DNA of 64,000 bases. Source: an uncultured Gammaproteobacteria bacterium. GTDB taxonomy: Bacteria; Pseudomonadota; Gammaproteobacteria; Pseudomonadales; Pseudohongiellaceae. The position numbers and the translations under genes were made by a program. The number at the start of each line of letters is the position of its first letter. The first letter of the stretch is position 1. The notes under the pieces were generated by a model. That model ran no database searches, was not told where the DNA came from, and worked only from the letters and a program-made list of their open reading frames with translations. Below are positions 1 to 64,000 of the stretch, in pieces. The stretch is taken from assembly GCA_913061515.1 (NCBI GenBank), contig CAJXSF010000003.1, positions 1-64,000 of the forward strand. Reading direction: 5' to 3'.

Positions 1-28
1 TGGGCTCGGAGATGTGTATAAGAGACAG
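1..28. other. Residual Nextera (Tn5) sequencing adapter
   Basis: Positions 10-28 read AGATGTGTATAAGAGACAG, which is the 19-bp Tn5 mosaic end used in Nextera libraries. Positions 1-9 match the preceding part of the read-2 adapter (TGGGCTCGG). This is library artefact left at a contig end. Genomic sequence begins at about position 29. Confidence 0.97.
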
Positions 29-29
29 T

Positions 30-128
30 CGAAAGGCCGCGAAAGAACACGAAAAGAAACTATACGAGATTCGAGTTAAGGAAAGAGTTGCCCTTAGAGC
101 CGATTTCGTCCGGTCGGAGATAAATTGA
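30..128 (+). CDS. 3' end of a truncated upstream gene (unknown product)
   Basis: From position 30 the frame stays open for 32 codons and ends at TGA 126-128. The residues are strongly charged (RKAAKEHEKKLYEIRV near the start), like the end of a helical or coiled-coil protein. Its stop overlaps the TTG at 125 and lies 2 bases before the ATG at 131, the spacing expected of co-transcribed genes. The 5' part is lost at the contig end. It is short, so an open frame by chance is possible, and no function can be assigned. Confidence 0.35.
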   Translation, partial: RKAAKEHEKKLYEIRVKERVALRADFVRSEIN

Positions 129-130
129 AA

Positions 131-1573
131 ATGGAACTCCATCCCAAATTCCTCGCTGTTTTTGTCGCTATCTACCTACTGAGTGTCCTCATTGCTTATT
201 TCTTCGCGCGCTTTCGTGCGAACAAGAAAATAGACGAATTTCGAACACTTTCGGAGGCGCTCGATACTAGACACAAGGACATTATAGAAGCTGAAGCAAA
301 ACTTCAGGCGGTAACAAATATGCATCAGCAACTTGACGCTGAAACAAAAGATCTGCAGGCGTTGCGTAGTCGTGAGCAGGAGTTATCAGAATCCGTGCGC
401 TCACAGATGCAGCAGTCAGCTTCTATCAACCAGGTGATACAGCAACTAGAGACGAAGCGCGGCAGCCAGGAGTCATTACTACACGAACTCATGACCAAGT
501 TGGATCTCTATACACGGATTGAAGGATTCGTCGATCATGGGCATTTCGAAATGCCTGAGTACTTGTACGAAACAGCGGATCGATTCGTTGAAGAAATTAA
601 ATTGGTTCGGGAAAGCCAACGGCGAATGATTTCGGACAAATCTGCTGTCCATTTTCCAGCAACGACTACTGTTTCGGATGATCCTTCGACCAACAAGAAA
701 ATCTTAGGAGGGCAGTCAAAACTTATGCTGACCGCCTTTAATATTGAGTGTGATAAATTGATTGGTCGAGTCAAACCGAGCACCTTCCCTGCAACTTTGG
801 AAAGAATTGAGAAGTTAGCGAATTCACTTGAAAAGTCAGCTGCTTCGTTTGCGTGTGGTTTCGACATCGATTACGTAAAACTTAAGTTTGAAGAGTGCCG
901 CCTTCAATTTCAATTCACACTAAAGAAGCAGGAAGAAGTTGAAGAGCAGCGTGCTATTAGGGAACAAATTCGCGAGGAGCAACGTGCAATCAAAGAGTAC
1001 GAGCGCGCGGTCGCGGATGCGGAAAAAGAAGAAAAAATGTACCGAGACCTTTTAGATAAGGCTCGGCAGGAGCTGCAATCGATTACAGATGAAGAACGAG
1101 CGGCAGCCGAGGCACGAATTGCTGCGCTTGAGCAACAGCTTGCGGAAGCAGAAGCAAAGGAACAACGTGCTAAGAGCATGGCCGAGCAAACGCGCAAGGG
1201 GCATGTTTACGTAATCAGCAATCTAGGTTCATTTGGGAAAGATGTGTACAAAATTGGCCTCACTCGTCGTCTTGACCCTTTGGATCGAGTAAAAGAGCTT
1301 GGAGATGCTAGCGTTCCGTTTTCATTTGATGTCCACGCGATGATCTACGTTGATGATGCTCCGGCCCTTGAGGCAGCGCTGCACAGGGAGTTCAATGATG
1401 AACGCGTCAATCAGGTGAATCAGAGAAAAGAGTTCTTTAGGGTTAATCTGAGTCAAGTAAAGAATGCTGTCGTAAAGATCGCGGGTTTGGAGGCAGAGTT
1501 TAAAGAGACCATTGCTGCTGAGGAGTATTACGAGTCGCAGCGGCTAAGAGGGGGCGCAACAAATGTTGCATAG
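131..1573 (+). CDS. Membrane-anchored coiled-coil protein with DUF4041 and T5orf172 (GIY-YIG-like) domains
   Basis: Counting from the in-frame TTG at 125, residues about 8-29 form one hydrophobic transmembrane segment. Residues 35-120 are a charged coiled coil, and about 130-265 fit the DUF4041 region. Residues 265-355 are a second Glu/Lys/Arg-rich coiled coil. Residues 359-445 are a T5orf172/Mug113 domain of the GIY-YIG nuclease superfamily, with VYVISN, then YKIGLTRR and later HREF supplying the expected Tyr, Arg and Glu. GGAG at 116-119 lies 5 bases before TTG 125 and 11 before ATG 131, so either start is possible. The family is common in phages and accessory regions; nuclease activity and role are inferred. 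It may be co-transcribed with the truncated gene before it. Confidence 0.8.
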   Translation: MELHPKFLAVFVAIYLLSVLIAYFFARFRANKKIDEFRTLSEALDTRHKDIIEAEAKLQAVTNMHQQLDAETKDLQALRSREQELSESVRSQMQQSASINQVIQQLETKRGSQESLLHELMTKLDLYTRIEGFVDHGHFEMPEYLYETADRFVEEIKLVRESQRRMISDKSAVHFPATTTVSDDPSTNKKILGGQSKLMLTAFNIECDKLIGRVKPSTFPATLERIEKLANSLEKSAASFACGFDIDYVKLKFEECRLQFQFTLKKQEEVEEQRAIREQIREEQRAIKEYERAVADAEKEEKMYRDLLDKARQELQSITDEERAAAEARIAALEQQLAEAEAKEQRAKSMAEQTRKGHVYVISNLGSFGKDVYKIGLTRRLDPLDRVKELGDASVPFSFDVHAMIYVDDAPALEAALHREFNDERVNQVNQRKEFFRVNLSQVKNAVVKIAGLEAEFKETIAAEEYYESQRLRGGATNVA

Positions 1574-1609
1574 CCGTGGAAGGTCTAAGCTGTGGGCCAA
1601 AAAGTCTCT

Positions 1610-1642
1610 GCAGGTGGTCTTTGACCTGCCACGCATTTTTTT
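1610..1642 (+). terminator. Possible rho-independent terminator
   Basis: GCAGGT (1610-1615) pairs with ACCTGC (1624-1629) across an 8-base loop. After six bases there is a run of seven T (1636-1642). The stem is short and the T run is offset, so it is a weak candidate. It lies 36 bases after the stop of the GIY-YIG gene. Confidence 0.4.
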
Positions 1643-1734
1643 CGAAAAAGTGCCTGTCGCCTCAAATGCACTTGAGCGCAGGCGTTCTGTATTCCGACCG
1701 TCAACTCTGAGCAACAGTAAACAGATGACAAGTT

Positions 1735-2049
1735 ATGAACCCAAAACCTTCCGGAGGCCTAGTCCATGAATTGCCCGATGATTTGTCGGCAGCATTAACA
1801 GAAGAAAACCTTGTTGATACTTGGCAAGCCTTGTCGCCAATTGGCCGTAACGAGTTTATTTGTTGGATTGAAGATGCCAAGCAAGAGAAAACTAGAGTCA
1901 AACGAATAGGCCGAGCTACCGAAGAGCTTTTAGAAGGAAAAAAGCGACCATGCTGCTGGGTGGGGTGTATACATCGCACCGACAAAAAACCTAGCAAATG
2001 GCAACAGGATGTTTTGATCGATAGAAAGAAAAAGCCTGCGGCAAAATAA
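1735..2049 (+). CDS. YdeI/OmpD-associated (OmdA) family small protein
   Basis: This 104-residue protein matches the OmdA/YdeI pattern. LPDDLSAAL near residue 13 is followed by WQALSPIGRNEFICWIEDAK, then the basic segment TRVKRIGRATEELLEGKKR. The motif RPCCWVGCIHR follows, with three Cys and one His close together, and the tail is lysine-rich. Full-length YdeI proteins carry an extra N-terminal domain; this is the short form. Members have been linked to peptide and bacteriocin resistance, but the biochemical role is unknown. No strong ribosome-binding site is seen before ATG 1735. It stands 60 bases before the cupin gene on the same strand. Confidence 0.7.
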   Translation: MNPKPSGGLVHELPDDLSAALTEENLVDTWQALSPIGRNEFICWIEDAKQEKTRVKRIGRATEELLEGKKRPCCWVGCIHRTDKKPSKWQQDVLIDRKKKPAAK

Positions 2050-2108
2050 AGCCTAGAGCAGGGCGTTCCGATTGGGTTTGCTAAGTATGTGTTCATAGGA
2101 GAATAACA

Positions 2109-2423
2109 ATGTCTGGAAGTTACCCAAAGAAAATAAAAGAATTACCGCTCTTCGATGGCCGCTTCGATGCCTATAAACTAGAGGCAAAAGGCAGTGATGT
2201 GTTATTTGCGTCCTATCCCGCCGGTACAAGAATCCCTGCGCACACACATGACACTGAAAATCATGGTGTTATTACAAAAGGGGAGTTAACTCTTACAATG
2301 GCAGGTAAAACCCAAACCATTGGGGTGGGGGAGTGGTATCACGTGCCTGCTAATGTGGAGCATTCTGCATTTTTTGAGGTTGAAACCGATGAAATTGAGT
2401 TTTGGTTTCATGAAAGCACATAG
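2109..2423 (+). CDS. Small cupin-domain protein
   Basis: A single-domain cupin of 104 residues. Motif 1 is seen at PAGTRIPAHTHDTENHGVI followed by GELTLTMAG, giving the His-x-His and later acidic/His metal ligands. Motif 2 is VGEWYHVPANVEHSAFF with the closing His. It is probably a metal-binding beta-barrel of unknown substrate; cupins this small act as isomerases, dioxygenases or sensors. AGGAG at 2097-2101 lies seven bases before ATG 2109, supporting the start. Confidence 0.75.
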   Translation: MSGSYPKKIKELPLFDGRFDAYKLEAKGSDVLFASYPAGTRIPAHTHDTENHGVITKGELTLTMAGKTQTIGVGEWYHVPANVEHSAFFEVETDEIEFWFHEST

Positions 2424-2502
2424 AATACCTCTTTGACCGTAAACGGTTTCTAAGAAAGGCTCACAGGCCTGAGCCCAGCAACAATCAACAGGATAAACCT
2501 TA

Positions 2503-3900
2503 ATGCACGAAATCAACTGCCCACACTGTAAAAAAGCTTTCAAAATCGATGAAGCTGGTTACGCCGATATATTAAAACAGGTTCGCGACACAGAGTTTGA
2601 AGATCAGCTCCACGAACGCTTGGCTTTGGCCGAGAAAGAAAAGCTTAGCGCGGTGGCGTTGGCGAAGGAGCAAATTGCCAATGAGCTACAAAAAAGTGCC
2701 GCAAAGAAAGAGGCGGAGATACAGGATCTAAAAGCAAAACTGGATGCAGAGAAAACTGCGCAAGAGTTGGCTGTGGCTAAGGCATTGGCCGGCGTTGAAA
2801 AAGATCGTGATGAGATGGCCTATCAACTTAAGCAAGCTCGGCAAGAGACCGAAGCGGCGCTGCGATTAGCCGATGCGAATCATTCGAGTAAGTTGCAAGA
2901 GGCTGCTGCTAAGAAGGATCTAGAGATACAGGAGCTTAGGGCTCAGCTTACTGCGGGTGAGAGCGAAAAGAAGCATGCGATCTCGCAAGCGGTGAGTGAG
3001 GCAGAAAAGCAACGGGATCAACTGAAAAACGCTTTAGAGCAGGCAGAACTACAGAAAAAATTGGCTGAAACTTCACTAAAAGAAAGCTACGAAGTGCGCA
3101 TAAAAGATCGTGACCAAGAGATAGAACGCCTGCGAGACATGAAGGCGCGCTTGTCTACCAAAATGGTAGGGGAGACTTTAGAGCAACACTGCGAAACGGA
3201 ATTCAACCGCATTCGTGCAACCGCCTTCCCGCGGGCGTATTTTGAGAAAGACAACGATGCGCGAATGGGCAGCAAAGGCGACTATATCTTCCGGGACTTG
3301 GACGAACACGAAACCGAAAGCGTGTCGATCATGTTTGAGATGAAGAACGAGAGTGATCAAACCGCCACTAAGAAGAAAAACGAAGACTTCTTAAAAGAGC
3401 TGGATAAAGATCGCAATGAGAAAAAATGTGAGTATGCGGTGTTGGTGTCATTGCTAGAGCCAGAGAGCGAACTCTATAACTCGGGGATCGTCGATGTTTC
3501 GCATCGCTACCCTAAGATGTATGTCATTCGTCCGCAGTTTTTTATCCCTATGATTACCTTGCTGCGCAATGCGGCGCAGAACGCTCTGCAGTATAAAAAT
3601 GAGCTTGCAGTGATTAGGGAGCAGAACGTCGATATCACCAATTTCGAGAATGAGTTAGACGAGTTCCGTACGGGGTTTGCTCGCAACTATGAGCTGGCTT
3701 CTAAGAAGTTCAAAACGGCAATCTCTGAGATCGACAAGACCATTGATCATTTGCAAAAAACCAAAGATGCGCTTTTAGGCTCTGAGAACAATCTTCGCCT
3801 TGCCAACAATAAGGCGGATGATTTGACTGTGAAGAAACTCACCAAGAAGAACCCTACAATGGCTGCTAAGTTCGCTGAGCTTAAAGACGAGCAAGGGTAA
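2503..3900 (+). CDS. DUF2130 family coiled-coil protein
   Basis: This 465-residue protein opens with a half zinc ribbon ([11 protein letters not shown]6 and C9). A long Lys/Glu/Ala coiled coil follows from about residue 30 to 215. About residues 220-400 are the conserved DUF2130 region, with [25 protein letters not shown] and a basic FEMKNE segment, and the C-terminus is helical. Residues of the type D...FEMK resemble the core of restriction-endonuclease-like folds, so a nuclease role has to be considered, but function is not established. The start ATG 2503 lies 79 bases after the cupin gene. A large palindromic repeat begins at the base after the stop codon. Confidence 0.8.
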
Positions 3901-4030
3901 TCAACAAATCAAGCAAATCAAAAATCAAGGGGTCAGATTACTTGAAAATCAAGTAATCTGACCCCTTGATTTGTTCAAGTAATCTGACCCCTTGATTTGC
4001 TTGATTTGTTGATTTGCCCCCTTGATTTGC
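3901..4030. repeat. Nested palindromic repeat (REP/MITE-like)
   Basis: A 24-bp arm (3922-3945) pairs perfectly with 3949-3972 around a 3-base loop. The right arm is repeated directly: 25 bases at 3949-3973 recur at 3975-3999. An outer 21-bp arm (3901-3921) is the exact reverse complement of 3992-4012. The octamer TTGATTTG occurs five times between 3966 and 4029. The core GGGGTCAGATTACTTGA resembles the palindromes that accompany REP-associated IS200-like transposases, but no transposase lies in the window. It starts right after the DUF2130 stop and could also end that transcript. I saw no second copy in this window. Confidence 0.85.
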
Positions 4031-4101
4031 TCCAACTGTTGTTTTTCACCCAAAATGGTTAAGATGCAGAGCATCTAAAACACCAATAAGGGTAAGTAAG
4101 T

Positions 4102-4839
4102 ATGAGTTCTCCTGTACCACTGCGTAATAACATCCACGCCAAGTTAAAAGTCATTGAATCCGGTGATTACCGCCGTTATAAAGAAAATCACCTTGTTCCC
4201 GTCGTTATACAGGATTTCTTCACGCTAGCTGCCGAGTTTCCACTGGTTTTCGTCAAGATCGGCAAGACTGACGACTTTATCCCTGTCGCTATGATGGGCC
4301 TGCGTCCAGGTCACAACCTCTACTGCCAAACAGAGCAGTACAAAGGCACCGTCATTCCTGTGAGTTTCGGCAACGCCCCGTTCGCTATAGTCCCAGTTGA
4401 CGAAAAAAGCGATCAGCTCATGATCTTGGTGGATGAAGAAAGCCCACTAGTGAGTGAAACCGAAGGCGAAGCCCTGTTTGACGACAAGGGCGAGCGCACT
4501 GAATACCTTAAAAACCGGATCGAAAAACTCACAAGAGTCTCCGACCAAACTCATAACACAAAAGAGATGTGTAAAAGACTAGTAGAGCGCAAGCTGCTCA
4601 CTACGCAGACAGTGCAGCTACAACACCGCCCTGATGCCCAACGTTACAACATCGAAGGTATCTACGTGGTTGATGAAATCGCCTTGAATGAAATGTCTGA
4701 TGAGGGTTACCTAGAGCTGCGCAAGATGGGCTTATTGCCAGTGATATACGCGCACTTGACCTCATTGCAGCAACTACGCCGTGTGGCGGAGATGCAATAC
4801 CATGCAGACAAAGCTGCACCGGCTGAAAAACCAGCCTAA
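4102..4839 (+). CDS. SapC family protein
   Basis: This 245-residue protein fits the SapC family. Conserved stretches are FFTLAAEFPLVFVKIG, PVAMMGLRPGHNLYC, YKGTVIPVSFGNAPFAIVP and, near the C-terminus, FVVDE-type and MSDEGYLELRKMGLLPVIYAHL-type sequences. No signal peptide or membrane segment is visible. The family was named from genes near S-layer proteins, but its activity is unknown and its members are often cytosolic. ATG 4102 follows the purine-rich AAGGGTAAGTAAG. It is separated from the next genes by 177 bases including a hairpin, so it is probably its own unit. Confidence 0.85.
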   Translation: MSSPVPLRNNIHAKLKVIESGDYRRYKENHLVPVVIQDFFTLAAEFPLVFVKIGKTDDFIPVAMMGLRPGHNLYCQTEQYKGTVIPVSFGNAPFAIVPVDEKSDQLMILVDEESPLVSETEGEALFDDKGERTEYLKNRIEKLTRVSDQTHNTKEMCKRLVERKLLTTQTVQLQHRPDAQRYNIEGIYVVDEIALNEMSDEGYLELRKMGLLPVIYAHLTSLQQLRRVAEMQYHADKAAPAEKPA

Positions 4840-4853
4840 TCGACTTTTAGTGC

Positions 4854-4881
4854 CCGACGTCAGCATTAACACTGGCGTCGG
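4854..4881 (+). terminator. Hairpin after the SapC-family gene
   Basis: CCGACGTCAG (4854-4863) pairs with CTGGCGTCGG (4872-4881) with a single G-U wobble across an 8-base loop, 14 bases after the stop. No T run follows, so it may act as a transcript end or processing structure and not as a classical terminator. Confidence 0.4.
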
Positions 4882-5016
4882 TGCGCGATTAATCCTCGAA
4901 CATTGCAATAAAACCGCAATTTAGCCTTATTCCTACGCAAAAACCTGTGTATCCTGCCTTCAGTGTTTTAATAAGCACTAGAATATTCACCCTATAAAGA
5001 GGGTTAGCAGAGTCTC

Positions 5017-6273
5017 GTGGAAGCTATAGAACCGCTTTACATTAGCAATGTTTTGATTGGTCTAAGCATAGCGCTTTGCGTGACGTTTGTGGCCATTGGG
5101 CATGACAAAAAGCTCCTAACTTGGGCTGTGGCTTTTGCTCTTTACCCAATATCTTTCCTTATTTTTGGTTTACGCCCAATGTTGCCTAGCTGGTTTACTA
5201 TTACTGCTGGCAATACAGCGCTGATTGCGATGTTTGCCATGTTCACCGAAGGCCTATGTCGGCTGCACGGTATTAAGTTTCCCCGTATAGCTATTTGGTT
5301 GCCACTCCCTATTGGTATCCTCGGCTTTATCTACCTTTTAGATGACCTGCAGGGACGTATCGATTGGGGGGCTTATCTGGCAGCACTGCATAGCTTTTTT
5401 GTGATCTACATAGGACTGATGTCCCTTCAGCAAAGCGATGGGCGCGGCCGCTGGATAATGTTTGCAGCAATATTAGGCTCCTCCGGCACTTTTTTAATTA
5501 GGGCAGCGCTGCTGCTTGCGGGCTATCGAGCATCAGTTAACTTTTTAGTGCCCGGTTTGGCACAAACAATTTTGTTCTCTATGGCGATGGTGTTTTTAGT
5601 CATGTTTGCCATCGGCCTTTTGGTTACCTATAAGGAAAGGGCAGAGCGGGAGATTACGCGCTTAGCCCTACAAGATCCGTTGACCCAATTAGGCAATCGC
5701 CTAGTGCTGCAAGAGCGTCTAGAGAACGCCTTTATCAATAGTGTAGATGAAAACCGCTATGGCGCTTTGATGATGTTGGATCTGGATCACTTTAAAGAGC
5801 TCAATGACACCCATGGGCATGGATTAGGCGATCAGCTGTTAATCGAGGTGGCTTATCGTTTAAAAGACTGCGTCAGTGATTCGGACACAGTGATTCGCCT
5901 TGGCGGAGATGAGTTCGTCTTGTTAATCGAAAATCTTGATGCGGATGAAGGCTTGGCTACACAAGAGGCCGAAACGATTAGCCAACGTGCCTTGAGAAAA
6001 CTCACCGTGCCTTACCATTTGCAATTGAATGATGGCCAGCCTCTGGCTAAGGGCAGGCTGGTGTACAATCTAACAGTCAGCATTGGGGTCGCCTTGTTTA
6101 AAGGAAAGGCATTGGGCCGCGAAGATTTGTTGCGCAACGCCGATACTGCCATGTATAAAGCCAAGCAACATGGACGCAACCGAGTCCAGCTCTATCAGTT
6201 TGGCTTAGAGAGCGCAGAAACCAGCCGCTTGAATCCTAAATTCCGCGCGCAAGCACTTGCCTCACGAATCTGA
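5017..6273 (+). CDS. Membrane diguanylate cyclase, first of three tandem paralogues
   Basis: The protein has 418 residues. Residues 1-208 hold about six or seven hydrophobic segments, and the last leads into the linker YKERAEREITRLALQDPLTQLGNR. The GGDEF domain follows with the signature GGDEF at 296-300, so it should condense two GTP into cyclic di-GMP. The inhibitory RxxD site is replaced by SDSD. A loop carries DGRGRW, shared in similar form by the next two proteins. The start is GTG at 5017, chosen by alignment with the paralogues. It lies 89 bases before the next copy. The sensory input of the membrane part is unknown. Confidence 0.88.
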   Translation: MEAIEPLYISNVLIGLSIALCVTFVAIGHDKKLLTWAVAFALYPISFLIFGLRPMLPSWFTITAGNTALIAMFAMFTEGLCRLHGIKFPRIAIWLPLPIGILGFIYLLDDLQGRIDWGAYLAALHSFFVIYIGLMSLQQSDGRGRWIMFAAILGSSGTFLIRAALLLAGYRASVNFLVPGLAQTILFSMAMVFLVMFAIGLLVTYKERAEREITRLALQDPLTQLGNRLVLQERLENAFINSVDENRYGALMMLDLDHFKELNDTHGHGLGDQLLIEVAYRLKDCVSDSDTVIRLGGDEFVLLIENLDADEGLATQEAETISQRALRKLTVPYHLQLNDGQPLAKGRLVYNLTVSIGVALFKGKALGREDLLRNADTAMYKAKQHGRNRVQLYQFGLESAETSRLNPKFRAQALASRI

Positions 6274-6362
6274 ACCTTTGGGATAAACAGACAATCGTCA
6301 TCACTTAATGGCCATGCTAATATGACGGGATTTTCCTACAGAAGTGTTACAGGTGTAGTCAA

Positions 6363-7562
6363 TTGTCTGAACTTCAGCTGCTCTTTCTCGTCAATACTGC
6401 CGTCGGCTTTGCACTATCGTGGTGTGTTCTTGTCGTGGCTTACGCCAAAGACCGGCAATTGCTTTTGTGGGCTGCCGCCTTCGCTATTCATGGCATAAGC
6501 TATGTGTTATTGAGTTTTCGCGGCACTATTCCAAACTTCTTTTCCGTATTAGTGGCCAATGCCTTATTAGCCTCGATGTTGGCGCTTTTTACCGAAGGCA
6601 TCTATCGCTTCGAAGAATTACGCCCACCTAGGCTATTAATCTGGTGGCCGATCCCTGTCACCGTTATCACTTTCTGGATATTCAGCCGCAATTTCGATAT
6701 GCGCGTGATCATTGGTGCAGTCTTATCGAGCTATCAAACAGCTTTTTTGGTCTGGCGAATCGCCACCGATTTCGCTGAAAAGGAAGGCCGAGGCAAATGG
6801 ATCATCATCACTGCGGCGGTGATCACCACGGCCATGTTTGTTTGCCGTGCCATATTCTCTTTAACTGGCAATAGCTTGATCTTGGCCATTAGTAGCAATA
6901 ATCCAGTGCAGTCGATTACTTTTGTGGGCTCTATTGTGGGGTTGATCATGTTCGCCTTTGGGCTATTAGTAATGTTCAAAGAGCGTGCTGAGCATGAAAA
7001 TTTCCGTTTGGCGATGCATGACCCTCTAACGCAGCTAAGCAATCGGCGTGTTTTAGAAGTAGAGCTGCAAGAGGCAATGCGAAAAAGTGCCAAGACGCAT
7101 GAGTTTGGTGCGGTGTTGTTGTTGGACTTGGACCGCTTTAAAACACTAAATGACACATATGGCCACTCAATAGGAGACCAGGTGTTAGTAGAGGTGGCAT
7201 ATCGCTTGAAAGAAAGCGTAAAAGCCAAAGACTCGGTAGTGCGGCTGGGTGGGGACGAGTTTGTCTTATTGCTTCCCTCTCTAGGGAGTGAGCCGCGAAC
7301 GGCCCGCGAGAACGCTGTGATTGTGGCTAACCGCGTGCTGACACAGTTATCCCAGCCCTATAATTTATTGTCGATGTATGGGGAATCCGAAACGCCAGCA
7401 GTGACGTATAAAGGCAGTTGTAGCATTGGTGGCGTGTTTTTCGACTCCGCCAAACTCAGCCCTGCCGAGCTTTTAGAACTGGCTGACAAGGCGATGTATC
7501 AATCCAAGCAAGAAGGGCGTAATCGAGTGACTTTCCAAGCAATGGAACAAGAAGGGCTCTGA
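6363..7562 (+). CDS. Membrane diguanylate cyclase, second of three tandem paralogues
   Basis: The 399 residues share the layout of the preceding protein. A multi-pass membrane region (1-205, with EGRGKW in a loop) is joined by the linker FKERAEHENFRLAMHDPLTQ to a catalytic domain with GGDEF at 296-300. The residue that should be Arg of the RxxD inhibitory site is Lys (KAKD), so feedback inhibition may be weak. The start codon is TTG at 6363, preceded by AGGTG; no ATG lies near the aligned N-terminus. It is closer in sequence to the third copy than to the first (for example FRGTIPNF and FRGYIPDF-like segments). Confidence 0.88.
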   Translation: MSELQLLFLVNTAVGFALSWCVLVVAYAKDRQLLLWAAAFAIHGISYVLLSFRGTIPNFFSVLVANALLASMLALFTEGIYRFEELRPPRLLIWWPIPVTVITFWIFSRNFDMRVIIGAVLSSYQTAFLVWRIATDFAEKEGRGKWIIITAAVITTAMFVCRAIFSLTGNSLILAISSNNPVQSITFVGSIVGLIMFAFGLLVMFKERAEHENFRLAMHDPLTQLSNRRVLEVELQEAMRKSAKTHEFGAVLLLDLDRFKTLNDTYGHSIGDQVLVEVAYRLKESVKAKDSVVRLGGDEFVLLLPSLGSEPRTARENAVIVANRVLTQLSQPYNLLSMYGESETPAVTYKGSCSIGGVFFDSAKLSPAELLELADKAMYQSKQEGRNRVTFQAMEQEGL

Positions 7563-7752
7563 ACTAAGCCTTAGCAATCTTAGCTACCTCGTTCGTCTAT
7601 GCAGCGTAGTGAACGAATCGCAAAATGTTTTTTGATCGAAAATAAACAATGTAGGAATATTGCCACTATTTTGTGGCAATTCTTATATACTCCATATAAC
7701 GCCAATAAAGCACAGGGAGTTTCGCAGCAGCATTGCCGCGAATTATATTGCA

Positions 7753-8937
7753 TTGACAGATATTCAACTCTTCATAGCCAATATTGCCGTTAGCTTTTCG
7801 CTTTCGATGTGTGTGTTATTAGTTGCCTATGGACGCAATCGCTTATTACTACTTTGGGCGGCGGCATTCGGCATTCACTCGCTTAGCTATTTCTTATTAG
7901 CCGTACGCGGTTATATTCCTGATTTTGTTTCAATTGTCATTGCCAACACCTTGATATCGGCCATGATCGCCCTGTATGTCGAGGGCATCACGCGCTTTAA
8001 TGAGCGGCCAATCCATCCAGCCATTATATGGTCACCAGCGGCGATTATCTTTATCAGTTACTGGGTGTTCATTGGCGATTTCGATGCCCGTGTAGCTATC
8101 GGCAGTGTGGTCTCTGCATTTCAAACTGCAACCCTTTTGTGGGTCGTGTTAAAAGGCTTTAACGAGCGTAGTGGGCGTGGCAAGTGGATTTTGCTAGCTG
8201 CTACCGTGATGAGCGTGGCAATGTTTGTTTTCCGTGGCGCAGTAGCGATCTTTGGCTCCACCGCTATCTCAACAATGTCAGGCTTAGCGATTGTGCCTAT
8301 GGTCGTTTCCGTGGGGGCAATGGTGATTCTCATCATGTTTGCCTTTGGTCTTGTGGTGGTATTTAAAGAGCGTGCCGAGCAAGCTAACTTTGAATTAGCC
8401 TTAAAAGACCCACTAACGCAACTGGGCAATCGTCGAATGTTAGAGATGGAATTAGAACTCGCGTTGAATGCTAACGCAAGAAGCGGCGAGATCGGCGCGA
8501 TTTTGATGTTAGATCTGGACCACTTTAAACCGCTCAATGATCGCTATGGTCATGGCTATGGCGACCAGTTGTTGAAGGAGGTCGCGTTTCGAATTAAAGA
8601 GTGTGTCAAGTTCAACGACGTGGTTGTGCGCCTAGGCGGAGATGAGTTTGTCGTGTTAATTACTGATCTGGGCTCAGATGCTCAGCAAGCTCGCTCAAAG
8701 GCTTCAGTGGTAGCAAGTCGAATTCTCAATGAAATTGCGCGGCCATTGTCCTTTCTGCCAGTGAGTAACGAGCAAAAAGCTACCGAACCATTCGAATTCA
8801 CTTTCAGTTGTAGTATTGGAGTGGTGCTTTATTTCGATAAAGATGTTGAGCGCGATATCTTACTAAAGCGAGCGGATCAGGCCATGTACGCAGCCAAGCA
8901 AGGTGGCAGAAATCGAGTAGCCTTCTTTCAAGAGTAA
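7753..8937 (+). CDS. Membrane diguanylate cyclase, third of three tandem paralogues
   Basis: From TTG 7753 the product has 394 residues and begins MTDIQLFIANIAVSFSLS, which lines up with the start of the second copy. The frame is open upstream to 7660, but that extension has no counterpart in the paralogues. The membrane region (1-204, SGRGKW loop) is followed by FKERAEQANFELALKDPLTQ and a GGDEF motif at 295-299. The inhibitory site reads KFND, so Lys replaces Arg. No clear ribosome-binding site precedes TTG 7753, so the exact start is uncertain. The gene lies 190 bases after the second copy and may have its own promoter. Confidence 0.85.
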   Translation: MTDIQLFIANIAVSFSLSMCVLLVAYGRNRLLLLWAAAFGIHSLSYFLLAVRGYIPDFVSIVIANTLISAMIALYVEGITRFNERPIHPAIIWSPAAIIFISYWVFIGDFDARVAIGSVVSAFQTATLLWVVLKGFNERSGRGKWILLAATVMSVAMFVFRGAVAIFGSTAISTMSGLAIVPMVVSVGAMVILIMFAFGLVVVFKERAEQANFELALKDPLTQLGNRRMLEMELELALNANARSGEIGAILMLDLDHFKPLNDRYGHGYGDQLLKEVAFRIKECVKFNDVVVRLGGDEFVVLITDLGSDAQQARSKASVVASRILNEIARPLSFLPVSNEQKATEPFEFTFSCSIGVVLYFDKDVERDILLKRADQAMYAAKQGGRNRVAFFQE

Positions 8938-8966
8938 TGGCTTAGCGGCTCACTGCTTGCAGCTTT

Positions 8967-9821
8967 TCATTTATCTTTGTCTAGCAAACCACCACAAATC
9001 CTACAAAAGACCGCATCGGTTTGATGGTGTTCAGCGTTGCAATGTGTGCATTGAATCTTGCGCGAGTTGGAAGGGTTATTGCGATGCTGAAATTCCTGCA
9101 TGAGCTCCGCACCAATAATACCCGTAGGCACGGCAATGATGGCATAACCACAGATCATCGCGATGGCAGCCACAGCCTGCCCAAGGGGAGTATGAGGGGT
9201 GATATCGCCATAGCCGACGGTAGTGATGGTGACGATTGCCCAATAGATGCTTTGCGGAATATTGCTGAATCCATTATCGGGGCCTTCGATTATGTACATC
9301 AAAGTGCCAAAGATCACGATTAGGTTTAACACGGCAAACAAGAATACAAATATTTTGCGCCGCGTATTGATCAACGCGGTAAACAGCAGGTTTGCTTCAC
9401 CGATATAACGGAATAATTTCAGGACACGGAAAATCCTCAATACTCGCAAGAAACGAATGACGACTAGGAAGCTTGCGGTAGGGAAGAAGAAACTCACATA
9501 GGTGGGCAGTATCGACAGGAGGTCAATCACGCCATAGAAACTTGTAATATAGCGCTTGGGTTCGGATGAGCTATAGATACGTAAACCATACTCTATGGTG
9601 AACGCAAGGGTAAAGAACCATTCCAAGCGGTATAGGGCGCGTTGCCCAGATTCACTTAAAATTCCTACTGAGTCGAGCATTACCGCCGCAACACTGGCGG
9701 TAATCATAATCATCAGGATTATGTCGAAAAGCTTGCCGGCTTGTGTTTCGTAGCCAAAGATAACTTCGGATACTTGATCTTTTATTGTGGGTTCTGGCTC
9801 TGGGGCTTTCTTTGCGGTCAT
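8967..9821 (-). CDS. Voltage-gated-type potassium channel with C-terminal zinc ribbon
   Basis: The protein is a six-transmembrane ion-channel subunit of 284 residues. An S4-like helix carries repeated Arg (VIRFLRVLRIFRVLKLFRY), and the pore loop contains the selectivity filter TTVGYGD. After the last helix a short tail bears two CxxC pairs (CTHC and CRIC), a small zinc ribbon not present in classic KvAP or Kch channels. ATG at 9821 is preceded by AAAAGG; a longer frame begins at GTG 9854. It is on the same strand as, and 70 bases after, the efflux channel gene, but a functional link is not evident. Confidence 0.85.
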   Translation of the reverse strand: MTAKKAPEPEPTIKDQVSEVIFGYETQAGKLFDIILMIMITASVAAVMLDSVGILSESGQRALYRLEWFFTLAFTIEYGLRIYSSSEPKRYITSFYGVIDLLSILPTYVSFFFPTASFLVVIRFLRVLRIFRVLKLFRYIGEANLLFTALINTRRKIFVFLFAVLNLIVIFGTLMYIIEGPDNGFSNIPQSIYWAIVTITTVGYGDITPHTPLGQAVAAIAMICGYAIIAVPTGIIGAELMQEFQHRNNPSNSRKIQCTHCNAEHHQTDAVFCRICGGLLDKDK

Positions 9822-9891
9822 TCGCTGCCTTTTGGATTGATGAGCTAAAGCCACACTTTAGCCCATCATCTCGGCAACCGCTAGCATCGGC

Positions 9892-11307
9892 TTATGGGGC
9901 CTCTTTCTCCCAACCGCCACCCAATGCTTGGTAAAGATTAACGGTGGTGTTTAGTTGCGATAGCTTGGTGTCCAAATAGCTGTTGCGGCTATTGAATAGG
10001 GTGTTTTGCGTCGTGAGTACGGTTTGGAAATCACTAACGCCTTCTTCGTAGCGTACTTGGGCAATTCGGAAAGATTCCTCAGCGGCGCTAAGGTTTTGCA
10101 AGGCGACGTCAACCAACTCATTTTGCACCTGCATATTGCTAAGCAGCACCTCGATTTCATTGAAGGCATTGAGCACGGTCTTGCGATAATCCGCAAGGCT
10201 GCTTTCGAGTGTGAGCTCGGAGCGTTCTACATTGCGTGCGCGCTGGCCATTGTCGAGCAACGTTTGCAGCACGGACGCATTGAAATTGAGGAAGGTATCA
10301 GGCGAGCTGAGCAGTTCGGTTAACGAGGTGCTGCCAGCACTGAAATTACTGGTTAGGGCGATGTCGGGGAAATATTCATTGCGCACGATATCGACACTCG
10401 CGGTAGCACTGCGCAGCGCTGCTTCGGCTTGCACGAGGTCAGGGCGGCGTAATAACAGCTCTGAGGGAATGCCAGGGGCGATAGCCGGCACATTCACATC
10501 GGCCAGCGTCTCGCCTTCGATGTTGAATCCTTGAATACCATTGCCGCTGAGCAGAGCAAGCGAGGCCAAGGCCGATAGCTCACTCTGTTTTAGGCTACTG
10601 AGCGTGGCCATTTCTCGTTGCAGGGCGATTTGTTGTTGCAAGGCTTCTATGGGCACGGCGACGCCGGCTTCAACGCGCGCATTGGCAATATCGCTAATCG
10701 ATTGGGCGTTGGCCACGTTCTGCTCGGCCGCGGTGATCTTGTCGCGAATCAACAGCAATTGAAAATACGTCGAGGCAGAGGTGCCAAGAGTCGTTAGGGC
10801 AACATCGGCCAGTTGCGCGGCACGCGATTCATAATCGGCGACGGCTTTGGTGTAGATAGCAGGTCGGCTAATGACATTGCCATAGCTAAGCGAGGCGCCG
10901 AGTTCTAAAGGCACGTTTGGGCTGTTGCTAGTGCTGTTACCATCCACGCGCGATTCGTTATAGCTAGCGCCGGTGCCAATGGTGACGCTACCGCTAGGCA
11001 ATAAGTCGAACCCAGCTTCGCGCAATGTAATCTGGGCGCTCTCGAGATTACGGCGATTGTTCGCCAGGTCTAAGTTCTCTTGCGAGACTTGCTCGATCAA
11101 GCGGCTAAGCTCTGGGTCAGAAAAATTCTGCCACCACGCAACGCTTGGCCACTGGGGTGTTGCTTGGTTTGTATCCACGGTCCAAGCCTGCGGCACATCG
11201 GTGTCGGCAAGAGAGGGGACTTCTGTGTTGACACAGGCGCTTAGCGCGATGGCTATACAGGTAGACAAGGCGCTGCGAGCTAATATTTTTTTCGATAAAT
11301 AACGCAT
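9892..11307 (-). CDS. Outer-membrane efflux channel lipoprotein (NodT/OEP family)
   Basis: This 471-residue outer-membrane factor has a lipoprotein signal ending in the lipobox LSAC (C25). Two repeated outer-membrane-efflux domains follow, rich in long helices (ESAQITLREAGFDLLPSG and LRSATASVDIVRNEYFPDI-type segments). It forms the TolC-like exit duct across the periplasm and outer membrane. It is the last gene of the macA-macB unit, 12 bases after macB, and is therefore the likely partner of MacAB. It may also serve EmrAB, which has no channel of its own here. AGGA lies ahead of ATG 11307. Confidence 0.9.
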   Translation of the reverse strand: MRYLSKKILARSALSTCIAIALSACVNTEVPSLADTDVPQAWTVDTNQATPQWPSVAWWQNFSDPELSRLIEQVSQENLDLANNRRNLESAQITLREAGFDLLPSGSVTIGTGASYNESRVDGNSTSNSPNVPLELGASLSYGNVISRPAIYTKAVADYESRAAQLADVALTTLGTSASTYFQLLLIRDKITAAEQNVANAQSISDIANARVEAGVAVPIEALQQQIALQREMATLSSLKQSELSALASLALLSGNGIQGFNIEGETLADVNVPAIAPGIPSELLLRRPDLVQAEAALRSATASVDIVRNEYFPDIALTSNFSAGSTSLTELLSSPDTFLNFNASVLQTLLDNGQRARNVERSELTLESSLADYRKTVLNAFNEIEVLLSNMQVQNELVDVALQNLSAAEESFRIAQVRYEEGVSDFQTVLTTQNTLFNSRNSYLDTKLSQLNTTVNLYQALGGGWEKEAP

Positions 11308-11319
11308 AATTCTATAATC

Positions 11320-13362
11320 CTATTCGTTTGCCAATGCCACGACTGGGTCAAGGCGTGCAGCTTTGCGCGCTGGGGTGAAGCCAAATATCAAACCGGTTGC
11401 AGCGGCACTGCAAAACGCTAATATCATTGGCGCAGAGGTAAATTTAATCGCCACGCCAAAGTTTTGCATCAATAGCCCAACACTTACCCCGAGCGCGACT
11501 CCTATCAAGCCTCCTACGCCAGAGACCACGATCGCCTCAGAGAGGAATTGAGCAAGAATATCGTTCTGCCTTGCACCAGTGGCCATACGAATACCGATCT
11601 CTCGTGTGCGTTCTGTCACCGACACTAACATGATGTTCATGACGCCGATCCCGCCTACTAAGAGTGAAATCGCCGCAACCGAGCCCAGTAGCATGGTCAT
11701 GGTGTCTTGGGACGCCGAGACGGTGTCTAGAAGCTCTGCACTATTAAAGATACGGAAATCTTCGGCGCCGTGACGGGCGATCATATATTCACGCAGATTG
11801 TCTTCAGTCTCGTCGATGATGTCGATGTTATCGACGGCAACAGTGATCGAGCGTGCAAAGGTTTGACCAAAGAGGCGCAGAGCGCCCGTTTTTAGAGGCA
11901 CAAACACGGCATCATCTTGATCGCTGCCGCCAAAACCAGAGGCGCCTTTCGAGGTCAGCACACCGATGATTTGAAATGGCACATTACGAATGAGAATGTA
12001 CTCGCCCAAAGGGTCACCCCCGTTGGGGAACATCTCTTCGGCGACCGTCGAGCCCAACACTGCTACTGAGGTATATTCATCGCTGTCTTCCCGTGTAAAA
12101 AACACGCCTTGTGCCAATGGCCAGCTGCGTAGCTCGGGCAGTGATTCGCCTGTCGCCGTCACCGTAGTGGAGTAGTCCTGTCGCCCATAACGCACGGTTA
12201 AGTTGCCCTGTAATTCAGGCAAAGTGCCAAGCACATTGGGCAGATCGGCGAGCACCGCATCGGCATCATCGAATGTCAGGGTTGAGGGAGCCGAGCGCCT
12301 TTGCCCGGGAATCCTTGCTGCCTGGAGTGTCAGCATATTCGTGCCGATAGCGCTGATGCGATCGACAATCTGCTGACTTGCGCCTTCACCAATGGCCAAC
12401 ATGGCCACAACTGAGGCAACCCCGATGACTATGCCCAATAGGGTCAAGATGGTGCGGAATATGTTGGAGGTCAAAGAGCGAAACGCCATGTTGATCGCCT
12501 CACCAACACCGGCCAGAGGCGATGAGGCTTTGCGATTCATAAATAGCTCACGCAATTTTTGATTGCCTTGGTGTTTATGCTCGACACCTTCCTTACGCTT
12601 GTCCTCAATGACTTGGCCATCTCTAAATTCAATTGCACGGTCAGCCTGCGCCGCGATTTTAGAATCGTGGGTAATCAAGATAACGGTATGACCTTGTTTG
12701 GCGAGATCTTTGAGTAGCGCCATTACTTCGACGCCGCTTTTAGAGTCCAGGGCACCAGTGGGTTCGTCAGCAAGAATGATATTGCCGCCGTTCATCAGTG
12801 CGCGGGCAATTGAGACGCGCTGCTGCTGGCCACCGGATAGTTGGCTAGGGCGGTGATCGAGACGGTCACCTAAGCCAAGGGATGCCAACAAAGATTCCGC
12901 TTTAAAGCGTCGTTCGTTGCTAGAGAGCCCAGCATAGATCGCGGGGATCTCGACGTTTTCTTCTGCACTGGCATGGGGAAGAAGATTATAGCTTTGAAAA
13001 ACGAAACCGAATGCCTCGCGGCGCAGCCAGGCTAGATCATCCGGAGCGAAGTCTTTGATATTGCGGCCAGCAAACAAATAAGTGCCGCTGCTAGGTTTGT
13101 CCAAGCACCCTAGTATGTTCATCATCGTGGATTTGCCAGACCCAGACTGCCCCATGATAGCGACAAACTCGCCCATGTGGATTTTAAGGTTGATGCCACG
13201 CAGCGCTTTCACCTCAACGCCACCACCGGTAACGAAGGTACGCGTGATATCGCGCAGCTCAATAATCGGGATATGGCTGTCGATAGCAGTTTCGTTCAAC
13301 TTACTCTGACCTTCAGTACGATCGTTGGGCAGAGATGCGCCATCGATTACGCCTGTGTTCAT
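11320..13362 (-). CDS. macB: MacB-type ABC transporter, ATPase fused to permease
   Basis: The 680 residues comprise an N-terminal ATPase and a C-terminal FtsX-like permease. The ATPase has Walker [10 protein letters not shown], signature [15 protein letters not shown] and Walker [12 protein letters not shown]. The permease has one helix near residue 310, a large periplasmic domain (about 330-540) and three helices at the end. MacB dimers power extrusion of macrolides, peptides or siderophores from the periplasm through an outer-membrane channel. The N-terminus has about 30 extra residues relative to E. coli MacB. Its ATG overlaps the macA stop by four bases (ATGA) with GGAGG upstream, so the two are translationally coupled. 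Confidence 0.92.
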
Positions 13363-14747
13363 TGAAAGCCTCCTGGGAACCCACCGCGTCTAGGGGCTTC
13401 TGTGCTCGCTGGACGTGCCGCTTGCACAATGCCTGCAACAATTTGATCGCCTTCTTCTAAGCCCGAAATAATCTCGGCGCTAACGCGGCTAGTCACGCCT
13501 ACTACTACGCGGCGTTGTTCGGTTGTACCGTCTGGCAATAAGACTTGTGCAGTCGCAAAACTACGCGTGCTAGTGCCGTCCGCATTAGGGCGAGGCGGGC
13601 GGCGAGCACCGCTTGGGCGTTGCCCACCACCGGGGCGTCGTGCTTGAGCATCGGCCGCGCCGGGTCTTGTTGCGCCTTCGCCGTCACCACCCGCATTGGC
13701 CGCAGCGCGTTGCGCGGCCAGCTCTTCTGGGTCGATGAAACTTAATGCGCCTAATGGGGCTGTGAGCACGTCGCGCGCAGCGGAGGTGATGAAGAATACC
13801 TGCGCAGTCATCTCAGGCAGTAGGCTGCCATCAGAGTTGTCCACGTCAAAAAGCCCGGTGTACAGAACCACGTTGCTCTCGATGACCGGTGTGGGCAGTA
13901 TTTGGCGCAGCGAGCCAGTCCAGCGTCGCGTGCCACCGCTCAAAGTGGTGAAGTAAATTTCCATGCCAGTGCGCAAATCGCCGATATCGGCCTCTGAAAT
14001 TTCTGCTTCCACAGTCATGGTAGTCAAATCGGCAATCCGTAAGACTGTTGGTGCCTGTTGATTGACATTCAAGGTACGGCCTTCGTTCATTTCAATGGAC
14101 ACGACCGTGCCCGCCATCGGTGCCAAAATGCGGGTGAACTCAAGCTGGGTTTCTTCTGTGGCTAAGCTCGCTCGGGCCTGTTCAATCTGCTTTTCGAGTT
14201 GCACTAAACTTGCTTCGGCGGAAACCAAGGTGTTTAACGCTGTGTCATAGTCCAGCTGACTGGTCGCGTTCGCTTCCTTGAGACGTTCTTGGCGCTTGGC
14301 ATTGGTGCGGGCGAGCTCTAAAGACGCACGGCGTGAACTAAGTTGTGCTTCTTGCGCCTCAATCGCAGAACGACTGGCATCAACCCGGCTTTGCTGGGTA
14401 CGGGCATCAATCTCGGCAAGAATATCGCCTTCTTCAACAACATCGCCAACCTCAACATAAAGCTTTTCGAGTTGGCCGGAAACTTGTGCGCCCACATCCA
14501 CGAATTCGAATGGCTGCAGGGTGCCGGCAGAGGAAATGGTGTTTTCAATGCTACCGATGGACACGGTTGAGATCAGGGGCTGATCTTCTTCTGCTTCTTC
14601 ACCTGAGTTCAGGTAATAAAAAGCGCCGGCCGCGCATAATAATATGACTGTGATTGCGGGCCAGCGAACCTTGCGCCTCTTGCGAGAAGGGGGCGCCATA
14701 AAGGGGGAATCTTGAGTGTCGGCATTCATAGTGTTCTGCGAATCCAT
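13359..14747 (-). CDS. macA: MacA-type periplasmic adaptor (HlyD/RND family)
   Basis: An adaptor protein of 462 residues. It has a basic cytoplasmic start (RKRRKVRW), one membrane helix (about residues 30-48), and barrel-sandwich halves around VGAQVSGQLEKLYVEVGD and ILAPMAGTVVSI. A long alpha-hairpin (about 120-205) lies between these halves. Between the beta-barrel and the membrane-proximal domain lies a Gly/Arg/Pro/Ala-rich stretch of some 50 residues (13566-13712) not usual in MacA, and the C-terminus ends GGFPGGFQ. It links MacB to the outer-membrane channel. ATG 14747 is preferred over the upstream TTG 14753; no strong ribosome-binding site is seen. Confidence 0.9.
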   Translation of the reverse strand: MDSQNTMNADTQDSPFMAPPSRKRRKVRWPAITVILLCAAGAFYYLNSGEEAEEDQPLISTVSIGSIENTISSAGTLQPFEFVDVGAQVSGQLEKLYVEVGDVVEEGDILAEIDARTQQSRVDASRSAIEAQEAQLSSRRASLELARTNAKRQERLKEANATSQLDYDTALNTLVSAEASLVQLEKQIEQARASLATEETQLEFTRILAPMAGTVVSIEMNEGRTLNVNQQAPTVLRIADLTTMTVEAEISEADIGDLRTGMEIYFTTLSGGTRRWTGSLRQILPTPVIESNVVLYTGLFDVDNSDGSLLPEMTAQVFFITSAARDVLTAPLGALSFIDPEELAAQRAAANAGGDGEGATRPGAADAQARRPGGGQRPSGARRPPRPNADGTSTRSFATAQVLLPDGTTEQRRVVVGVTSRVSAEIISGLEEGDQIVAGIVQAARPASTEAPRRGGFPGGFQ

Positions 14748-14890
14748 CAGCAAAGTCTCAAAAGTAGTTTAAAGAGTCTGTTTGCTAAGTTCATACGCAG
14801 GGGAAAGTGTTTTCTGTTGCTAATTAGGCAAAAGATTTGGCTATTGATCGTGCTTATTTGGTGCTTGAACGTGCCGTTGGCTCCGCTGCC

Positions 14891-16417
14891 TTAAGCAGCA
14901 GCGGGTGCAGGGGCATTACGGCGAAGGAGAAAGACTAGCGGTGCCGCGGCGATCACCATCCACATCATCAGCTTAAAGTCACTGAGATAGGCAATTGTGG
15001 CAGCCTGCCGAGTGATCTCAGCGTCAAGCAAGAGTAGGGCGCCATTGGCTCCTTCTAGCACTGAGGTTGGAATTTGATGGGTGCCAATGCCGAGACTCTC
15101 GGCAGTGATATTCTCTGTTAAGTAGGCATGGTTGCTAGACATGCTTCTACTAAGCACTACCATGACCATAGAGATACCTACGCTGCTGCCCATATTACGG
15201 CTAAGGCTGAAGACACTCGCTCCCTCGGCGCGGTATTGCGGCGCGAGCGTGGCATAGGCAACGGTGCTAAGTGGCACGAAGATAAAACCAAGACCAAACC
15301 CTTGCAACATTCCAGTCCACACAATCGTGTGCGGCGGAACATAGGTGCTAAAGCCGGTCATGGCATATAAAGAAGTTGCCGTACAAAGCAGGCCGAAAAG
15401 CATCAAGCCGCGTGGGTCAACATGATTAGTGAGTTTGCCAACAATCATCATGGCGATCATGGTGCCGATGCCGCGCGGAGCCATGATGATTCCGACATCG
15501 AGCACGGGGTAACCCATGAGGTTTTGCATATAAGGTGGTAGCAAAGCCATCGTGGCTAGCAAAATGATGCCGATGAAAAAAATGAAGACGAGGCTCGTCA
15601 TCAAATTACGATCTTTGAAAATCGCAGGCGTCAAGAAGGGATGCTCGGTGCGCATTGAGTGCACTATATACATCCATAGGCCAGAACCAGCGAGCGCACA
15701 ATAGAGAAGTATTTCACGGGACTCAAACCATCCGGCATGTTCGCCTCGGTCCATTAATAATTGTGCGCTACCAATCACGACGGTCAGCATCAAGAAACCG
15801 AAAGTATCGAAGGGGCGTTTGATGCGATCCGAATCAGGCATAAAAAACAACATGCCTAAGAATGCGATGATACCCAAAGGAAGGTTGATATAAAACACCC
15901 AGCGCCAGTTGTAATACTCGGTTAGCCAACCGCCAAGAGTTGGGCCAAGAATCGGTCCAATCATGACACCCATGCCCCACATTGCCATAGCTTTGCCGTG
16001 GTTTTCGCGTGGGTTGATATCGAGCATTGTGGCTTGGGCAAGTGGCACTAAGGCGGCGCCAAAACACCCTTGTAGGATACGGAACATCACCATTTGTTCG
16101 ATAGAACTAGCAAGCCCGCATAAAACTGACGATAGAGTAAAGCCACCGACAGTGACTAGGAAGACGCGCTTACGGCCAAAGCGTCCAGCCAACCATGCGG
16201 TAGGCAAAGTCATAATGGCAGAGGCAACAATATAGGAGGTCAATACCCAAGTGATTTGTTCTTGGGTAGCCGTTAGACTGCCCTGCATATGAGGCAGGGC
16301 TACGTTGGCGATTGTGGTGTCGAGCACCTGCATAATCGTGGCCAACATGATCGATAGAGTGATCAGGCCACGAAATGCGATTTCGCCTGGTTTTTGTTCA
16401 GCAGCTGCGCTAGACAT
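14891..16417 (-). CDS. emrB: EmrB-type multidrug MFS transporter (DHA2 family)
   Basis: The 508-residue protein has 14 hydrophobic segments, as in the DHA2 drug:proton antiporter family. The antiporter motif C region is seen at GMGVMIGPILGPTLGGWL, and motif A appears as AGRFGRKRVFL. An early DTTIANVALPHMQG matches the DHA2 N-terminal signature. It exports hydrophobic compounds using the proton gradient, with EmrA carrying them to the outer membrane. It starts 16 bases after emrA on the same strand, so the two form one operon. The next gene (macA) is 143 bases on. Confidence 0.92.
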   Translation of the reverse strand: MSSAAAEQKPGEIAFRGLITLSIMLATIMQVLDTTIANVALPHMQGSLTATQEQITWVLTSYIVASAIMTLPTAWLAGRFGRKRVFLVTVGGFTLSSVLCGLASSIEQMVMFRILQGCFGAALVPLAQATMLDINPRENHGKAMAMWGMGVMIGPILGPTLGGWLTEYYNWRWVFYINLPLGIIAFLGMLFFMPDSDRIKRPFDTFGFLMLTVVIGSAQLLMDRGEHAGWFESREILLYCALAGSGLWMYIVHSMRTEHPFLTPAIFKDRNLMTSLVFIFFIGIILLATMALLPPYMQNLMGYPVLDVGIIMAPRGIGTMIAMMIVGKLTNHVDPRGLMLFGLLCTATSLYAMTGFSTYVPPHTIVWTGMLQGFGLGFIFVPLSTVAYATLAPQYRAEGASVFSLSRNMGSSVGISMVMVVLSRSMSSNHAYLTENITAESLGIGTHQIPTSVLEGANGALLLLDAEITRQAATIAYLSDFKLMMWMVIAAAPLVFLLRRNAPAPAAA

Positions 16418-16433
16418 CTCTTAACCCCAATGT

Positions 16434-17468
16434 CTACTTAGCTGCGACCCATGGCAGGGTGCGAGTTTGTTCGGTATCGATATCGACGACTGCGCTCATT
16501 CCTGCCGAGATTGGCAAACTATGATCGTTGTCTTCTAACTCGATATTTACCTGAATGCGTTGTACCACTTTGATCCAGTTTCCCGAGCTATTCTGCGCTG
16601 GTAACAATGAAAACTCAGAGCCAGTTGCAGGGGTAATGCCCTTGACGACAGCGCTAAAGGTTTGGCCTGGGAAGGCGTCGATCTTGACTTCGACTTTTTG
16701 GCCAGGGCGCACATAGGTCAAGTCAGTTTCTTTAAAGTTCGCCTCTAACCACAAGTTGCGATCATCGACTAGACTGACCAGTTCAGAACCGGCAAGCACA
16801 TACTCACCTTCATGAACTGACACGTTCACAGCAACGCCGTCTGCTGGCGCTACAATCTCTAAATGGCTGATATCCAGTTGTACTTTTTCCAGTTCTGCAA
16901 GCGCTTGCAAATAACGCGGGTGCTGCTCAGTTGGCAAGGCAGGGTCGATCAATTTTGCTTTGGACGTTAGCAGTTCCTGCTTGCGGTTCTCAAGCGCATT
17001 GACCGCGCTGCGCCAAGCGTATTCGGCTTGGTCAAATTGCGCCTCAGGAACTGAACGTGTCGCCACTAGTTTGCGTATACGCTCCATTTCTTTATGGCGA
17101 TAATCGACGTCTGTCTGGGCATTTTCAATGGCTAGCAGATCGCTTTGATAGTCGGCCTTCTCACCCTCGATAGAGCTTTTAACGCTGGCAATATTTGCCT
17201 CGGCCTTAGCCAGTGAAATGCGGTAGGGGGCATCGTCGAGACGGAACAATAACTGCCCCTTCGTCACGCGGTCATTATCACGTGGGATGACTTCGACAAC
17301 TCGACCTGTAATTTCGCTGCTGACAGAGGTAATGTCAGTTTTCACATAGGCGTTGTCGGTGCTAACCACGCGCCCACCTTGCATATAGACATACAATGAA
17401 ATACCAGCGATAACGGCTGGCCCTAAGATCAATAATGTGAAATTACGAAGTACTGCAACAATCTTCAT
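16434..17468 (-). CDS. emrA: EmrA-type membrane-fusion protein
   Basis: This HlyD-family adaptor has 344 residues: one N-terminal membrane helix (about 8-28), then YVKTDITSVSSEITGRVVEV forming the first lipoyl half. A helical hairpin with Lys/Glu/Ala-rich sequence follows (about 80-190), then the second lipoyl half at IVAPADGVAVNVSVHEGEYV and a beta-barrel. It bridges EmrB to an outer-membrane channel. It lies 21 bases after marR and 16 before emrB. Confidence 0.92.
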   Translation of the reverse strand: MKIVAVLRNFTLLILGPAVIAGISLYVYMQGGRVVSTDNAYVKTDITSVSSEITGRVVEVIPRDNDRVTKGQLLFRLDDAPYRISLAKAEANIASVKSSIEGEKADYQSDLLAIENAQTDVDYRHKEMERIRKLVATRSVPEAQFDQAEYAWRSAVNALENRKQELLTSKAKLIDPALPTEQHPRYLQALAELEKVQLDISHLEIVAPADGVAVNVSVHEGEYVLAGSELVSLVDDRNLWLEANFKETDLTYVRPGQKVEVKIDAFPGQTFSAVVKGITPATGSEFSLLPAQNSSGNWIKVVQRIQVNIELEDNDHSLPISAGMSAVVDIDTEQTRTLPWVAAK

Positions 17469-17489
17469 TTAATCTGCCTCTTAAACTTT

Positions 17490-17951
17490 TTACTCCGTCT
17501 GGCCTGACTCTTGGCCGCTATTGGCAGCACAAAGATTCGCGCGAATCTGGAGTAACACTTTCATAAACGTTGCCTCGTCTTCCGGGCAGATGCCTTGTGT
17601 GGCCTGGGCAAGAACGACTTGTCCGTGTTTGCTCATAATCTCGAGCATCGGGCCAGCATTAGGGTTGATGAATACGCGTTTGGCCCGGCGATCGTTTGGG
17701 TCATCACGGCGTTCAATCCATGCATCTACTTCTAATCTATCGAGGTGCCTTGCTAGCGTAATGGGGGTGATATCCATCAGCTTAGCGACAGTTTTTTGCT
17801 GCACGCCATCATTGCGACGCAGATACGCCATAACAGACCATTGAGCGCGTGTTAAACCGGTTGTGGCGGCCTGGCGATCAAAGCTCACACGTAAAAGCCG
17901 TGCGACGTCGTGTATGGCAAAACCTAAACTCTTATCGAAGTTTTTATTCAT
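17490..17951 (-). CDS. MarR-family transcriptional regulator of the efflux operon
   Basis: From ATG 17951 the product is 153 residues, the normal size for MarR proteins. The winged helix-turn-helix spans about residues 30-100 (LTRAQWSVMAYLRR, then TVAKLMDITPITLARHLDRLE), with the wing basic segment RRDDPNDRRAKRVFI. It likely represses marR-emrA-emrB until a drug or phenolic ligand binds, as in the EmrR/MprA system. Another in-frame ATG at 17960 lies inside the palindrome just upstream. No Shine-Dalgarno sequence is seen before either start. zwf diverges 132 bases away. Confidence 0.88.
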   Translation of the reverse strand: MNKNFDKSLGFAIHDVARLLRVSFDRQAATTGLTRAQWSVMAYLRRNDGVQQKTVAKLMDITPITLARHLDRLEVDAWIERRDDPNDRRAKRVFINPNAGPMLEIMSKHGQVVLAQATQGICPEDEATFMKVLLQIRANLCAANSGQESGQTE

Positions 17952-17958
17952 AGTGAGC

Positions 17959-17982
17959 ATATAATAAGCTAGCTTATTATAT
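17959..17982. promoter_or_regulatory. 24-bp perfect palindrome, probable MarR operator
   Basis: Positions 17959-17982 read the same on both strands, centred on AAGCTAGCTT. It begins 8 bases before the marR ATG and covers a TATAAT on the minus strand, so a bound dimer would block transcription of marR-emrAB. The AGCTAGCT core is like operators of the SlyA/MarR family. The link to this regulator is inferred from position. Confidence 0.7.
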
Positions 17983-18083
17983 TGTTCAAGATGCAAAGTG
18001 ATATAGTGCTTGTCTAGGTTCGCAAAACTGGCAAGGGAGTTGCTTACACTTAATAATAGGATGAACACTGACCGGAGTTCGGC

Positions 18084-19538
18084 ATGATATGTGACTTATT
18101 GATTATTGGCGGAGACGGCGATCTAGCCTTTCGAAAACTGTATCCGGCACTCTATCATTTGGATCTAGATACCTGTTTACCTGACTGTCTGCGCATTGTT
18201 AGTGTCTCCCGGTCTGCAACCCCAGAGGGCGGCTTTGCTAAAAGCGTGCGAGAACGTTTCGAAAAATACGATAACGATTTAACAATCGACGAAGCAGTGT
18301 GGCAACGCTTCAGTAAGCGTTTGAATCATATGCAGATTAACGCCACTAGTGAGGCAGATCTGGCCAAGCTGCGCAAAGAGATGTTCCCCGACGAATCACG
18401 AGATTTGATTGTGTATCTGGCAACACCACCAGCGATCTTTGCACCTATTTGCCAATCACTTTGGGCGGTAGGGTTGGCGCGCGAAAACATGCGCATTGTT
18501 ATTGAAAAGCCACTGGGTTCAGACCGAGAAACATTCCAAGAGATTAATAGCAGCCTTACGGCATTGTTTGATGAAAAACAGATTTATCGAATCGATCATT
18601 ACCTTGGCAAGGAAACAGTGCAGAACTTGCTCACTATGCGCTTTGCCAATGCACTATTTGAACCTTTGTGGAATAGCAACTACATCGACCATGTGCAGAT
18701 TACTGTGGCAGAAACCGTCGGCGCGCAGGGGCGTTGGGAGTTTTACGATGAGGCAGGAGCCCTCAGAGACATGGTGCAGAACCATTTGCTGCAACTACTC
18801 TGTTTGGTCGCAATGGAACCACCTGCCTCATTACAGCCCTCGGCGGTGCATGATGAGAAACTGAAAGTACTGCGTGGCCTCGCGCCAATGACACGCCGCG
18901 ATGTCGAAGAGAAAACAGTGCGCGGTCAGTACACCAGCGGCAATAGCAAAGGCGAGGCGGTGCCCGGATATACGCAAGAGGAGGGGGCTAAACCTACCTC
19001 AGCCACCGAAACTTTTGTCGCTATCAAGGCGGAGGTGAAAAATTGGCGTTGGGCAGGAGTGCCTTTCTATCTGCGCACCGGCAAGCGTATGCAAAAACGT
19101 TTTTCCGAGATTGTGGTGCAATTTAATGAGGTGCCCCACTCAATCTTTGGCGAACAGATGCGCGCCAGTAGCGCCAATCGTCTTGTGATTCGCTTGCAAC
19201 CCGAGGAAGGCATTCGTTTGCAATTGCTTAATAAGGTGCCTGGGCTAGATGATGCATTGCCCTTAGAGACAGTTTCCCTAGACCTAACCCTATCAGAGGT
19301 GTTTACCGATCGCCGCGTCCCCGATGCCTATGAACGACTATTGCTTGATGTGATGCGTGCCAATTCCACACTGTTTATGCAGGCCGATCAAGTCGATGCG
19401 GCTTGGCAATGGGTCGATGGTATTCTAGCGGGCTGGCGCGCGGCAAAACAGCAACCCTTGCCTTATATGGCCGGCAGTTGGGGTCCGTCTGAAAGCATTG
19501 CTCTTATTGCACGTGATGGCCGTCATTGGCAGGAGTGA
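18084..19538 (+). CDS. zwf: Glucose-6-phosphate 1-dehydrogenase
   Basis: Zwf oxidises glucose 6-phosphate to 6-phosphogluconolactone with NADP(+), feeding the Entner-Doudoroff and pentose phosphate routes in the cytosol. The 484 residues carry the nucleotide loop as GGDGDLAFRKLYPALY (family usual GxxGDLA) and the active-site signature RIDHYLGKETVQNLL with the catalytic His region. Length fits the family. GGAG lies seven bases before ATG 18084. It is the first gene of zwf-pgl-edd; pgl follows after 3 bases. Confidence 0.96.
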   Translation: MICDLLIIGGDGDLAFRKLYPALYHLDLDTCLPDCLRIVSVSRSATPEGGFAKSVRERFEKYDNDLTIDEAVWQRFSKRLNHMQINATSEADLAKLRKEMFPDESRDLIVYLATPPAIFAPICQSLWAVGLARENMRIVIEKPLGSDRETFQEINSSLTALFDEKQIYRIDHYLGKETVQNLLTMRFANALFEPLWNSNYIDHVQITVAETVGAQGRWEFYDEAGALRDMVQNHLLQLLCLVAMEPPASLQPSAVHDEKLKVLRGLAPMTRRDVEEKTVRGQYTSGNSKGEAVPGYTQEEGAKPTSATETFVAIKAEVKNWRWAGVPFYLRTGKRMQKRFSEIVVQFNEVPHSIFGEQMRASSANRLVIRLQPEEGIRLQLLNKVPGLDDALPLETVSLDLTLSEVFTDRRVPDAYERLLLDVMRANSTLFMQADQVDAAWQWVDGILAGWRAAKQQPLPYMAGSWGPSESIALIARDGRHWQE

Positions 19539-19541
19539 AAT

Positions 19542-20240
19542 ATGAATAGGCGCGTTCAACAATATGCTCATAACGCTGACCTTGTGGGCGACCTTGCTCA
19601 TGAAATAGTCAGCAATCTGCGCGTTGCAATTGAAGCGCGCGGGCATGCGAGTATTGCGGTCTCTGGTGGTAGCACGCCGATAGCATTGTTCAAATATTTG
19701 TCTTCGCAACAGCTGGACTGGCAAAAAGTCGTGATCACTCTAGTGGATGAGCGTTGGGTACCCGAGACTAGCAACGATTCTAATGCCAAATTAGTGCAAA
19801 CACATTTATTGCAAGACTGTGCAGCCGATGCAAAATTTGTGAGTTTGAAAACGACCAGTGCCGATCCGTTTATAGCGGCGCAAGATGTTGCGGCTACTTT
19901 GCAGTTACAAGTGTTGCCATTGGACATTGCTATTTTGGGGATGGGCGAGGACGGCCATACCGCTTCGTTTTTCCCTGCCTCCGATGGGCTTGAAGAAGCT
20001 TTGCATTCTGACCGCGTGTGCTGCGGCATGCGTCCTCGCGCAGCGCCTCATGCGCGCATGACACTAAGCCTGACAACCTTGCTCAATGCCAAACAGCTTT
20101 ATCTACACATCATTGGGCCGAGGAAGAAAACAGTGTTAGAAGCCGCGATGCTAGCAGGGCCAGTAGAAGAGCTTCCTGTGAGGGGCGTGCTGCAACAGAA
20201 CAAAGTGCCACTTGAAATCTATTATGCAGAAAGCGATTAA
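19542..20240 (+). CDS. pgl: 6-phosphogluconolactonase
   Basis: Pgl hydrolyses the lactone made by Zwf to 6-phosphogluconate. The 232 residues contain the family markers IAVSGGSTPIALFKYL, VTLVDERWVP and LGMGEDGHTASFFP. It belongs to the DevB-type, glucosamine-6-phosphate-isomerase-like fold. The gene starts 3 bases after zwf and ends 10 bases before edd, so the three are surely co-transcribed. Confidence 0.95.
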   Translation: MNRRVQQYAHNADLVGDLAHEIVSNLRVAIEARGHASIAVSGGSTPIALFKYLSSQQLDWQKVVITLVDERWVPETSNDSNAKLVQTHLLQDCAADAKFVSLKTTSADPFIAAQDVAATLQLQVLPLDIAILGMGEDGHTASFFPASDGLEEALHSDRVCCGMRPRAAPHARMTLSLTTLLNAKQLYLHIIGPRKKTVLEAAMLAGPVEELPVRGVLQQNKVPLEIYYAESD

Positions 20241-20250
20241 GGAGTGTGCT

Positions 20251-22071
20251 ATGCACGCAGTAATAAAAGACGTCACCGACGCCATTCGCGCACGCAGTGT
20301 CGAGTCGCGCAAGGTGTACTTAACTCGCATGCAAATAACGCGCAGTGAATTTCCCCCACGGCGTAATCTGTCCTGCGGCAATCTTGCGCACGGGTTTGCT
20401 GCCTGTGGCGACGCCGACAAACAAACTATTCGTCTAATGCAAAGCGCTAATTTAGGTATCGTTACTGCGTTTAATGACATGCTTTCGGCGCATCAACCTT
20501 TAGAGCATTACCCTGATCTTATTAAAGAGGTGGCTAGAAGTTTGGGCTCAAGTGCGCAAGTGGCAGGCGGGGTGCCAGCGATGTGCGATGGTGTCACGCA
20601 AGGGCAGGCGGGTATGGAACTTAGCCTATTTAGTCGCGATGTGATTGCAATGGCAACGGCAATCGGTCTAAGTCATAACTTGTTCGATGGTGTGCTTTGT
20701 CTGGGAGTGTGCGACAAGATCGTGCCAGGAATGATGATCGGCGCGCTGCAGTTCGGGCACTTACCTGCTGGGTTTATTCCTGCTGGCCCTATGCCCTCAG
20801 GAATCCCAAATAAGGACAAAGCCGCTGTTAGGCAGCGCTATGCCGCAGGCAAGGCGAGCAAAGAAGAGTTGTTAGCAGCTGAGTCGGCTTCTTATCATAG
20901 CCCAGGGACTTGTACTTTCTATGGAACCGCTAACAGCAACCAAGTTTTAATGGAATTGCTTGGTGTGCAATTGCCAGGGGCCTCTTTTGTAAACCCTGAT
21001 GATCCATTGCGCGCGGCATTAACCAAAGAAACGGTGACTCGGGTTATAGCTGCGGCTGATGTGAACGGCGCCCATTTGCCATTGTCTGCTTTGGTTAAAG
21101 AAGAAAGCATCGTGAACGCTTTAGTTGCGTTGCTTGCCACTGGTGGTTCTACCAATCATACCCTGCATCTTATCGCCATAGCCCAAGCCGCCGGCATTCA
21201 TTTACTGTGGGAAGACTTCGATCGTTTGGCACAAGTCGTGCCTTTGTTGCTTAGGGTCTACCCCAATGGCGAGGCCGATGTAAACGCCTTTCAAAGGGCA
21301 GGGGGCATGGCCTTTCTGGTGCGAGAATTACGCAGTGCTGGCCTCTTAAATGAGAACGTCGATTCACTCATGGGGCATGGCCTCGACCCATTCGAACTTG
21401 CCCCGTATCTTAATCAAGATGGTATATTGCAATGGAAAGCTGCAGTGCAAGAATCGCTGTTACCCGATGTATTGCGTCCTGTGAACGATCCATTTGATAG
21501 TGAAAGCGGCATTAGATTATTACAGGGCAATTTAGGAGTAGGGGTGATCAAAACCTCTGCCGTGCAGAAACAGCATCGACAAGTAACGGCCCCTTGCGTG
21601 GTCTTTAATGACCAAGATGAGATGGTAGAAGCGCTCAAAACCGGTGAATACGAGCGTGATTTTGTGGCGGTAGTGCGCTTTCAAGGACCAAAAGCCAATG
21701 GGATGCCTGAATTGCATCAACTTACACCTCATCTTGGCGTGTTGCAGGACAAAGGCTATAAGGTGGCACTAGTAACAGACGGGCGCATGTCGGGCGCCTC
21801 GGGCAAAGTACCGGCGGCGATCCATATGAGCCCAGAGGCACTAGACGTCGGGCCGCTTGCTAAGCTGCAAACCGGCGATGTGATCGCGCTTGATGCTGAT
21901 GCGGGGACTCTCGAAGTGCAATTGAGTGCTAACGAGTTGGCAGCCCGCCCTTTAGCCCTACCAAACGAAAGCCCACAGAAGACACTGCTGCGCAGTACTT
22001 TGGGACGAGGCCTGTTCGATAGTTTCAGGCAAAATAGCAGTAGCGCGAAAACCGGTGCGTCCGTGTTTTAA
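20251..22071 (+). CDS. edd: Phosphogluconate dehydratase (Entner-Doudoroff)
   Basis: Edd dehydrates 6-phosphogluconate to 2-keto-3-deoxy-6-phosphogluconate using a [4Fe-4S] cluster. From ATG 20251 (GGAG seven bases upstream) the product is 606 residues, the usual size. IlvD/Edd signatures are present: GGVPAMCDGVTQGQAGMELS, FDGVLCLGVCDKIVPGMM and VTDGRMSGASGKVPAAIH, with the cluster Cys among them. The aldolase gene eda, often next door, is not in this window, so the last step must be encoded elsewhere. Confidence 0.95.
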   Translation: MHAVIKDVTDAIRARSVESRKVYLTRMQITRSEFPPRRNLSCGNLAHGFAACGDADKQTIRLMQSANLGIVTAFNDMLSAHQPLEHYPDLIKEVARSLGSSAQVAGGVPAMCDGVTQGQAGMELSLFSRDVIAMATAIGLSHNLFDGVLCLGVCDKIVPGMMIGALQFGHLPAGFIPAGPMPSGIPNKDKAAVRQRYAAGKASKEELLAAESASYHSPGTCTFYGTANSNQVLMELLGVQLPGASFVNPDDPLRAALTKETVTRVIAAADVNGAHLPLSALVKEESIVNALVALLATGGSTNHTLHLIAIAQAAGIHLLWEDFDRLAQVVPLLLRVYPNGEADVNAFQRAGGMAFLVRELRSAGLLNENVDSLMGHGLDPFELAPYLNQDGILQWKAAVQESLLPDVLRPVNDPFDSESGIRLLQGNLGVGVIKTSAVQKQHRQVTAPCVVFNDQDEMVEALKTGEYERDFVAVVRFQGPKANGMPELHQLTPHLGVLQDKGYKVALVTDGRMSGASGKVPAAIHMSPEALDVGPLAKLQTGDVIALDADAGTLEVQLSANELAARPLALPNESPQKTLLRSTLGRGLFDSFRQNSSSAKTGASVF

Positions 22072-22101
22072 GTCATTATAGCTGACCACCGAGCATCGTT
22101 A

Positions 22102-22971
22102 ATGAAACATTCCTTGCAGACCCTCGTTCCCGCTATTTTCGTTTTAGTGTGGAGTACTGGCTTTATCGTTGCTCGCTATGGAATGCCTTATTCTGAGCCC
22201 ATGACCTTCATGTTTCTTCGTTTCACTGGCGTACTGCTGGTGATGGTGCCGGTAGTGCTGGTGCAGAAGGTACGCTGGCCAAGTAAGCAGGAATGTTGGC
22301 ATATTGCTATTGCAGGGATAATGCTACAAGCAGGGTATTTAGGGGGTGTTTGGGCTGCGGTGAAGATGGGGATGTCTGCCAGCCTCGTAGCATTAATTAT
22401 GGGTTTGCAACCAATATTAACAGCCTGGTTCGCGGCATTGGTGTCCGAACGTTTAAGCGCAAGGCAGTGGTTAGGCCTATTGGCTGGCTTATTCGGAGTT
22501 GGGCTTGTCGTAATGACCAAATTAACTCTTATTGGGTTGAGCCTACTCAGTTTAAGCTTTTCCGCACTTGCTTTAGTCAGTATTACTTTCGGTACTTTAT
22601 ATCAGAAGCGCTTCTGTCCAAGTTTCGACCTTCGTGCTGGCTCCGTTTTGCAATTTGCCGCATCGGCATTGGCTTGTCTGCCAATGATGTTTATGTTCGA
22701 AACCCGTGAAATCGAATGGGCAATCCCAATGATCGCAGCGCTGTTGTGGTCGATATTTGCCTTATCGATCGGTGCGATTTCATTGTTGTTTATTATGATT
22801 CGTGAAGGTGCCGCAACAAAAGTCACGAGTTATCTCTACCTGACACCGCCAACGACAGCAGTGATGGCGTGGTTACTGTTCGGTGAGCCGATCACCGTAT
22901 TAACTGTATTGGGGACACTCATTACTGTACTTGGCTTAGTATTAGTCACCAAAAGCAATATAAGCGTGTGA
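22102..22971 (+). CDS. DMT-superfamily (EamA) membrane transporter
   Basis: The 289-residue protein has about ten hydrophobic segments in two EamA repeats. The first begins LVPAIFVLVWSTGFIVARYG and the second FGTLYQKRFC; the end is typical, with SYLYLTPPTTAVMAWLLFGEP. Members export amino acids or metabolites across the inner membrane, but substrate cannot be read from sequence. It lies 30 bases after edd on the same strand and may be co-transcribed. Confidence 0.88.
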   Translation: MKHSLQTLVPAIFVLVWSTGFIVARYGMPYSEPMTFMFLRFTGVLLVMVPVVLVQKVRWPSKQECWHIAIAGIMLQAGYLGGVWAAVKMGMSASLVALIMGLQPILTAWFAALVSERLSARQWLGLLAGLFGVGLVVMTKLTLIGLSLLSLSFSALALVSITFGTLYQKRFCPSFDLRAGSVLQFAASALACLPMMFMFETREIEWAIPMIAALLWSIFALSIGAISLLFIMIREGAATKVTSYLYLTPPTTAVMAWLLFGEPITVLTVLGTLITVLGLVLVTKSNISV

Positions 22972-23070
22972 ACGGCCGCCTTTCTGGTAATTTTGCCTAT
23001 AACAAGCTATAAACCATTGTTAAAGCGGCACTTCTTTAACGGTGCTCCGATGTGTTTTAGTGAGGTCATT

Positions 23071-25962
23071 ATGTTGCGTTCGATTCAGTTAGCTGCCTTA
23101 GCGGCACTCCTATTTTCCTGTTCAGACAATACACTCGACTCAGCAGCGCCTATGAACGCCAGCGCAGGTGCCGCCACTCAAGAAATGGCGAAAGCTTATG
23201 AGCTCGTAGAGACAGTCACCAGCAATGCCGATGGTATTGTCATTCCCTATAAAAAGTACGTCTACGACAATGGCCTAACCGTCTTATTGCACGAAGATGA
23301 CTCTGACCCGCTTGTTCATGTGAACATCACCTATCATGTTGGGTCAGCGCGTGAAGAGGCACAGCGTTCAGGGTTTGCACATTTTTTTGAACATATGATG
23401 TTTCAAGGCTCTGCGCATGTTGGAGATGACGAACACTTTCGCATCGTGACTGAAGCCGGTGGCACGATGAATGGTTCTACCAGCACCGATCGCACTAATT
23501 ACTTCCAAACTGTTCCCGCCAATCAATTGGAGACCACGCTCTGGCTTGAGTCAGACCGCATGGGCTTTTTGCTTGAGGCCGTGACGCAAGAAAAGTTTGA
23601 GATCCAGCGCGACACCGTCAAGAACGAACGGGGCCAGAATGTTGAGAACCGTCCTTATGGCCGCGTCTACGAGGAGCTCATTGCCGCTCTATACCCAAGT
23701 GGCCACCCGTACTCATGGCCGGTGATTGGTTACCCAGAAGACTTAGATGCGGCAACGCTAGATGACTTAAAACATTTTTTCTTACGCTGGTACGGACCAA
23801 ACAATGCCACTTTAATTGTGGCGGGGCAGCTCGATGAAACTACGACACTCGACCTGATCGACAAGTATTTTGGCAGCATTCCTCGTGGGCCAGAAGTGCA
23901 GCGCGACGAGGTGCAGGCAGTTGAATTAGACCGCGATCGCTATGTCTCATATGTCGATCAGAATATCCGCTTTCCCTTACTTGTGATGGCCTATCCGACA
24001 GTGGCGTATTCCCACCCCGATCGTGTGCCATTGAATGCATTGGCGAACATTATTGGTGGCGGTAAAAACTCGCTGTTCTATCAAAAATTTGTTCTCACTA
24101 ATGCAACGATCGATGCGAGTGCTGATAATAATGCACAGGAACTAGCAGGCTTTTTCAGTTTAGAGATTCAATCATATCCTGATGCCGATTTGGCTGACTT
24201 TGAAACGCAAGTGCGCGAGATCATCGCTAATTTCGATGCCAGCGAGATAGACGATGAAGACATCGAAACTTTCAAAGGCGAAACCGAAGCTAATCTAATC
24301 AATGGTCTTGCCAGCGTACGCGGCAAAGCCTCGCGCTTAGCGCTGTATGATTATTTATTGGATGATCCTAACTACCTTGCACAAGAGCTCATTGCACTGC
24401 GTAACTTAAACAAGGAAGACATTTTGCGCGTCTTCAATGAATACATCGCAAACAAACCAGCCGTGGTATTGAGTGTGCTAACCAGTGACAACCCTGAGGC
24501 CTCGGCTAGAGAGGACAACTTCGAACCGACGCCTGCAATCCGCGTAGTCGACTCCTCACTCGATGCATTAGAGCCGCGCCCGGTAAACGACGCATTCGAT
24601 CGCGCCTTGCGCCCAGTGCCAGGGCAGGCACCATTAGTCGAAGTGCCACCATTTTGGCGCACGACACTAGGCAACGGTGCGCAATTGATCGGCACACAAA
24701 ACAGTGAAATTCCTACTGTCGATCTGCGCTTACGCTTCAAAGGCGGGCACCTAGCAGAGACTGAAGATCAGTTTGGTTTGGCCAGATTGACGGCAGCAAT
24801 GCTAGAGGAGGGCACCCAAGCATTGAGCGCTGAGGCTTTCGAGCGCGAGCTGCAAAAACTAGGCGCTAGTATCAATGTAGATGCTGGAACCGACAGCATG
24901 GTAGTGACGGTAAATACTTTGAGCCGTAATTTGGATGCGACATTAGATTTACTTGAACAACGGCTTTTACAACCGGCGCTAAGCCAAGAAAATTTCGAAC
25001 GTCTGCGCAGCCAACAGTTGGAAGCCTTGCAAGCGTCACAGCAGCGCCCCTTCAGTATTGCTAGTGAAGTGTTTGATACCTTGCTTTACGGGGCGCAGCA
25101 TAGCTTGGCCGTACCGATGAACGGCCGCATAGAAACCCTTGAAGCGCTCCAATTGAGCGATGTTGAAGACTTCGCAAAAAATACATTTGCGACCGAAGGG
25201 CTGCAATTGGTGGTTGTTGGTGACGTAGCACAGAGCGAGATTGTGGCGGGGTTGGAATTTTTAAATGACTTGCCAGAACAAGCGCCAGAGCTGCGTGCAC
25301 AACCACCGCTGCCTAGCATCGAAGCTAACACACTTTATCTGGTCGACAAGCCGGGTGTGGCGCAGTCTGAAATTCGTATTGGCTACATTACCGACATGCC
25401 TTACGACGTCAATGGCGAGTATTTTAAGACGACGCTCATGAACTATGTCCTCGGTGGTGCTTTCAGTAGTCGCATAAATTTGAACTTGCGTGAAGACAAA
25501 GGCTATACCTATGGCGCACGCAGTAGTTTTTTTAGTACACAATTGCCCGGACCATTCACGGCTTCGGCAAGTGTGCGTACCGATAGTACGGCCGACTCCG
25601 TCGTGCAATTCGTTAATGAGATTACCGCCTATCGTGATGCTGGAATCACAGAAGGAGAGCTGGCCTTTACACGCTCGGCGATTGGTCAGCGTGATGCATT
25701 GAATTATGAAACTCCACGTCAGAAGGCAGGCTTCTTAGGCAATATATTGCAATACGATTTACGTGAAGACTTCGTTGAACAACAAGCGCAAATTATCAAT
25801 TCCATCACGAAGCAAGAGATCGACGCACTTGCTAAAGAGAAGTTGCCATTCGAGCAAATGCTGATGTTGGTGGTGGGCGACAAAGAGGTGATTGGCGAAG
25901 AGCTTGCGGCGCTCGGCTACCCAATCGTCGAAGTCGACAGTGCAGGCCAATTGGTTAATTAG
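23071..25962 (+). CDS. M16-family zinc metallopeptidase, lipoprotein
   Basis: From ATG 23071 (GAGG five bases upstream) the product is 963 residues and starts with a lipoprotein signal ending LLFSC (C17). It should therefore be tethered to a membrane facing the periplasm. The N-terminal M16 half has the inverted zinc motif HFFEH (104-108) and the downstream VKNERGQNVEN glutamate region. The C-terminal half is a second, catalytically inactive M16 domain (LRFKGGHLAE and later FSSRINLNLREDKGYTYG). Such enzymes clear peptides and misfolded fragments. cmoM begins three bases after its stop. Confidence 0.92.
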   Translation: MLRSIQLAALAALLFSCSDNTLDSAAPMNASAGAATQEMAKAYELVETVTSNADGIVIPYKKYVYDNGLTVLLHEDDSDPLVHVNITYHVGSAREEAQRSGFAHFFEHMMFQGSAHVGDDEHFRIVTEAGGTMNGSTSTDRTNYFQTVPANQLETTLWLESDRMGFLLEAVTQEKFEIQRDTVKNERGQNVENRPYGRVYEELIAALYPSGHPYSWPVIGYPEDLDAATLDDLKHFFLRWYGPNNATLIVAGQLDETTTLDLIDKYFGSIPRGPEVQRDEVQAVELDRDRYVSYVDQNIRFPLLVMAYPTVAYSHPDRVPLNALANIIGGGKNSLFYQKFVLTNATIDASADNNAQELAGFFSLEIQSYPDADLADFETQVREIIANFDASEIDDEDIETFKGETEANLINGLASVRGKASRLALYDYLLDDPNYLAQELIALRNLNKEDILRVFNEYIANKPAVVLSVLTSDNPEASAREDNFEPTPAIRVVDSSLDALEPRPVNDAFDRALRPVPGQAPLVEVPPFWRTTLGNGAQLIGTQNSEIPTVDLRLRFKGGHLAETEDQFGLARLTAAMLEEGTQALSAEAFERELQKLGASINVDAGTDSMVVTVNTLSRNLDATLDLLEQRLLQPALSQENFERLRSQQLEALQASQQRPFSIASEVFDTLLYGAQHSLAVPMNGRIETLEALQLSDVEDFAKNTFATEGLQLVVVGDVAQSEIVAGLEFLNDLPEQAPELRAQPPLPSIEANTLYLVDKPGVAQSEIRIGYITDMPYDVNGEYFKTTLMNYVLGGAFSSRINLNLREDKGYTYGARSSFFSTQLPGPFTASASVRTDSTADSVVQFVNEITAYRDAGITEGELAFTRSAIGQRDALNYETPRQKAGFLGNILQYDLREDFVEQQAQIINSITKQEIDALAKEKLPFEQMLMLVVGDKEVIGEELAALGYPIVEVDSAGQLVN

Positions 25963-25965
25963 TCG

Positions 25966-26814
25966 ATGAATCAGGGCAATCGCCGCCGCACGCCGGTATT
26001 GATGAACGAAGATCGAAACTTTGATGATTTAGCGCCACGCTTCGCGCGCAATATTTATGGTGGCCTGAAGGGCGCGATTCGCCTAGCCGTGATCGAGCAA
26101 GATTTTGCACAAGTGCTCCCGCGTGCAAATGCGCCAGCCAATAATAAGCCGCTGCGCATACTCGATGCGGGCGGTGGGCAGGGGCAGTTCTCCCTACAAC
26201 TGGCAGCGCTAGGTCATCAAGTGACCCATTGTGATATCTCGCAGCAGATGCTGCAGTTAGCCAAAGACAATGCGCTACAGGCAGGTATCGATACCATCGA
26301 ATTTGTGCAAAGCTCAATCGCGGAGCTACGCGCGGAAAAACAAGCCGGCACTCGCCCGGCGTTCGATTTGGTGGTCTGTCATTCGGTGTTGGAATGGGTA
26401 GTCGAGCAAGCGTCTTTGATCAATGATCTGCAACAATTGCTGTGCGTCGATGGTGTCCTATCATTAACCTTCTACAACCGCCATGGTCTAGTGTTTAAGA
26501 ACTTATTGCGCGGCAAGCGTTCGAGCATTCTCGATGGCCAGTTCGAGCCACGCCCAGGTAGCCTGACACCACACCGCCCACTTGATCCCGTGCAAGTCCT
26601 AAAGTGGTTAGACACCTCGCAATGGCAGTTGCTCTGTCATAGTGGTATTCGCGTATTCCATGATTATCTTCTTACGGAAGATGGGCGGGCGATGGACCCG
26701 CAAGCGTTGATGACCTTGGAATTGGAACTCTCCCGGCAAGAACCTTATCGTTCATTGGGCCGATATCAGCATGTCATGGCCAGACGGCTTTGTCCGAGCG
26801 CGCAAACAGAGTAG
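25966..26814 (+). CDS. cmoM: tRNA 5-carboxymethoxyuridine methyltransferase
   Basis: The 282-residue SAM-dependent methyltransferase has the CmoM/SmtA start DRNFDDLAPRFARNIYGGLKG and the SAM loop ILDAGGGQGQFSLQLA. CHSVLEWV and LSLTFYNRHGLVFKNLLRG follow. CmoM methylates the carboxymethoxyuridine at the wobble position of certain tRNAs. Related proteins begin at a Met equal to ATG 26002, so the first 12 residues may not be translated. ATG 25966 is close to the previous stop, but neither start has a good ribosome-binding site. Confidence 0.88.
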   Translation: MNQGNRRRTPVLMNEDRNFDDLAPRFARNIYGGLKGAIRLAVIEQDFAQVLPRANAPANNKPLRILDAGGGQGQFSLQLAALGHQVTHCDISQQMLQLAKDNALQAGIDTIEFVQSSIAELRAEKQAGTRPAFDLVVCHSVLEWVVEQASLINDLQQLLCVDGVLSLTFYNRHGLVFKNLLRGKRSSILDGQFEPRPGSLTPHRPLDPVQVLKWLDTSQWQLLCHSGIRVFHDYLLTEDGRAMDPQALMTLELELSRQEPYRSLGRYQHVMARRLCPSAQTE

Positions 26815-26879
26815 AATCTGCGACTTTGTGCAATGCGAGCAATCGCGGCACGTTTAGCTGTTAAGTAGCGCTGGAGCCC

Positions 26880-28067
26880 ATGAAATCACTGCATCTCAAT
26901 AAGGGGAGAGAATCCTCTCTTTTGCGTCGTCATCCCTGGATATTCTCCGGTGCCATCCAACGAGTGGCGGGCAAGCCTCAGGCGGGGGAAACTATTTCGG
27001 TGATCGATGCCTCTGGCAAGGCGATTGCCAGTGCCGCTTACTCACCCAGTTCACAAATTCGTGCCCGAGTCTGGAGTTTTGATACCGAAGAGGCAATCGA
27101 TGAAGCCTTTTTCAAACGCCGATTAGAAGCAGCGATCAAACGCCGTAAACGCTTATTAGATGACCCGCAGCGCAGTGGCTGTCGAATCGTTTATGCCGAA
27201 TCAGACGAACTTCCAGGTCTAATAGTCGATCGCTATGGCGACTATCTTGTCTGTCAGTTCTTTTTTGTAGGTGTCGAGGCTTGGAAGTCGGTCATTGTGT
27301 CCCTATTAAAGGACTTATTCCCCTGCAAAGGGATCTATGAGCGGTCCGATGCAGCAGTGCGCAGCCGTGAAGGCCTAGAGCCTATGCAGGGCGTTTTGTG
27401 GGGCGAGGAGCCGCCAGAGATTGTTCAGATCAACGAGCACGGCCGTCTCTATGGCTTGAGCATCGCCCATGGTCACAAGACTGGCTTTTATCTGGATCAG
27501 TTCGATAACCGCGAGATCGTGCGCAAGCTTTGTGAAGGGAAAAGTGTTCTGAACTGTTTTGCGTACACCGGTGGTTTTGGTGTGGCAGCCCTACAAGGGG
27601 GGGCTACACACGTCGTCAATGTTGACTCATCGGGGTCGGCACTTGAGTTTGCCCGGGGCAATTTTGCACGCAATGGCTTTAATGAGGAGCAATACGAACT
27701 CATTACGGCCAATGTCTTCGATTTACTGCGTGAATACAAATCTCAGGGCCGGGTGTTCGAGGTGATCGTGTTAGACCCGCCCAAATTTGCCGAGACTAAG
27801 GCCCAGTTCAAGAAAGCCGCGCGGGCTTATAAAGACATAGCTCTGCAGGCAAGTGCGTTGTTAAGCCCCGGAGGTCTATTAGTAAGCTTCTCTTGTTCGG
27901 GGGCGATCGATTTGCCGTTGTTCCAGAAAATCACGGCCGATGCGGTACTCGATGCTGGGCGAACGGGGCAGATTATCCATTATTTGCATCAGGCTCAGGA
28001 CCACCCAGTGGGTTTACCTTTCCCAGAGAGCCTTTATTTGAAGGGTTTGGTAAGCATATTGGACTAA
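26880..28067 (+). CDS. rlmI: 23S rRNA (cytosine-1962-C5)-methyltransferase
   Basis: RlmI methylates C1962 of 23S rRNA. The 395 residues begin with a PUA RNA-binding domain (KGRESSLLRRHPWIFSGAIQ, then YSPSSQIRARVWSFD). The Rossmann methyltransferase domain has VLNCFAYTGGFGVAALQGGA as the SAM loop, VLDPPKFAETK as the catalytic motif and a late FSCSG bearing the nucleophilic Cys. Size and motif order match the E. coli enzyme. Confidence 0.93.
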   Translation: MKSLHLNKGRESSLLRRHPWIFSGAIQRVAGKPQAGETISVIDASGKAIASAAYSPSSQIRARVWSFDTEEAIDEAFFKRRLEAAIKRRKRLLDDPQRSGCRIVYAESDELPGLIVDRYGDYLVCQFFFVGVEAWKSVIVSLLKDLFPCKGIYERSDAAVRSREGLEPMQGVLWGEEPPEIVQINEHGRLYGLSIAHGHKTGFYLDQFDNREIVRKLCEGKSVLNCFAYTGGFGVAALQGGATHVVNVDSSGSALEFARGNFARNGFNEEQYELITANVFDLLREYKSQGRVFEVIVLDPPKFAETKAQFKKAARAYKDIALQASALLSPGGLLVSFSCSGAIDLPLFQKITADAVLDAGRTGQIIHYLHQAQDHPVGLPFPESLYLKGLVSILD

Positions 28068-28073
28068 ACCCGT

Positions 28074-28079
28074 TATAAT
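28074..28079 (+). promoter_or_regulatory. Possible -10 element for mtnBDC
   Basis: TATAAT lies 7 bases after the rlmI stop and 26 bases before the mtnB ATG. No good -35 hexamer sits at the right distance, so this is a tentative promoter. Confidence 0.3.
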
Positions 28080-28105
28080 TAGACATTTTTAGCACGAAAG
28101 AAATT

Positions 28106-28762
28106 ATGATTAACGAGGCAGACTTCCAACACGCGCGTGAGGCAATTGCGACGCTTAGCCAGCAGATTTACGATAAGGGCTGGGTGCCGGCTACAAGCGG
28201 TAATTTCTCATTACGTTTGGATAAGCAACACTGCGCCATCACTGCCTCTGGAATGCATAAGGGGCAATTGCGCGAGCGAGACGTTTTATGTGCCAACTTG
28301 CAAGGGCAAGTGATTACCCCAATTGGGGCACGCCCATCCGCTGAAACGGCATTGCATACCCAGTTGTATGCAAGAGATTCTGCCATTGGTGCCGTGTTAC
28401 ACACCCATGACATGAACTCAGTGTTAGTCTCTGCATTATTAGCACAGCGTAATGAGCAAGAATTGATAGATCATATTGAACTTAAGAATCTTGAGCTACT
28501 CAAAGCCTTCGCGGGCATCGATACGCATGCGACGACAGTGCGTATTCCGGTGTTTGAGAACACCCAAGATATTGCAGCGTTAGCGAAAACTGTCGAAAAC
28601 TATATGAATACAAATGGCCCGATTCCTGCTTATCTCATTAGAGGGCATGGACTTTACACATGGGGGGCGCATTTAACTGAGGCGATGCGCCATCTTGAGG
28701 CAATGCACTATTTATTGGGCTTTTTATTGAACTCGCATAGCCATACTGCTAAGAGAGCGTGA
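28106..28762 (+). CDS. mtnB: Methylthioribulose-1-phosphate dehydratase
   Basis: MtnB dehydrates methylthioribulose 1-phosphate in the methionine salvage pathway. The 218 residues are of the class II aldolase fold, with GWVPATSGNFSLRLD, ITASGMHKG, the zinc-ligand motif LHTHDMNSVL and the later RGHGLYTWG. It is first of three tightly packed salvage genes; mtnD begins five bases after its stop. Confidence 0.94.
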   Translation: MINEADFQHAREAIATLSQQIYDKGWVPATSGNFSLRLDKQHCAITASGMHKGQLRERDVLCANLQGQVITPIGARPSAETALHTQLYARDSAIGAVLHTHDMNSVLVSALLAQRNEQELIDHIELKNLELLKAFAGIDTHATTVRIPVFENTQDIAALAKTVENYMNTNGPIPAYLIRGHGLYTWGAHLTEAMRHLEAMHYLLGFLLNSHSHTAKRA

Positions 28763-28767
28763 TTAAC

Positions 28768-29325
28768 ATGAGTCACATGAAAGTCTTTCACGATTCTGAC
28801 CCAAGCACATGTGTGTGGGACAGCAGTGAGCCAAGCGCCATCGCTAATGCTTTGGCAGAGCATGGAATTCGTTTTGAACAATGGCCAACCCATGCGAATT
28901 TACAGGCAGGAAGCCCATCTGATCAGGTGCTTTCGGCGTATAAAGAACAGATCGAACATTTGTGTTCAGAGCAAGGCTATCAAACGGTGGATGTGATAAG
29001 CCTCAATGGCACGCTCCCCGAAGTGGCTGCGAATGTTCCTCAGCTGCGTGAGAAGTTTTTAAGCGAGCATACGCATAGTGAAGATGAAGTACGGTTTTTT
29101 GTAGCGGGGCAAGGGCTGTTTAGTTTGCACCTCAAAGGCAAAGTATTCGAAGTGTTGTGTCAACGCGGGGATCTTATAAGCGTTCCAGCAGGCACTGAAC
29201 ATTGGTTTGACATGGGAGCGTGTCCACAATTCGCTGCCATACGATTTTTTAATAACCCTGAAGGTTGGGTGGCCAACTACACAGGCAAGACGATCGCCGA
29301 GAACTTCTCGCGACTGGAGTATTGA
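28768..29325 (+). CDS. mtnD: Acireductone dioxygenase
   Basis: MtnD oxidises the acireductone intermediate to the 2-keto acid precursor of methionine (Fe form) or to off-pathway products (Ni form). From ATG 28768 it has 185 residues. The cupin metal ligands are visible as H101, H103 and E107 in HTHSEDEV, and H145 in PAGTEHWFD. Alternative starts are GTG 28759 and ATG 28777. Its stop overlaps the mtnC ATG by one base. Confidence 0.93.
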   Translation: MSHMKVFHDSDPSTCVWDSSEPSAIANALAEHGIRFEQWPTHANLQAGSPSDQVLSAYKEQIEHLCSEQGYQTVDVISLNGTLPEVAANVPQLREKFLSEHTHSEDEVRFFVAGQGLFSLHLKGKVFEVLCQRGDLISVPAGTEHWFDMGACPQFAAIRFFNNPEGWVANYTGKTIAENFSRLEY

Positions 29326-30029
29326 TGAAGATTGCTGCAATCGTAACGGATATTGAAGGCACTACCAGCAGTATTGGTTTTGTTCATAATGTCCTATTTC
29401 CTTACGCTCTAAAGCATATTGGGAACTTTGTACGTGAACATTGCGAAGAACGCGATGTCATGCGAGTCCTGGTACGTTTAAGTGAGAGCACTGGAATTCC
29501 TTTGCATAAGATCGAAACGATGATCAAACTACTTGAGCAATGGATCAAAGACGACGTTAAAAATACCGAACTAAAAGCGCTGCAAGGGATGGTTTGGGAG
29601 AAGGGCTATAAGCAAGGGTTGTATCAGGCACATGTGTACCCAGATGTGCCGGAAGTCTTGCAAAAATGGCAACAAGAAGAGCGCAATCTGTATGTGTATT
29701 CATCTGGCTCGATAAAAGCGCAGCAATTGTTCTTCAGATTTTCTGATTCAGGTGATATGCGTTTATTATTCTCAGGTTATTTTGACACGACAATCGGGCC
29801 AAAAAGAGAAGTGGACTCTTATGAGAATATTGCACAAGCGATTGCATTGAAGCCCGAGAGCATCTTGTTTATATCAGATGTAAAAGAAGAGTTAGATGCG
29901 GCTGAAGCGGCGGGTTTCAAAACGACTTGGGTGATACGTCCACAAGATACATCGTTAGACCCAGAGCGAGCTCAAGCGAAAACATCGCACCCCGTGGTGA
30001 CTAGCTTTGATCAAATTAAGGTCGATTGA
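29325..30029 (+). CDS. mtnC: Enolase-phosphatase E1
   Basis: MtnC carries out the enolisation and dephosphorylation that produce acireductone. From ATG 29325 (overlapping TGATG with mtnD) it has 234 residues of the HAD fold, with TDIEGTTSS holding the nucleophile D9 and E11. YVYSSGSIKAQ and the late FISDVKEELDAAEAAG follow. The other salvage genes (mtnA, mtnP, and the aminotransferase) are not in the window. The last codons lie in a palindrome shared with the converging gene. Confidence 0.93.
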   Translation: MKIAAIVTDIEGTTSSIGFVHNVLFPYALKHIGNFVREHCEERDVMRVLVRLSESTGIPLHKIETMIKLLEQWIKDDVKNTELKALQGMVWEKGYKQGLYQAHVYPDVPEVLQKWQQEERNLYVYSSGSIKAQQLFFRFSDSGDMRLLFSGYFDTTIGPKREVDSYENIAQAIALKPESILFISDVKEELDAAEAAGFKTTWVIRPQDTSLDPERAQAKTSHPVVTSFDQIKVD

Positions 30030-30041
30030 TCAATCGACCTT
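30018..30041. terminator. Bidirectional terminator palindrome across two converging stop codons
   Basis: Positions 30018-30041 form a perfect 24-bp palindrome centred between 30029 and 30030, exactly where the mtnC stop (TGA) meets the opposite-strand stop (TCA on this strand). A T run follows on the plus strand (30040-30043) and its complement on the minus. Both proteins therefore end Lys-Val-Asp. Confidence 0.7.
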
Positions 30042-30251
30042 TTCCTTAGTGATGATATCTGTCATCGCGGCACTGAGTTTCAGAACGACATAGGCTTCAT
30101 AATTCTCAACTGGGTCACACTCTGAGAATGCTTCATTTAAAGTTGTCAGTTGATCTAGTAGTATCCTTTTTGCGTCCTTGCTGTCAGCGGCCTTAGCCGA
30201 TTCGGCAATGTTAAGGACAAAATTCCAAAATTGAACGTTATCGTTAGTCAT
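30030..30251 (-). CDS. Small acidic helical protein of unknown function
   Basis: From ATG 30251 the product has 73 residues, starting MTNDNVQFWNFVLNIAESAK and ending ITKEKVD. It is rich in Ala, Leu, Asp and Glu and looks wholly helical, with no signal peptide or membrane segment. AGG lies seven bases before the ATG, which supports translation. It converges on mtnC with stops back to back, and diverges from glpE 101 bases away. I do not recognise the family. Confidence 0.5.
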   Translation of the reverse strand: MTNDNVQFWNFVLNIAESAKAADSKDAKRILLDQLTTLNEAFSECDPVENYEAYVVLKLSAAMTDIITKEKVD

Positions 30252-30307
30252 CAATGAACCTGTAGCGGAATAATCTGTAAAACGGTGAAAACAAGATATT
30301 AGTAGGC

Positions 30308-30316
30308 TGATATAAT
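30308..30316 (+). promoter_or_regulatory. Extended -10 promoter for glpE
   Basis: TGATATAAT gives a perfect TATAAT (30311-30316) with the upstream TG of an extended -10. It lies 36 bases before the glpE ATG, and GGAGAG at 30341-30346 supplies the ribosome-binding site. No clear -35 is seen, as is common for extended -10 promoters. Confidence 0.5.
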
Positions 30317-30352
30317 CGCCTATGCTTGCACAGTAATAAAGGAGAGTAAATC

Positions 30353-30670
30353 ATGGCTTATGGAAGAATCAATGTGCAGGAAGCAAAAGCGTTGATAGAG
30401 CAGGGTGCAACAGTAGTGGATATCCGCGACCCTCAATCATTTGCGGCTGGCGCCATTCCAGATGCTGTTCATTTGACGGGAGACACCGTCGAGGAGTTTA
30501 TCGCGAACAGCGACTTGGCTCGGCCGCTGATCGTTTGTTGTTACCATGGCAATGCTAGCCAGGGAGCGGCAAAGTACTTCGAAGAAAAAGGTTTTGAAAA
30601 ATCTTACAGCCTAGACGGTGGCTATGAAACTTGGGCAGAGCTTTCGGACACTGGTGCAAAGAACTGGTAG
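30353..30670 (+). CDS. glpE: Thiosulfate sulfurtransferase (single-domain rhodanese)
   Basis: GlpE moves sulfane sulfur from thiosulfate to cyanide or thioredoxin. The 105 residues show VVDIRDPQSFAAGAIPDAVHL and the active-site loop CCYHGNASQGAA, with C63 as the catalytic Cys, followed by SLDGGYETW. Length equals E. coli GlpE. The last 49 bases overlap the end of the converging diguanylate cyclase gene. Confidence 0.92.
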   Translation: MAYGRINVQEAKALIEQGATVVDIRDPQSFAAGAIPDAVHLTGDTVEEFIANSDLARPLIVCCYHGNASQGAAKYFEEKGFEKSYSLDGGYETWAELSDTGAKNW

Positions 30671-32865
30671 TTATTTTTACCGCATTCTTTAGCTCGGTAC
30701 ATCGCCGTATCGGCATGTTGTAGTAGGCCTTCTTCGGTGTCAGCATCGACACCAAATACGCTAATGCCGATACTGACGCTGATGTCACACTTGTTCCCCT
30801 CGATAATAATATCCCTATCGAAAGAATGAAGTATATTGTCAGCGACACTTTGAATGGCCGCATACTTCTTAACTTGATTGACGATGATGACAAACTCATC
30901 CCCGCCTAAGCGTGCAACGACGTCAGTTCCCCGTAGTGGGTTTCTCAGACGTTGCGCAATCTCTTTTAGTAGTTCATCTCCGATGTGATGTCCGAAGCTG
31001 TCATTAACATTTTTAAAGCGATCGATATCGATAAAGAAAAGAGCGAACGCGCGCTCAGGGTAACGCTGCGCGAGCTCAGTGTTGGTGCTTAGTAGTTCAT
31101 TGAACTTTGCTCGGTTGGGCAGAGCAGTGAGTGTATCGTGGCTGGCGAGATATTGAATATGCATCGAATTACGACGCCGCTCTGTAACATCTCGTGTAAT
31201 GCCTAGGTATCCGCTGAAATTACCATCGCTATCGTATTTAGCTTCGCCGCTGATAGAGAGGTAATAGACTTTATTATCTGCGTTAGTAAAGCTTAGTTCG
31301 ACATCTCGGAAAAGCTCGTGATTCTCAAGCGTGTACCTAAACTCAGTCCATGTAGTTGAAGTGCAGATGAGTTCATCAAAATCCCAAAAAGATTTGCCGA
31401 TTACCGCTTTAATCGCTCTAATATTGCTTTCACCTATAGCTTGACCTTCGTAGGTTGTAATACGGAAGTTGCTGTCCATTTCCCAGAAAAAATCAGTCGA
31501 CAAATGGGTAAGGCTGCGAAAACGCTCTTCACTTGCTTTGAGTACGGCTTCGGCTTTTTTACGTTTTTCTTCGTGTTCAAAATTTTCTAATGCGAAGGAA
31601 ACATTATCAGCCATGCTTTGTAATAGTTTTACTAATTCTTCATCGAAGATGTTTTTTTCATAAGCATAGAAAAGCAACACAGCAACTGATTTGTTTTCAC
31701 ACAATAAAGGGAACGCGGCAGCGCTGACAACGTTATTGTCGGCGCCTTTGGCGTGCCAAAAACTTGTGCGCTCGTCGTTGAGGAAATCATTGCTAACCTG
31801 TGACTCTTTGCTGAAAAATGCCGAGCCGATTAAGCCTTTTGCTCCTGGTGCATTTGGGTCTAGCGGTATTTTTATTTGGTTTAAATCTGGGGTGGCTTCA
31901 CCTGCGTAAGCCACAGCGTGCAGTTGTTGTTCTTCGTTGGGTGCGAAAATAGTGGCCAAAGCAAATTTACTGCCTTTTACTGCGGCATCGCATACATTGT
32001 GATAAAGGCTTTCTACTGATACTGCTCGCAAACTCGCATCATTGGTTTCACTTAGCGAGGAGTACATCCTATGAAGTTTTTGTGCGGCACGCTCGGTGTT
32101 TTTTCTTTTAGTTACGTTGCGAGTAGCGCCAATGATAATCCAATTGCCGTCGATACATGTGGCGCGACTATAGGTCTCTAAGAAGGCAGGTTTGCCGTTG
32201 GCGTCGACAATCTCGGTCTCGGTTCGGCTAGTGCCGCCATCGATGATTAGGTGGTCGTAGCGTTTCTCTAGATCTTCCAAAGACTCATTCATAAAGCCTT
32301 CATTGGGCTTCATATTAAGCAATTCTTCTTTGGTCAAATGAGACTTTTGCCAGGCGGTGTCGTTTACATCTACGAACTTCATCGTCTTCCGGTCGACTAG
32401 ATAAATCATGTCGCCAGACATGTCCATTGCGGCGCGAAAACGGCGCAACGACACTTCCGTTTCAACTTGCTCGGTAATGTCTCTCGCAAAGCAGTGATAG
32501 CCCGCAAAATTGCCATTGTCAGCAAAACGCGCCTTACCATTGATGCTGATGTAGTGTGCTTTGCCATCGTCACTTAGGTGTAGTGGAAGACGACATATGA
32601 ATTCTTTAAAATCTTTATGAAGTTGACGATCGGTCAGATGTTGTCGCCAGTTTTGCGCGCGACCGGTAACTAGACAACCGATATCCCAGAGCGTACTGCC
32701 GACCAAAGCTTGTAGAGGATTGTGCTTGCCTTCGAGGCGTTCATTAAGGTGCATCTCCGTGCATACGAAGTTACTAGACTCCTGCCAATAGTAATCGGCA
32801 TATAGATCTAGTAATGACCATAGGTCAATCGTATTAAATGAGCTAAGAGATGCAGTTGTTTTCAT
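30622..32865 (-). CDS. PAS-PAS-GAF-PAS-GGDEF diguanylate cyclase
   Basis: The 747-residue protein has no membrane segment. PAS regions lie at about 16-132, 140-255 and 445-565, and a GAF domain at about 270-430. The GGDEF domain has its signature at 654-658 and an intact inhibitory RxxD site (RGTD, 645-648), so it should make cyclic di-GMP under feedback control. The first and third PAS share sequence (YISINGKARFADNGNFAGY and YLSISGEAKYDSDGNFSGY), showing internal duplication. It starts three bases after argD on the same strand, and its end overlaps glpE by 49 bases. Confidence 0.9.
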   Translation of the reverse strand: MKTTASLSSFNTIDLWSLLDLYADYYWQESSNFVCTEMHLNERLEGKHNPLQALVGSTLWDIGCLVTGRAQNWRQHLTDRQLHKDFKEFICRLPLHLSDDGKAHYISINGKARFADNGNFAGYHCFARDITEQVETEVSLRRFRAAMDMSGDMIYLVDRKTMKFVDVNDTAWQKSHLTKEELLNMKPNEGFMNESLEDLEKRYDHLIIDGGTSRTETEIVDANGKPAFLETYSRATCIDGNWIIIGATRNVTKRKNTERAAQKLHRMYSSLSETNDASLRAVSVESLYHNVCDAAVKGSKFALATIFAPNEEQQLHAVAYAGEATPDLNQIKIPLDPNAPGAKGLIGSAFFSKESQVSNDFLNDERTSFWHAKGADNNVVSAAAFPLLCENKSVAVLLFYAYEKNIFDEELVKLLQSMADNVSFALENFEHEEKRKKAEAVLKASEERFRSLTHLSTDFFWEMDSNFRITTYEGQAIGESNIRAIKAVIGKSFWDFDELICTSTTWTEFRYTLENHELFRDVELSFTNADNKVYYLSISGEAKYDSDGNFSGYLGITRDVTERRRNSMHIQYLASHDTLTALPNRAKFNELLSTNTELAQRYPERAFALFFIDIDRFKNVNDSFGHHIGDELLKEIAQRLRNPLRGTDVVARLGGDEFVIIVNQVKKYAAIQSVADNILHSFDRDIIIEGNKCDISVSIGISVFGVDADTEEGLLQHADTAMYRAKECGKNNYQFFAPVSESSAQVS

Positions 32866-32868
32866 AGG

Positions 32869-34047
32869 CTAAGCAGTAACACTAAGTGCTTCACATGCTT
32901 CCTTCAATGCATTGAGCGCTTCATCAATCTCATTTCGGCTGATATTAAGAGCAGGCAAGAAACGAATCGAATTATTGCCCGCTTTCACTGCTAGCAAATG
33001 TCGGTCCTTCAATGCATTGAGTAGATCGGCATTACTGCATGCACATCTAAGCCCGATCATATAACCCATACCAGTTTGCTCTTCGAGCACCTTGGGGTAG
33101 GCGACGATCAACTTCGCAATGCCTGCGCGTAAATAGGCGGCGCTCTCCATCGCTGTGCGCAGAAAGCCTGGCGCCGTCAGAATGTCGAGCACGGCATTGC
33201 CAACGGCAGTGGCCAATGGATTGCCGCCGAAGGTGCTGCCGTGCGTGCCAGCAACCATTGGTGCGCTTACACGCTCACTGGCCAATACCGCCCCAATAGG
33301 GAAACCACCACCTAAGCCTTTTGCAGAAGCGAGTAAATCCGGTGCAATGCCCGATGCTTGATAGGCATAGAGAAAACCTGATCGGCCAACGCCAGATTGC
33401 ACTTCATCGAACATCAGCAAAATGCCCAGTTCATCGCAAAGTTCGCGTACTTGTAAAAGATAATCGAACGGGGTCAGTCGAATGCCACCTTCGCCTTGGA
33501 TTGGCTCTAAGATGATTCCCGCTGTTTTATCAGTGATTGCCGCGCGCAACGCATGGATGTCGCCAAAGGGGACTTGGTCGAAACCTGGATCTCCTGTGAG
33601 AAAGCCTTCGGTATGCAAAGGGTTTGCGGAGGCGGCAATGGGCGCGAGCGTACGGCCATGGAAAGATTGTGATAGCGCGATAATGCGCACTCGATCTTTA
33701 TTCCCACGGCTATAGTGGTAGCGACGCATCACCTTGAAACCAGCTTCTACCGCTTCAGTGCCCGAGTTACTGAAAAATACGCGGTCGGCAAAGGTCAGGT
33801 CGACAAGCCGCTGCGCGAGTTTTTCAGTTTGCGGAATTCGGAATAAATTAGAGCTATGCCAGATTTTAGTGGACTGTTCTTGCAAGGCGGCCACGAGATG
33901 AGGGTGGCAATGACCCAGGCAATTGACAGCAATGCCCATTGTGAAATCGAGATAACGTTCGCCTTGTGGAGTATAAAGATAGGAACCTTGGCCGCGCTCG
34001 AACTCTAGTTCTGGGCTGCCATAGTTGCTCATTAACGCAGATTGCAT
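32869..34047 (-). CDS. argD: Acetylornithine/succinyldiaminopimelate aminotransferase
   Basis: ArgD is a PLP enzyme of arginine (and lysine) biosynthesis. The 392 residues include the early YLDFTMGIAVNCLGHCHPHL, the PLP-phosphate region VFFSNSGTEAVEAGFK and LLMFDEVQSGVGRSG. The Schiff-base lysine is in ASAKGLGGGFPIGAVL. GGA six bases before ATG 34047 supports the start. It is followed after three bases by the PAS/GGDEF gene, so the two are probably one transcript. Confidence 0.93.
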   Translation of the reverse strand: MQSALMSNYGSPELEFERGQGSYLYTPQGERYLDFTMGIAVNCLGHCHPHLVAALQEQSTKIWHSSNLFRIPQTEKLAQRLVDLTFADRVFFSNSGTEAVEAGFKVMRRYHYSRGNKDRVRIIALSQSFHGRTLAPIAASANPLHTEGFLTGDPGFDQVPFGDIHALRAAITDKTAGIILEPIQGEGGIRLTPFDYLLQVRELCDELGILLMFDEVQSGVGRSGFLYAYQASGIAPDLLASAKGLGGGFPIGAVLASERVSAPMVAGTHGSTFGGNPLATAVGNAVLDILTAPGFLRTAMESAAYLRAGIAKLIVAYPKVLEEQTGMGYMIGLRCACSNADLLNALKDRHLLAVKAGNNSIRFLPALNISRNEIDEALNALKEACEALSVTA

Positions 34048-34115
34048 GCGGGGTCCTTTGTTAATCTAGCCGAGCACAAGAAATTGTGACAAGGTAGCGG
34101 TATTAAAGGCTGTTG

Positions 34116-34135
34116 CGCCCATTTTTTAATGGGCG
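34116..34135. promoter_or_regulatory. Hairpin and possible promoter between argD and msrA
   Basis: CGCCCATT (34116-34123) and AATGGGCG (34128-34135) form a perfect 8-bp stem with a TTTT loop. A GATAAT (34135-34140) preceded 16 bases earlier by TTGCGC could be a weak promoter for msrA, whose ATG lies 100 bases on. Function of the hairpin is unknown. Confidence 0.35.
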
Positions 34136-34239
34136 ATAATGCACTATTGTCAGCTTGGATTCAAGAAGTCTTAGCACACTGCAAGCCATATTTCATAGGC
34201 ATTTGCGACCATTACCACAGCGGTTCGAGGACCTTTGTT

Positions 34240-34872
34240 ATGTTCAATACAAAATCACTGACCCTGCCTACTGCGGACACGGCGCTACCGGGAAGAGACG
34301 AGGCGATGCCCGTGCTCAACAAGCACTATGTGAACGGCAATGCCCTAAAAGAGCCGATGCCCAATGGGCTTGAGCAAGCGGTGTTTGCACTTGGCTGCTT
34401 TTGGGGAGCAGAGCGCGTTTTTTGGCGCCTAGACGGCGTGTATAGCACGGCTGTGGGCTATGCAGGTGGCATTACCGCCAACCCGACTTATCAGGAAGTT
34501 TGTAGCGGCATGACAGGGCATACGGAGGTAGTGGCAGTATTTTTCGACCCGCTAAAAATCTCTTATATCCAGCTATTGGCCATTTTCTGGGAGTCCCATG
34601 ACCCAACCCAAGGGATGCGCCAGGGCAATGACCGTGGAACTCAGTACCGTTCTGCTATTTACGCATGTAACGATGCCCAACTGGCAGCGGCAGAGGCCAG
34701 TGTAGAACAGTTTCAGGGGACCTTAACCGCCGCCGGTCACAAAGTGATCACCACTGAAATCAAGCCCTTGCAGACGTTCTATTATGCAGAGGATTATCAT
34801 CAACAGTATTTGGCCAAGAACCCCGACGGATACTGCGGTATAGGGGGTTTAGGCCTAAAATGTTCAATCTAG
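34240..34872 (+). CDS. msrA: Peptide methionine-S-sulfoxide reductase
   Basis: MsrA repairs methionine S-sulfoxide in proteins. From ATG 34240 (GAGG nine bases upstream) it has 210 residues and matches the long E. coli type. [11 protein letters not shown] lies near the start, the catalytic motif is LGCFWGAER with C53, and [36 protein letters not shown] supply the resolving Cys region. A longer frame to ATG 34129 has no family counterpart. Its last nine bases overlap the converging patatin gene. Confidence 0.93.
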
Positions 34873-35997
34873 TTTAAAGAACTCTAGAATCTGAGCCTCT
34901 TTCTCTAGGGCGTCGGCGTAACCTAAATCCACCAATCGCGATGTATAAGCCTTCTCAAACATCAAAAGGCTCAGCATAGTGCTCGAGCCTGCATCGCGTA
35001 TGAACATCTTTAAAGTTCTTGGCAAGTCCTCAAAATACTCCGAGGCCAGCACATTGAGGTTTTGGCTAGGGACAAACTCCAATAATTGAATCGGGCGCAG
35101 GCGTAGAGCTCTATCTTTTTCTGCCATCTCTTCAGGGATAAGCGGCACCATTTTGTTATACCGTTGCAGAATCTCGATGTCGTTAGTCAGTGTGTCGACG
35201 AAGGCGCTATTAAGAATATGCGACAAAATTTGCGTGAGTGAAGGGTAGGTAGGATTGGCCCCTTTCTCTGGGCGCGCAGTTTTACTGCTAACTCCCACCG
35301 CTAGAATGCGGTCGGCTCCTAGCTGAATGGCAGGGCTTAGAGGGGCTAATTGTCGGATAGCGCCATCACCGAAAAATTCGCGATTGATTTTCACTGCAGG
35401 AAAGAGCGCAGGAATGGCCGTGGAGGCTAATAAATGCTCTAAGTTTAATTGTGTACGAATACCCACGCGGTGCGGATGCTCCCAATTTTTCAAAGACTCG
35501 ATGCCTTGATAAAACGAAACCGATTCGCCGCTGGTGTACCCAGAGGCTGTGACGGCTAGCGCTTCTAGGTGGCCGGCATTGATAGCACGCTGCACGCGAT
35601 CAAATTTAATCACCTTGGCCAAGAGCGCTTCGAGCGGTTCGTTGTTGAGTAGCGATGTAGGGGTGTCACGTCGCCTATTCTTAAGAAACGACAAGATCCA
35701 ATTAGAGGCATTGCCTAGGAAACTAGAAGAGTCGAGCTTATAAACTTGCTCGCTACTGATGTTTTTCCAAACATATTCTAGGGCACGCACGCCAGTGCGC
35801 AGACGTTGGGCGTTGGTCGCAATAGAGGCCGCATTGAGTGCCCCAGCAGATGCCCCAGTAATGATATGAAACGGGTTTGCCGATTGGTGCGGTAAGAGAT
35901 TGGCTATCGCTCGTAGTACTCCGACTTGATAAGCTGCTCGGGCGCCTCCACCAGATAAGACCAAGGCCAATTTTTCGGGTTTGTGTTCCTGTGTCAT
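34864..35997 (-). CDS. Patatin-like phospholipase
   Basis: The 377-residue protein has the patatin fold: oxyanion loop [14 protein letters not shown] (residues 15-28), nucleophile motif GASAG with S50, and the dyad aspartate D211 in FFGDGAIR. Members hydrolyse acyl esters of lipids. No signal peptide is visible, so it is probably cytosolic or membrane-associated from inside. The C-terminal third is helical with no known domain. It diverges from the 5'-nucleotidase gene. Confidence 0.88.
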
Positions 35998-36129
35998 GTA
36001 ATAGCTCTAATATTAATATGCTGAGAATTTTAAGCTAGTTCTGCGCTTGTGACGCGCTACAATGCACTATACTGTGGCTCGGATTGCATAAATCCAATAA
36101 TTTACGACAAGCATAGTGTGAGCGAATCA

Positions 36130-37041
36130 ATGAAAGACGCAAAAATAGAAAAACTGGTCATTGCCATCTCGTCGCGCGCCTTGTTTGACCTCAGTGACAG
36201 CCATAAGGTCTTTGAGGAGCAAGGGCTAGAAGCTTACCAACAATACCAGATTGCGCACGAAGAAGAACCACTAGCTCCGGGGGATGCATTTGGGCTAGTA
36301 AATAAATTATTGAGTCTGAATTCGCTCATCAAGGACTCGCGTGTTGAAGTGATTCTCCTGTCGCGCAATAGTGCCGATACAGGGCTGAGGGTGTTCAACT
36401 CGATCAGCCACTATGGTTTGAATATCACCCGTGCTGCGTTTTGCGGAGGCGATAGCCCTTACCGGTATATCGCTGCCTTTAATTGTCACTTGTTTCTTTC
36501 CACCGATGGTAGCGATGTCCGTCAAGCATTAGAGCGTGGCATCGCGGCCGCGACTATTTTACCTTCCCAGAAAAAATCGTCGAACGAAGGTCAGCTGAAG
36601 TTTGCTTTTGATGGCGATGCGGTATTGTTTTCAGACGAAGCGGAGAAAATCTATAAAGCCAGCGGTCTGGAGGCCTTCACCGCAAGCGAACAGTTAGCGG
36701 CTAATCAACCGCTTTCTGGCGGCCCTTTCAAACCCTTTCTCGCTGCTCTGCAGCAATTGCAAATGGAGTTCGCCCCAGGTGAGTCGCCTATTCGCACATG
36801 TCTAGTTACAGCCCGTTCGGCGCCAACGCATGAGCGAGTGGTTAAGACATTGCGCGCTTGGAATATTCGCATCGACGAGTCATTGTTCTTAGGCGGCATG
36901 GACAAAGGCGCGTTTCTTAATGCCTACGATGCTGATGTATTTTTCGATGATCAAGAGGCACATTGCGAATCTGCCCGCGGTCATGTGGCAACAGGGCATG
37001 TACCCAACGGTGTAGCCAATGTGCTGCCCGCCAAAGCCTAG
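36130..37041 (+). CDS. 5'-nucleotidase family protein (PF06189 type)
   Basis: From ATG 36130 the product has 303 residues. Family stretches are LVIAISSRALFDLSDSHKVFEEQGLEAY near the start, EVILLSRNSADTGLRVFNSI, then FAFDGDAVLFSDEAE and LFLGGMDKGAFLNAYDADVFFDDQ, with aspartates of a HAD-like site. It probably dephosphorylates nucleoside monophosphates in the cytosol. GTG 36118 is a possible earlier start. cysB begins 15 bases after the stop. Confidence 0.85.
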   Translation: MKDAKIEKLVIAISSRALFDLSDSHKVFEEQGLEAYQQYQIAHEEEPLAPGDAFGLVNKLLSLNSLIKDSRVEVILLSRNSADTGLRVFNSISHYGLNITRAAFCGGDSPYRYIAAFNCHLFLSTDGSDVRQALERGIAAATILPSQKKSSNEGQLKFAFDGDAVLFSDEAEKIYKASGLEAFTASEQLAANQPLSGGPFKPFLAALQQLQMEFAPGESPIRTCLVTARSAPTHERVVKTLRAWNIRIDESLFLGGMDKGAFLNAYDADVFFDDQEAHCESARGHVATGHVPNGVANVLPAKA

Positions 37042-37056
37042 CGTGGAGGGGCTGCA

Positions 37057-38034
37057 ATGAAATTACAGCAATTACGATATGTCTGGGAAGTCGCTCGCCG
37101 TGGCATGAATGTCTCGGCAGCAGCGCAGAGCCTTTACACTTCCCAACCTGGAATCAGCAAGCAAATATTGCAATTGGAACAAGAGCTAGGCGTACAGATA
37201 TTTGTGCGCAGTGGTAAACACTTGACAGGCCTTACGGCTGCAGGGGAGAAAATCTTAGAAGCGGCGGGTGAAGTATTGCTTCGAGTCGACAATATTCGCC
37301 AGATCGCTCAGGAGTACAGTAGCGATAGTGCCGGTAGTCTCACAATCGCTACCACACATACACAATCTCGCTATGTATTGCCCTCGGTCATTAGCCAGTT
37401 TGTGGCGCGCTACCCAGAGGTTTCGCTACATATGCATCAAGGCACGCCGTTACAAATTGCTGAGATGGCAGCGCGCGGTGCGGCAGATTTTGCGATTGCT
37501 ACCGAAGCAATGGAGTTAGTAGGGGACTTGCTAATGATGCCTTGTTACCGTTGGAATCGCGTTCTGTTATTGCCAGCGGAACACCCATTGCTCGGTGTCG
37601 AGCGCATCAACTTGGCCGATATCGCTCAATACCCAATCGTCACCTATGTGTCTGGATTTACCGGGCGGGGCAAACTCGATGAGGCGTTTAAGGCGCAGGA
37701 TTTAAACCCCAAGGTGGTGGTTACAGCAGCAGATGCCGATGTAATCAAAACTTATGTACGGCTAGGGGTAGGCATCGGCATCGTGGCGAGCATGGCCTTT
37801 GATCGAAGCAAAGATACTGATCTCGTCGCCGTCGATGTGAGTCACCTATTTGCGTACAGCACTACGCGCATTGGTTTCAGGCGTGGCGCATTTCTGCGGC
37901 ATTATATGATGGATTTTATTGCATTATTTGCGCCCCATATGACAGAAGATCTCGTCACTAAGGCGCAAAACTGCCAATCTCAATTTGAAGTAGACCATCT
38001 ATTCGAAGACATTAGCATCCCAGTGTTGCGTTAA
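37057..38034 (+). CDS. cysB: LysR-family sulfur regulator CysB
   Basis: The 325-residue LysR-type regulator begins MKLQQLRYVWEVARRGMNVS, and the helix-turn-helix includes AAQSLYTSQPGISKQILQLE. The effector domain has SLTIATTHTQSRYVLP and YVSGFTGRGKLDEAF, typical of CysB, which senses N-acetylserine and activates sulfate assimilation genes. GGAGGGG precedes the ATG. It converges with cysH, its expected target, leaving three bases between the stops. Confidence 0.94.
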   Translation: MKLQQLRYVWEVARRGMNVSAAAQSLYTSQPGISKQILQLEQELGVQIFVRSGKHLTGLTAAGEKILEAAGEVLLRVDNIRQIAQEYSSDSAGSLTIATTHTQSRYVLPSVISQFVARYPEVSLHMHQGTPLQIAEMAARGAADFAIATEAMELVGDLLMMPCYRWNRVLLLPAEHPLLGVERINLADIAQYPIVTYVSGFTGRGKLDEAFKAQDLNPKVVVTAADADVIKTYVRLGVGIGIVASMAFDRSKDTDLVAVDVSHLFAYSTTRIGFRRGAFLRHYMMDFIALFAPHMTEDLVTKAQNCQSQFEVDHLFEDISIPVLR

Positions 38035-38037
38035 GGC

Positions 38038-38769
38038 CTAGCTGTCTGTCGCAATCACGCTGGGTTTGTGCAGCCCGCACTCTTTTTGCGTGGCCTCTTC
38101 CCACCACCAACGACCTTCGCGTTCATGTTGATTAGGCCCAATTGGCTTTGTGCATGGCTGACAGCCGATGCTGACAAAGCCTTGGTCGTGCAGTGGATTA
38201 TAGGGGACATCGAACATGCGTATGTATTCCCAAACCTGCGCTGAGGTCCAATTGGCGAAAGGGTTGAACTTCAATAAGGTGTGCTCGGGTGTCGAAAAGC
38301 TCTTATCGATCTGCGCCACTGGCACATTGCTGCGGGTAGGGCTTTGGTCTTTACGCTGGCCGGTAATCCAAGCGCTCAAGCCTTGCAGATGTTTGCGCAA
38401 TGGGGCGATTTTGCGAATACCGCAGCATTGCTCATGGCCATCTTCATAGAAGCTGAACAGGCCTTTGGCTCGCGTAAATGCTTCGAGCTGTGCAGCCTCT
38501 GGGCTCAAGAATTCGATGTCGATCTTATACTCTTTACGAATACGTTCTAGAAACTGCATTGTTTCGGGGTGCAGACGACCAGTGTCCAGGCTGAACACCT
38601 TGATGTCTTTTTTTAATTTCCAAGCCATAACGACTAATGCGACATCTTCGGCGCCGCTAAAAGAAATCGCAATATTGTCAATATCGGCCAAAACTCTTTT
38701 TAGAATCTGTTTGGGCTCGTAGTCTGCAAATTCGGTGTTAATAGCTTCGATATTCTGCGTGTTTATCAT
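38038..38769 (-). CDS. cysH: Assimilatory APS reductase, iron-sulfur type CysH
   Basis: CysH reduces activated sulfate to sulfite. The 243 residues carry the catalytic ECGLH motif (C231) and, unlike the enterobacterial PAPS reductase, also CC (115-116) and CxxC (C203, C206). These bind a [4Fe-4S] cluster and mark enzymes that use adenylylsulfate directly, as in Pseudomonas. Sulfonucleotide-binding segments [10 protein letters not shown] and [11 protein letters not shown] are present. It sits tail to tail with cysB and diverges from thrH. Confidence 0.93.
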
Positions 38770-38932
38770 AAATCCGTCGCGTTGAAGATAGGAAAGGGCG
38801 TAGCAATTTGTGTATGCGTGGCATTCTCTATGATTTAAGCGTGTGGGTAAACACCGTGTTGCCTTGCATAGGTCAGAGGATGTGGGTACATTTAGCCGTT
38901 TTATACACTAGCCTGTGGCGAGGGGAATTGCG

Positions 38933-39550
38933 TTGGAAGTTGTCTGTCTTGATCTTGAAGGGGTGTTGGTTCCAGAAATTTGGATCGGCTTTGCAGAACG
39001 AACTGGGATCGATGAGTTGCGCGCGACTACACGCGACATTCCCGACTATGATGTGCTGATGAAGCAACGCTTGCGTTTATTGGCTGAGCACAAGCTTGGT
39101 TTGCCTGATATTCAGGCGGTAATCGCTGAAATGAGCCCAATGCCCGGAGCGCGTGAGTTCATCGATTGGCTGCGTGAGCGTTTCCAAGTGGTGATTTTGT
39201 CCGATACGTTTTATGAATTCTCACAGCCGCTGATGCGTCAATTAGGTTTTCCGACGCTTTTCTGTCACCGCTTGATTGCCGATGAAAAAGGCAATGTGGT
39301 GGATTATAAGCTGCGTCAGAAAGATCCAAAGCGTCAATGTGTTAAAGCGTTTCACACTTTGAATTACCGCGTACTTGCCGCTGGGGATTCTTATAATGAC
39401 ACGACTATGCTCAGCGAAGCCGACCTTGGTGTGCTCTTCAAAGCACCAGAGAATGTCATTGCTGAGTTCCCTCAGTTTGCCTCGGTAACCGAATATAGCG
39501 AGCTACAGAAAGAGTTTGCAAAGGGAAGTCAGCGCATTATTGCTGAGTAA
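38933..39550 (+). CDS. thrH: Phosphoserine phosphatase / homoserine phosphotransferase ThrH
   Basis: ThrH is a HAD enzyme that dephosphorylates phosphoserine and can pass the phosphate to homoserine. From TTG 38933, with AGGGGA six bases upstream, it has 205 residues, equal to the Pseudomonas enzyme. CLDLEGVLVPEIWIGFAE holds the nucleophile D7. DIPDYDVLMKQRLRLL, VVILSDTFYEFSQPLMRQLG and AAGDSYNDTTMLSEA follow. An earlier GTG (38915) would add six residues but has no ribosome-binding site. Confidence 0.93.
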   Translation: MEVVCLDLEGVLVPEIWIGFAERTGIDELRATTRDIPDYDVLMKQRLRLLAEHKLGLPDIQAVIAEMSPMPGAREFIDWLRERFQVVILSDTFYEFSQPLMRQLGFPTLFCHRLIADEKGNVVDYKLRQKDPKRQCVKAFHTLNYRVLAAGDSYNDTTMLSEADLGVLFKAPENVIAEFPQFASVTEYSELQKEFAKGSQRIIAE

Positions 39551-39567
39551 ATAGCTTTAAGTATTGC

Positions 39568-40833
39568 CTATAATCTTTTGATTATATTGTTTATTTTGTC
39601 ATAGCACTCTTGGTATTCTTGAGCGCAATCAGAATCGGCAACAATACCGCCTCCCCCCCAACACGATATCGTGTTCCGCACACAATACAGCGTGCGGATC
39701 ATGATGTTGCTATCAGCATTACCATCAAAACCTATATAGAACAGGCTGCCGCAATAGACTTCGCGCGAGTCCGGTTCTAGTTCGGCGATGATTTCCATGG
39801 CGCGCTTTTTTGGGGCCCCAGTGATTGAGCCACCAGGAAAACAATTTCTTAGTAAGTCCAAGGGGGTATGGGGGGCTTCCAGTCGTGCGCTGATGCTGCT
39901 GATCAAGTGATGTACGTTGCTAAAGCTGTGCAGTTCGAAAAGGCTATCGACCTTCACAGACCCTGTCGCGCAAAGTGTTCCCAGGTCATTGCGCAGCAAA
40001 TCCACAATCATGAGATTCTCTGCTCGATCTTTCGGACTATTGATCAATTCTTGCGCCAAGGCTTGGTCTTGCTCTGGGTCTTGGGAGCGCGGTCGCGTGC
40101 CTTTAATTGGTTGGGTTAACACTTTGCCTTCGCGTATTTGCACGAAGCGTTCGGGTGAAAAACTCAAGACCGCGTCACTAGGGCCGCTCATGAAGCCTGC
40201 AAATGGGCAGCGTATGGATTCGCGAAGCGCCAAATAGGCCGTAAGCGGGCTGCCGTTGTAGTGGGTTTGAAACCGTTGTGCGAGATTGACCTGATAGCAA
40301 TCACCGGCATGGATATAGTCTTGAATGCGGGCAAAGGCTTGGGCGTACTGGGCGCGTGTGAAATTAGACTCAAAAGGTGACGTCAATTTGAAAGGGGCCA
40401 AGTTTGGCGGTGCGCTGGCAAGGCATTGTTGTACTTGCTGCCTGCGCGCGTCCGAGCACTGTGCTAGGGCAAACAGACTTGTGCGCTGCTGGGCATGATC
40501 AACCACGATGGCCCAAGTGTAGATGCCGATTCTTGCACAATTGTCATAGCCCAAATACCCGATAGCGCCGCCGACAAAGGGAAGCTGCGCTATCGCCTGC
40601 GGCAAAGGGGAGTCAGGGGCGTACTGTGCCAACAGGCTTTGCACGCTGTCGTAGTAATCTTCGCTGTCTTCGACGCTCGCCTCAGGCAGGGCGCTGAGGA
40701 TGTCGTAACGCCCATTACGGTCATCCCCAAGGCCGCTATCGAGGAAAACAAAGCCATCGAGCGCATGTAAACGGCGCACCAATTGCGCCGAGTCACGTTC
40801 ATAGTGGAGTGCTTCGAAGTAATGGGAATTCAT
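39568..40833 (-). CDS. pabB: Aminodeoxychorismate synthase component I
   Basis: PabB converts chorismate to aminodeoxychorismate in folate synthesis, with glutamine-derived ammonia from PabA. The 421 residues have an N-terminal TrpE-like region with PFVGGAIGYLGYD. The chorismate-binding domain includes DCYQVNLAQRF, FSPERFVQI, PIKGTRPRSQD, NLMIVDLLRNDLG and SITGAPKKRAMEII. The PIKGT lysine marks PabB and separates it from TrpE. It is last in the minus-strand run from nudJ, 39 bases after the secretin-N gene. Confidence 0.92.
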   Translation of the reverse strand: MNSHYFEALHYERDSAQLVRRLHALDGFVFLDSGLGDDRNGRYDILSALPEASVEDSEDYYDSVQSLLAQYAPDSPLPQAIAQLPFVGGAIGYLGYDNCARIGIYTWAIVVDHAQQRTSLFALAQCSDARRQQVQQCLASAPPNLAPFKLTSPFESNFTRAQYAQAFARIQDYIHAGDCYQVNLAQRFQTHYNGSPLTAYLALRESIRCPFAGFMSGPSDAVLSFSPERFVQIREGKVLTQPIKGTRPRSQDPEQDQALAQELINSPKDRAENLMIVDLLRNDLGTLCATGSVKVDSLFELHSFSNVHHLISSISARLEAPHTPLDLLRNCFPGGSITGAPKKRAMEIIAELEPDSREVYCGSLFYIGFDGNADSNIMIRTLYCVRNTISCWGGGGIVADSDCAQEYQECYDKINNIIKRL

Positions 40834-40872
40834 GGTTTAGCTCTGTTGCGATGTAAGGGGCAGCGTGGCGAA

Positions 40873-41676
40873 TCAGGGCATGAGCTCGAAACGCACGGCC
40901 AATGCGCCATTTTGTGGCGGGCTAGCTGTCGCAAAGCGCGTAAGCCCGTCTGCAAAGCCTTGCTCATCGGCAACAGGATTGATGCCCACCCACGTGTTCA
41001 AATCCACAATGAGTGAGGTTTCGATGTTTTGGCTATAGCTACTGCCACCTAATTCAAACATAAGGGTGTGGGTCAGGCTCAAGGTGAACGCCACACGTTC
41101 ACCCTGCATGGCTGCTTGCAGGGTAAAGCTTTGCTCTCTTTCCTCGATGTCTTGTTGCAACTGCAGGCCAAATGGGCCAAAGACAACACTACTTGAAGGG
41201 GTGGCAATACTACGGTTGAAATAGGCAAATTCGCCTTCTGTGATAACGAGGCTCTGTATCGGGTGATCTTCGACGTCTTGGGTGCTTATCGTGGTAAGAG
41301 TGCTGCCATCGCTAAGAGTTTGCGTGCGCTCCCCGCCGTAGTCGAAGTCGACTCGCACTAAAAACTGCTTTAACGGGATATCGACTTCGGCAATGAGTGC
41401 CTCGAGTTCAGCCAAGTTTGCGCGGGATGTGCTGATAATCAAGTTATGGTCGATTTGGCTGATCGAGCCGCGCTCGTCTAAATGCGGAGCGATTGCCGCA
41501 CGAACCACGTCTGGGTCGCGATGTTGTAAACGTATGATCTCGATGACGGCTTGTTGCGTGGCGGGCACATCGCTCTGTGCATAGCCTAAAGTGGAAAACG
41601 CGGCGCAGCACGTCAACAGCAGCGCGAAAAAAGCCGCAAAAGGCGCGCAGTGATAGCTATGGGAGGCCGTGTTCAT
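40873..41676 (-). CDS. Exported protein with a secretin N-terminal (NolW-like) domain
   Basis: The 267-residue protein has a signal peptide (hydrophobic residues 11-31, likely cut after YAQ). About residues 40-105 match the short secretin N domain: AVIEIIRLQHRDPDVVRAAIAP, DHNLIISTSRANLAELEALIAEVDIP. The remaining 160 residues look like beta-rich secreted sequence without a pore domain, so this is not a full secretin. Its start overlaps the roxA stop by four bases (ATGA). Function is unknown; it could be a periplasmic scaffold related to type II secretion or pilus secretins. Confidence 0.7.
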   Translation of the reverse strand: MNTASHSYHCAPFAAFFALLLTCCAAFSTLGYAQSDVPATQQAVIEIIRLQHRDPDVVRAAIAPHLDERGSISQIDHNLIISTSRANLAELEALIAEVDIPLKQFLVRVDFDYGGERTQTLSDGSTLTTISTQDVEDHPIQSLVITEGEFAYFNRSIATPSSSVVFGPFGLQLQQDIEEREQSFTLQAAMQGERVAFTLSLTHTLMFELGGSSYSQNIETSLIVDLNTWVGINPVADEQGFADGLTRFATASPPQNGALAVRFELMP

Positions 41677-42866
41677 TCTGCTTCTTCATCCTCATCAGAT
41701 TGATCGATTAGCCAAAGGCTGCCCTGATTATATAGCTCAACTAGCAAGGCTGCGCAGTCATTATCGTTTTGGGCGAGTTGATGCCATTCGATCTCTGGCG
41801 CGAAGGGGTCGCACAGAGCGGGCAGCACTGGGTGCATGCTAACAGGACAGGCAAAGGCTTTGCCATCGACATAAAGTTCAAATGCTGGATCGTTGTTGGG
41901 CTGCCCCAACTCATAAAAGGCAAAACGCGAAGAGGGGTTGCGCCCAAGGGGCAAACCTCCTTCGAGTGCTGTTAGCAGTTGCTCTACAGTCAAAGGTGAG
42001 CCGTGTTCGAGCAAATAAGGGTATTTGGGTTGGGTCATGTATTTGCCGAAGGTGCGGGTAAGGCGCTGGGTGTCGGCAATATGTTCTTGTAATAATGCGA
42101 GCAGATCTTCACCCACCTGTGCATCAATCTTGCCTGCCTGTGTTGGCCGTTTTGGTGCTTTATCGGTGTAGCGATACTCTTCGTGTAAGCCCTGCAGCAT
42201 GTCATTGCTTAAGTCGTCCAACAGTTCAACGACAGACGGAGTGCGAAAGCCGATAGAGTAAGTGACACTATTGCCAATGGAGGTGCCGTAATGGGCAATA
42301 TTCGGCGGAATATAAAGAATATCGCCTGGCTCGACTAGCCAATCTTCTTGGGTGTCGAAGTCCTTCAGTAGTTTTAACTCAGTGTCAGGAAGAATTCGCG
42401 TGTTGCTATCGACATGCCCGCCTAAGCGCCAACGTTTTTGCCCTTCGCCTTGTACAAGAAACACATCGTAGTAATCGAAATGAGGCCCAACACCGCCTTC
42501 GTCACTGGCCAGGCTAATCATCACATCGTCGATCCGCCAATTGGGTATGAAGTCGAAGTCTTTGAGCATGGCACGCACATCGTCATGCCATTGATCCACA
42601 GCTTGAACTAATAAACTCCAATGGCTGTGTGGCAAGGCTTTGAGAAACTCTTCCGTGAACGGGCCGTTATGCACTAGCCATTTTTCACGCGCTGGGTCGC
42701 TCACTACAAGTCGAGACTCGATGAACTCTTCACAGGCAAGGCCGGCAATCTCTGGAATCCCAATCGGGTCCACGAAGGGTTTTTTGCCCCGAATCAATAC
42801 AGGCTTTTTCTGCCAAAACTCCGCAAGAAAATGCGCTTCATCAAAATCCGGGGGCAAAATATTCAC
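41673..42866 (-). CDS. roxA: Ribosomal oxygenase RoxA (L16 arginine 3-hydroxylase, YcfD)
   Basis: RoxA hydroxylates an arginine of ribosomal protein L16 using Fe(II) and 2-oxoglutarate. The 397 residues contain the JmjC-type core with iron ligands H129 and D131 (HFDYYDVFLVQGEGQKRWRLG region) and H192 (PPNIAHYGTS). The C-terminal part is a winged helix. The start is GTG 42866 with GGAG eight bases upstream. It follows purB by 30 bases, as in many gammaproteobacteria. Confidence 0.92.
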   Translation of the reverse strand: MNILPPDFDEAHFLAEFWQKKPVLIRGKKPFVDPIGIPEIAGLACEEFIESRLVVSDPAREKWLVHNGPFTEEFLKALPHSHWSLLVQAVDQWHDDVRAMLKDFDFIPNWRIDDVMISLASDEGGVGPHFDYYDVFLVQGEGQKRWRLGGHVDSNTRILPDTELKLLKDFDTQEDWLVEPGDILYIPPNIAHYGTSIGNSVTYSIGFRTPSVVELLDDLSNDMLQGLHEEYRYTDKAPKRPTQAGKIDAQVGEDLLALLQEHIADTQRLTRTFGKYMTQPKYPYLLEHGSPLTVEQLLTALEGGLPLGRNPSSRFAFYELGQPNNDPAFELYVDGKAFACPVSMHPVLPALCDPFAPEIEWHQLAQNDNDCAALLVELYNQGSLWLIDQSDEDEEAE

Positions 42867-42896
42867 GCAGCAACTCCAATCGGTCAGTGGCTAAAC

Positions 42897-44282
<1,386 letters not shown>

Positions 44283-44301
44283 CTAAGCGTATCGTTTGAA
44301 T

Positions 44302-44994
44302 TTAATGAAGTGCAAAAAGGTTGCGGCGTATTGATGCCACACAGTTGCGAATGCGTTTTTTATAAAAGAATAGATGCCAGCGACGCCCGCCAAGTTGATG
44401 CCATAGCATCGCTGAGCGAATCCCCGCCAGCAATAACGCGCGAATTTGGTCGGCAACCTGCTGATTTCTCAGATGCTCGGCATTGCCTTTGACATGAACG
44501 CGGTAACTAAGTTTGCTGATCGTGTCTTGATACAAAGCGGCTAAAACCGCGTAATCGAACTCGTCGGATTTCTGTGAGGTGCCAAGTGACTCTTCATTAA
44601 CATCGAAATCGGTTTTATCAAGATACAGGGTGTCGGGGTATTGCATGCGCTGCGCGATAACTGCTTGCATAGACGGGACGGCGCTGAGTTGCTGTTGCAG
44701 TACGCTCATACCTAGTACGTATTTCATGGCCTCGGCGTATTCTTTCAAACCCTCACCGCTGAGAGCTTTTTGCAAGGCGCCAAGACCATTAGAGAAATAC
44801 TGCACATTGGGGTAAACGTCCTCAACGCTGTCCGGGTTAATGACGAGCAGGGGCTTTACACACGCTTTTATCTGCACAGGGTCGGCTCGGCCGGTGTAGG
44901 CTAAGGTAGTCACTAACTGTGCGCACTGCACGGTCACAGCCAGTGCAATATTGCGGTATTCCCAGTCGTTAAACTTAGCGGAAGTATTGCTCAA
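44302..44994 (-). CDS. hflD: High frequency lysogenization protein HflD homologue
   Basis: The 230-residue all-helical protein has the HflD-type sequence [18 protein letters not shown] and [19 protein letters not shown], and the middle [10 protein letters not shown]. In E. coli HflD binds lambda CII at the inner membrane; its cellular role is unclear. It lies between mnmA and purB exactly as in E. coli, and its start overlaps mnmA by 20 bases. Confidence 0.9.
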
Positions 44995-46093
44995 TGACTG
45001 CGCCTCCTAAGCATAGATCGTCTGTGTAAAAGACGATTGTTTGGCCGGGGGTAACGGCTCGCTGTGGTGAATCGAAAGTCACTAATACGCTATCGCCCTG
45101 TATGGCTTCAACGGTACAGGCTTGGTCAGCTTGGCGATAGCGAATCTTGGCGTGACAACGCAGAGGCAGAATAGGGGCCTCGTCGTTGATCCAAGCTAAT
45201 TGTGTTGCCTTTAGGCTGGATGAAAATAAATGCGGATGATCTTTGCCCTGTGCGACGATCAAACGATTGCGCACAAGGTCTTTGCCCACCACATACCACG
45301 GAGCATCGCCAAAATCTTGTAGGCCACCAATGCCTAAGCCTTGGCGCTGGCCATAGGTGTGGTACATCAAGCCGTGATGGTCACCAATAACTTGTCCCTG
45401 GACAGTTTCGATCTTGCCAGGTTGGGCAGGGAGGTAGCGTTGCAGAAAGTCTTTGAACTTGCGCTCGCCTATGAAACAGATACCCGTGCTGTCTTTTTTA
45501 TTGTGGGTGATGAAGCCATGCTTTGCTGCAATTTCTCGCACTTCACTCTTATCAAGTTCGCCTACGGGAAACAAACTGCGTGCAAGGCTAGCTTCATTGA
45601 CGGCGCTCAAGAAATAGCTTTGATCTTTGTTATTGTCGAGCCCCTTTAATAAATATGTATGACCATTTTCGTCGTGACGGCGCACATAGTGTCCGGTGGC
45701 GATATAATCGGCACCCAGTTCGCTGGCGTACTCTAGGAAGGCTTTGAATTTAATTTCTCGGTTGCACAGTATGTCGGGGTTTGGGGTGCGGCCTGCGCGA
45801 TACTCTTGGATGAAGTGCTCGAACACATTGTCCCAATACTCGGCAGCAAAATTGGCGCTATGAAGGTGCAAGCCTAAGCGTTGACAGACTGATTCGGCAT
45901 CGGCGAGGTCGGCCTTTGCCGTGCAATATTCGGTATCGTCATCCTCTTCCCAATTTTTCATGAACAGGCCTTCTACTTGATAGCCTTGTTCTTGCAATAA
46001 CTGCGCCGCGACAGACGAGTCGACACCCCCGGACATGCCGACGATGACTTTGATGTGCGCGTTTGCTGCTTTTTGTTCAGGTGTAAGGGTCAT
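44975..46093 (-). CDS. mnmA: tRNA-specific 2-thiouridylase
   Basis: MnmA makes the 2-thio group of wobble uridine in tRNAs for Lys, Glu and Gln. The 372 residues open with the PP-loop [15 protein letters not shown] (residues 19-33), then [16 protein letters not shown]. The two catalytic Cys are in [12 protein letters not shown] and [12 protein letters not shown]. It starts 12 bases after nudJ, and its end overlaps hflD. Confidence 0.95.
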
Positions 46094-46105
46094 GACGTTC
46101 AGGTT

Positions 46106-46555
46106 CTATTCAATATAGGTGACGGCATCCAGAGGGTAGTGTTTCCCCGCAAGGTAGTCGTCGATTACTAGTAATACCGCTGGGCTGCGCAGTTGCTGCT
46201 GGCGTGCTTGAATTTCAGCACGACTTAGCCATAGGGCCTGCACGATATCGGTGTCCAAAGCGCGTTCTGGATAATGCCTAACTGGTTTTGCGATATAGCA
46301 GCTGCGGATATAGCAAACGCCTTTGTCGTTAGTTTTGCTCTGATACAGGCCAAGAAAGGCAGTTAGCTCTACCTCCCAAGCACTCTCTTCAAGCGTTTCG
46401 CGCACCGCTGCCTCTTCAAGGCTCTCGTTCGCCTCAAGGTGGCCTGCGGGCTGATTCAGCACCAAGCGACCGTCGATGAGTTCCTCAACCATCAGGAATT
46501 TGTCATCTTTCACAACAACGGTTGCGACAGTTTTATGAGGATGCCATTGAGCCAT
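46106..46555 (-). CDS. nudJ: Nudix hydrolase NudJ
   Basis: The 149-residue Nudix protein has the box spread over GHLEANESLEEAAVRETLEESAW, with the Glu pair that binds magnesium. The family removes phosphates from nucleoside di- and triphosphates and thiamine pyrophosphate precursors. Its position before mnmA-hflD-purB is the E. coli order. It heads the seven-gene minus-strand run ending at pabB. Confidence 0.9.
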   Translation of the reverse strand: MAQWHPHKTVATVVVKDDKFLMVEELIDGRLVLNQPAGHLEANESLEEAAVRETLEESAWEVELTAFLGLYQSKTNDKGVCYIRSCYIAKPVRHYPERALDTDIVQALWLSRAEIQARQQQLRSPAVLLVIDDYLAGKHYPLDAVTYIE

Positions 46556-46734
46556 CAGAGCAGTGAATCCAGCGGTTTAAATAAAGGCGCAATCCTACCG
46601 CAAAACCGGCAAGATTGCCTCTTTCAATCGCTTCTAAGTGATCAGTCTGTGCGCCACTAGTGTTATCACTTTAGCTACTGGGCCAATACGTGGATAATAC
46701 GCGGGCTAACACACAGAGAAAGATGAGGCAGAGT

Positions 46735-47217
46735 ATGGGGCAATTAACGCATTTAGACGCACAGGGCAACGCCCACATGGTAGACGTCGGCGGCAAGCTT
46801 GTGACGAGTCGAAGTGCGACAGCTAGCGCGGTGGTGACAATGCTGCCAGAAACGATGCAGCTAATCGCCTCTGGTGGGCACAAGAAAGGGGATGTGATCG
46901 CCGTGGCGCGCATTGCTGGAATACAGGCTGCGAAAAAATGCGCCGATCTCATTCCTTTGTGTCACCCGTTGATGTTGACCTCCGTGAAAGTCGAATTTGA
47001 TTTAGATGAGGCCAACTCACAAATCCATATTAGTGCCACTTGTGCTCTAGATGGCAAAACAGGTGTCGAGATGGAAGCACTCACGGCCGTGTCCGTAGCC
47101 GCCCTGACGATCTACGATATGTGCAAGGCTGTCGATAAAGGCATGGTGATTGAGCATATTAGCCTACAAGAGAAAAAGGGCGGAAAATCAGGGCACTACA
47201 CGCGCAATTCCGATTGA
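46735..47217 (+). CDS. moaC: Cyclic pyranopterin monophosphate synthase
   Basis: MoaC, with MoaA, builds the pterin of molybdenum cofactor. From ATG 46735 (GAGG six bases upstream) it has 160 residues. Signatures are [53 protein letters not shown] and the catalytic-site CKAVDKGM. The 179-base upstream gap has no recognisable molybdenum-cofactor riboswitch. moaA and moaB are not in the window. Confidence 0.95.
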
Positions 47218-47239
47218 GCCAAGGTCTATAGGAAGTTTT

Positions 47240-47494
47240 ATGTTGAAAGTACATTATTTCGCAGCTTTGCGCGAAACTCTCGGCAGTACAGGCGAAGAGC
47301 TAAACTTGCCTCGCGCGGACATGACAGTTGCGCAGCTGATCGAGCATTTGCTAGAAGGGCGAGCCGAGTCCTGGGCGATTTTAAACGATTCCTCACAAGT
47401 CTTGGTGGCAGTAGATCAGACGATTGCTGATCGCACGACGTCTTTGGCTGGAGCCGCTGAAGTTGCATTTTTTCCTCCGATGACGGGAGGCTAA
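47240..47494 (+). CDS. moaD: Molybdopterin synthase small subunit
   Basis: MoaD is the ubiquitin-like sulfur carrier of molybdopterin synthase. The 84 residues begin MLKVHYFAALRETLG and end FFPPMTGG, the Gly-Gly tail that becomes thiocarboxylated. It starts 22 bases after moaC, and its stop overlaps the moaE start by one base (TAATG). Confidence 0.94.
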   Translation: MLKVHYFAALRETLGSTGEELNLPRADMTVAQLIEHLLEGRAESWAILNDSSQVLVAVDQTIADRTTSLAGAAEVAFFPPMTGG

Positions 47495-47961
47495 TGATGA
47501 TTAGCGTGCAAGAGGCCGACTTTGATATTGGCGCCCTGTATGAATCGCTTCGTGCTGAAGCCGATAATGCCGGGGCGATTGCCACGTTCACTGGTCTGGT
47601 AAGAGAGTTTTATGAGGCGAGTGATAAAGGTGCCAAGCCGAGTGTGCAAAGCCTGTTTCTTGAGCATTACCCAGGCATGACCGAAAAGGCTCTGAGCGAT
47701 ATTGTCGCGCAAGCACAAGCACGTTGGGATGTTTTGGCGTGCCGCGTGGTGCATCGGGTAGGGGAGTTGCAGGCAAAGGAACAAATTGTCTATGTGGGCG
47801 TCGCCAGTACCCACCGCGCAGACGCCTTCGCGGCGGCCGAGTTCATTATGGATTATCTGAAAACCCGTGCGCCATTTTGGAAGAAGCAGGCGGCAGGGGA
47901 TAAAACCCAATGGATTGAAAGCCGGGAAAGCGATGAACTGGCGCGCAAGCGTTGGGAATAG
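47494..47961 (+). CDS. moaE: Molybdopterin synthase large subunit
   Basis: MoaE binds the pterin precursor and receives sulfur from MoaD. The 155 residues include GAIATFTGLVREF, SLFLEHYPGMTEKAL, VVHRVGELQAKEQIVYVGVAS and the catalytic-lysine region LKTRAPFWKKQ. It is the last of the moaC-D-E group and converges with rluE two bases away. A second ATG at 47497 could equally be the start. Confidence 0.94.
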   Translation: MMISVQEADFDIGALYESLRAEADNAGAIATFTGLVREFYEASDKGAKPSVQSLFLEHYPGMTEKALSDIVAQAQARWDVLACRVVHRVGELQAKEQIVYVGVASTHRADAFAAAEFIMDYLKTRAPFWKKQAAGDKTQWIESRESDELARKRWE

Positions 47962-47963
47962 GC

Positions 47964-48503
47964 CTAGACTTCCAGCGCCGAGGACTCCCCTGGTAATAGT
48001 TGTCCAAGGCTCCAAGGTCCGATGCTACGCCGAATAAGCCTTAGGGTTGGGAAGCCTACCGCGGCTGTCATACGTCTGACTTGGCGATTACGCCCCTCAA
48101 ACAAGGTTAACTCCACCCATGATGTCGGAATATGTTTGCGTTCGCGGATAGGGGGAGTGCGCGGCCACACATCGACTTCATCCAAGCGTCGCGCTTTCGC
48201 CGGTTTGCTCGTCCCATCTTTGAGTTTTACACCACCAGCTAAGGCGTTCAGAGCATCCTGGCTGATCTCTCCTTCCACTTGCGCCCAATACACTTTGCCC
48301 AGTTTATGCTTGGGATCACTGATTTTGGCCTGAAGTTTTCCGCAGTCGGTTAATAGAATTAGCCCCTCGGAGTCGCGATCTAGGCGGCCGGCAGGGTAAA
48401 CCCCTTTGATGTTCACACAGTCGGCTAGAGTGGCTCTGCCGTCACCGTCGGTGAACTGAGAAAGCATGTCATAGGGTTTGTTCAGTAAAATTAGCCTAGC
48501 CAT
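47964..48503 (-). CDS. rluE: 23S rRNA pseudouridine synthase RluE type
   Basis: The 179-residue RsuA-family pseudouridine synthase lacks the N-terminal S4 domain, as RluE does. It has [16 protein letters not shown], the catalytic [14 protein letters not shown] with its Asp, and [16 protein letters not shown]. It likely modifies U2457 of 23S rRNA. AAAGGA stands upstream of ATG 48503. Confidence 0.9.
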
Positions 48504-48590
48504 GTGGGGGAAATGGTCCTTTTTTGGTGCATTTTCGCAGCGCTGGGTGCATGAAGTTGGGTATAGAGTACTTGTATGGCGCTATTCTAA

Positions 48591-50951
<2,361 letters not shown>

Positions 50952-50990
50952 GGCGTTGTCGGGAAGCTTTGTTGTGATTTAGATCTGGTG

Positions 50991-51021
50991 GCCCTTCATC
51001 GAGTTTTGCAAGATGAAGGGC
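50991..51021. terminator. Hairpin between idh and cspD
   Basis: GCCCTTCATC (50991-51000) and GATGAAGGGC (51012-51021) form a perfect 10-bp stem with an 11-base loop, between two converging genes. No T run follows on either strand, so it may be a stop helped by Rho or an RNA-protecting structure. Confidence 0.5.
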
Positions 51022-51053
51022 TATTCAGCGGAATTTTTACGGCGGAGGGTGGT

Positions 51054-51299
51054 TCAATTGTCACCACTCGATTGTGTTTCTTCCGACGGATCAAGCCCGA
51101 TCGGTACAATATTAGCCGCATGCAGCCCTTTGGGGCCTTCAATTGTTTCGAACGAAACAGTCTGTCCAGCTTTCAGCGTTTTGTACCCCTCCATTCCAAT
51201 GGCCGAATAGTGTGCGAATAAATCGTCACCGCCATTGTCAGGAAGAATAAAGCCAAACCCTTTTGCGTTATTAAACCACTTCACTTGCCCAGTACTCAT
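51054..51299 (-). CDS. cspD: Cold-shock-domain protein, CspD type
   Basis: The 81-residue protein is one cold-shock domain with RNP1 KGFGFI and RNP2 DLFAHY, plus an acidic Ser/Glu-rich tail. CspD binds single-stranded nucleic acid and slows replication in stationary cells; the position next to clpS-clpA is the conserved CspD place. RNP2 reads DLFAHY where DIFVHY or VFVHFS is usual. GGGAG lies eight bases before ATG 51299. Confidence 0.88.
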
Positions 51300-51363
51300 G
51301 GCAAAACTCCCGTGTAACGTGTTGTTGTTATTTTTTTACCAAGGATAACCACTAGCAGCCTCT

Positions 51364-51392
51364 CGTATAACGTACTGACATATACTTGTCAA
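51364..51392 (-). promoter_or_regulatory. Sigma-70-type promoter of cspD
   Basis: On the minus strand TTGACA (51387-51392) is followed after exactly 17 bases by TATACG (51364-51369). A transcript would begin near 51357 and have a leader of about 58 bases before the cspD ATG. Confidence 0.65.
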
Positions 51393-51521
51393 TGTTGATA
51401 GTGCAAGCGTTCGCCCCCATAAACACAGCTAGCGTGACTGCAAGCTCGGGAATTACGTGGGTGTGGGCTGACTCGCAGACGCAGAAAATTATTTTTCGAT
51501 TCTGTGATTTTCAGGCGTATT

Positions 51522-51983
51522 ATGGGGTCAAATAGTGAGGAGTCGCACAGCGAAGGGCGCTCCTCCCAACAGATTAGCAGTAGGAAATCGGTCAAGATGT
51601 TAGAGAACATAGAATTAAAGATTGCCAGCGCTCCTTCGGCGATGGCAGGCAATACGCCCAGGGCCTCAGGGGCTGACGATGAGCGCGATGGCGCGATTGC
51701 CACCGCGAACGTGCGGCCTAAATTGGCCCGTCCGCCCATGTATAAAGTAGTGTTATTCAATGACGATTACACGCCGATGGACTTTGTTGTAGATGTGCTA
51801 TGTTCATTCTTCAGTATGAACATAGAAAAGGCGACACAGATAATGTTAAAGGTACATACTGAGGGCAAGGCGGTATGTGGCGTATTTAGTAAAGATGTAG
51901 CGGAGACAAAAGCACAGCAGGTTAATGATTATTCGCAAGAATGCGAACAACCGCTTCTTTGTCATGTAGAAATAGATAATTAA
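51522..51983 (+). CDS. clpS: ClpS adaptor of the ClpAP protease
   Basis: ClpS binds N-degron residues and hands such proteins to ClpA. The conserved core is present: [23 protein letters not shown], the [18 protein letters not shown] stretch and [15 protein letters not shown]. From ATG 51522 (AGG six bases upstream) it is 153 residues, with about 70 before the core against about 25 in E. coli. ATG 51597 would give 128 residues. clpA begins 14 bases after its stop. Confidence 0.92.
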
Positions 51984-51997
51984 CGGAAGGCAATCCT

Positions 51998-54292
51998 ATG
52001 TTGAGCAAAGATCTAGAAATTACTTTGAACAGCGCCTTTTCCGGAGCCAGGAAGAAGCGACACGAATATATGACGGTTGAGCACCTATTGCTCGCCTTGT
52101 TAGACAACGATATAGCGGCGCAGGTATTACTGGCCTGTGGCGCCGATATGGCGCGTCTGCGCTCAGAATTGGTGGACTTTGTCGATACCACGACGCCCCT
52201 AATCCCCGAACTCGAAGAAGAGCGCGAAACCCAACCAACCTTAGGTTTTCAACGGGTTCTGCAGCGGGCTGTTTTTCATGTGCAGTCCTCGGGAAAGCGT
52301 GAAGTGACTGGGGCCAATGTGTTGGTCGCCATTTTTAGTGAGCAAGAAAGCCAAGCGGTGTTCCTCCTGCGTCAGCAAGATATCGCCCGTATCGATGTGG
52401 TCAACTACATCACCCATGGCACCTCGAAAGTGCCTGGGCACGAGGGCAGCCCAGATTCGGAAGAGCAACAACAAGATGGCGAGGAAGACGGGATCGAGAG
52501 CGCAGCGAGCGCTCTGGATAGCTATGCGACCAATTTAAACGTGCAAGCCGAAAATGGCCGTATAGACCCATTGATTGGGCGTGACGAAGAAGTCACTCGA
52601 CTTATTCAGGTCTTGTCGCGGCGCCGCAAGAATAACCCTCTTTTGGTGGGTGAGTCAGGCGTCGGTAAAACGGCTGTCGTAGAAGGGCTTGCGCGCATGA
52701 TCGTTGAGGACCAAGTGCCCGAGGTGCTCAAAGACAATGTCATCTATTCGCTGGACTTAGGGGCCTTGTTGGCCGGGACCAAATACCGTGGGGATTTCGA
52801 AAAACGCTTTAAAGCCTTATTGGCGGAGCTAAAGAAGAATCCGAAGGCTATTCTATTTATCGACGAAATACACACAATCATTGGAGCAGGTGCTGCCTCT
52901 GGTGGGGTGATGGACGCCTCAAATCTGTTAAAACCAGTGCTGACCTCTGGCGATTTGCGCTGTGTTGGTTCTACGACTTATCAGGAATACCGTGGCATCT
53001 TCGAAAAAGACCGTGCTTTATCGCGCCGCTTCCAGAAGATTGATGTCGAAGAGCCCGATGTTGAGACGACTTACCGTATTCTTAAAGGGCTTAAATCGCG
53101 CTTTGAGGAGCACCATGAACTTCGCTATAGCGATAATGCCTTGCGTGTGGCCTCTGAGCTCGCTGGCCGCTATATCAACGACCGTTTTATGCCCGACAAG
53201 GCAATCGACGTGATCGACGAGGCAGGGGCGTTTCAGCGCCTGCAGCCGGTCAGCAAGCGTAAGAAATTGATCCAAGCTCAAGATATGGAGCGTGTGGTTG
53301 CCGCTATTGCTAGAATTCCCCCAAAACATGTCTCGAGCAACGATGTTGAGGCACTTAAAGGCCTGAAAGAAAACTTGCGTATGGTGGTGTTTGGGCAAGA
53401 AGAGGCCATCGATAATCTCGACTCGGCGATCAAGCTCTCTCGTGCTGGGCTTAATCACCCAGACAAGCCAATTGGCTCCTATTTGTTCTCCGGTCCTACG
53501 GGGGTGGGTAAAACTGAAGTCTCTCGGCAATTGGCAAAGATTCTTGGCATTGAGCTGTTGCGCTTCGATATGTCCGAATACATGGAACGACACACTGTAT
53601 CGCGCTTGATCGGGGCACCTCCAGGGTATGTGGGTTTCGATCAGGGTGGTTTGCTAACAGAGGCTGTGGGCAAGAATCCTCATTGCGTCTTATTGCTCGA
53701 TGAAATCGAGAAAGCCCATCCGGATGTATTCAATTTGTTATTGCAGGTAATGGACCACGGTTCGCTCACTGACAATAATGGGCGCAAAGCGGATTTCCGC
53801 AATGTGATCTTGATTATGACAACCAACGCCGGTGCGCAAGAGATGTCGCGTGCCTCGATTGGTTTCACTAAACAAAACCATAGTTCCGATGGCATGGAGG
53901 CGATGAAGAAGGTGTTTACGCCGGAGTTCCGCAACCGCTTGGATGCGATCGTGCAGTTTGGCGCGCTCAATGCCGAGACTATTCGGACTGTTGTAGACAA
54001 GTTCCTTGTTGAGCTACAAGTGCAGCTCGATGACAAGAAGGTCACGCTGCATGTCGATGATAGTGCTAGGGATTGGTTTGTTGAGCATGGTTATAGCGAA
54101 ACCATGGGCGCTCGCCCGATGGCCCGCTTGATTCAAGACAAGCTCAAGAAAGCCTTAGCTGAAGCGATCTTGTTTGGCGAGTTGTCCAATGGTGGTGAAG
54201 TCGTTGTCTCAATTGAGAAAGACGAAGTCAAACTCGCAATCACTGGACGTAAAAGTGCACAAGGCAGGGAGCTAAGCGAAAGCGAGGGCTGA
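51998..54292 (+). CDS. clpA: ClpA ATPase subunit of the ClpAP protease
   Basis: ClpA unfolds substrates and feeds them to ClpP. The 764 residues have an N-terminal Clp-repeat domain that binds ClpS (about 1-145), then two AAA+ modules with Walker A GESGVGKT and GPTGVGKT. The sensor and arginine-finger regions are seen in [11 protein letters not shown] and [10 protein letters not shown]. The acidic Gln/Glu/Asp linker (about 150-168) is of the usual type. It is translated with clpS and converges with infA. Confidence 0.95.
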
Positions 54293-54304
54293 AATGCTCT
54301 CGCT
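54281..54304. terminator. Hairpin over the clpA stop codon
   Basis: AGCGAGGGC (54281-54289) pairs with GCTCTCGCT (54296-54304) with one G-U wobble across a 6-base loop. A second 7-bp hairpin lies over the infA stop (54310-54327). Neither has a T run, so termination between these converging genes is plausible but unproven. Confidence 0.4.
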
Positions 54305-54310
54305 GGAATC

Positions 54311-54529
54311 TTACCGAGCGCGGTAAGTGATGCGGCCTTTGCTCAAGTCATAAGGCGTTAATTCGACTTTGACTTGGTCACCCGTAAGAATACGAATGTA
54401 GTTTTTTCTCATTTTTCCAGAGATGTGGGCGGTCACGATGTGGCCGTTCTCTAGTTTTACGCGGAACATGGTGTTGGGAAGTGTGTCGACAACTTCGCCA
54501 TCCATTTCAATTTGATCTTCTTTTGCCAT
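54311..54529 (-). CDS. infA: Translation initiation factor IF-1
   Basis: IF-1 is a 72-residue OB-fold protein that occupies the ribosomal A site during initiation. The sequence [38 protein letters not shown] and LSKGRITYR is canonical. It is on the opposite strand to clpA, 112 bases after bpt. Confidence 0.97.
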
Positions 54530-54641
54530 TAACTATTCAATCCTGAGTTGTATTATCGAGCACTTATTGTGCCCAGCGGACAAAAACGTGCGCGCATTTT
54601 GCCTCATTTAGCAAGAATTAGCAAAATTCCTTGTAAAAGAA

Positions 54642-55379
54642 TCACTTTATGGGGCTTGTTGGCTGTTGTGTGAGCAGAATCCAACGGTGATCGATGAATA
54701 ACTCGAGTGGTCTAAAATCGGTCTTATAACGCATCTTATCGCAATCTTTTACCCAGTAACCAAGATACAAATACGGCAGGTGCATGCGCACGGCTTTTTC
54801 GATTTGCCATAGAATTATATACGTGCCAAGCGAGCGCTGCTTTAAGTCTGGATCGAAAAACGTGTACATCGCCGAAAGTGCATGATCGAGCTCATCCATG
54901 ACACTTACCGCTACTAATTGCGGCCCATCGTAAAAGCCAAAAAACTGCGTTGTTTCAGTCTTAGCCTCGATAAAATTGTCGTATTGTTCTTGTGAGGGCG
55001 GGTACATATCGCCATCAGCATGACGGGTTTCAATATAGCGACAATATAAATCGAAGATCGCTGGGTCATCGAGTTGTTTAAGGGGTTTAACGAGAAGATC
55101 TTGGTTGCGTTTCCACACTCGTTTAAAGCGACGGCTCTGGCTGAAATTGCGCACTTGTATGCGACAAGAGATACAAGCCTGGCACGACTCGCAGCCTGGG
55201 CGATACAGGTGGGTGCCACTACGACGAAATCCCGCACTCAACATGCGACTATAGAGAGGTTTTGAGATCGGGACTTCAGGGTCTAAAAAGATAGTGCGGG
55301 CTTGCCGTTCGGGTAAATAGCTGCATTCATGCGGGCTAGTTTGATAGAACTGTAGCTTTTGAATCTCTTCAGATTGCAA
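54642..55379 (-). CDS. bpt: Bacterial leucyl-transferase Bpt (aspartate/glutamate leucyltransferase, Ate family)
   Basis: Bpt adds leucine to proteins starting with Asp or Glu, marking them for ClpS. From TTG 55379 it has 245 residues, the usual size. Cys-rich motifs [16 protein letters not shown] and [16 protein letters not shown] are present. [18 protein letters not shown] and [20 protein letters not shown]-type sequence complete the family pattern. The TTG lies inside the last codons of aat (11-base overlap), with GGAG about ten bases upstream. No ATG start fits the family N-terminus. Confidence 0.9.
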
Positions 55380-56076
55380 GGTGTTCGAGCTCCATTTGCC
55401 AATGACCGTCACGGCCTTTGAGATCTCTGCAATGCTCAAGCTGCTTGATGAACTCGCGCCGTGACATATCAACTGCCCCTAGGCTGCGTAGATGCTCGCT
55501 GGGAACTTGGCAATCAATCAGTTGATAATGCCAAGCTTGCAACTGTTTCACAAAGTAGATGAAAGCAATCTTAGACGCATTGTCGCGCAAACTAAACATC
55601 GACTCGCCAAAGAAGAGTTGCCCCATGGCGATTCCATAAAGGCCACCGACTAGCGCGTCGCCTTCCCAAACCTCAACCGAATGGGCGATTCCTAGCGCAT
55701 GCAATTCACAATACGCCTCCTGCATCTCTGGCGTAATCCAGGTGCCAGATTCTTCCCGCACTTGTGCACAGTGTTCTATCACTTCGGCAAAGGCGGTATC
55801 GAGTGTAACTTTGAACGCTTGTTTGCGCAGTAGCTTGCGCATGCTGCGAGAGATTTTCAATTGAGCAGGCTCTAAGGCCATGCGTTGTTCGGGAGACCAC
55901 CAAAGTATCGGTTGATCGTCTTGATACCAAGGGAATATGCCAGAACGATAGGCGTGAATAAGGCGTTCGGTGCGCAAATCGCCCCCAACGGCCAAAAGGC
56001 CGTCAGGGTCTTTCAATGCTTGCTCCACCGGAGGAAAGTCCAAATAGGTGTCGCTCAACCATGGTGGGTTGATCAT
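55369..56076 (-). CDS. aat: Leucyl/phenylalanyl-tRNA-protein transferase
   Basis: Aat adds Leu or Phe to proteins starting with Arg or Lys. The 235 residues include [42 protein letters not shown] and [19 protein letters not shown]. It lies 18 bases after trxB, and its end overlaps bpt. With clpS-clpA nearby it makes a complete N-degron tagging and recognition set. Confidence 0.95.
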
Positions 56077-56094
56077 TGTGCTAATCCGTTGGGA

Positions 56095-57066
<972 letters not shown>

Positions 57067-57141
57067 CTAGCTCGAGTCGCATTCGTTTAAGCGCTAAGAT
57101 AGGCTCAAAGGTGGGTGCTATTACTCAATATTTAAAGGGCG

Positions 57142-57169
57142 TTGACAAAATTTGCGCCTATTCTAGATG
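57142..57169 (+). promoter_or_regulatory. Possible ftsK promoter
   Basis: A perfect TTGACA (57142-57147) is followed after 16 bases by TAGATG (57164-57169), a poor -10. It lies about 150 bases before the ftsK start. The 274-base trxB-ftsK gap is the longest in the window, and I see nothing else in it. Confidence 0.4.
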
Positions 57170-57316
57170 ATCCCTTTGTCTTCCTCATGTCTTTTTCTGC
57201 GCAATAAGAGACATTGCACGGCTTTGCTTGTTTTCGAGGGGCTCAAAATTGATTATGATAGCCCCGCATAGAATCTAGAATCAGATAGAAAATTTAATTG
57301 CAGGTGCCTGAAAAGT

Positions 57317-59644
57317 TTGAAAAATAAACCCCAAAAGAAAGTCAATAAAGAACAGCAGCTTAAAACCGTGACTCAACGAATTCTTAGAGAAGCGTCACTC
57401 ATACTCAGTTTCCTCGTGGGGCTGTTTCTGCTTATTGCATTGATTAGCTATTCGCCTAGCGACCCAGGCTTTACCACTACGGGCAGTGGCCAGGATGTCG
57501 ACAACGCGGTAGGGCAGTCGGGCGCATGGATCGCCGACTTATTGTTTCACCTGTTTGGTTACTTCGCGTATTTATTCCCTCTAGCGTTGGGTTTGAAGGC
57601 AATTGGGTTCTTGCGCCAGTCCGAATCTACCGAAGAGCCCTTCTCATGGCCTATGTTTAGCCTGAAAGCCACCGGGGTGGTGCTGCTGGCCGTTGGCGCT
57701 TGTGCATTGGCTACGATGCATTTTGAGATCGATCAGAACGTGCCTTGGCTGGCCGGTGGGGTGATTGGCTCGATGATGGTCAATGTTACCGTGCCGATCT
57801 TTGCAGTATTGGGCAGCACTTTATTGTATTTCGCGCTTTTCCTGTTGGGTTTAACCATTAGTGTGGAGATCTCTTGGGTCAAGCTTGTCGATCAAATTGG
57901 CGCTTATACACTGCGCTCGGCTTCATGGCTAATGCAGGCATGGTCTAGCTGGCTCACTAGCAAGAAAGAAGAATCCGATACAAGGCAAATCAAGCAGACG
58001 CGCAAGAAGGCCTTGGATACCTATATCGAGAAAGAGAAAAAGCGCATTCCTCCCACCATTGCGCCAGTGGTTAAAAAGCCCGCTGTTAAAAGCGCGCGGG
58101 TTGAAAAAGAGCGGCAAGGACGTTTATTCACTGCTCCCAACCCCGGGGATCTGCCAGCGATTGCTTTGTTAGACGAGTACAAAGGCGAGTCTAAACCTGG
58201 CTATTCAAAAGAATCCCTTGAGGCAATGTCGCGCCTGTTAGAGATCAAGCTTGGCGATTTCGGTATCGAGATTCAAGTCACCGAAGTGAATCCAGGCCCG
58301 GTGATTACTCGTTTTGAAGTACAGCCGGCCCCTGGTATTAAAGCCAGCCGTATCACGAGCCTAGGCAAAGACCTAGCACGCTCTTTGGCATTAGTGAGCG
58401 TGCGGGTGGTAGAGGTCATTCCCGGTAAGACGGTAATTGGTATCGAGATTCCGAACGAGCACCGAGAAATGATCATGCTTAGCCAAGTGCTAGCATCACC
58501 GGATTTCGACAAATCCTCCTCCCCAATCAGTATGGCGCTTGGGCACGATATCGTTGGCAAATCGATGATTGTGGATTTGGCGAAGATGCCGCATCTTTTG
58601 GTTGCGGGAACCACCGGTTCTGGTAAGTCGGTGGGGATCAACGCCATGATCCTCAGTATCTTGTTTAAATCCACACCCGAACAGGTGCGGATGATCATGA
58701 TCGACCCAAAAATGTTGGAGCTGTCGGTTTACGATGGTATTCCCCACCTATTGACCCCAGTCATCACCGACATGAAAGATGCGGCCAATGGCCTGCGTTG
58801 GAGTGTGGCCGAGATGGAGCGTCGTTATAAGCTGATGTCAGCGCTTGGTGTGCGTAATTTGGCTGGTTACAACAAGAAGGTTACCGACGCGCAAAAGGCC
58901 GGTCAGCCTATCGTGGACCCATTGTGGCGCCCCGACCCAATGCAATTGCTAGAAGACCAAGAAGCCCCGATTCTTGAATCTTTGCCGATGATCGTCGTGA
59001 TCGTCGATGAGTTGGCCGATATGATGATGGTAGTCGGCAAGAAGGTAGAGGAGCTGATTGCCCGTATTGCACAAAAAGCGCGAGCGGCGGGTATCCACTT
59101 GATTCTTGCAACACAACGGCCATCTGTCGATGTCTTAACAGGTTTGATCAAAGCTAATATTCCTACACGTCTGTCTTTCATGGTGCAGTCTAAAATCGAC
59201 TCTCGCACCATCTTAGGCGAGGGCGGTGCAGAACAACTACTGGGTAATGGTGACATGCTGTTTATGCCGCCAGGCGGTGGTGTCGCGACGCGTGTGCATG
59301 GGGCTTTTGTGAGCGATGATGAAGTTCACCGTGTGGTAGCAGATTGGAAGTCGCGCGGCGAGCCAGTCTACATCGAAGAGATCACCCAAGGCGCCGATGA
59401 GCGCGACTCTGGCGGTTATGGTGATGAAGAGGGCGGTGGCGAAGAATCAGATGCGCTTTATGATGAAGCCGTGGCCTTTGTCACTGAAACGCGCAAGGCC
59501 TCTATTTCGGCTGTACAGCGCAAATTGCGCATCGGGTATAACCGTGCGGCACGCATGATCGATGCGATGGAAGCGGCTGGAGTGGTTACTGCTATGGGAA
59601 CCAACGGGGCACGTGAAGTCATCGCGCCGCCACCACCTCGTTAA
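57317..59644 (+). CDS. ftsK: DNA translocase FtsK
   Basis: FtsK joins the divisome and pumps DNA for chromosome dimer resolution. The 775 residues have four membrane helices (about 30-190), a short basic linker and the RecA-like motor with Walker A VAGTTGSGKSVGIN and Walker B IVVIVDELADMMM. The C-terminal gamma winged helix reads KASISAVQRKLRIGYNRAARM. The linker is short compared with E. coli (1329 residues), as in Pseudomonas. The only fitting start is TTG 57317. Confidence 0.95.
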   Translation: MKNKPQKKVNKEQQLKTVTQRILREASLILSFLVGLFLLIALISYSPSDPGFTTTGSGQDVDNAVGQSGAWIADLLFHLFGYFAYLFPLALGLKAIGFLRQSESTEEPFSWPMFSLKATGVVLLAVGACALATMHFEIDQNVPWLAGGVIGSMMVNVTVPIFAVLGSTLLYFALFLLGLTISVEISWVKLVDQIGAYTLRSASWLMQAWSSWLTSKKEESDTRQIKQTRKKALDTYIEKEKKRIPPTIAPVVKKPAVKSARVEKERQGRLFTAPNPGDLPAIALLDEYKGESKPGYSKESLEAMSRLLEIKLGDFGIEIQVTEVNPGPVITRFEVQPAPGIKASRITSLGKDLARSLALVSVRVVEVIPGKTVIGIEIPNEHREMIMLSQVLASPDFDKSSSPISMALGHDIVGKSMIVDLAKMPHLLVAGTTGSGKSVGINAMILSILFKSTPEQVRMIMIDPKMLELSVYDGIPHLLTPVITDMKDAANGLRWSVAEMERRYKLMSALGVRNLAGYNKKVTDAQKAGQPIVDPLWRPDPMQLLEDQEAPILESLPMIVVIVDELADMMMVVGKKVEELIARIAQKARAAGIHLILATQRPSVDVLTGLIKANIPTRLSFMVQSKIDSRTILGEGGAEQLLGNGDMLFMPPGGGVATRVHGAFVSDDEVHRVVADWKSRGEPVYIEEITQGADERDSGGYGDEEGGGEESDALYDEAVAFVTETRKASISAVQRKLRIGYNRAARMIDAMEAAGVVTAMGTNGAREVIAPPPPR

Positions 59645-59658
59645 TTTGGATGATCATT

Positions 59659-60312
59659 ATGCGTAGTGCATTTACTCTTCGTTGTTTTGTATTTCTTGGC
59701 CTGTGCGTGGCCGGAATCAGTAAACCTTATGCACAAGACAGCGCAACGCAGGAGTTGTCAGACTTACTGGCCTCAATCAATACTTTCGAGGCCGATGTCC
59801 GGCAACTCATCGTCGAGTCAACCGGGGGTATTCTCGAAGAGAGTGTCATTCGTTTTAAAATGAAACGGCCCCATGGCTTTTATTGGGAGACCATAGAGCC
59901 TTATCCTGAACTCATCGTCACTGACGGTCAGTCCCTGTGGAACTACCAGCCAGATCTATTGCAGGTGAGCATCGAAGATTGGGATTCCGAGCAATCCGAA
60001 CTAGCGGCGCAGTTACTAAATGGGCAAATTGCGCAGATCGAGGCGGATTACTTTATTAACGGCGGTGATGTCGGTAATGGCGAAGCCTATGAATTTATCC
60101 TAGAACCCCTGGACCCTACAAGTTTGTACGAGCGGGTGACCTTGTATTTCCGTGAGCGTACTCTTAATTCGATTCACATCGATAACGGCAACGGGCAACG
60201 AACGTTTTGGGAATTTTTCGATCATCAGATCAACGAAGGAATCGATGACAGCGAGTTTGTTTTCGAGATTCCTGCGGATATCGACGTGCTCGACAATCGC
60301 AGTGCACCGTAA
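59659..60312 (+). CDS. lolA: Outer-membrane lipoprotein carrier LolA
   Basis: LolA is the periplasmic chaperone that carries lipoproteins from LolCDE to LolB. From ATG 59659 it has 217 residues with a signal peptide ending near YAQ. Family segments are [55 protein letters not shown] 59650 would add three residues. It sits between ftsK and rarA as in most gammaproteobacteria. Confidence 0.93.
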
Positions 60313-60332
60313 ATTTGCCACACAGAGGCCCC

Positions 60333-61706
60333 ATGTCTGAGTCACTTTTTGACGACCTCGACGATCACAGCCCAGTAAGTGATACGGCGGCATTTCAGCC
60401 GTTGGCCGCACGCATGCGCCCGCAACAACTCAGTGACTTCATTGGCCAACAACATCTGCTAGGGCCAGGCAAACCGCTTGGCGAAGCCATTCGCCGTGGA
60501 CTGCCGCATTCGATGATTCTTTGGGGGCCGCCTGGGGTAGGGAAAACAACGCTAGCACGGATGCTTGCGCATACCAGCGGTGGTCATTTCGAGAGCATCT
60601 CGGCAGTGCTAAGTGGGGTTAAAGAGATTCGAGCTGCGGTTGAGCGCGCCCAGATGCTGCGCCGGACCAAAGGCACACCAACAGTGCTGTTTGTCGACGA
60701 GGTCCACCGGTTTAATAAGAGTCAACAGGATGCGTTTTTGCCCCATGTCGAAGACGGCACGCTGATCTTCATTGGAGCCAGTACGGAAAACCCCTCTTTT
60801 GAACTCAATAACGCCTTATTATCTCGCGCCCGTGTGTACCTACTTAAATCCCTCGATGAGCAAGCCTTATTAGAACTGATTGAACTGGCGGTGAGCGACT
60901 CTGAGCGTGGGCTAGGCAAGCAAGCTATAGAGATGGACGAAGCGGTTAGGCGTAAAATCGCTAATGCCGCTGATGGCGACGCTCGACGGGCGTTAAATCT
61001 GCTTGAGATCGCGGTCGACTTGTCTGAGATCAAAGACGGTAAGCAGCACATCGATCTGGAAGTCATCGAGCAAGTCTTGCTTGGCGGGAGCCGCCGTTTT
61101 GACAAAGGCGGTGATGCTTTTTATGAACAAATCTCTGCGCTGCATAAGGCTGTGCGTGGCTCTAGCCCAGATGGCGCGCTGTATTGGTTTGTGCGGATGT
61201 TGGACGGAGGCTGTGATCCGTTATATATTGCCCGCCGATTAGTCCGCATGGCCAGCGAAGATATCGGCAATGCTGATCCAAGGGCTTTGCAAATGGCGAT
61301 GTCAGCTTGGGATGCGCAAGAACGCCTCGGTAGCCCCGAGGGTGAACTGGCGATTGCTCATGCCGTGCTTTATTTAGCTAGCGCGCCGAAGAGTAATGCA
61401 GTGTATAAGGCATTTAATGCCGCGCGCGCACTTGTCGTCAAAGACCAGTCTCACGATGTGCCAATTCATTTGCGCAATGCACCAACGACGCTAATGAAGT
61501 CGCTCGATTACGGAACGCAGTATCGTTATGCGCACGACGAGCCCGGGGCTTATGCCGCCGGTGAAAATTATTTGCCTGAACCGTTACAGGATGAGCGATT
61601 TTACTATCCGAGTGAATACGGCCTAGAGGCGAAAATTCGTGAAAAACTCGACTATTTGCGCGAGCGTGATGCACAAAGCGATCAACAGCGATATGCCAAT
61701 GATTAA
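60333..61706 (+). CDS. rarA: Replication-associated recombination protein A
   Basis: RarA (MgsA) is an AAA+ ATPase related to clamp loaders that acts at stalled forks. From ATG 60333 (GAGG upstream) it has 457 residues, with [20 protein letters not shown], Walker [14 protein letters not shown], Walker [17 protein letters not shown] and [18 protein letters not shown]. It is 20 bases after lolA. Confidence 0.95.
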
Positions 61707-61727
61707 AAGACAAGGGCAGGGGCGAAC

Positions 61728-62102
61728 ATGATGGTTTCATTAGCGGTAGCCTTCGGTGGTGCGTTCGGTGCAGTGTCGCGCTATTGGTTAATGACGTTAG
61801 TGAGCTCGCTTGCCTCTCATCGTTTTCCTTGGGCAACCCTTGCCGTTAATGTCATTGGTTCGTTTCTTATTGGAATGCTGTACATTGTCATTAGCGAAAG
61901 AATGCTGTTGTCAGAGCAATGGCGCGCTATTTTGATTGTTGGCTATTTAGGAGCGTTTACGACTTTTTCGACGTTCTCATTGGATGCTCTGATGTTAATG
62001 CAAGAAGGTTTTTTCGTGCAGGCCTTCAGTTATATTTTAGCTAGCGTTGTGCTTTGTTTAGCGTGCGCTTGGCTCGGTATCGCATTTATGCGAGTCCTTT
62101 AA
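61728..62102 (+). CDS. crcB: Fluoride exporter CrcB (Fluc)
   Basis: Fluc is a dual-topology fluoride channel. The 124 residues have four membrane helices, with GGAFGAVSRYWLM at the start, the pore-lining LAVNVIGSFLIG and GYLGAFTTFSTFSLDAL. It is 21 bases after rarA, which leaves no room for a fluoride riboswitch, so it is likely part of the ftsK-serS transcript. Confidence 0.94.
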   Translation: MMVSLAVAFGGAFGAVSRYWLMTLVSSLASHRFPWATLAVNVIGSFLIGMLYIVISERMLLSEQWRAILIVGYLGAFTTFSTFSLDALMLMQEGFFVQAFSYILASVVLCLACAWLGIAFMRVL

Positions 62103-62120
62103 TTCACACACAACGATTAA

Positions 62121-63410
<1,290 letters not shown>

Positions 63411-63424
63411 AAGGTAATTAGTGA

Positions 63425-64000
63425 ATGGAATTTCTTCCTATATTCCTCAATGTTCGTTCGCAAAACTGCGTAGTAGTTGGGGGCGGCGAAGTTGCATATC
63501 GCAAAGCCGTATTACTGGACAGGGCTGGCGCTAGGCTTAGGGTCGTCGCACCGAAAATCTGCGAGCCCCTCGAAAAGCTAGTGCTAGCAGGCGCAGGCGA
63601 AATGCACATCCGAGCGTTCAAAGAAAGTGATCTGGACGGTGTGTTTCTCGTTGTGGCTGCAACAGATGATGAAACTGTGAACCAACAAGTGTCCGAATTG
63701 GCCAAAAATCGAGGCCTGCCTGTTAATGTCGTGGACAAGCCAGAGTTGTGCAGTTTTATCGTGCCATCTATTGTCGACCGCTCACCAGTTGTGATCGCTA
63801 TTTCTAGTGGTGGCACGTCCCCCATATTGACGCGACAACTCAAAGAAAAGATTGAAGCACTCATTCCGGCCACCTATGGTCGTCTCGCGATGCTGCTAGG
63901 CAAATTTCGTGGGCGCGTGAAATCCGTGGTTACCGACTTTACTAGCCGTACACGTTTTTGGGAAAAACTCTTGTCAGGGCCAATGCCGGGTATGGTATTG
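63425..64000 (+). CDS. cysG: Siroheme synthase CysG, 5' part (runs off the window)
   Basis: From ATG 63425 the frame stays open for 192 codons to the window end. It starts MEFLPIFLNVRSQNCVVVGG, with the NAD-binding GGGEVAYRKA typical of the CysG N-terminal dehydrogenase/ferrochelatase. VVAATDDETVNQQVS, VNVVDKPELCSFIVPS and AISSGGTSPILTRQLKEKIE follow. CysG turns uroporphyrinogen III into siroheme for sulfite and nitrite reductases; the methyltransferase half would lie beyond 64000. serS-cysG is a common order. Confidence 0.93.
   Translation, partial: MEFLPIFLNVRSQNCVVVGGGEVAYRKAVLLDRAGARLRVVAPKICEPLEKLVLAGAGEMHIRAFKESDLDGVFLVVAATDDETVNQQVSELAKNRGLPVNVVDKPELCSFIVPSIVDRSPVVIAISSGGTSPILTRQLKEKIEALIPATYGRLAMLLGKFRGRVKSVVTDFTSRTRFWEKLLSGPMPGMVL

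Follow-up and report, generated by a model that had tools for sequence, protein, structure and literature searches.

Three tandem membrane GGDEF paralogs without the I-site arginine in an uncultured gammaproteobacterium of the Pseudohongiellaceae

Several membrane input regions have been described in cyclic di-GMP proteins, namely MASE1, MHYT and 7TMR-DISM (PMC8846402). YfiN of E. coli is reported as a membrane cyclase that lacks I-sites and is active, and the same source places the RxxD motif of the I-site five residues before GGDEF (PMC10127611). For the KXXD cyclase Alr3599 of Anabaena, a Ki of 16.0 µM is given, against 3.7 and 2.42 µM for two RXXD enzymes (PMC13075795).

We analyzed a stretch of 64,000 nucleotides (the window) in which three genes, here called A, B and C, follow each other on the same strand. 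Taken as a whole, the reading that we favor, at a probability of roughly 70%, is that they encode three membrane-bound and putatively active diguanylate cyclases, which arose by old duplications and have been kept separately, and which would sense membrane inputs with weakened product inhibition, low translation and separable expression. Among the titles listed in our literature searches, outside which most subscription journals lay, none named this array or its membrane region.

Array layout and gene starts

The first-pass annotation had proposed three tandem membrane GGDEF paralogs starting at codons other than ATG, and the three open reading frames lie exactly where it had put them, between two flanking genes:

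4102..4839, + strand: SapC-family gene, flank, marking the same locus in G001, G006 and G012
5017..6273, + strand: gene A, 7-TM membrane region and GGDEF, 418 aa, GTG start; closest relative G005_A (53%)
6363..7562, + strand: gene B, 7-TM and GGDEF, 399 aa, TTG start kept in the sister species (87% identical)
7680..7693, + strand: TTCTTATATACTCC, conserved -10-like element, 60-73 nt upstream of the C start
7753..8937, + strand: gene C, 7-TM and GGDEF, 394 aa counted from TTG 7753; sister ortholog 83%
8967..9854, - strand: ion-channel gene (Ion_trans), flank, marking the same locus in G001, G006 and G012

Each of the three genes appears intact. The proposed starts (GTG 5017, TTG 6363 and TTG 7753) gained support from the sister species G001, which keeps the TTG of B and has, at the position of TTG 7753, a GTG behind a stop codon. 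The reading frame of C is open upstream to TTG 7660, where ORF calling begins the gene; this longer form was rejected, as the TAA of the G001 ortholog stands immediately 5' of the homologous GTG. Over codons 2-18 of C, a comparison with this ortholog shows 7 synonymous changes and no nonsynonymous one. A TAA within the G001 match to C was also considered as an internal stop and rejected: it is read as the gene's own stop, and the frame is open over the 394 aa aligned to C.

The -10-like element at 7680..7693 emerged from a comparison of upstream regions. Among the three window genes, only C is preceded by its exact form, and TTCTTATATACTCC occurs a single time in the whole genome. Of the 11 upstream regions compared, 6 have TATACT between -66 and -71; inspection by eye showed no -35 common to them. 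A generic scan of 4800-9100 gave 4 promoter-like sites for 5.9 expected, hence no excess, and 9 terminator-like sites for 5.7 expected (sd 1.9). One of the latter, a hairpin, occupies 7659-7680 in the interval separating B from C. Riboswitch control was rejected, no Rfam family reaching the gathering threshold within the window. We propose that the non-ATG starts keep translation low and that a separate promoter probably serves at least C, which would make the copies separately adjustable.

Catalytic domains and inhibitory site

The catalytic parts and their primary I-site tetrads are the following:

5665..6183, + strand: GGDEF domain of A
5875..5886, + strand: primary I-site tetrad of A, SDSD instead of RxxD
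7011..7526, + strand: GGDEF domain of B, fold match to solved GGDEF domains
7221..7232, + strand: primary I-site tetrad of B, KAKD
8401..8916, + strand: GGDEF domain of C
8608..8619, + strand: primary I-site tetrad of C, KFND

All three domains are full-length according to Pfam GGDEF (PF00990; E = 2.9e-42, 1.3e-41 and 7.7e-41 for A, B and C), with scores of 144.6, 142.5 and 140 bits for a curated cut-off of 23.8. The GGDEF motif begins at residues 296, 296 and 295 (C, from TTG 7753), in agreement with the earlier reading. Alignment showed intact GG(D/E)EF and D-x-D-x-F-K metal/substrate motifs with their surroundings in A, B and C. Also, the GRG(K/R)W loop that had been pointed out is present (GRGRW, GRGKW and GRGKW, respectively), and it is not universal in relatives (e.g., GQGRW, GQGRF, GNGSW).

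The array shares its full-length catalytic domain with PleD, WspR, DgcR and GGDEF cyclases generally, the B model matching solved GGDEF domains at Z 20.3-24.7 over the best 50 matches. Among the matches listed, the top solved fold was YfiN/TpbB of P. aeruginosa (4iob; Z 24.7, rmsd 1.7 over 160, 36% identity), a rank tied with other structures within 1 Z. YfiN/DgcN is membrane-bound, as are the predicted A, B and C; however, the input region here has seven TM, and scores against the YfiN/DgcN equivalog NF007423 (140.9, 145.1 and 134.9, from the GGDEF part only) lie below its cut-off of 325.

GGDEF proteins with receptor roles exist, and they usually bind via the I-site. The genome has 29 GGDEF places above the cut-off, 26 of them outside the array, and 10 of these 26 had no intact motif by the pattern used. 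Such figures leave some room for one or more copies being mainly platforms for cyclic di-GMP/GTP binding or protein interaction rather than cyclases. We nevertheless hold this to be highly improbable, as all three keep the GGDEF motif with its catalytic surroundings and the altered part is precisely the I-site, the usual binding route of receptors.

In contrast with GGDEF cyclases generally, A, B and C have no Arg at the primary I-site, and their membrane input has no clear Pfam match. The tetrads SDSD, KAKD and KFND read as first annotated. RxxD five residues before GGDEF was found in none of the 3 array genes vs 14/16 other intact-motif GGDEF places in the genome, a count from which the 10 non-array places lacking an intact motif under this pattern are excluded. 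All eight B and C sequences compared, the window's two included, have KxxD, with Lys at the Arg position and the Asp kept. YfiN has GLRH at this site, B and C instead KxxD; the variant of B and C is that of Alr3599, an enzyme of another organism to which the likeness is the tetrad only. In the column that we take, from PleD, to be the secondary I-site, alignment places a K of B opposite the R of DgcR; counted by eye, A has N there and C has A.

The suggestion that cyclic di-GMP output may lack feedback was therefore upheld in one part, the RxxD Arg being absent in all three. Its stronger form fared less well, as B and C keep KxxD and the published KxxD cyclase is still inhibited, though more weakly. 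The Lys may still bind cyclic di-GMP, and feedback that is reduced is likelier than feedback that is lacking. We propose that the primary I-site Arg was lost in the array lineage; since A is left without an RxxD-like site and B and C with KxxD, product inhibition should be absent in A and weakened in B and C.

A seven-helix membrane input region

Upstream of the catalytic part, each protein has a membrane region:

5017..5631, + strand: membrane region of A, no clear Pfam match
6363..6977, + strand: membrane region of B, predicted helices 3-28, 31-51, 58-83, 90-94/96-106, 111-136, 143-168 and 181-217
7753..8364, + strand: membrane region of C

Seven membrane helices are predicted in each of the three, which bears out the common membrane layout noticed at first. 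The model of the B region, built on three sequences and of moderate confidence (pLDDT 70.4, pTM 0.70), has seven main helices, the last of which (181-217) continues into the stalk, and a short extra helix at 171-176 of low confidence. In the loops as defined by this model, K+R amount to 125/531 residues on the predicted cytoplasmic side and 24/601 on the periplasmic side, a positive-inside bias. The membrane region, with the N-terminus outside and the GGDEF domain inside, would receive a signal that would pass along a continuous helix from TM7 through the cytoplasmic stalk to the GGDEF dimer, which would make cyclic di-GMP.

MASE1, MHYT and 7TMR-DISM are likewise membrane inputs of cyclic di-GMP proteins; the array regions differ from them in having no MASE or MHYT match. 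The proposed profile check against MASE-type domains was run, and when 12 membrane regions were compared with Pfam at E up to 10, the 12 families listed included neither MASE nor MHYT (models without a positive control). 7TMR-DISM_7TM (PF07695) matched 1 of the 12 regions (E = 0.0023) and was absent for the three window proteins at E <= 0.1. For the membrane-part model, VIA-align ranked a designed GPCR-like fold highest (Z up to 16.2), followed by adiponectin receptors, GPCRs and microbial rhodopsins; for helical bundles, such likeness may reflect only a common arrangement.

Searching the class with the membrane region gave nine positive genomes, one of them the window's own. The positive G511 resembles a small transporter by eye and was rejected as a probable chance match. 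A contig scan found relatives of the GGDEF part, and none of its 80 loci was good by the membrane profile (best E 0.067). Membrane regions of weak similarity also occur elsewhere in the class, ahead of GGDEF, PAS-GGDEF and kinase-like parts. Across the membrane-region rows, among them such regions from proteins with a PAS-GGDEF or kinase-like output, three arginines are conserved: R162 in 32/32, R114 in 30/32 and R53 in 29/31.

A plain anchor or localisation device would not need R53, R114 and R162, and we consider it quite unlikely that the region is one rather than a ligand sensor, even if such a ligand-free reading fits the Foldseek search, in which no match to the membrane-part model had E <= 0.001 and the best (9.4e-3) were generic seven-helix proteins. 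Tentatively, and as a possibility well short of even odds, we hypothesize that the region belongs to a seven-helix sensor family unnamed in Pfam, found across several genera of the class in GGDEF, PAS-GGDEF and kinase-like proteins, whose ligand, acidic or lipid-like, would be bound by the three arginines near the outer face. The array would then work as a graded input, summing the outputs of cyclases that are weakly translated, resist feedback and have different sensors.

Origin and retention of the three copies

The three proteins align end to end, as had been claimed, with identities of 39% (A/B), 39% (A/C) and 51% (B/C). Although 28 places in the genome match B at E <= 0.001, the match is near-full-length only for A, B and C, which are also the only ones found with the membrane profile at E <= 1e-10. 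B and C form separate supported clades (97/94 and 99/96; B+C 98/99), each present in four species of the genus, and A (clade support 100/99) is placed in a deeper clade. Some rows of this tree are incomplete (the B of G012 is a 300-aa second part, G002 a 264-aa frame, G008 a contig-end part), and the terminal stop of G016_1 was trimmed.

The duplication that gave the array is, judging from these comparisons, old. A recent or assembly duplication was rejected, as identities among the copies are 39-51% and other species have orthologs. The combination of one lone gene in close relatives and a recent assembly duplication was looked for and not encountered, B and C having separate orthologs in three other species. 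Strong purifying selection acts on B and C, whose dN/dS against the sister species, from a short counting script, is 0.041 and 0.044 with dS near saturation.

Within the genus, copy number varies from 0 to 3. Four of the 14 genomes have no family match, G007 has only a 42-residue remnant, the G002 copy is without a GGDEF part, the B copy of G012 is frameshifted, and G008, G009 and G011 have one more distant copy each. No counterpart of A was found in the sister species. The family being absent or decayed in several genomes, the set is dispensable in some species, and the locus evolves through gene gain, loss and reordering. Among the neighbor genes of relatives that were compared, none was constant enough for naming a pathway; one of these comparisons took in matches above 38% identity only.

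Whether the copies respond to different signals, as first suggested, received weak and mixed support. The counting script gave, for A vs B, a dN of 0.771 in the membrane part and 0.465 in the GGDEF part, that is, membrane parts diverged beyond the catalytic ones; for B vs C the two values hardly differ (0.453 and 0.409). The latter pair, the identical architecture with catalytic motifs intact in all three and the variable copy number would also suit functionally redundant copies kept for gene dosage only. This reading is rather unlikely in our view, because B and C, 51% identical, are separately conserved across two species pairs and, between A and B, the membrane part is more diverged than the GGDEF part.

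Membrane-sensor cyclases are common, and ligands are known for only part of them. With its three nearly invariant Arg, the seven-helix input found before cyclases, and weakly before a kinase-like part, gives a ligand search something concrete to aim at. Also, these natural paralogs, with SxxD, KxxD and KxxD, allow the effect of Lys at the I-site and the evolution of feedback strength to be measured. Should the copies respond to different stimuli, the array would offer a compact natural example of a second messenger into which several inputs are summed.

Gene array, translation starts and a probable promoter element

The array consists of three tandem genes, A, B and C, each encoding a predicted seven-helix membrane region followed by a GGDEF domain.

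4102-4839, SapC-family gene, flank on the A side
5017-6273, + strand, gene A, first of three paralogs
6363-7562, + strand, gene B, middle paralog
7680-7693, TTCTTATATACTCC, 60-73 nt upstream of C, single occurrence in the genome
7753-8937, + strand, gene C, third paralog
8967-9854, strand opposite to the array, ion-channel gene, flank on the C side

The first-pass annotation had described three adjoining paralogs with non-ATG starts, and both descriptions were borne out. All three genes were found on the + strand, with gaps of 89 nt (A-B) and 190 nt (B-C), and are alignable over their full length, with end-to-end identities of 51% for B/C and 39% each for A/B and A/C. The GGDEF domain was matched in Pfam at E = 2.9e-42 (A), 1.3e-41 (B) and 7.7e-41 (C), and at E <= 0.1 nothing else was detected in these proteins, except one match below cut-off in B. 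The genome contains 29 GGDEF places above the curated cut-off, and this membrane region occurs only in A, B and C.

The open frames of A, B and C (421, 413 and 433 codons) contain no in-frame ATG ahead of the conserved first helix. The frame of C stays open upstream beyond TTG 7660, but a start there is contradicted by the sister species G001, in which a TAA immediately precedes the GTG aligned with TTG 7753 of C. Over the 17 codons after the start, C and its G001 homolog show 0 nonsynonymous and 7 synonymous differences. G001 also keeps the TTG of B and the sequence preceding it. At homologous positions in the relatives G006 and G012, B has ATG in both, and C has GTG in G006 and TTG in G012; A of G005 has GTG. 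Overall, the homology-chosen start was GTG or TTG in 9 of the 11 genes compared, which would lower their translation.

The same 14 bases of TTCTTATATACTCC are present upstream of C in G001 and of B in G006, and a similar form precedes B in G012; the element is absent upstream of B in the window's genome and in G001. TATACT occurs at -66 to -71 in 6/11 upstream regions, and for A a TATCCT was seen by eye around -67. On this evidence, C probably has a promoter of its own.

Phylogeny and history of the locus

In a tree of 21 proteins (3 of them partial), A grouped with sequences of G005, G002, G023 and G253 (support 100/99), its position within this clade being unresolved. B and C each formed a clade with their orthologs from G001, G006 and G012 (97/94 and 99/96). 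Since both clades span the two species pairs, the B/C split is older than the split of these pairs. B and C were joined (98/99), so A diverged earlier. The second copy of G005 was weakly placed (71/64). Compared with G001, B had a dN/dS of 0.041 and C one of 0.044, at a dS close to saturation. Between the species pairs, B was less diverged in its membrane part than in its GGDEF part (dN 0.266 vs 0.427), whereas C was not (0.430 vs 0.428). Overall, A, B and C are membrane-cyclase paralogs of old origin that have been maintained.

The window's genome, G001, G006 and G012 share one locus bordered by the SapC and channel genes, with the pair always on a single strand, in the order B-C in the first two and C-B in the others. 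Towards SapC, the pair in G001 is accompanied by a block encoding a 165-aa protein, a histidine kinase, a response regulator, a 150-aa protein and a MipA-like protein; in G006 this block is on the channel side. Both the order and the block placement would follow if a larger block had been duplicated, with reciprocal loss afterwards. No A ortholog was found in G001 (93% complete). The membrane profile matched in 10/14 genus genomes at E <= 1e-10; this count takes in G007, with a short remnant, G002, whose copy has no GGDEF part, and G008, G009 and G011, each with a single, more distant copy. The history of the locus is one of gene birth and death rather than of a fixed operon.

Several observations were made around the locus (L145-L149 are stretches of relatives' genomes, L145 being G001:C6:286500-306499, with positions counted within each stretch). 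An A-type gene is cut down to its membrane part, the GGDEF part being absent, in G002 (L148 2148-2942), and an A-type remnant of 42 residues persists in G007 (L149 2262-2387); both are traces of genes being lost within the genus. The B copy of G012 (L147 3727-5069) is broken by a frameshift, which may be a recent loss or a sequencing error; its longer part is under strong purifying selection relative to G006 (dN/dS 0.047). Between C and the channel gene, G001 carries a dense signalling cluster (L145 1265-12160; receiver-EAL, GGDEF-EAL, PAS hybrid kinase, receiver-EAL-GGDEF and PAS kinase), and no match above 38% identity to its proteins was found within the 64-kb window. After the channel gene, the window holds a TolC-like gene (by reading of the sequence) and a MacB-like ABC transporter gene (9892-13362); the channel and TolC-like genes likewise adjoin in G012. 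The 165-aa protein, without Pfam match at E <= 1e-5, lies near the array in three species, with two copies in G006 and identities of 51-76%:

L145 14873-15370, 165-aa protein
L146 4496-4993 and 8842-9339, 165-aa protein
L147 1204-1701, 165-aa protein

Inhibitory site

The RxxD tetrad of the primary inhibitory site is replaced by SDSD in A, KAKD in B and KFND in C. Lysine stands in place of the arginine, with the aspartate retained, in 8/8 B/C sequences, and RxxD was seen in a single one (G016_2) of the 20 alignment rows covering this column. Elsewhere in the genome, RxxD is present in 14 of the 16 GGDEF places with an intact motif (10 further places lacking it by the pattern used are left out), vs 0/3 in the array (one-sided hypergeometric ~0.01, by hand, the three genes being paralogs and so not independent). 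A scan of genome contigs found it at 79/84 motif sites in 80 loci with relatives of the GGDEF part. Among 11 class or order proteins with a weakly similar membrane region, 2 had no readable motif and 8 of the other 9 had RxxD, one of these with EGGKF instead of GGDEF. As RxxD predominates in these other sets, its loss appears to belong to the lineage of the array genes.

The feedback of the three paralogs is probably weakened. The earlier proposal of degenerate sites stood for A, B and C, but for B and C an output without feedback is less likely than one with reduced feedback: in PMC13075795, a KXXD enzyme is reported to be still inhibited, with a Ki of 16.0 uM, whereas the values for two RXXD enzymes are 3.7 and 2.42 uM. 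By analogy, weaker product inhibition, not freedom from feedback, is expected of B and C. YfiN, a membrane cyclase without I-sites, is described as active in PMC10127611.

Membrane input region

A model of B residues 1-218 (pLDDT 70.4, pTM 0.70, built from three sequences) shows seven main helices, the last of which (181-217) extends into a stalk. Over 21 rows, Lys and Arg account for 125/531 residues in predicted cytoplasmic loops and 24/601 in periplasmic ones, a bias that fits a predicted topology with the N-terminus outside and GGDEF inside. Pfam gave no clear match for 12 membrane regions (alignment A2), the best being a weak one to 7TMR-DISM_7TM in 1/12 (E 0.0023). The membrane profile was found in at least 7/293 genomes of the order (E <= 1e-10, own genome counted) and at least 9/369 of the class (E <= 1e-3, own genome and one probable chance match counted), both being lower bounds from a loose first-pass search; class matches ranged from E 6.6e-13 to 8.3e-4. 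Behind the distant regions lie GGDEF or PAS-GGDEF outputs, and HATPase in one weak case.

Across 21 near and 11 distant rows, the conserved residues are R162 (32/32), R114 (30/32), W36 (30/31) and R53 (29/31). Three arginines are predicted close to the outer face, which would suggest an acidic ligand; the structural look-alikes are generic seven-helix folds, uninformative on the ligand.

The role predicted for A, B and C from their sequences is that of membrane cyclases, a kind of system already known, to which the array and its unnamed membrane input are modest additions.
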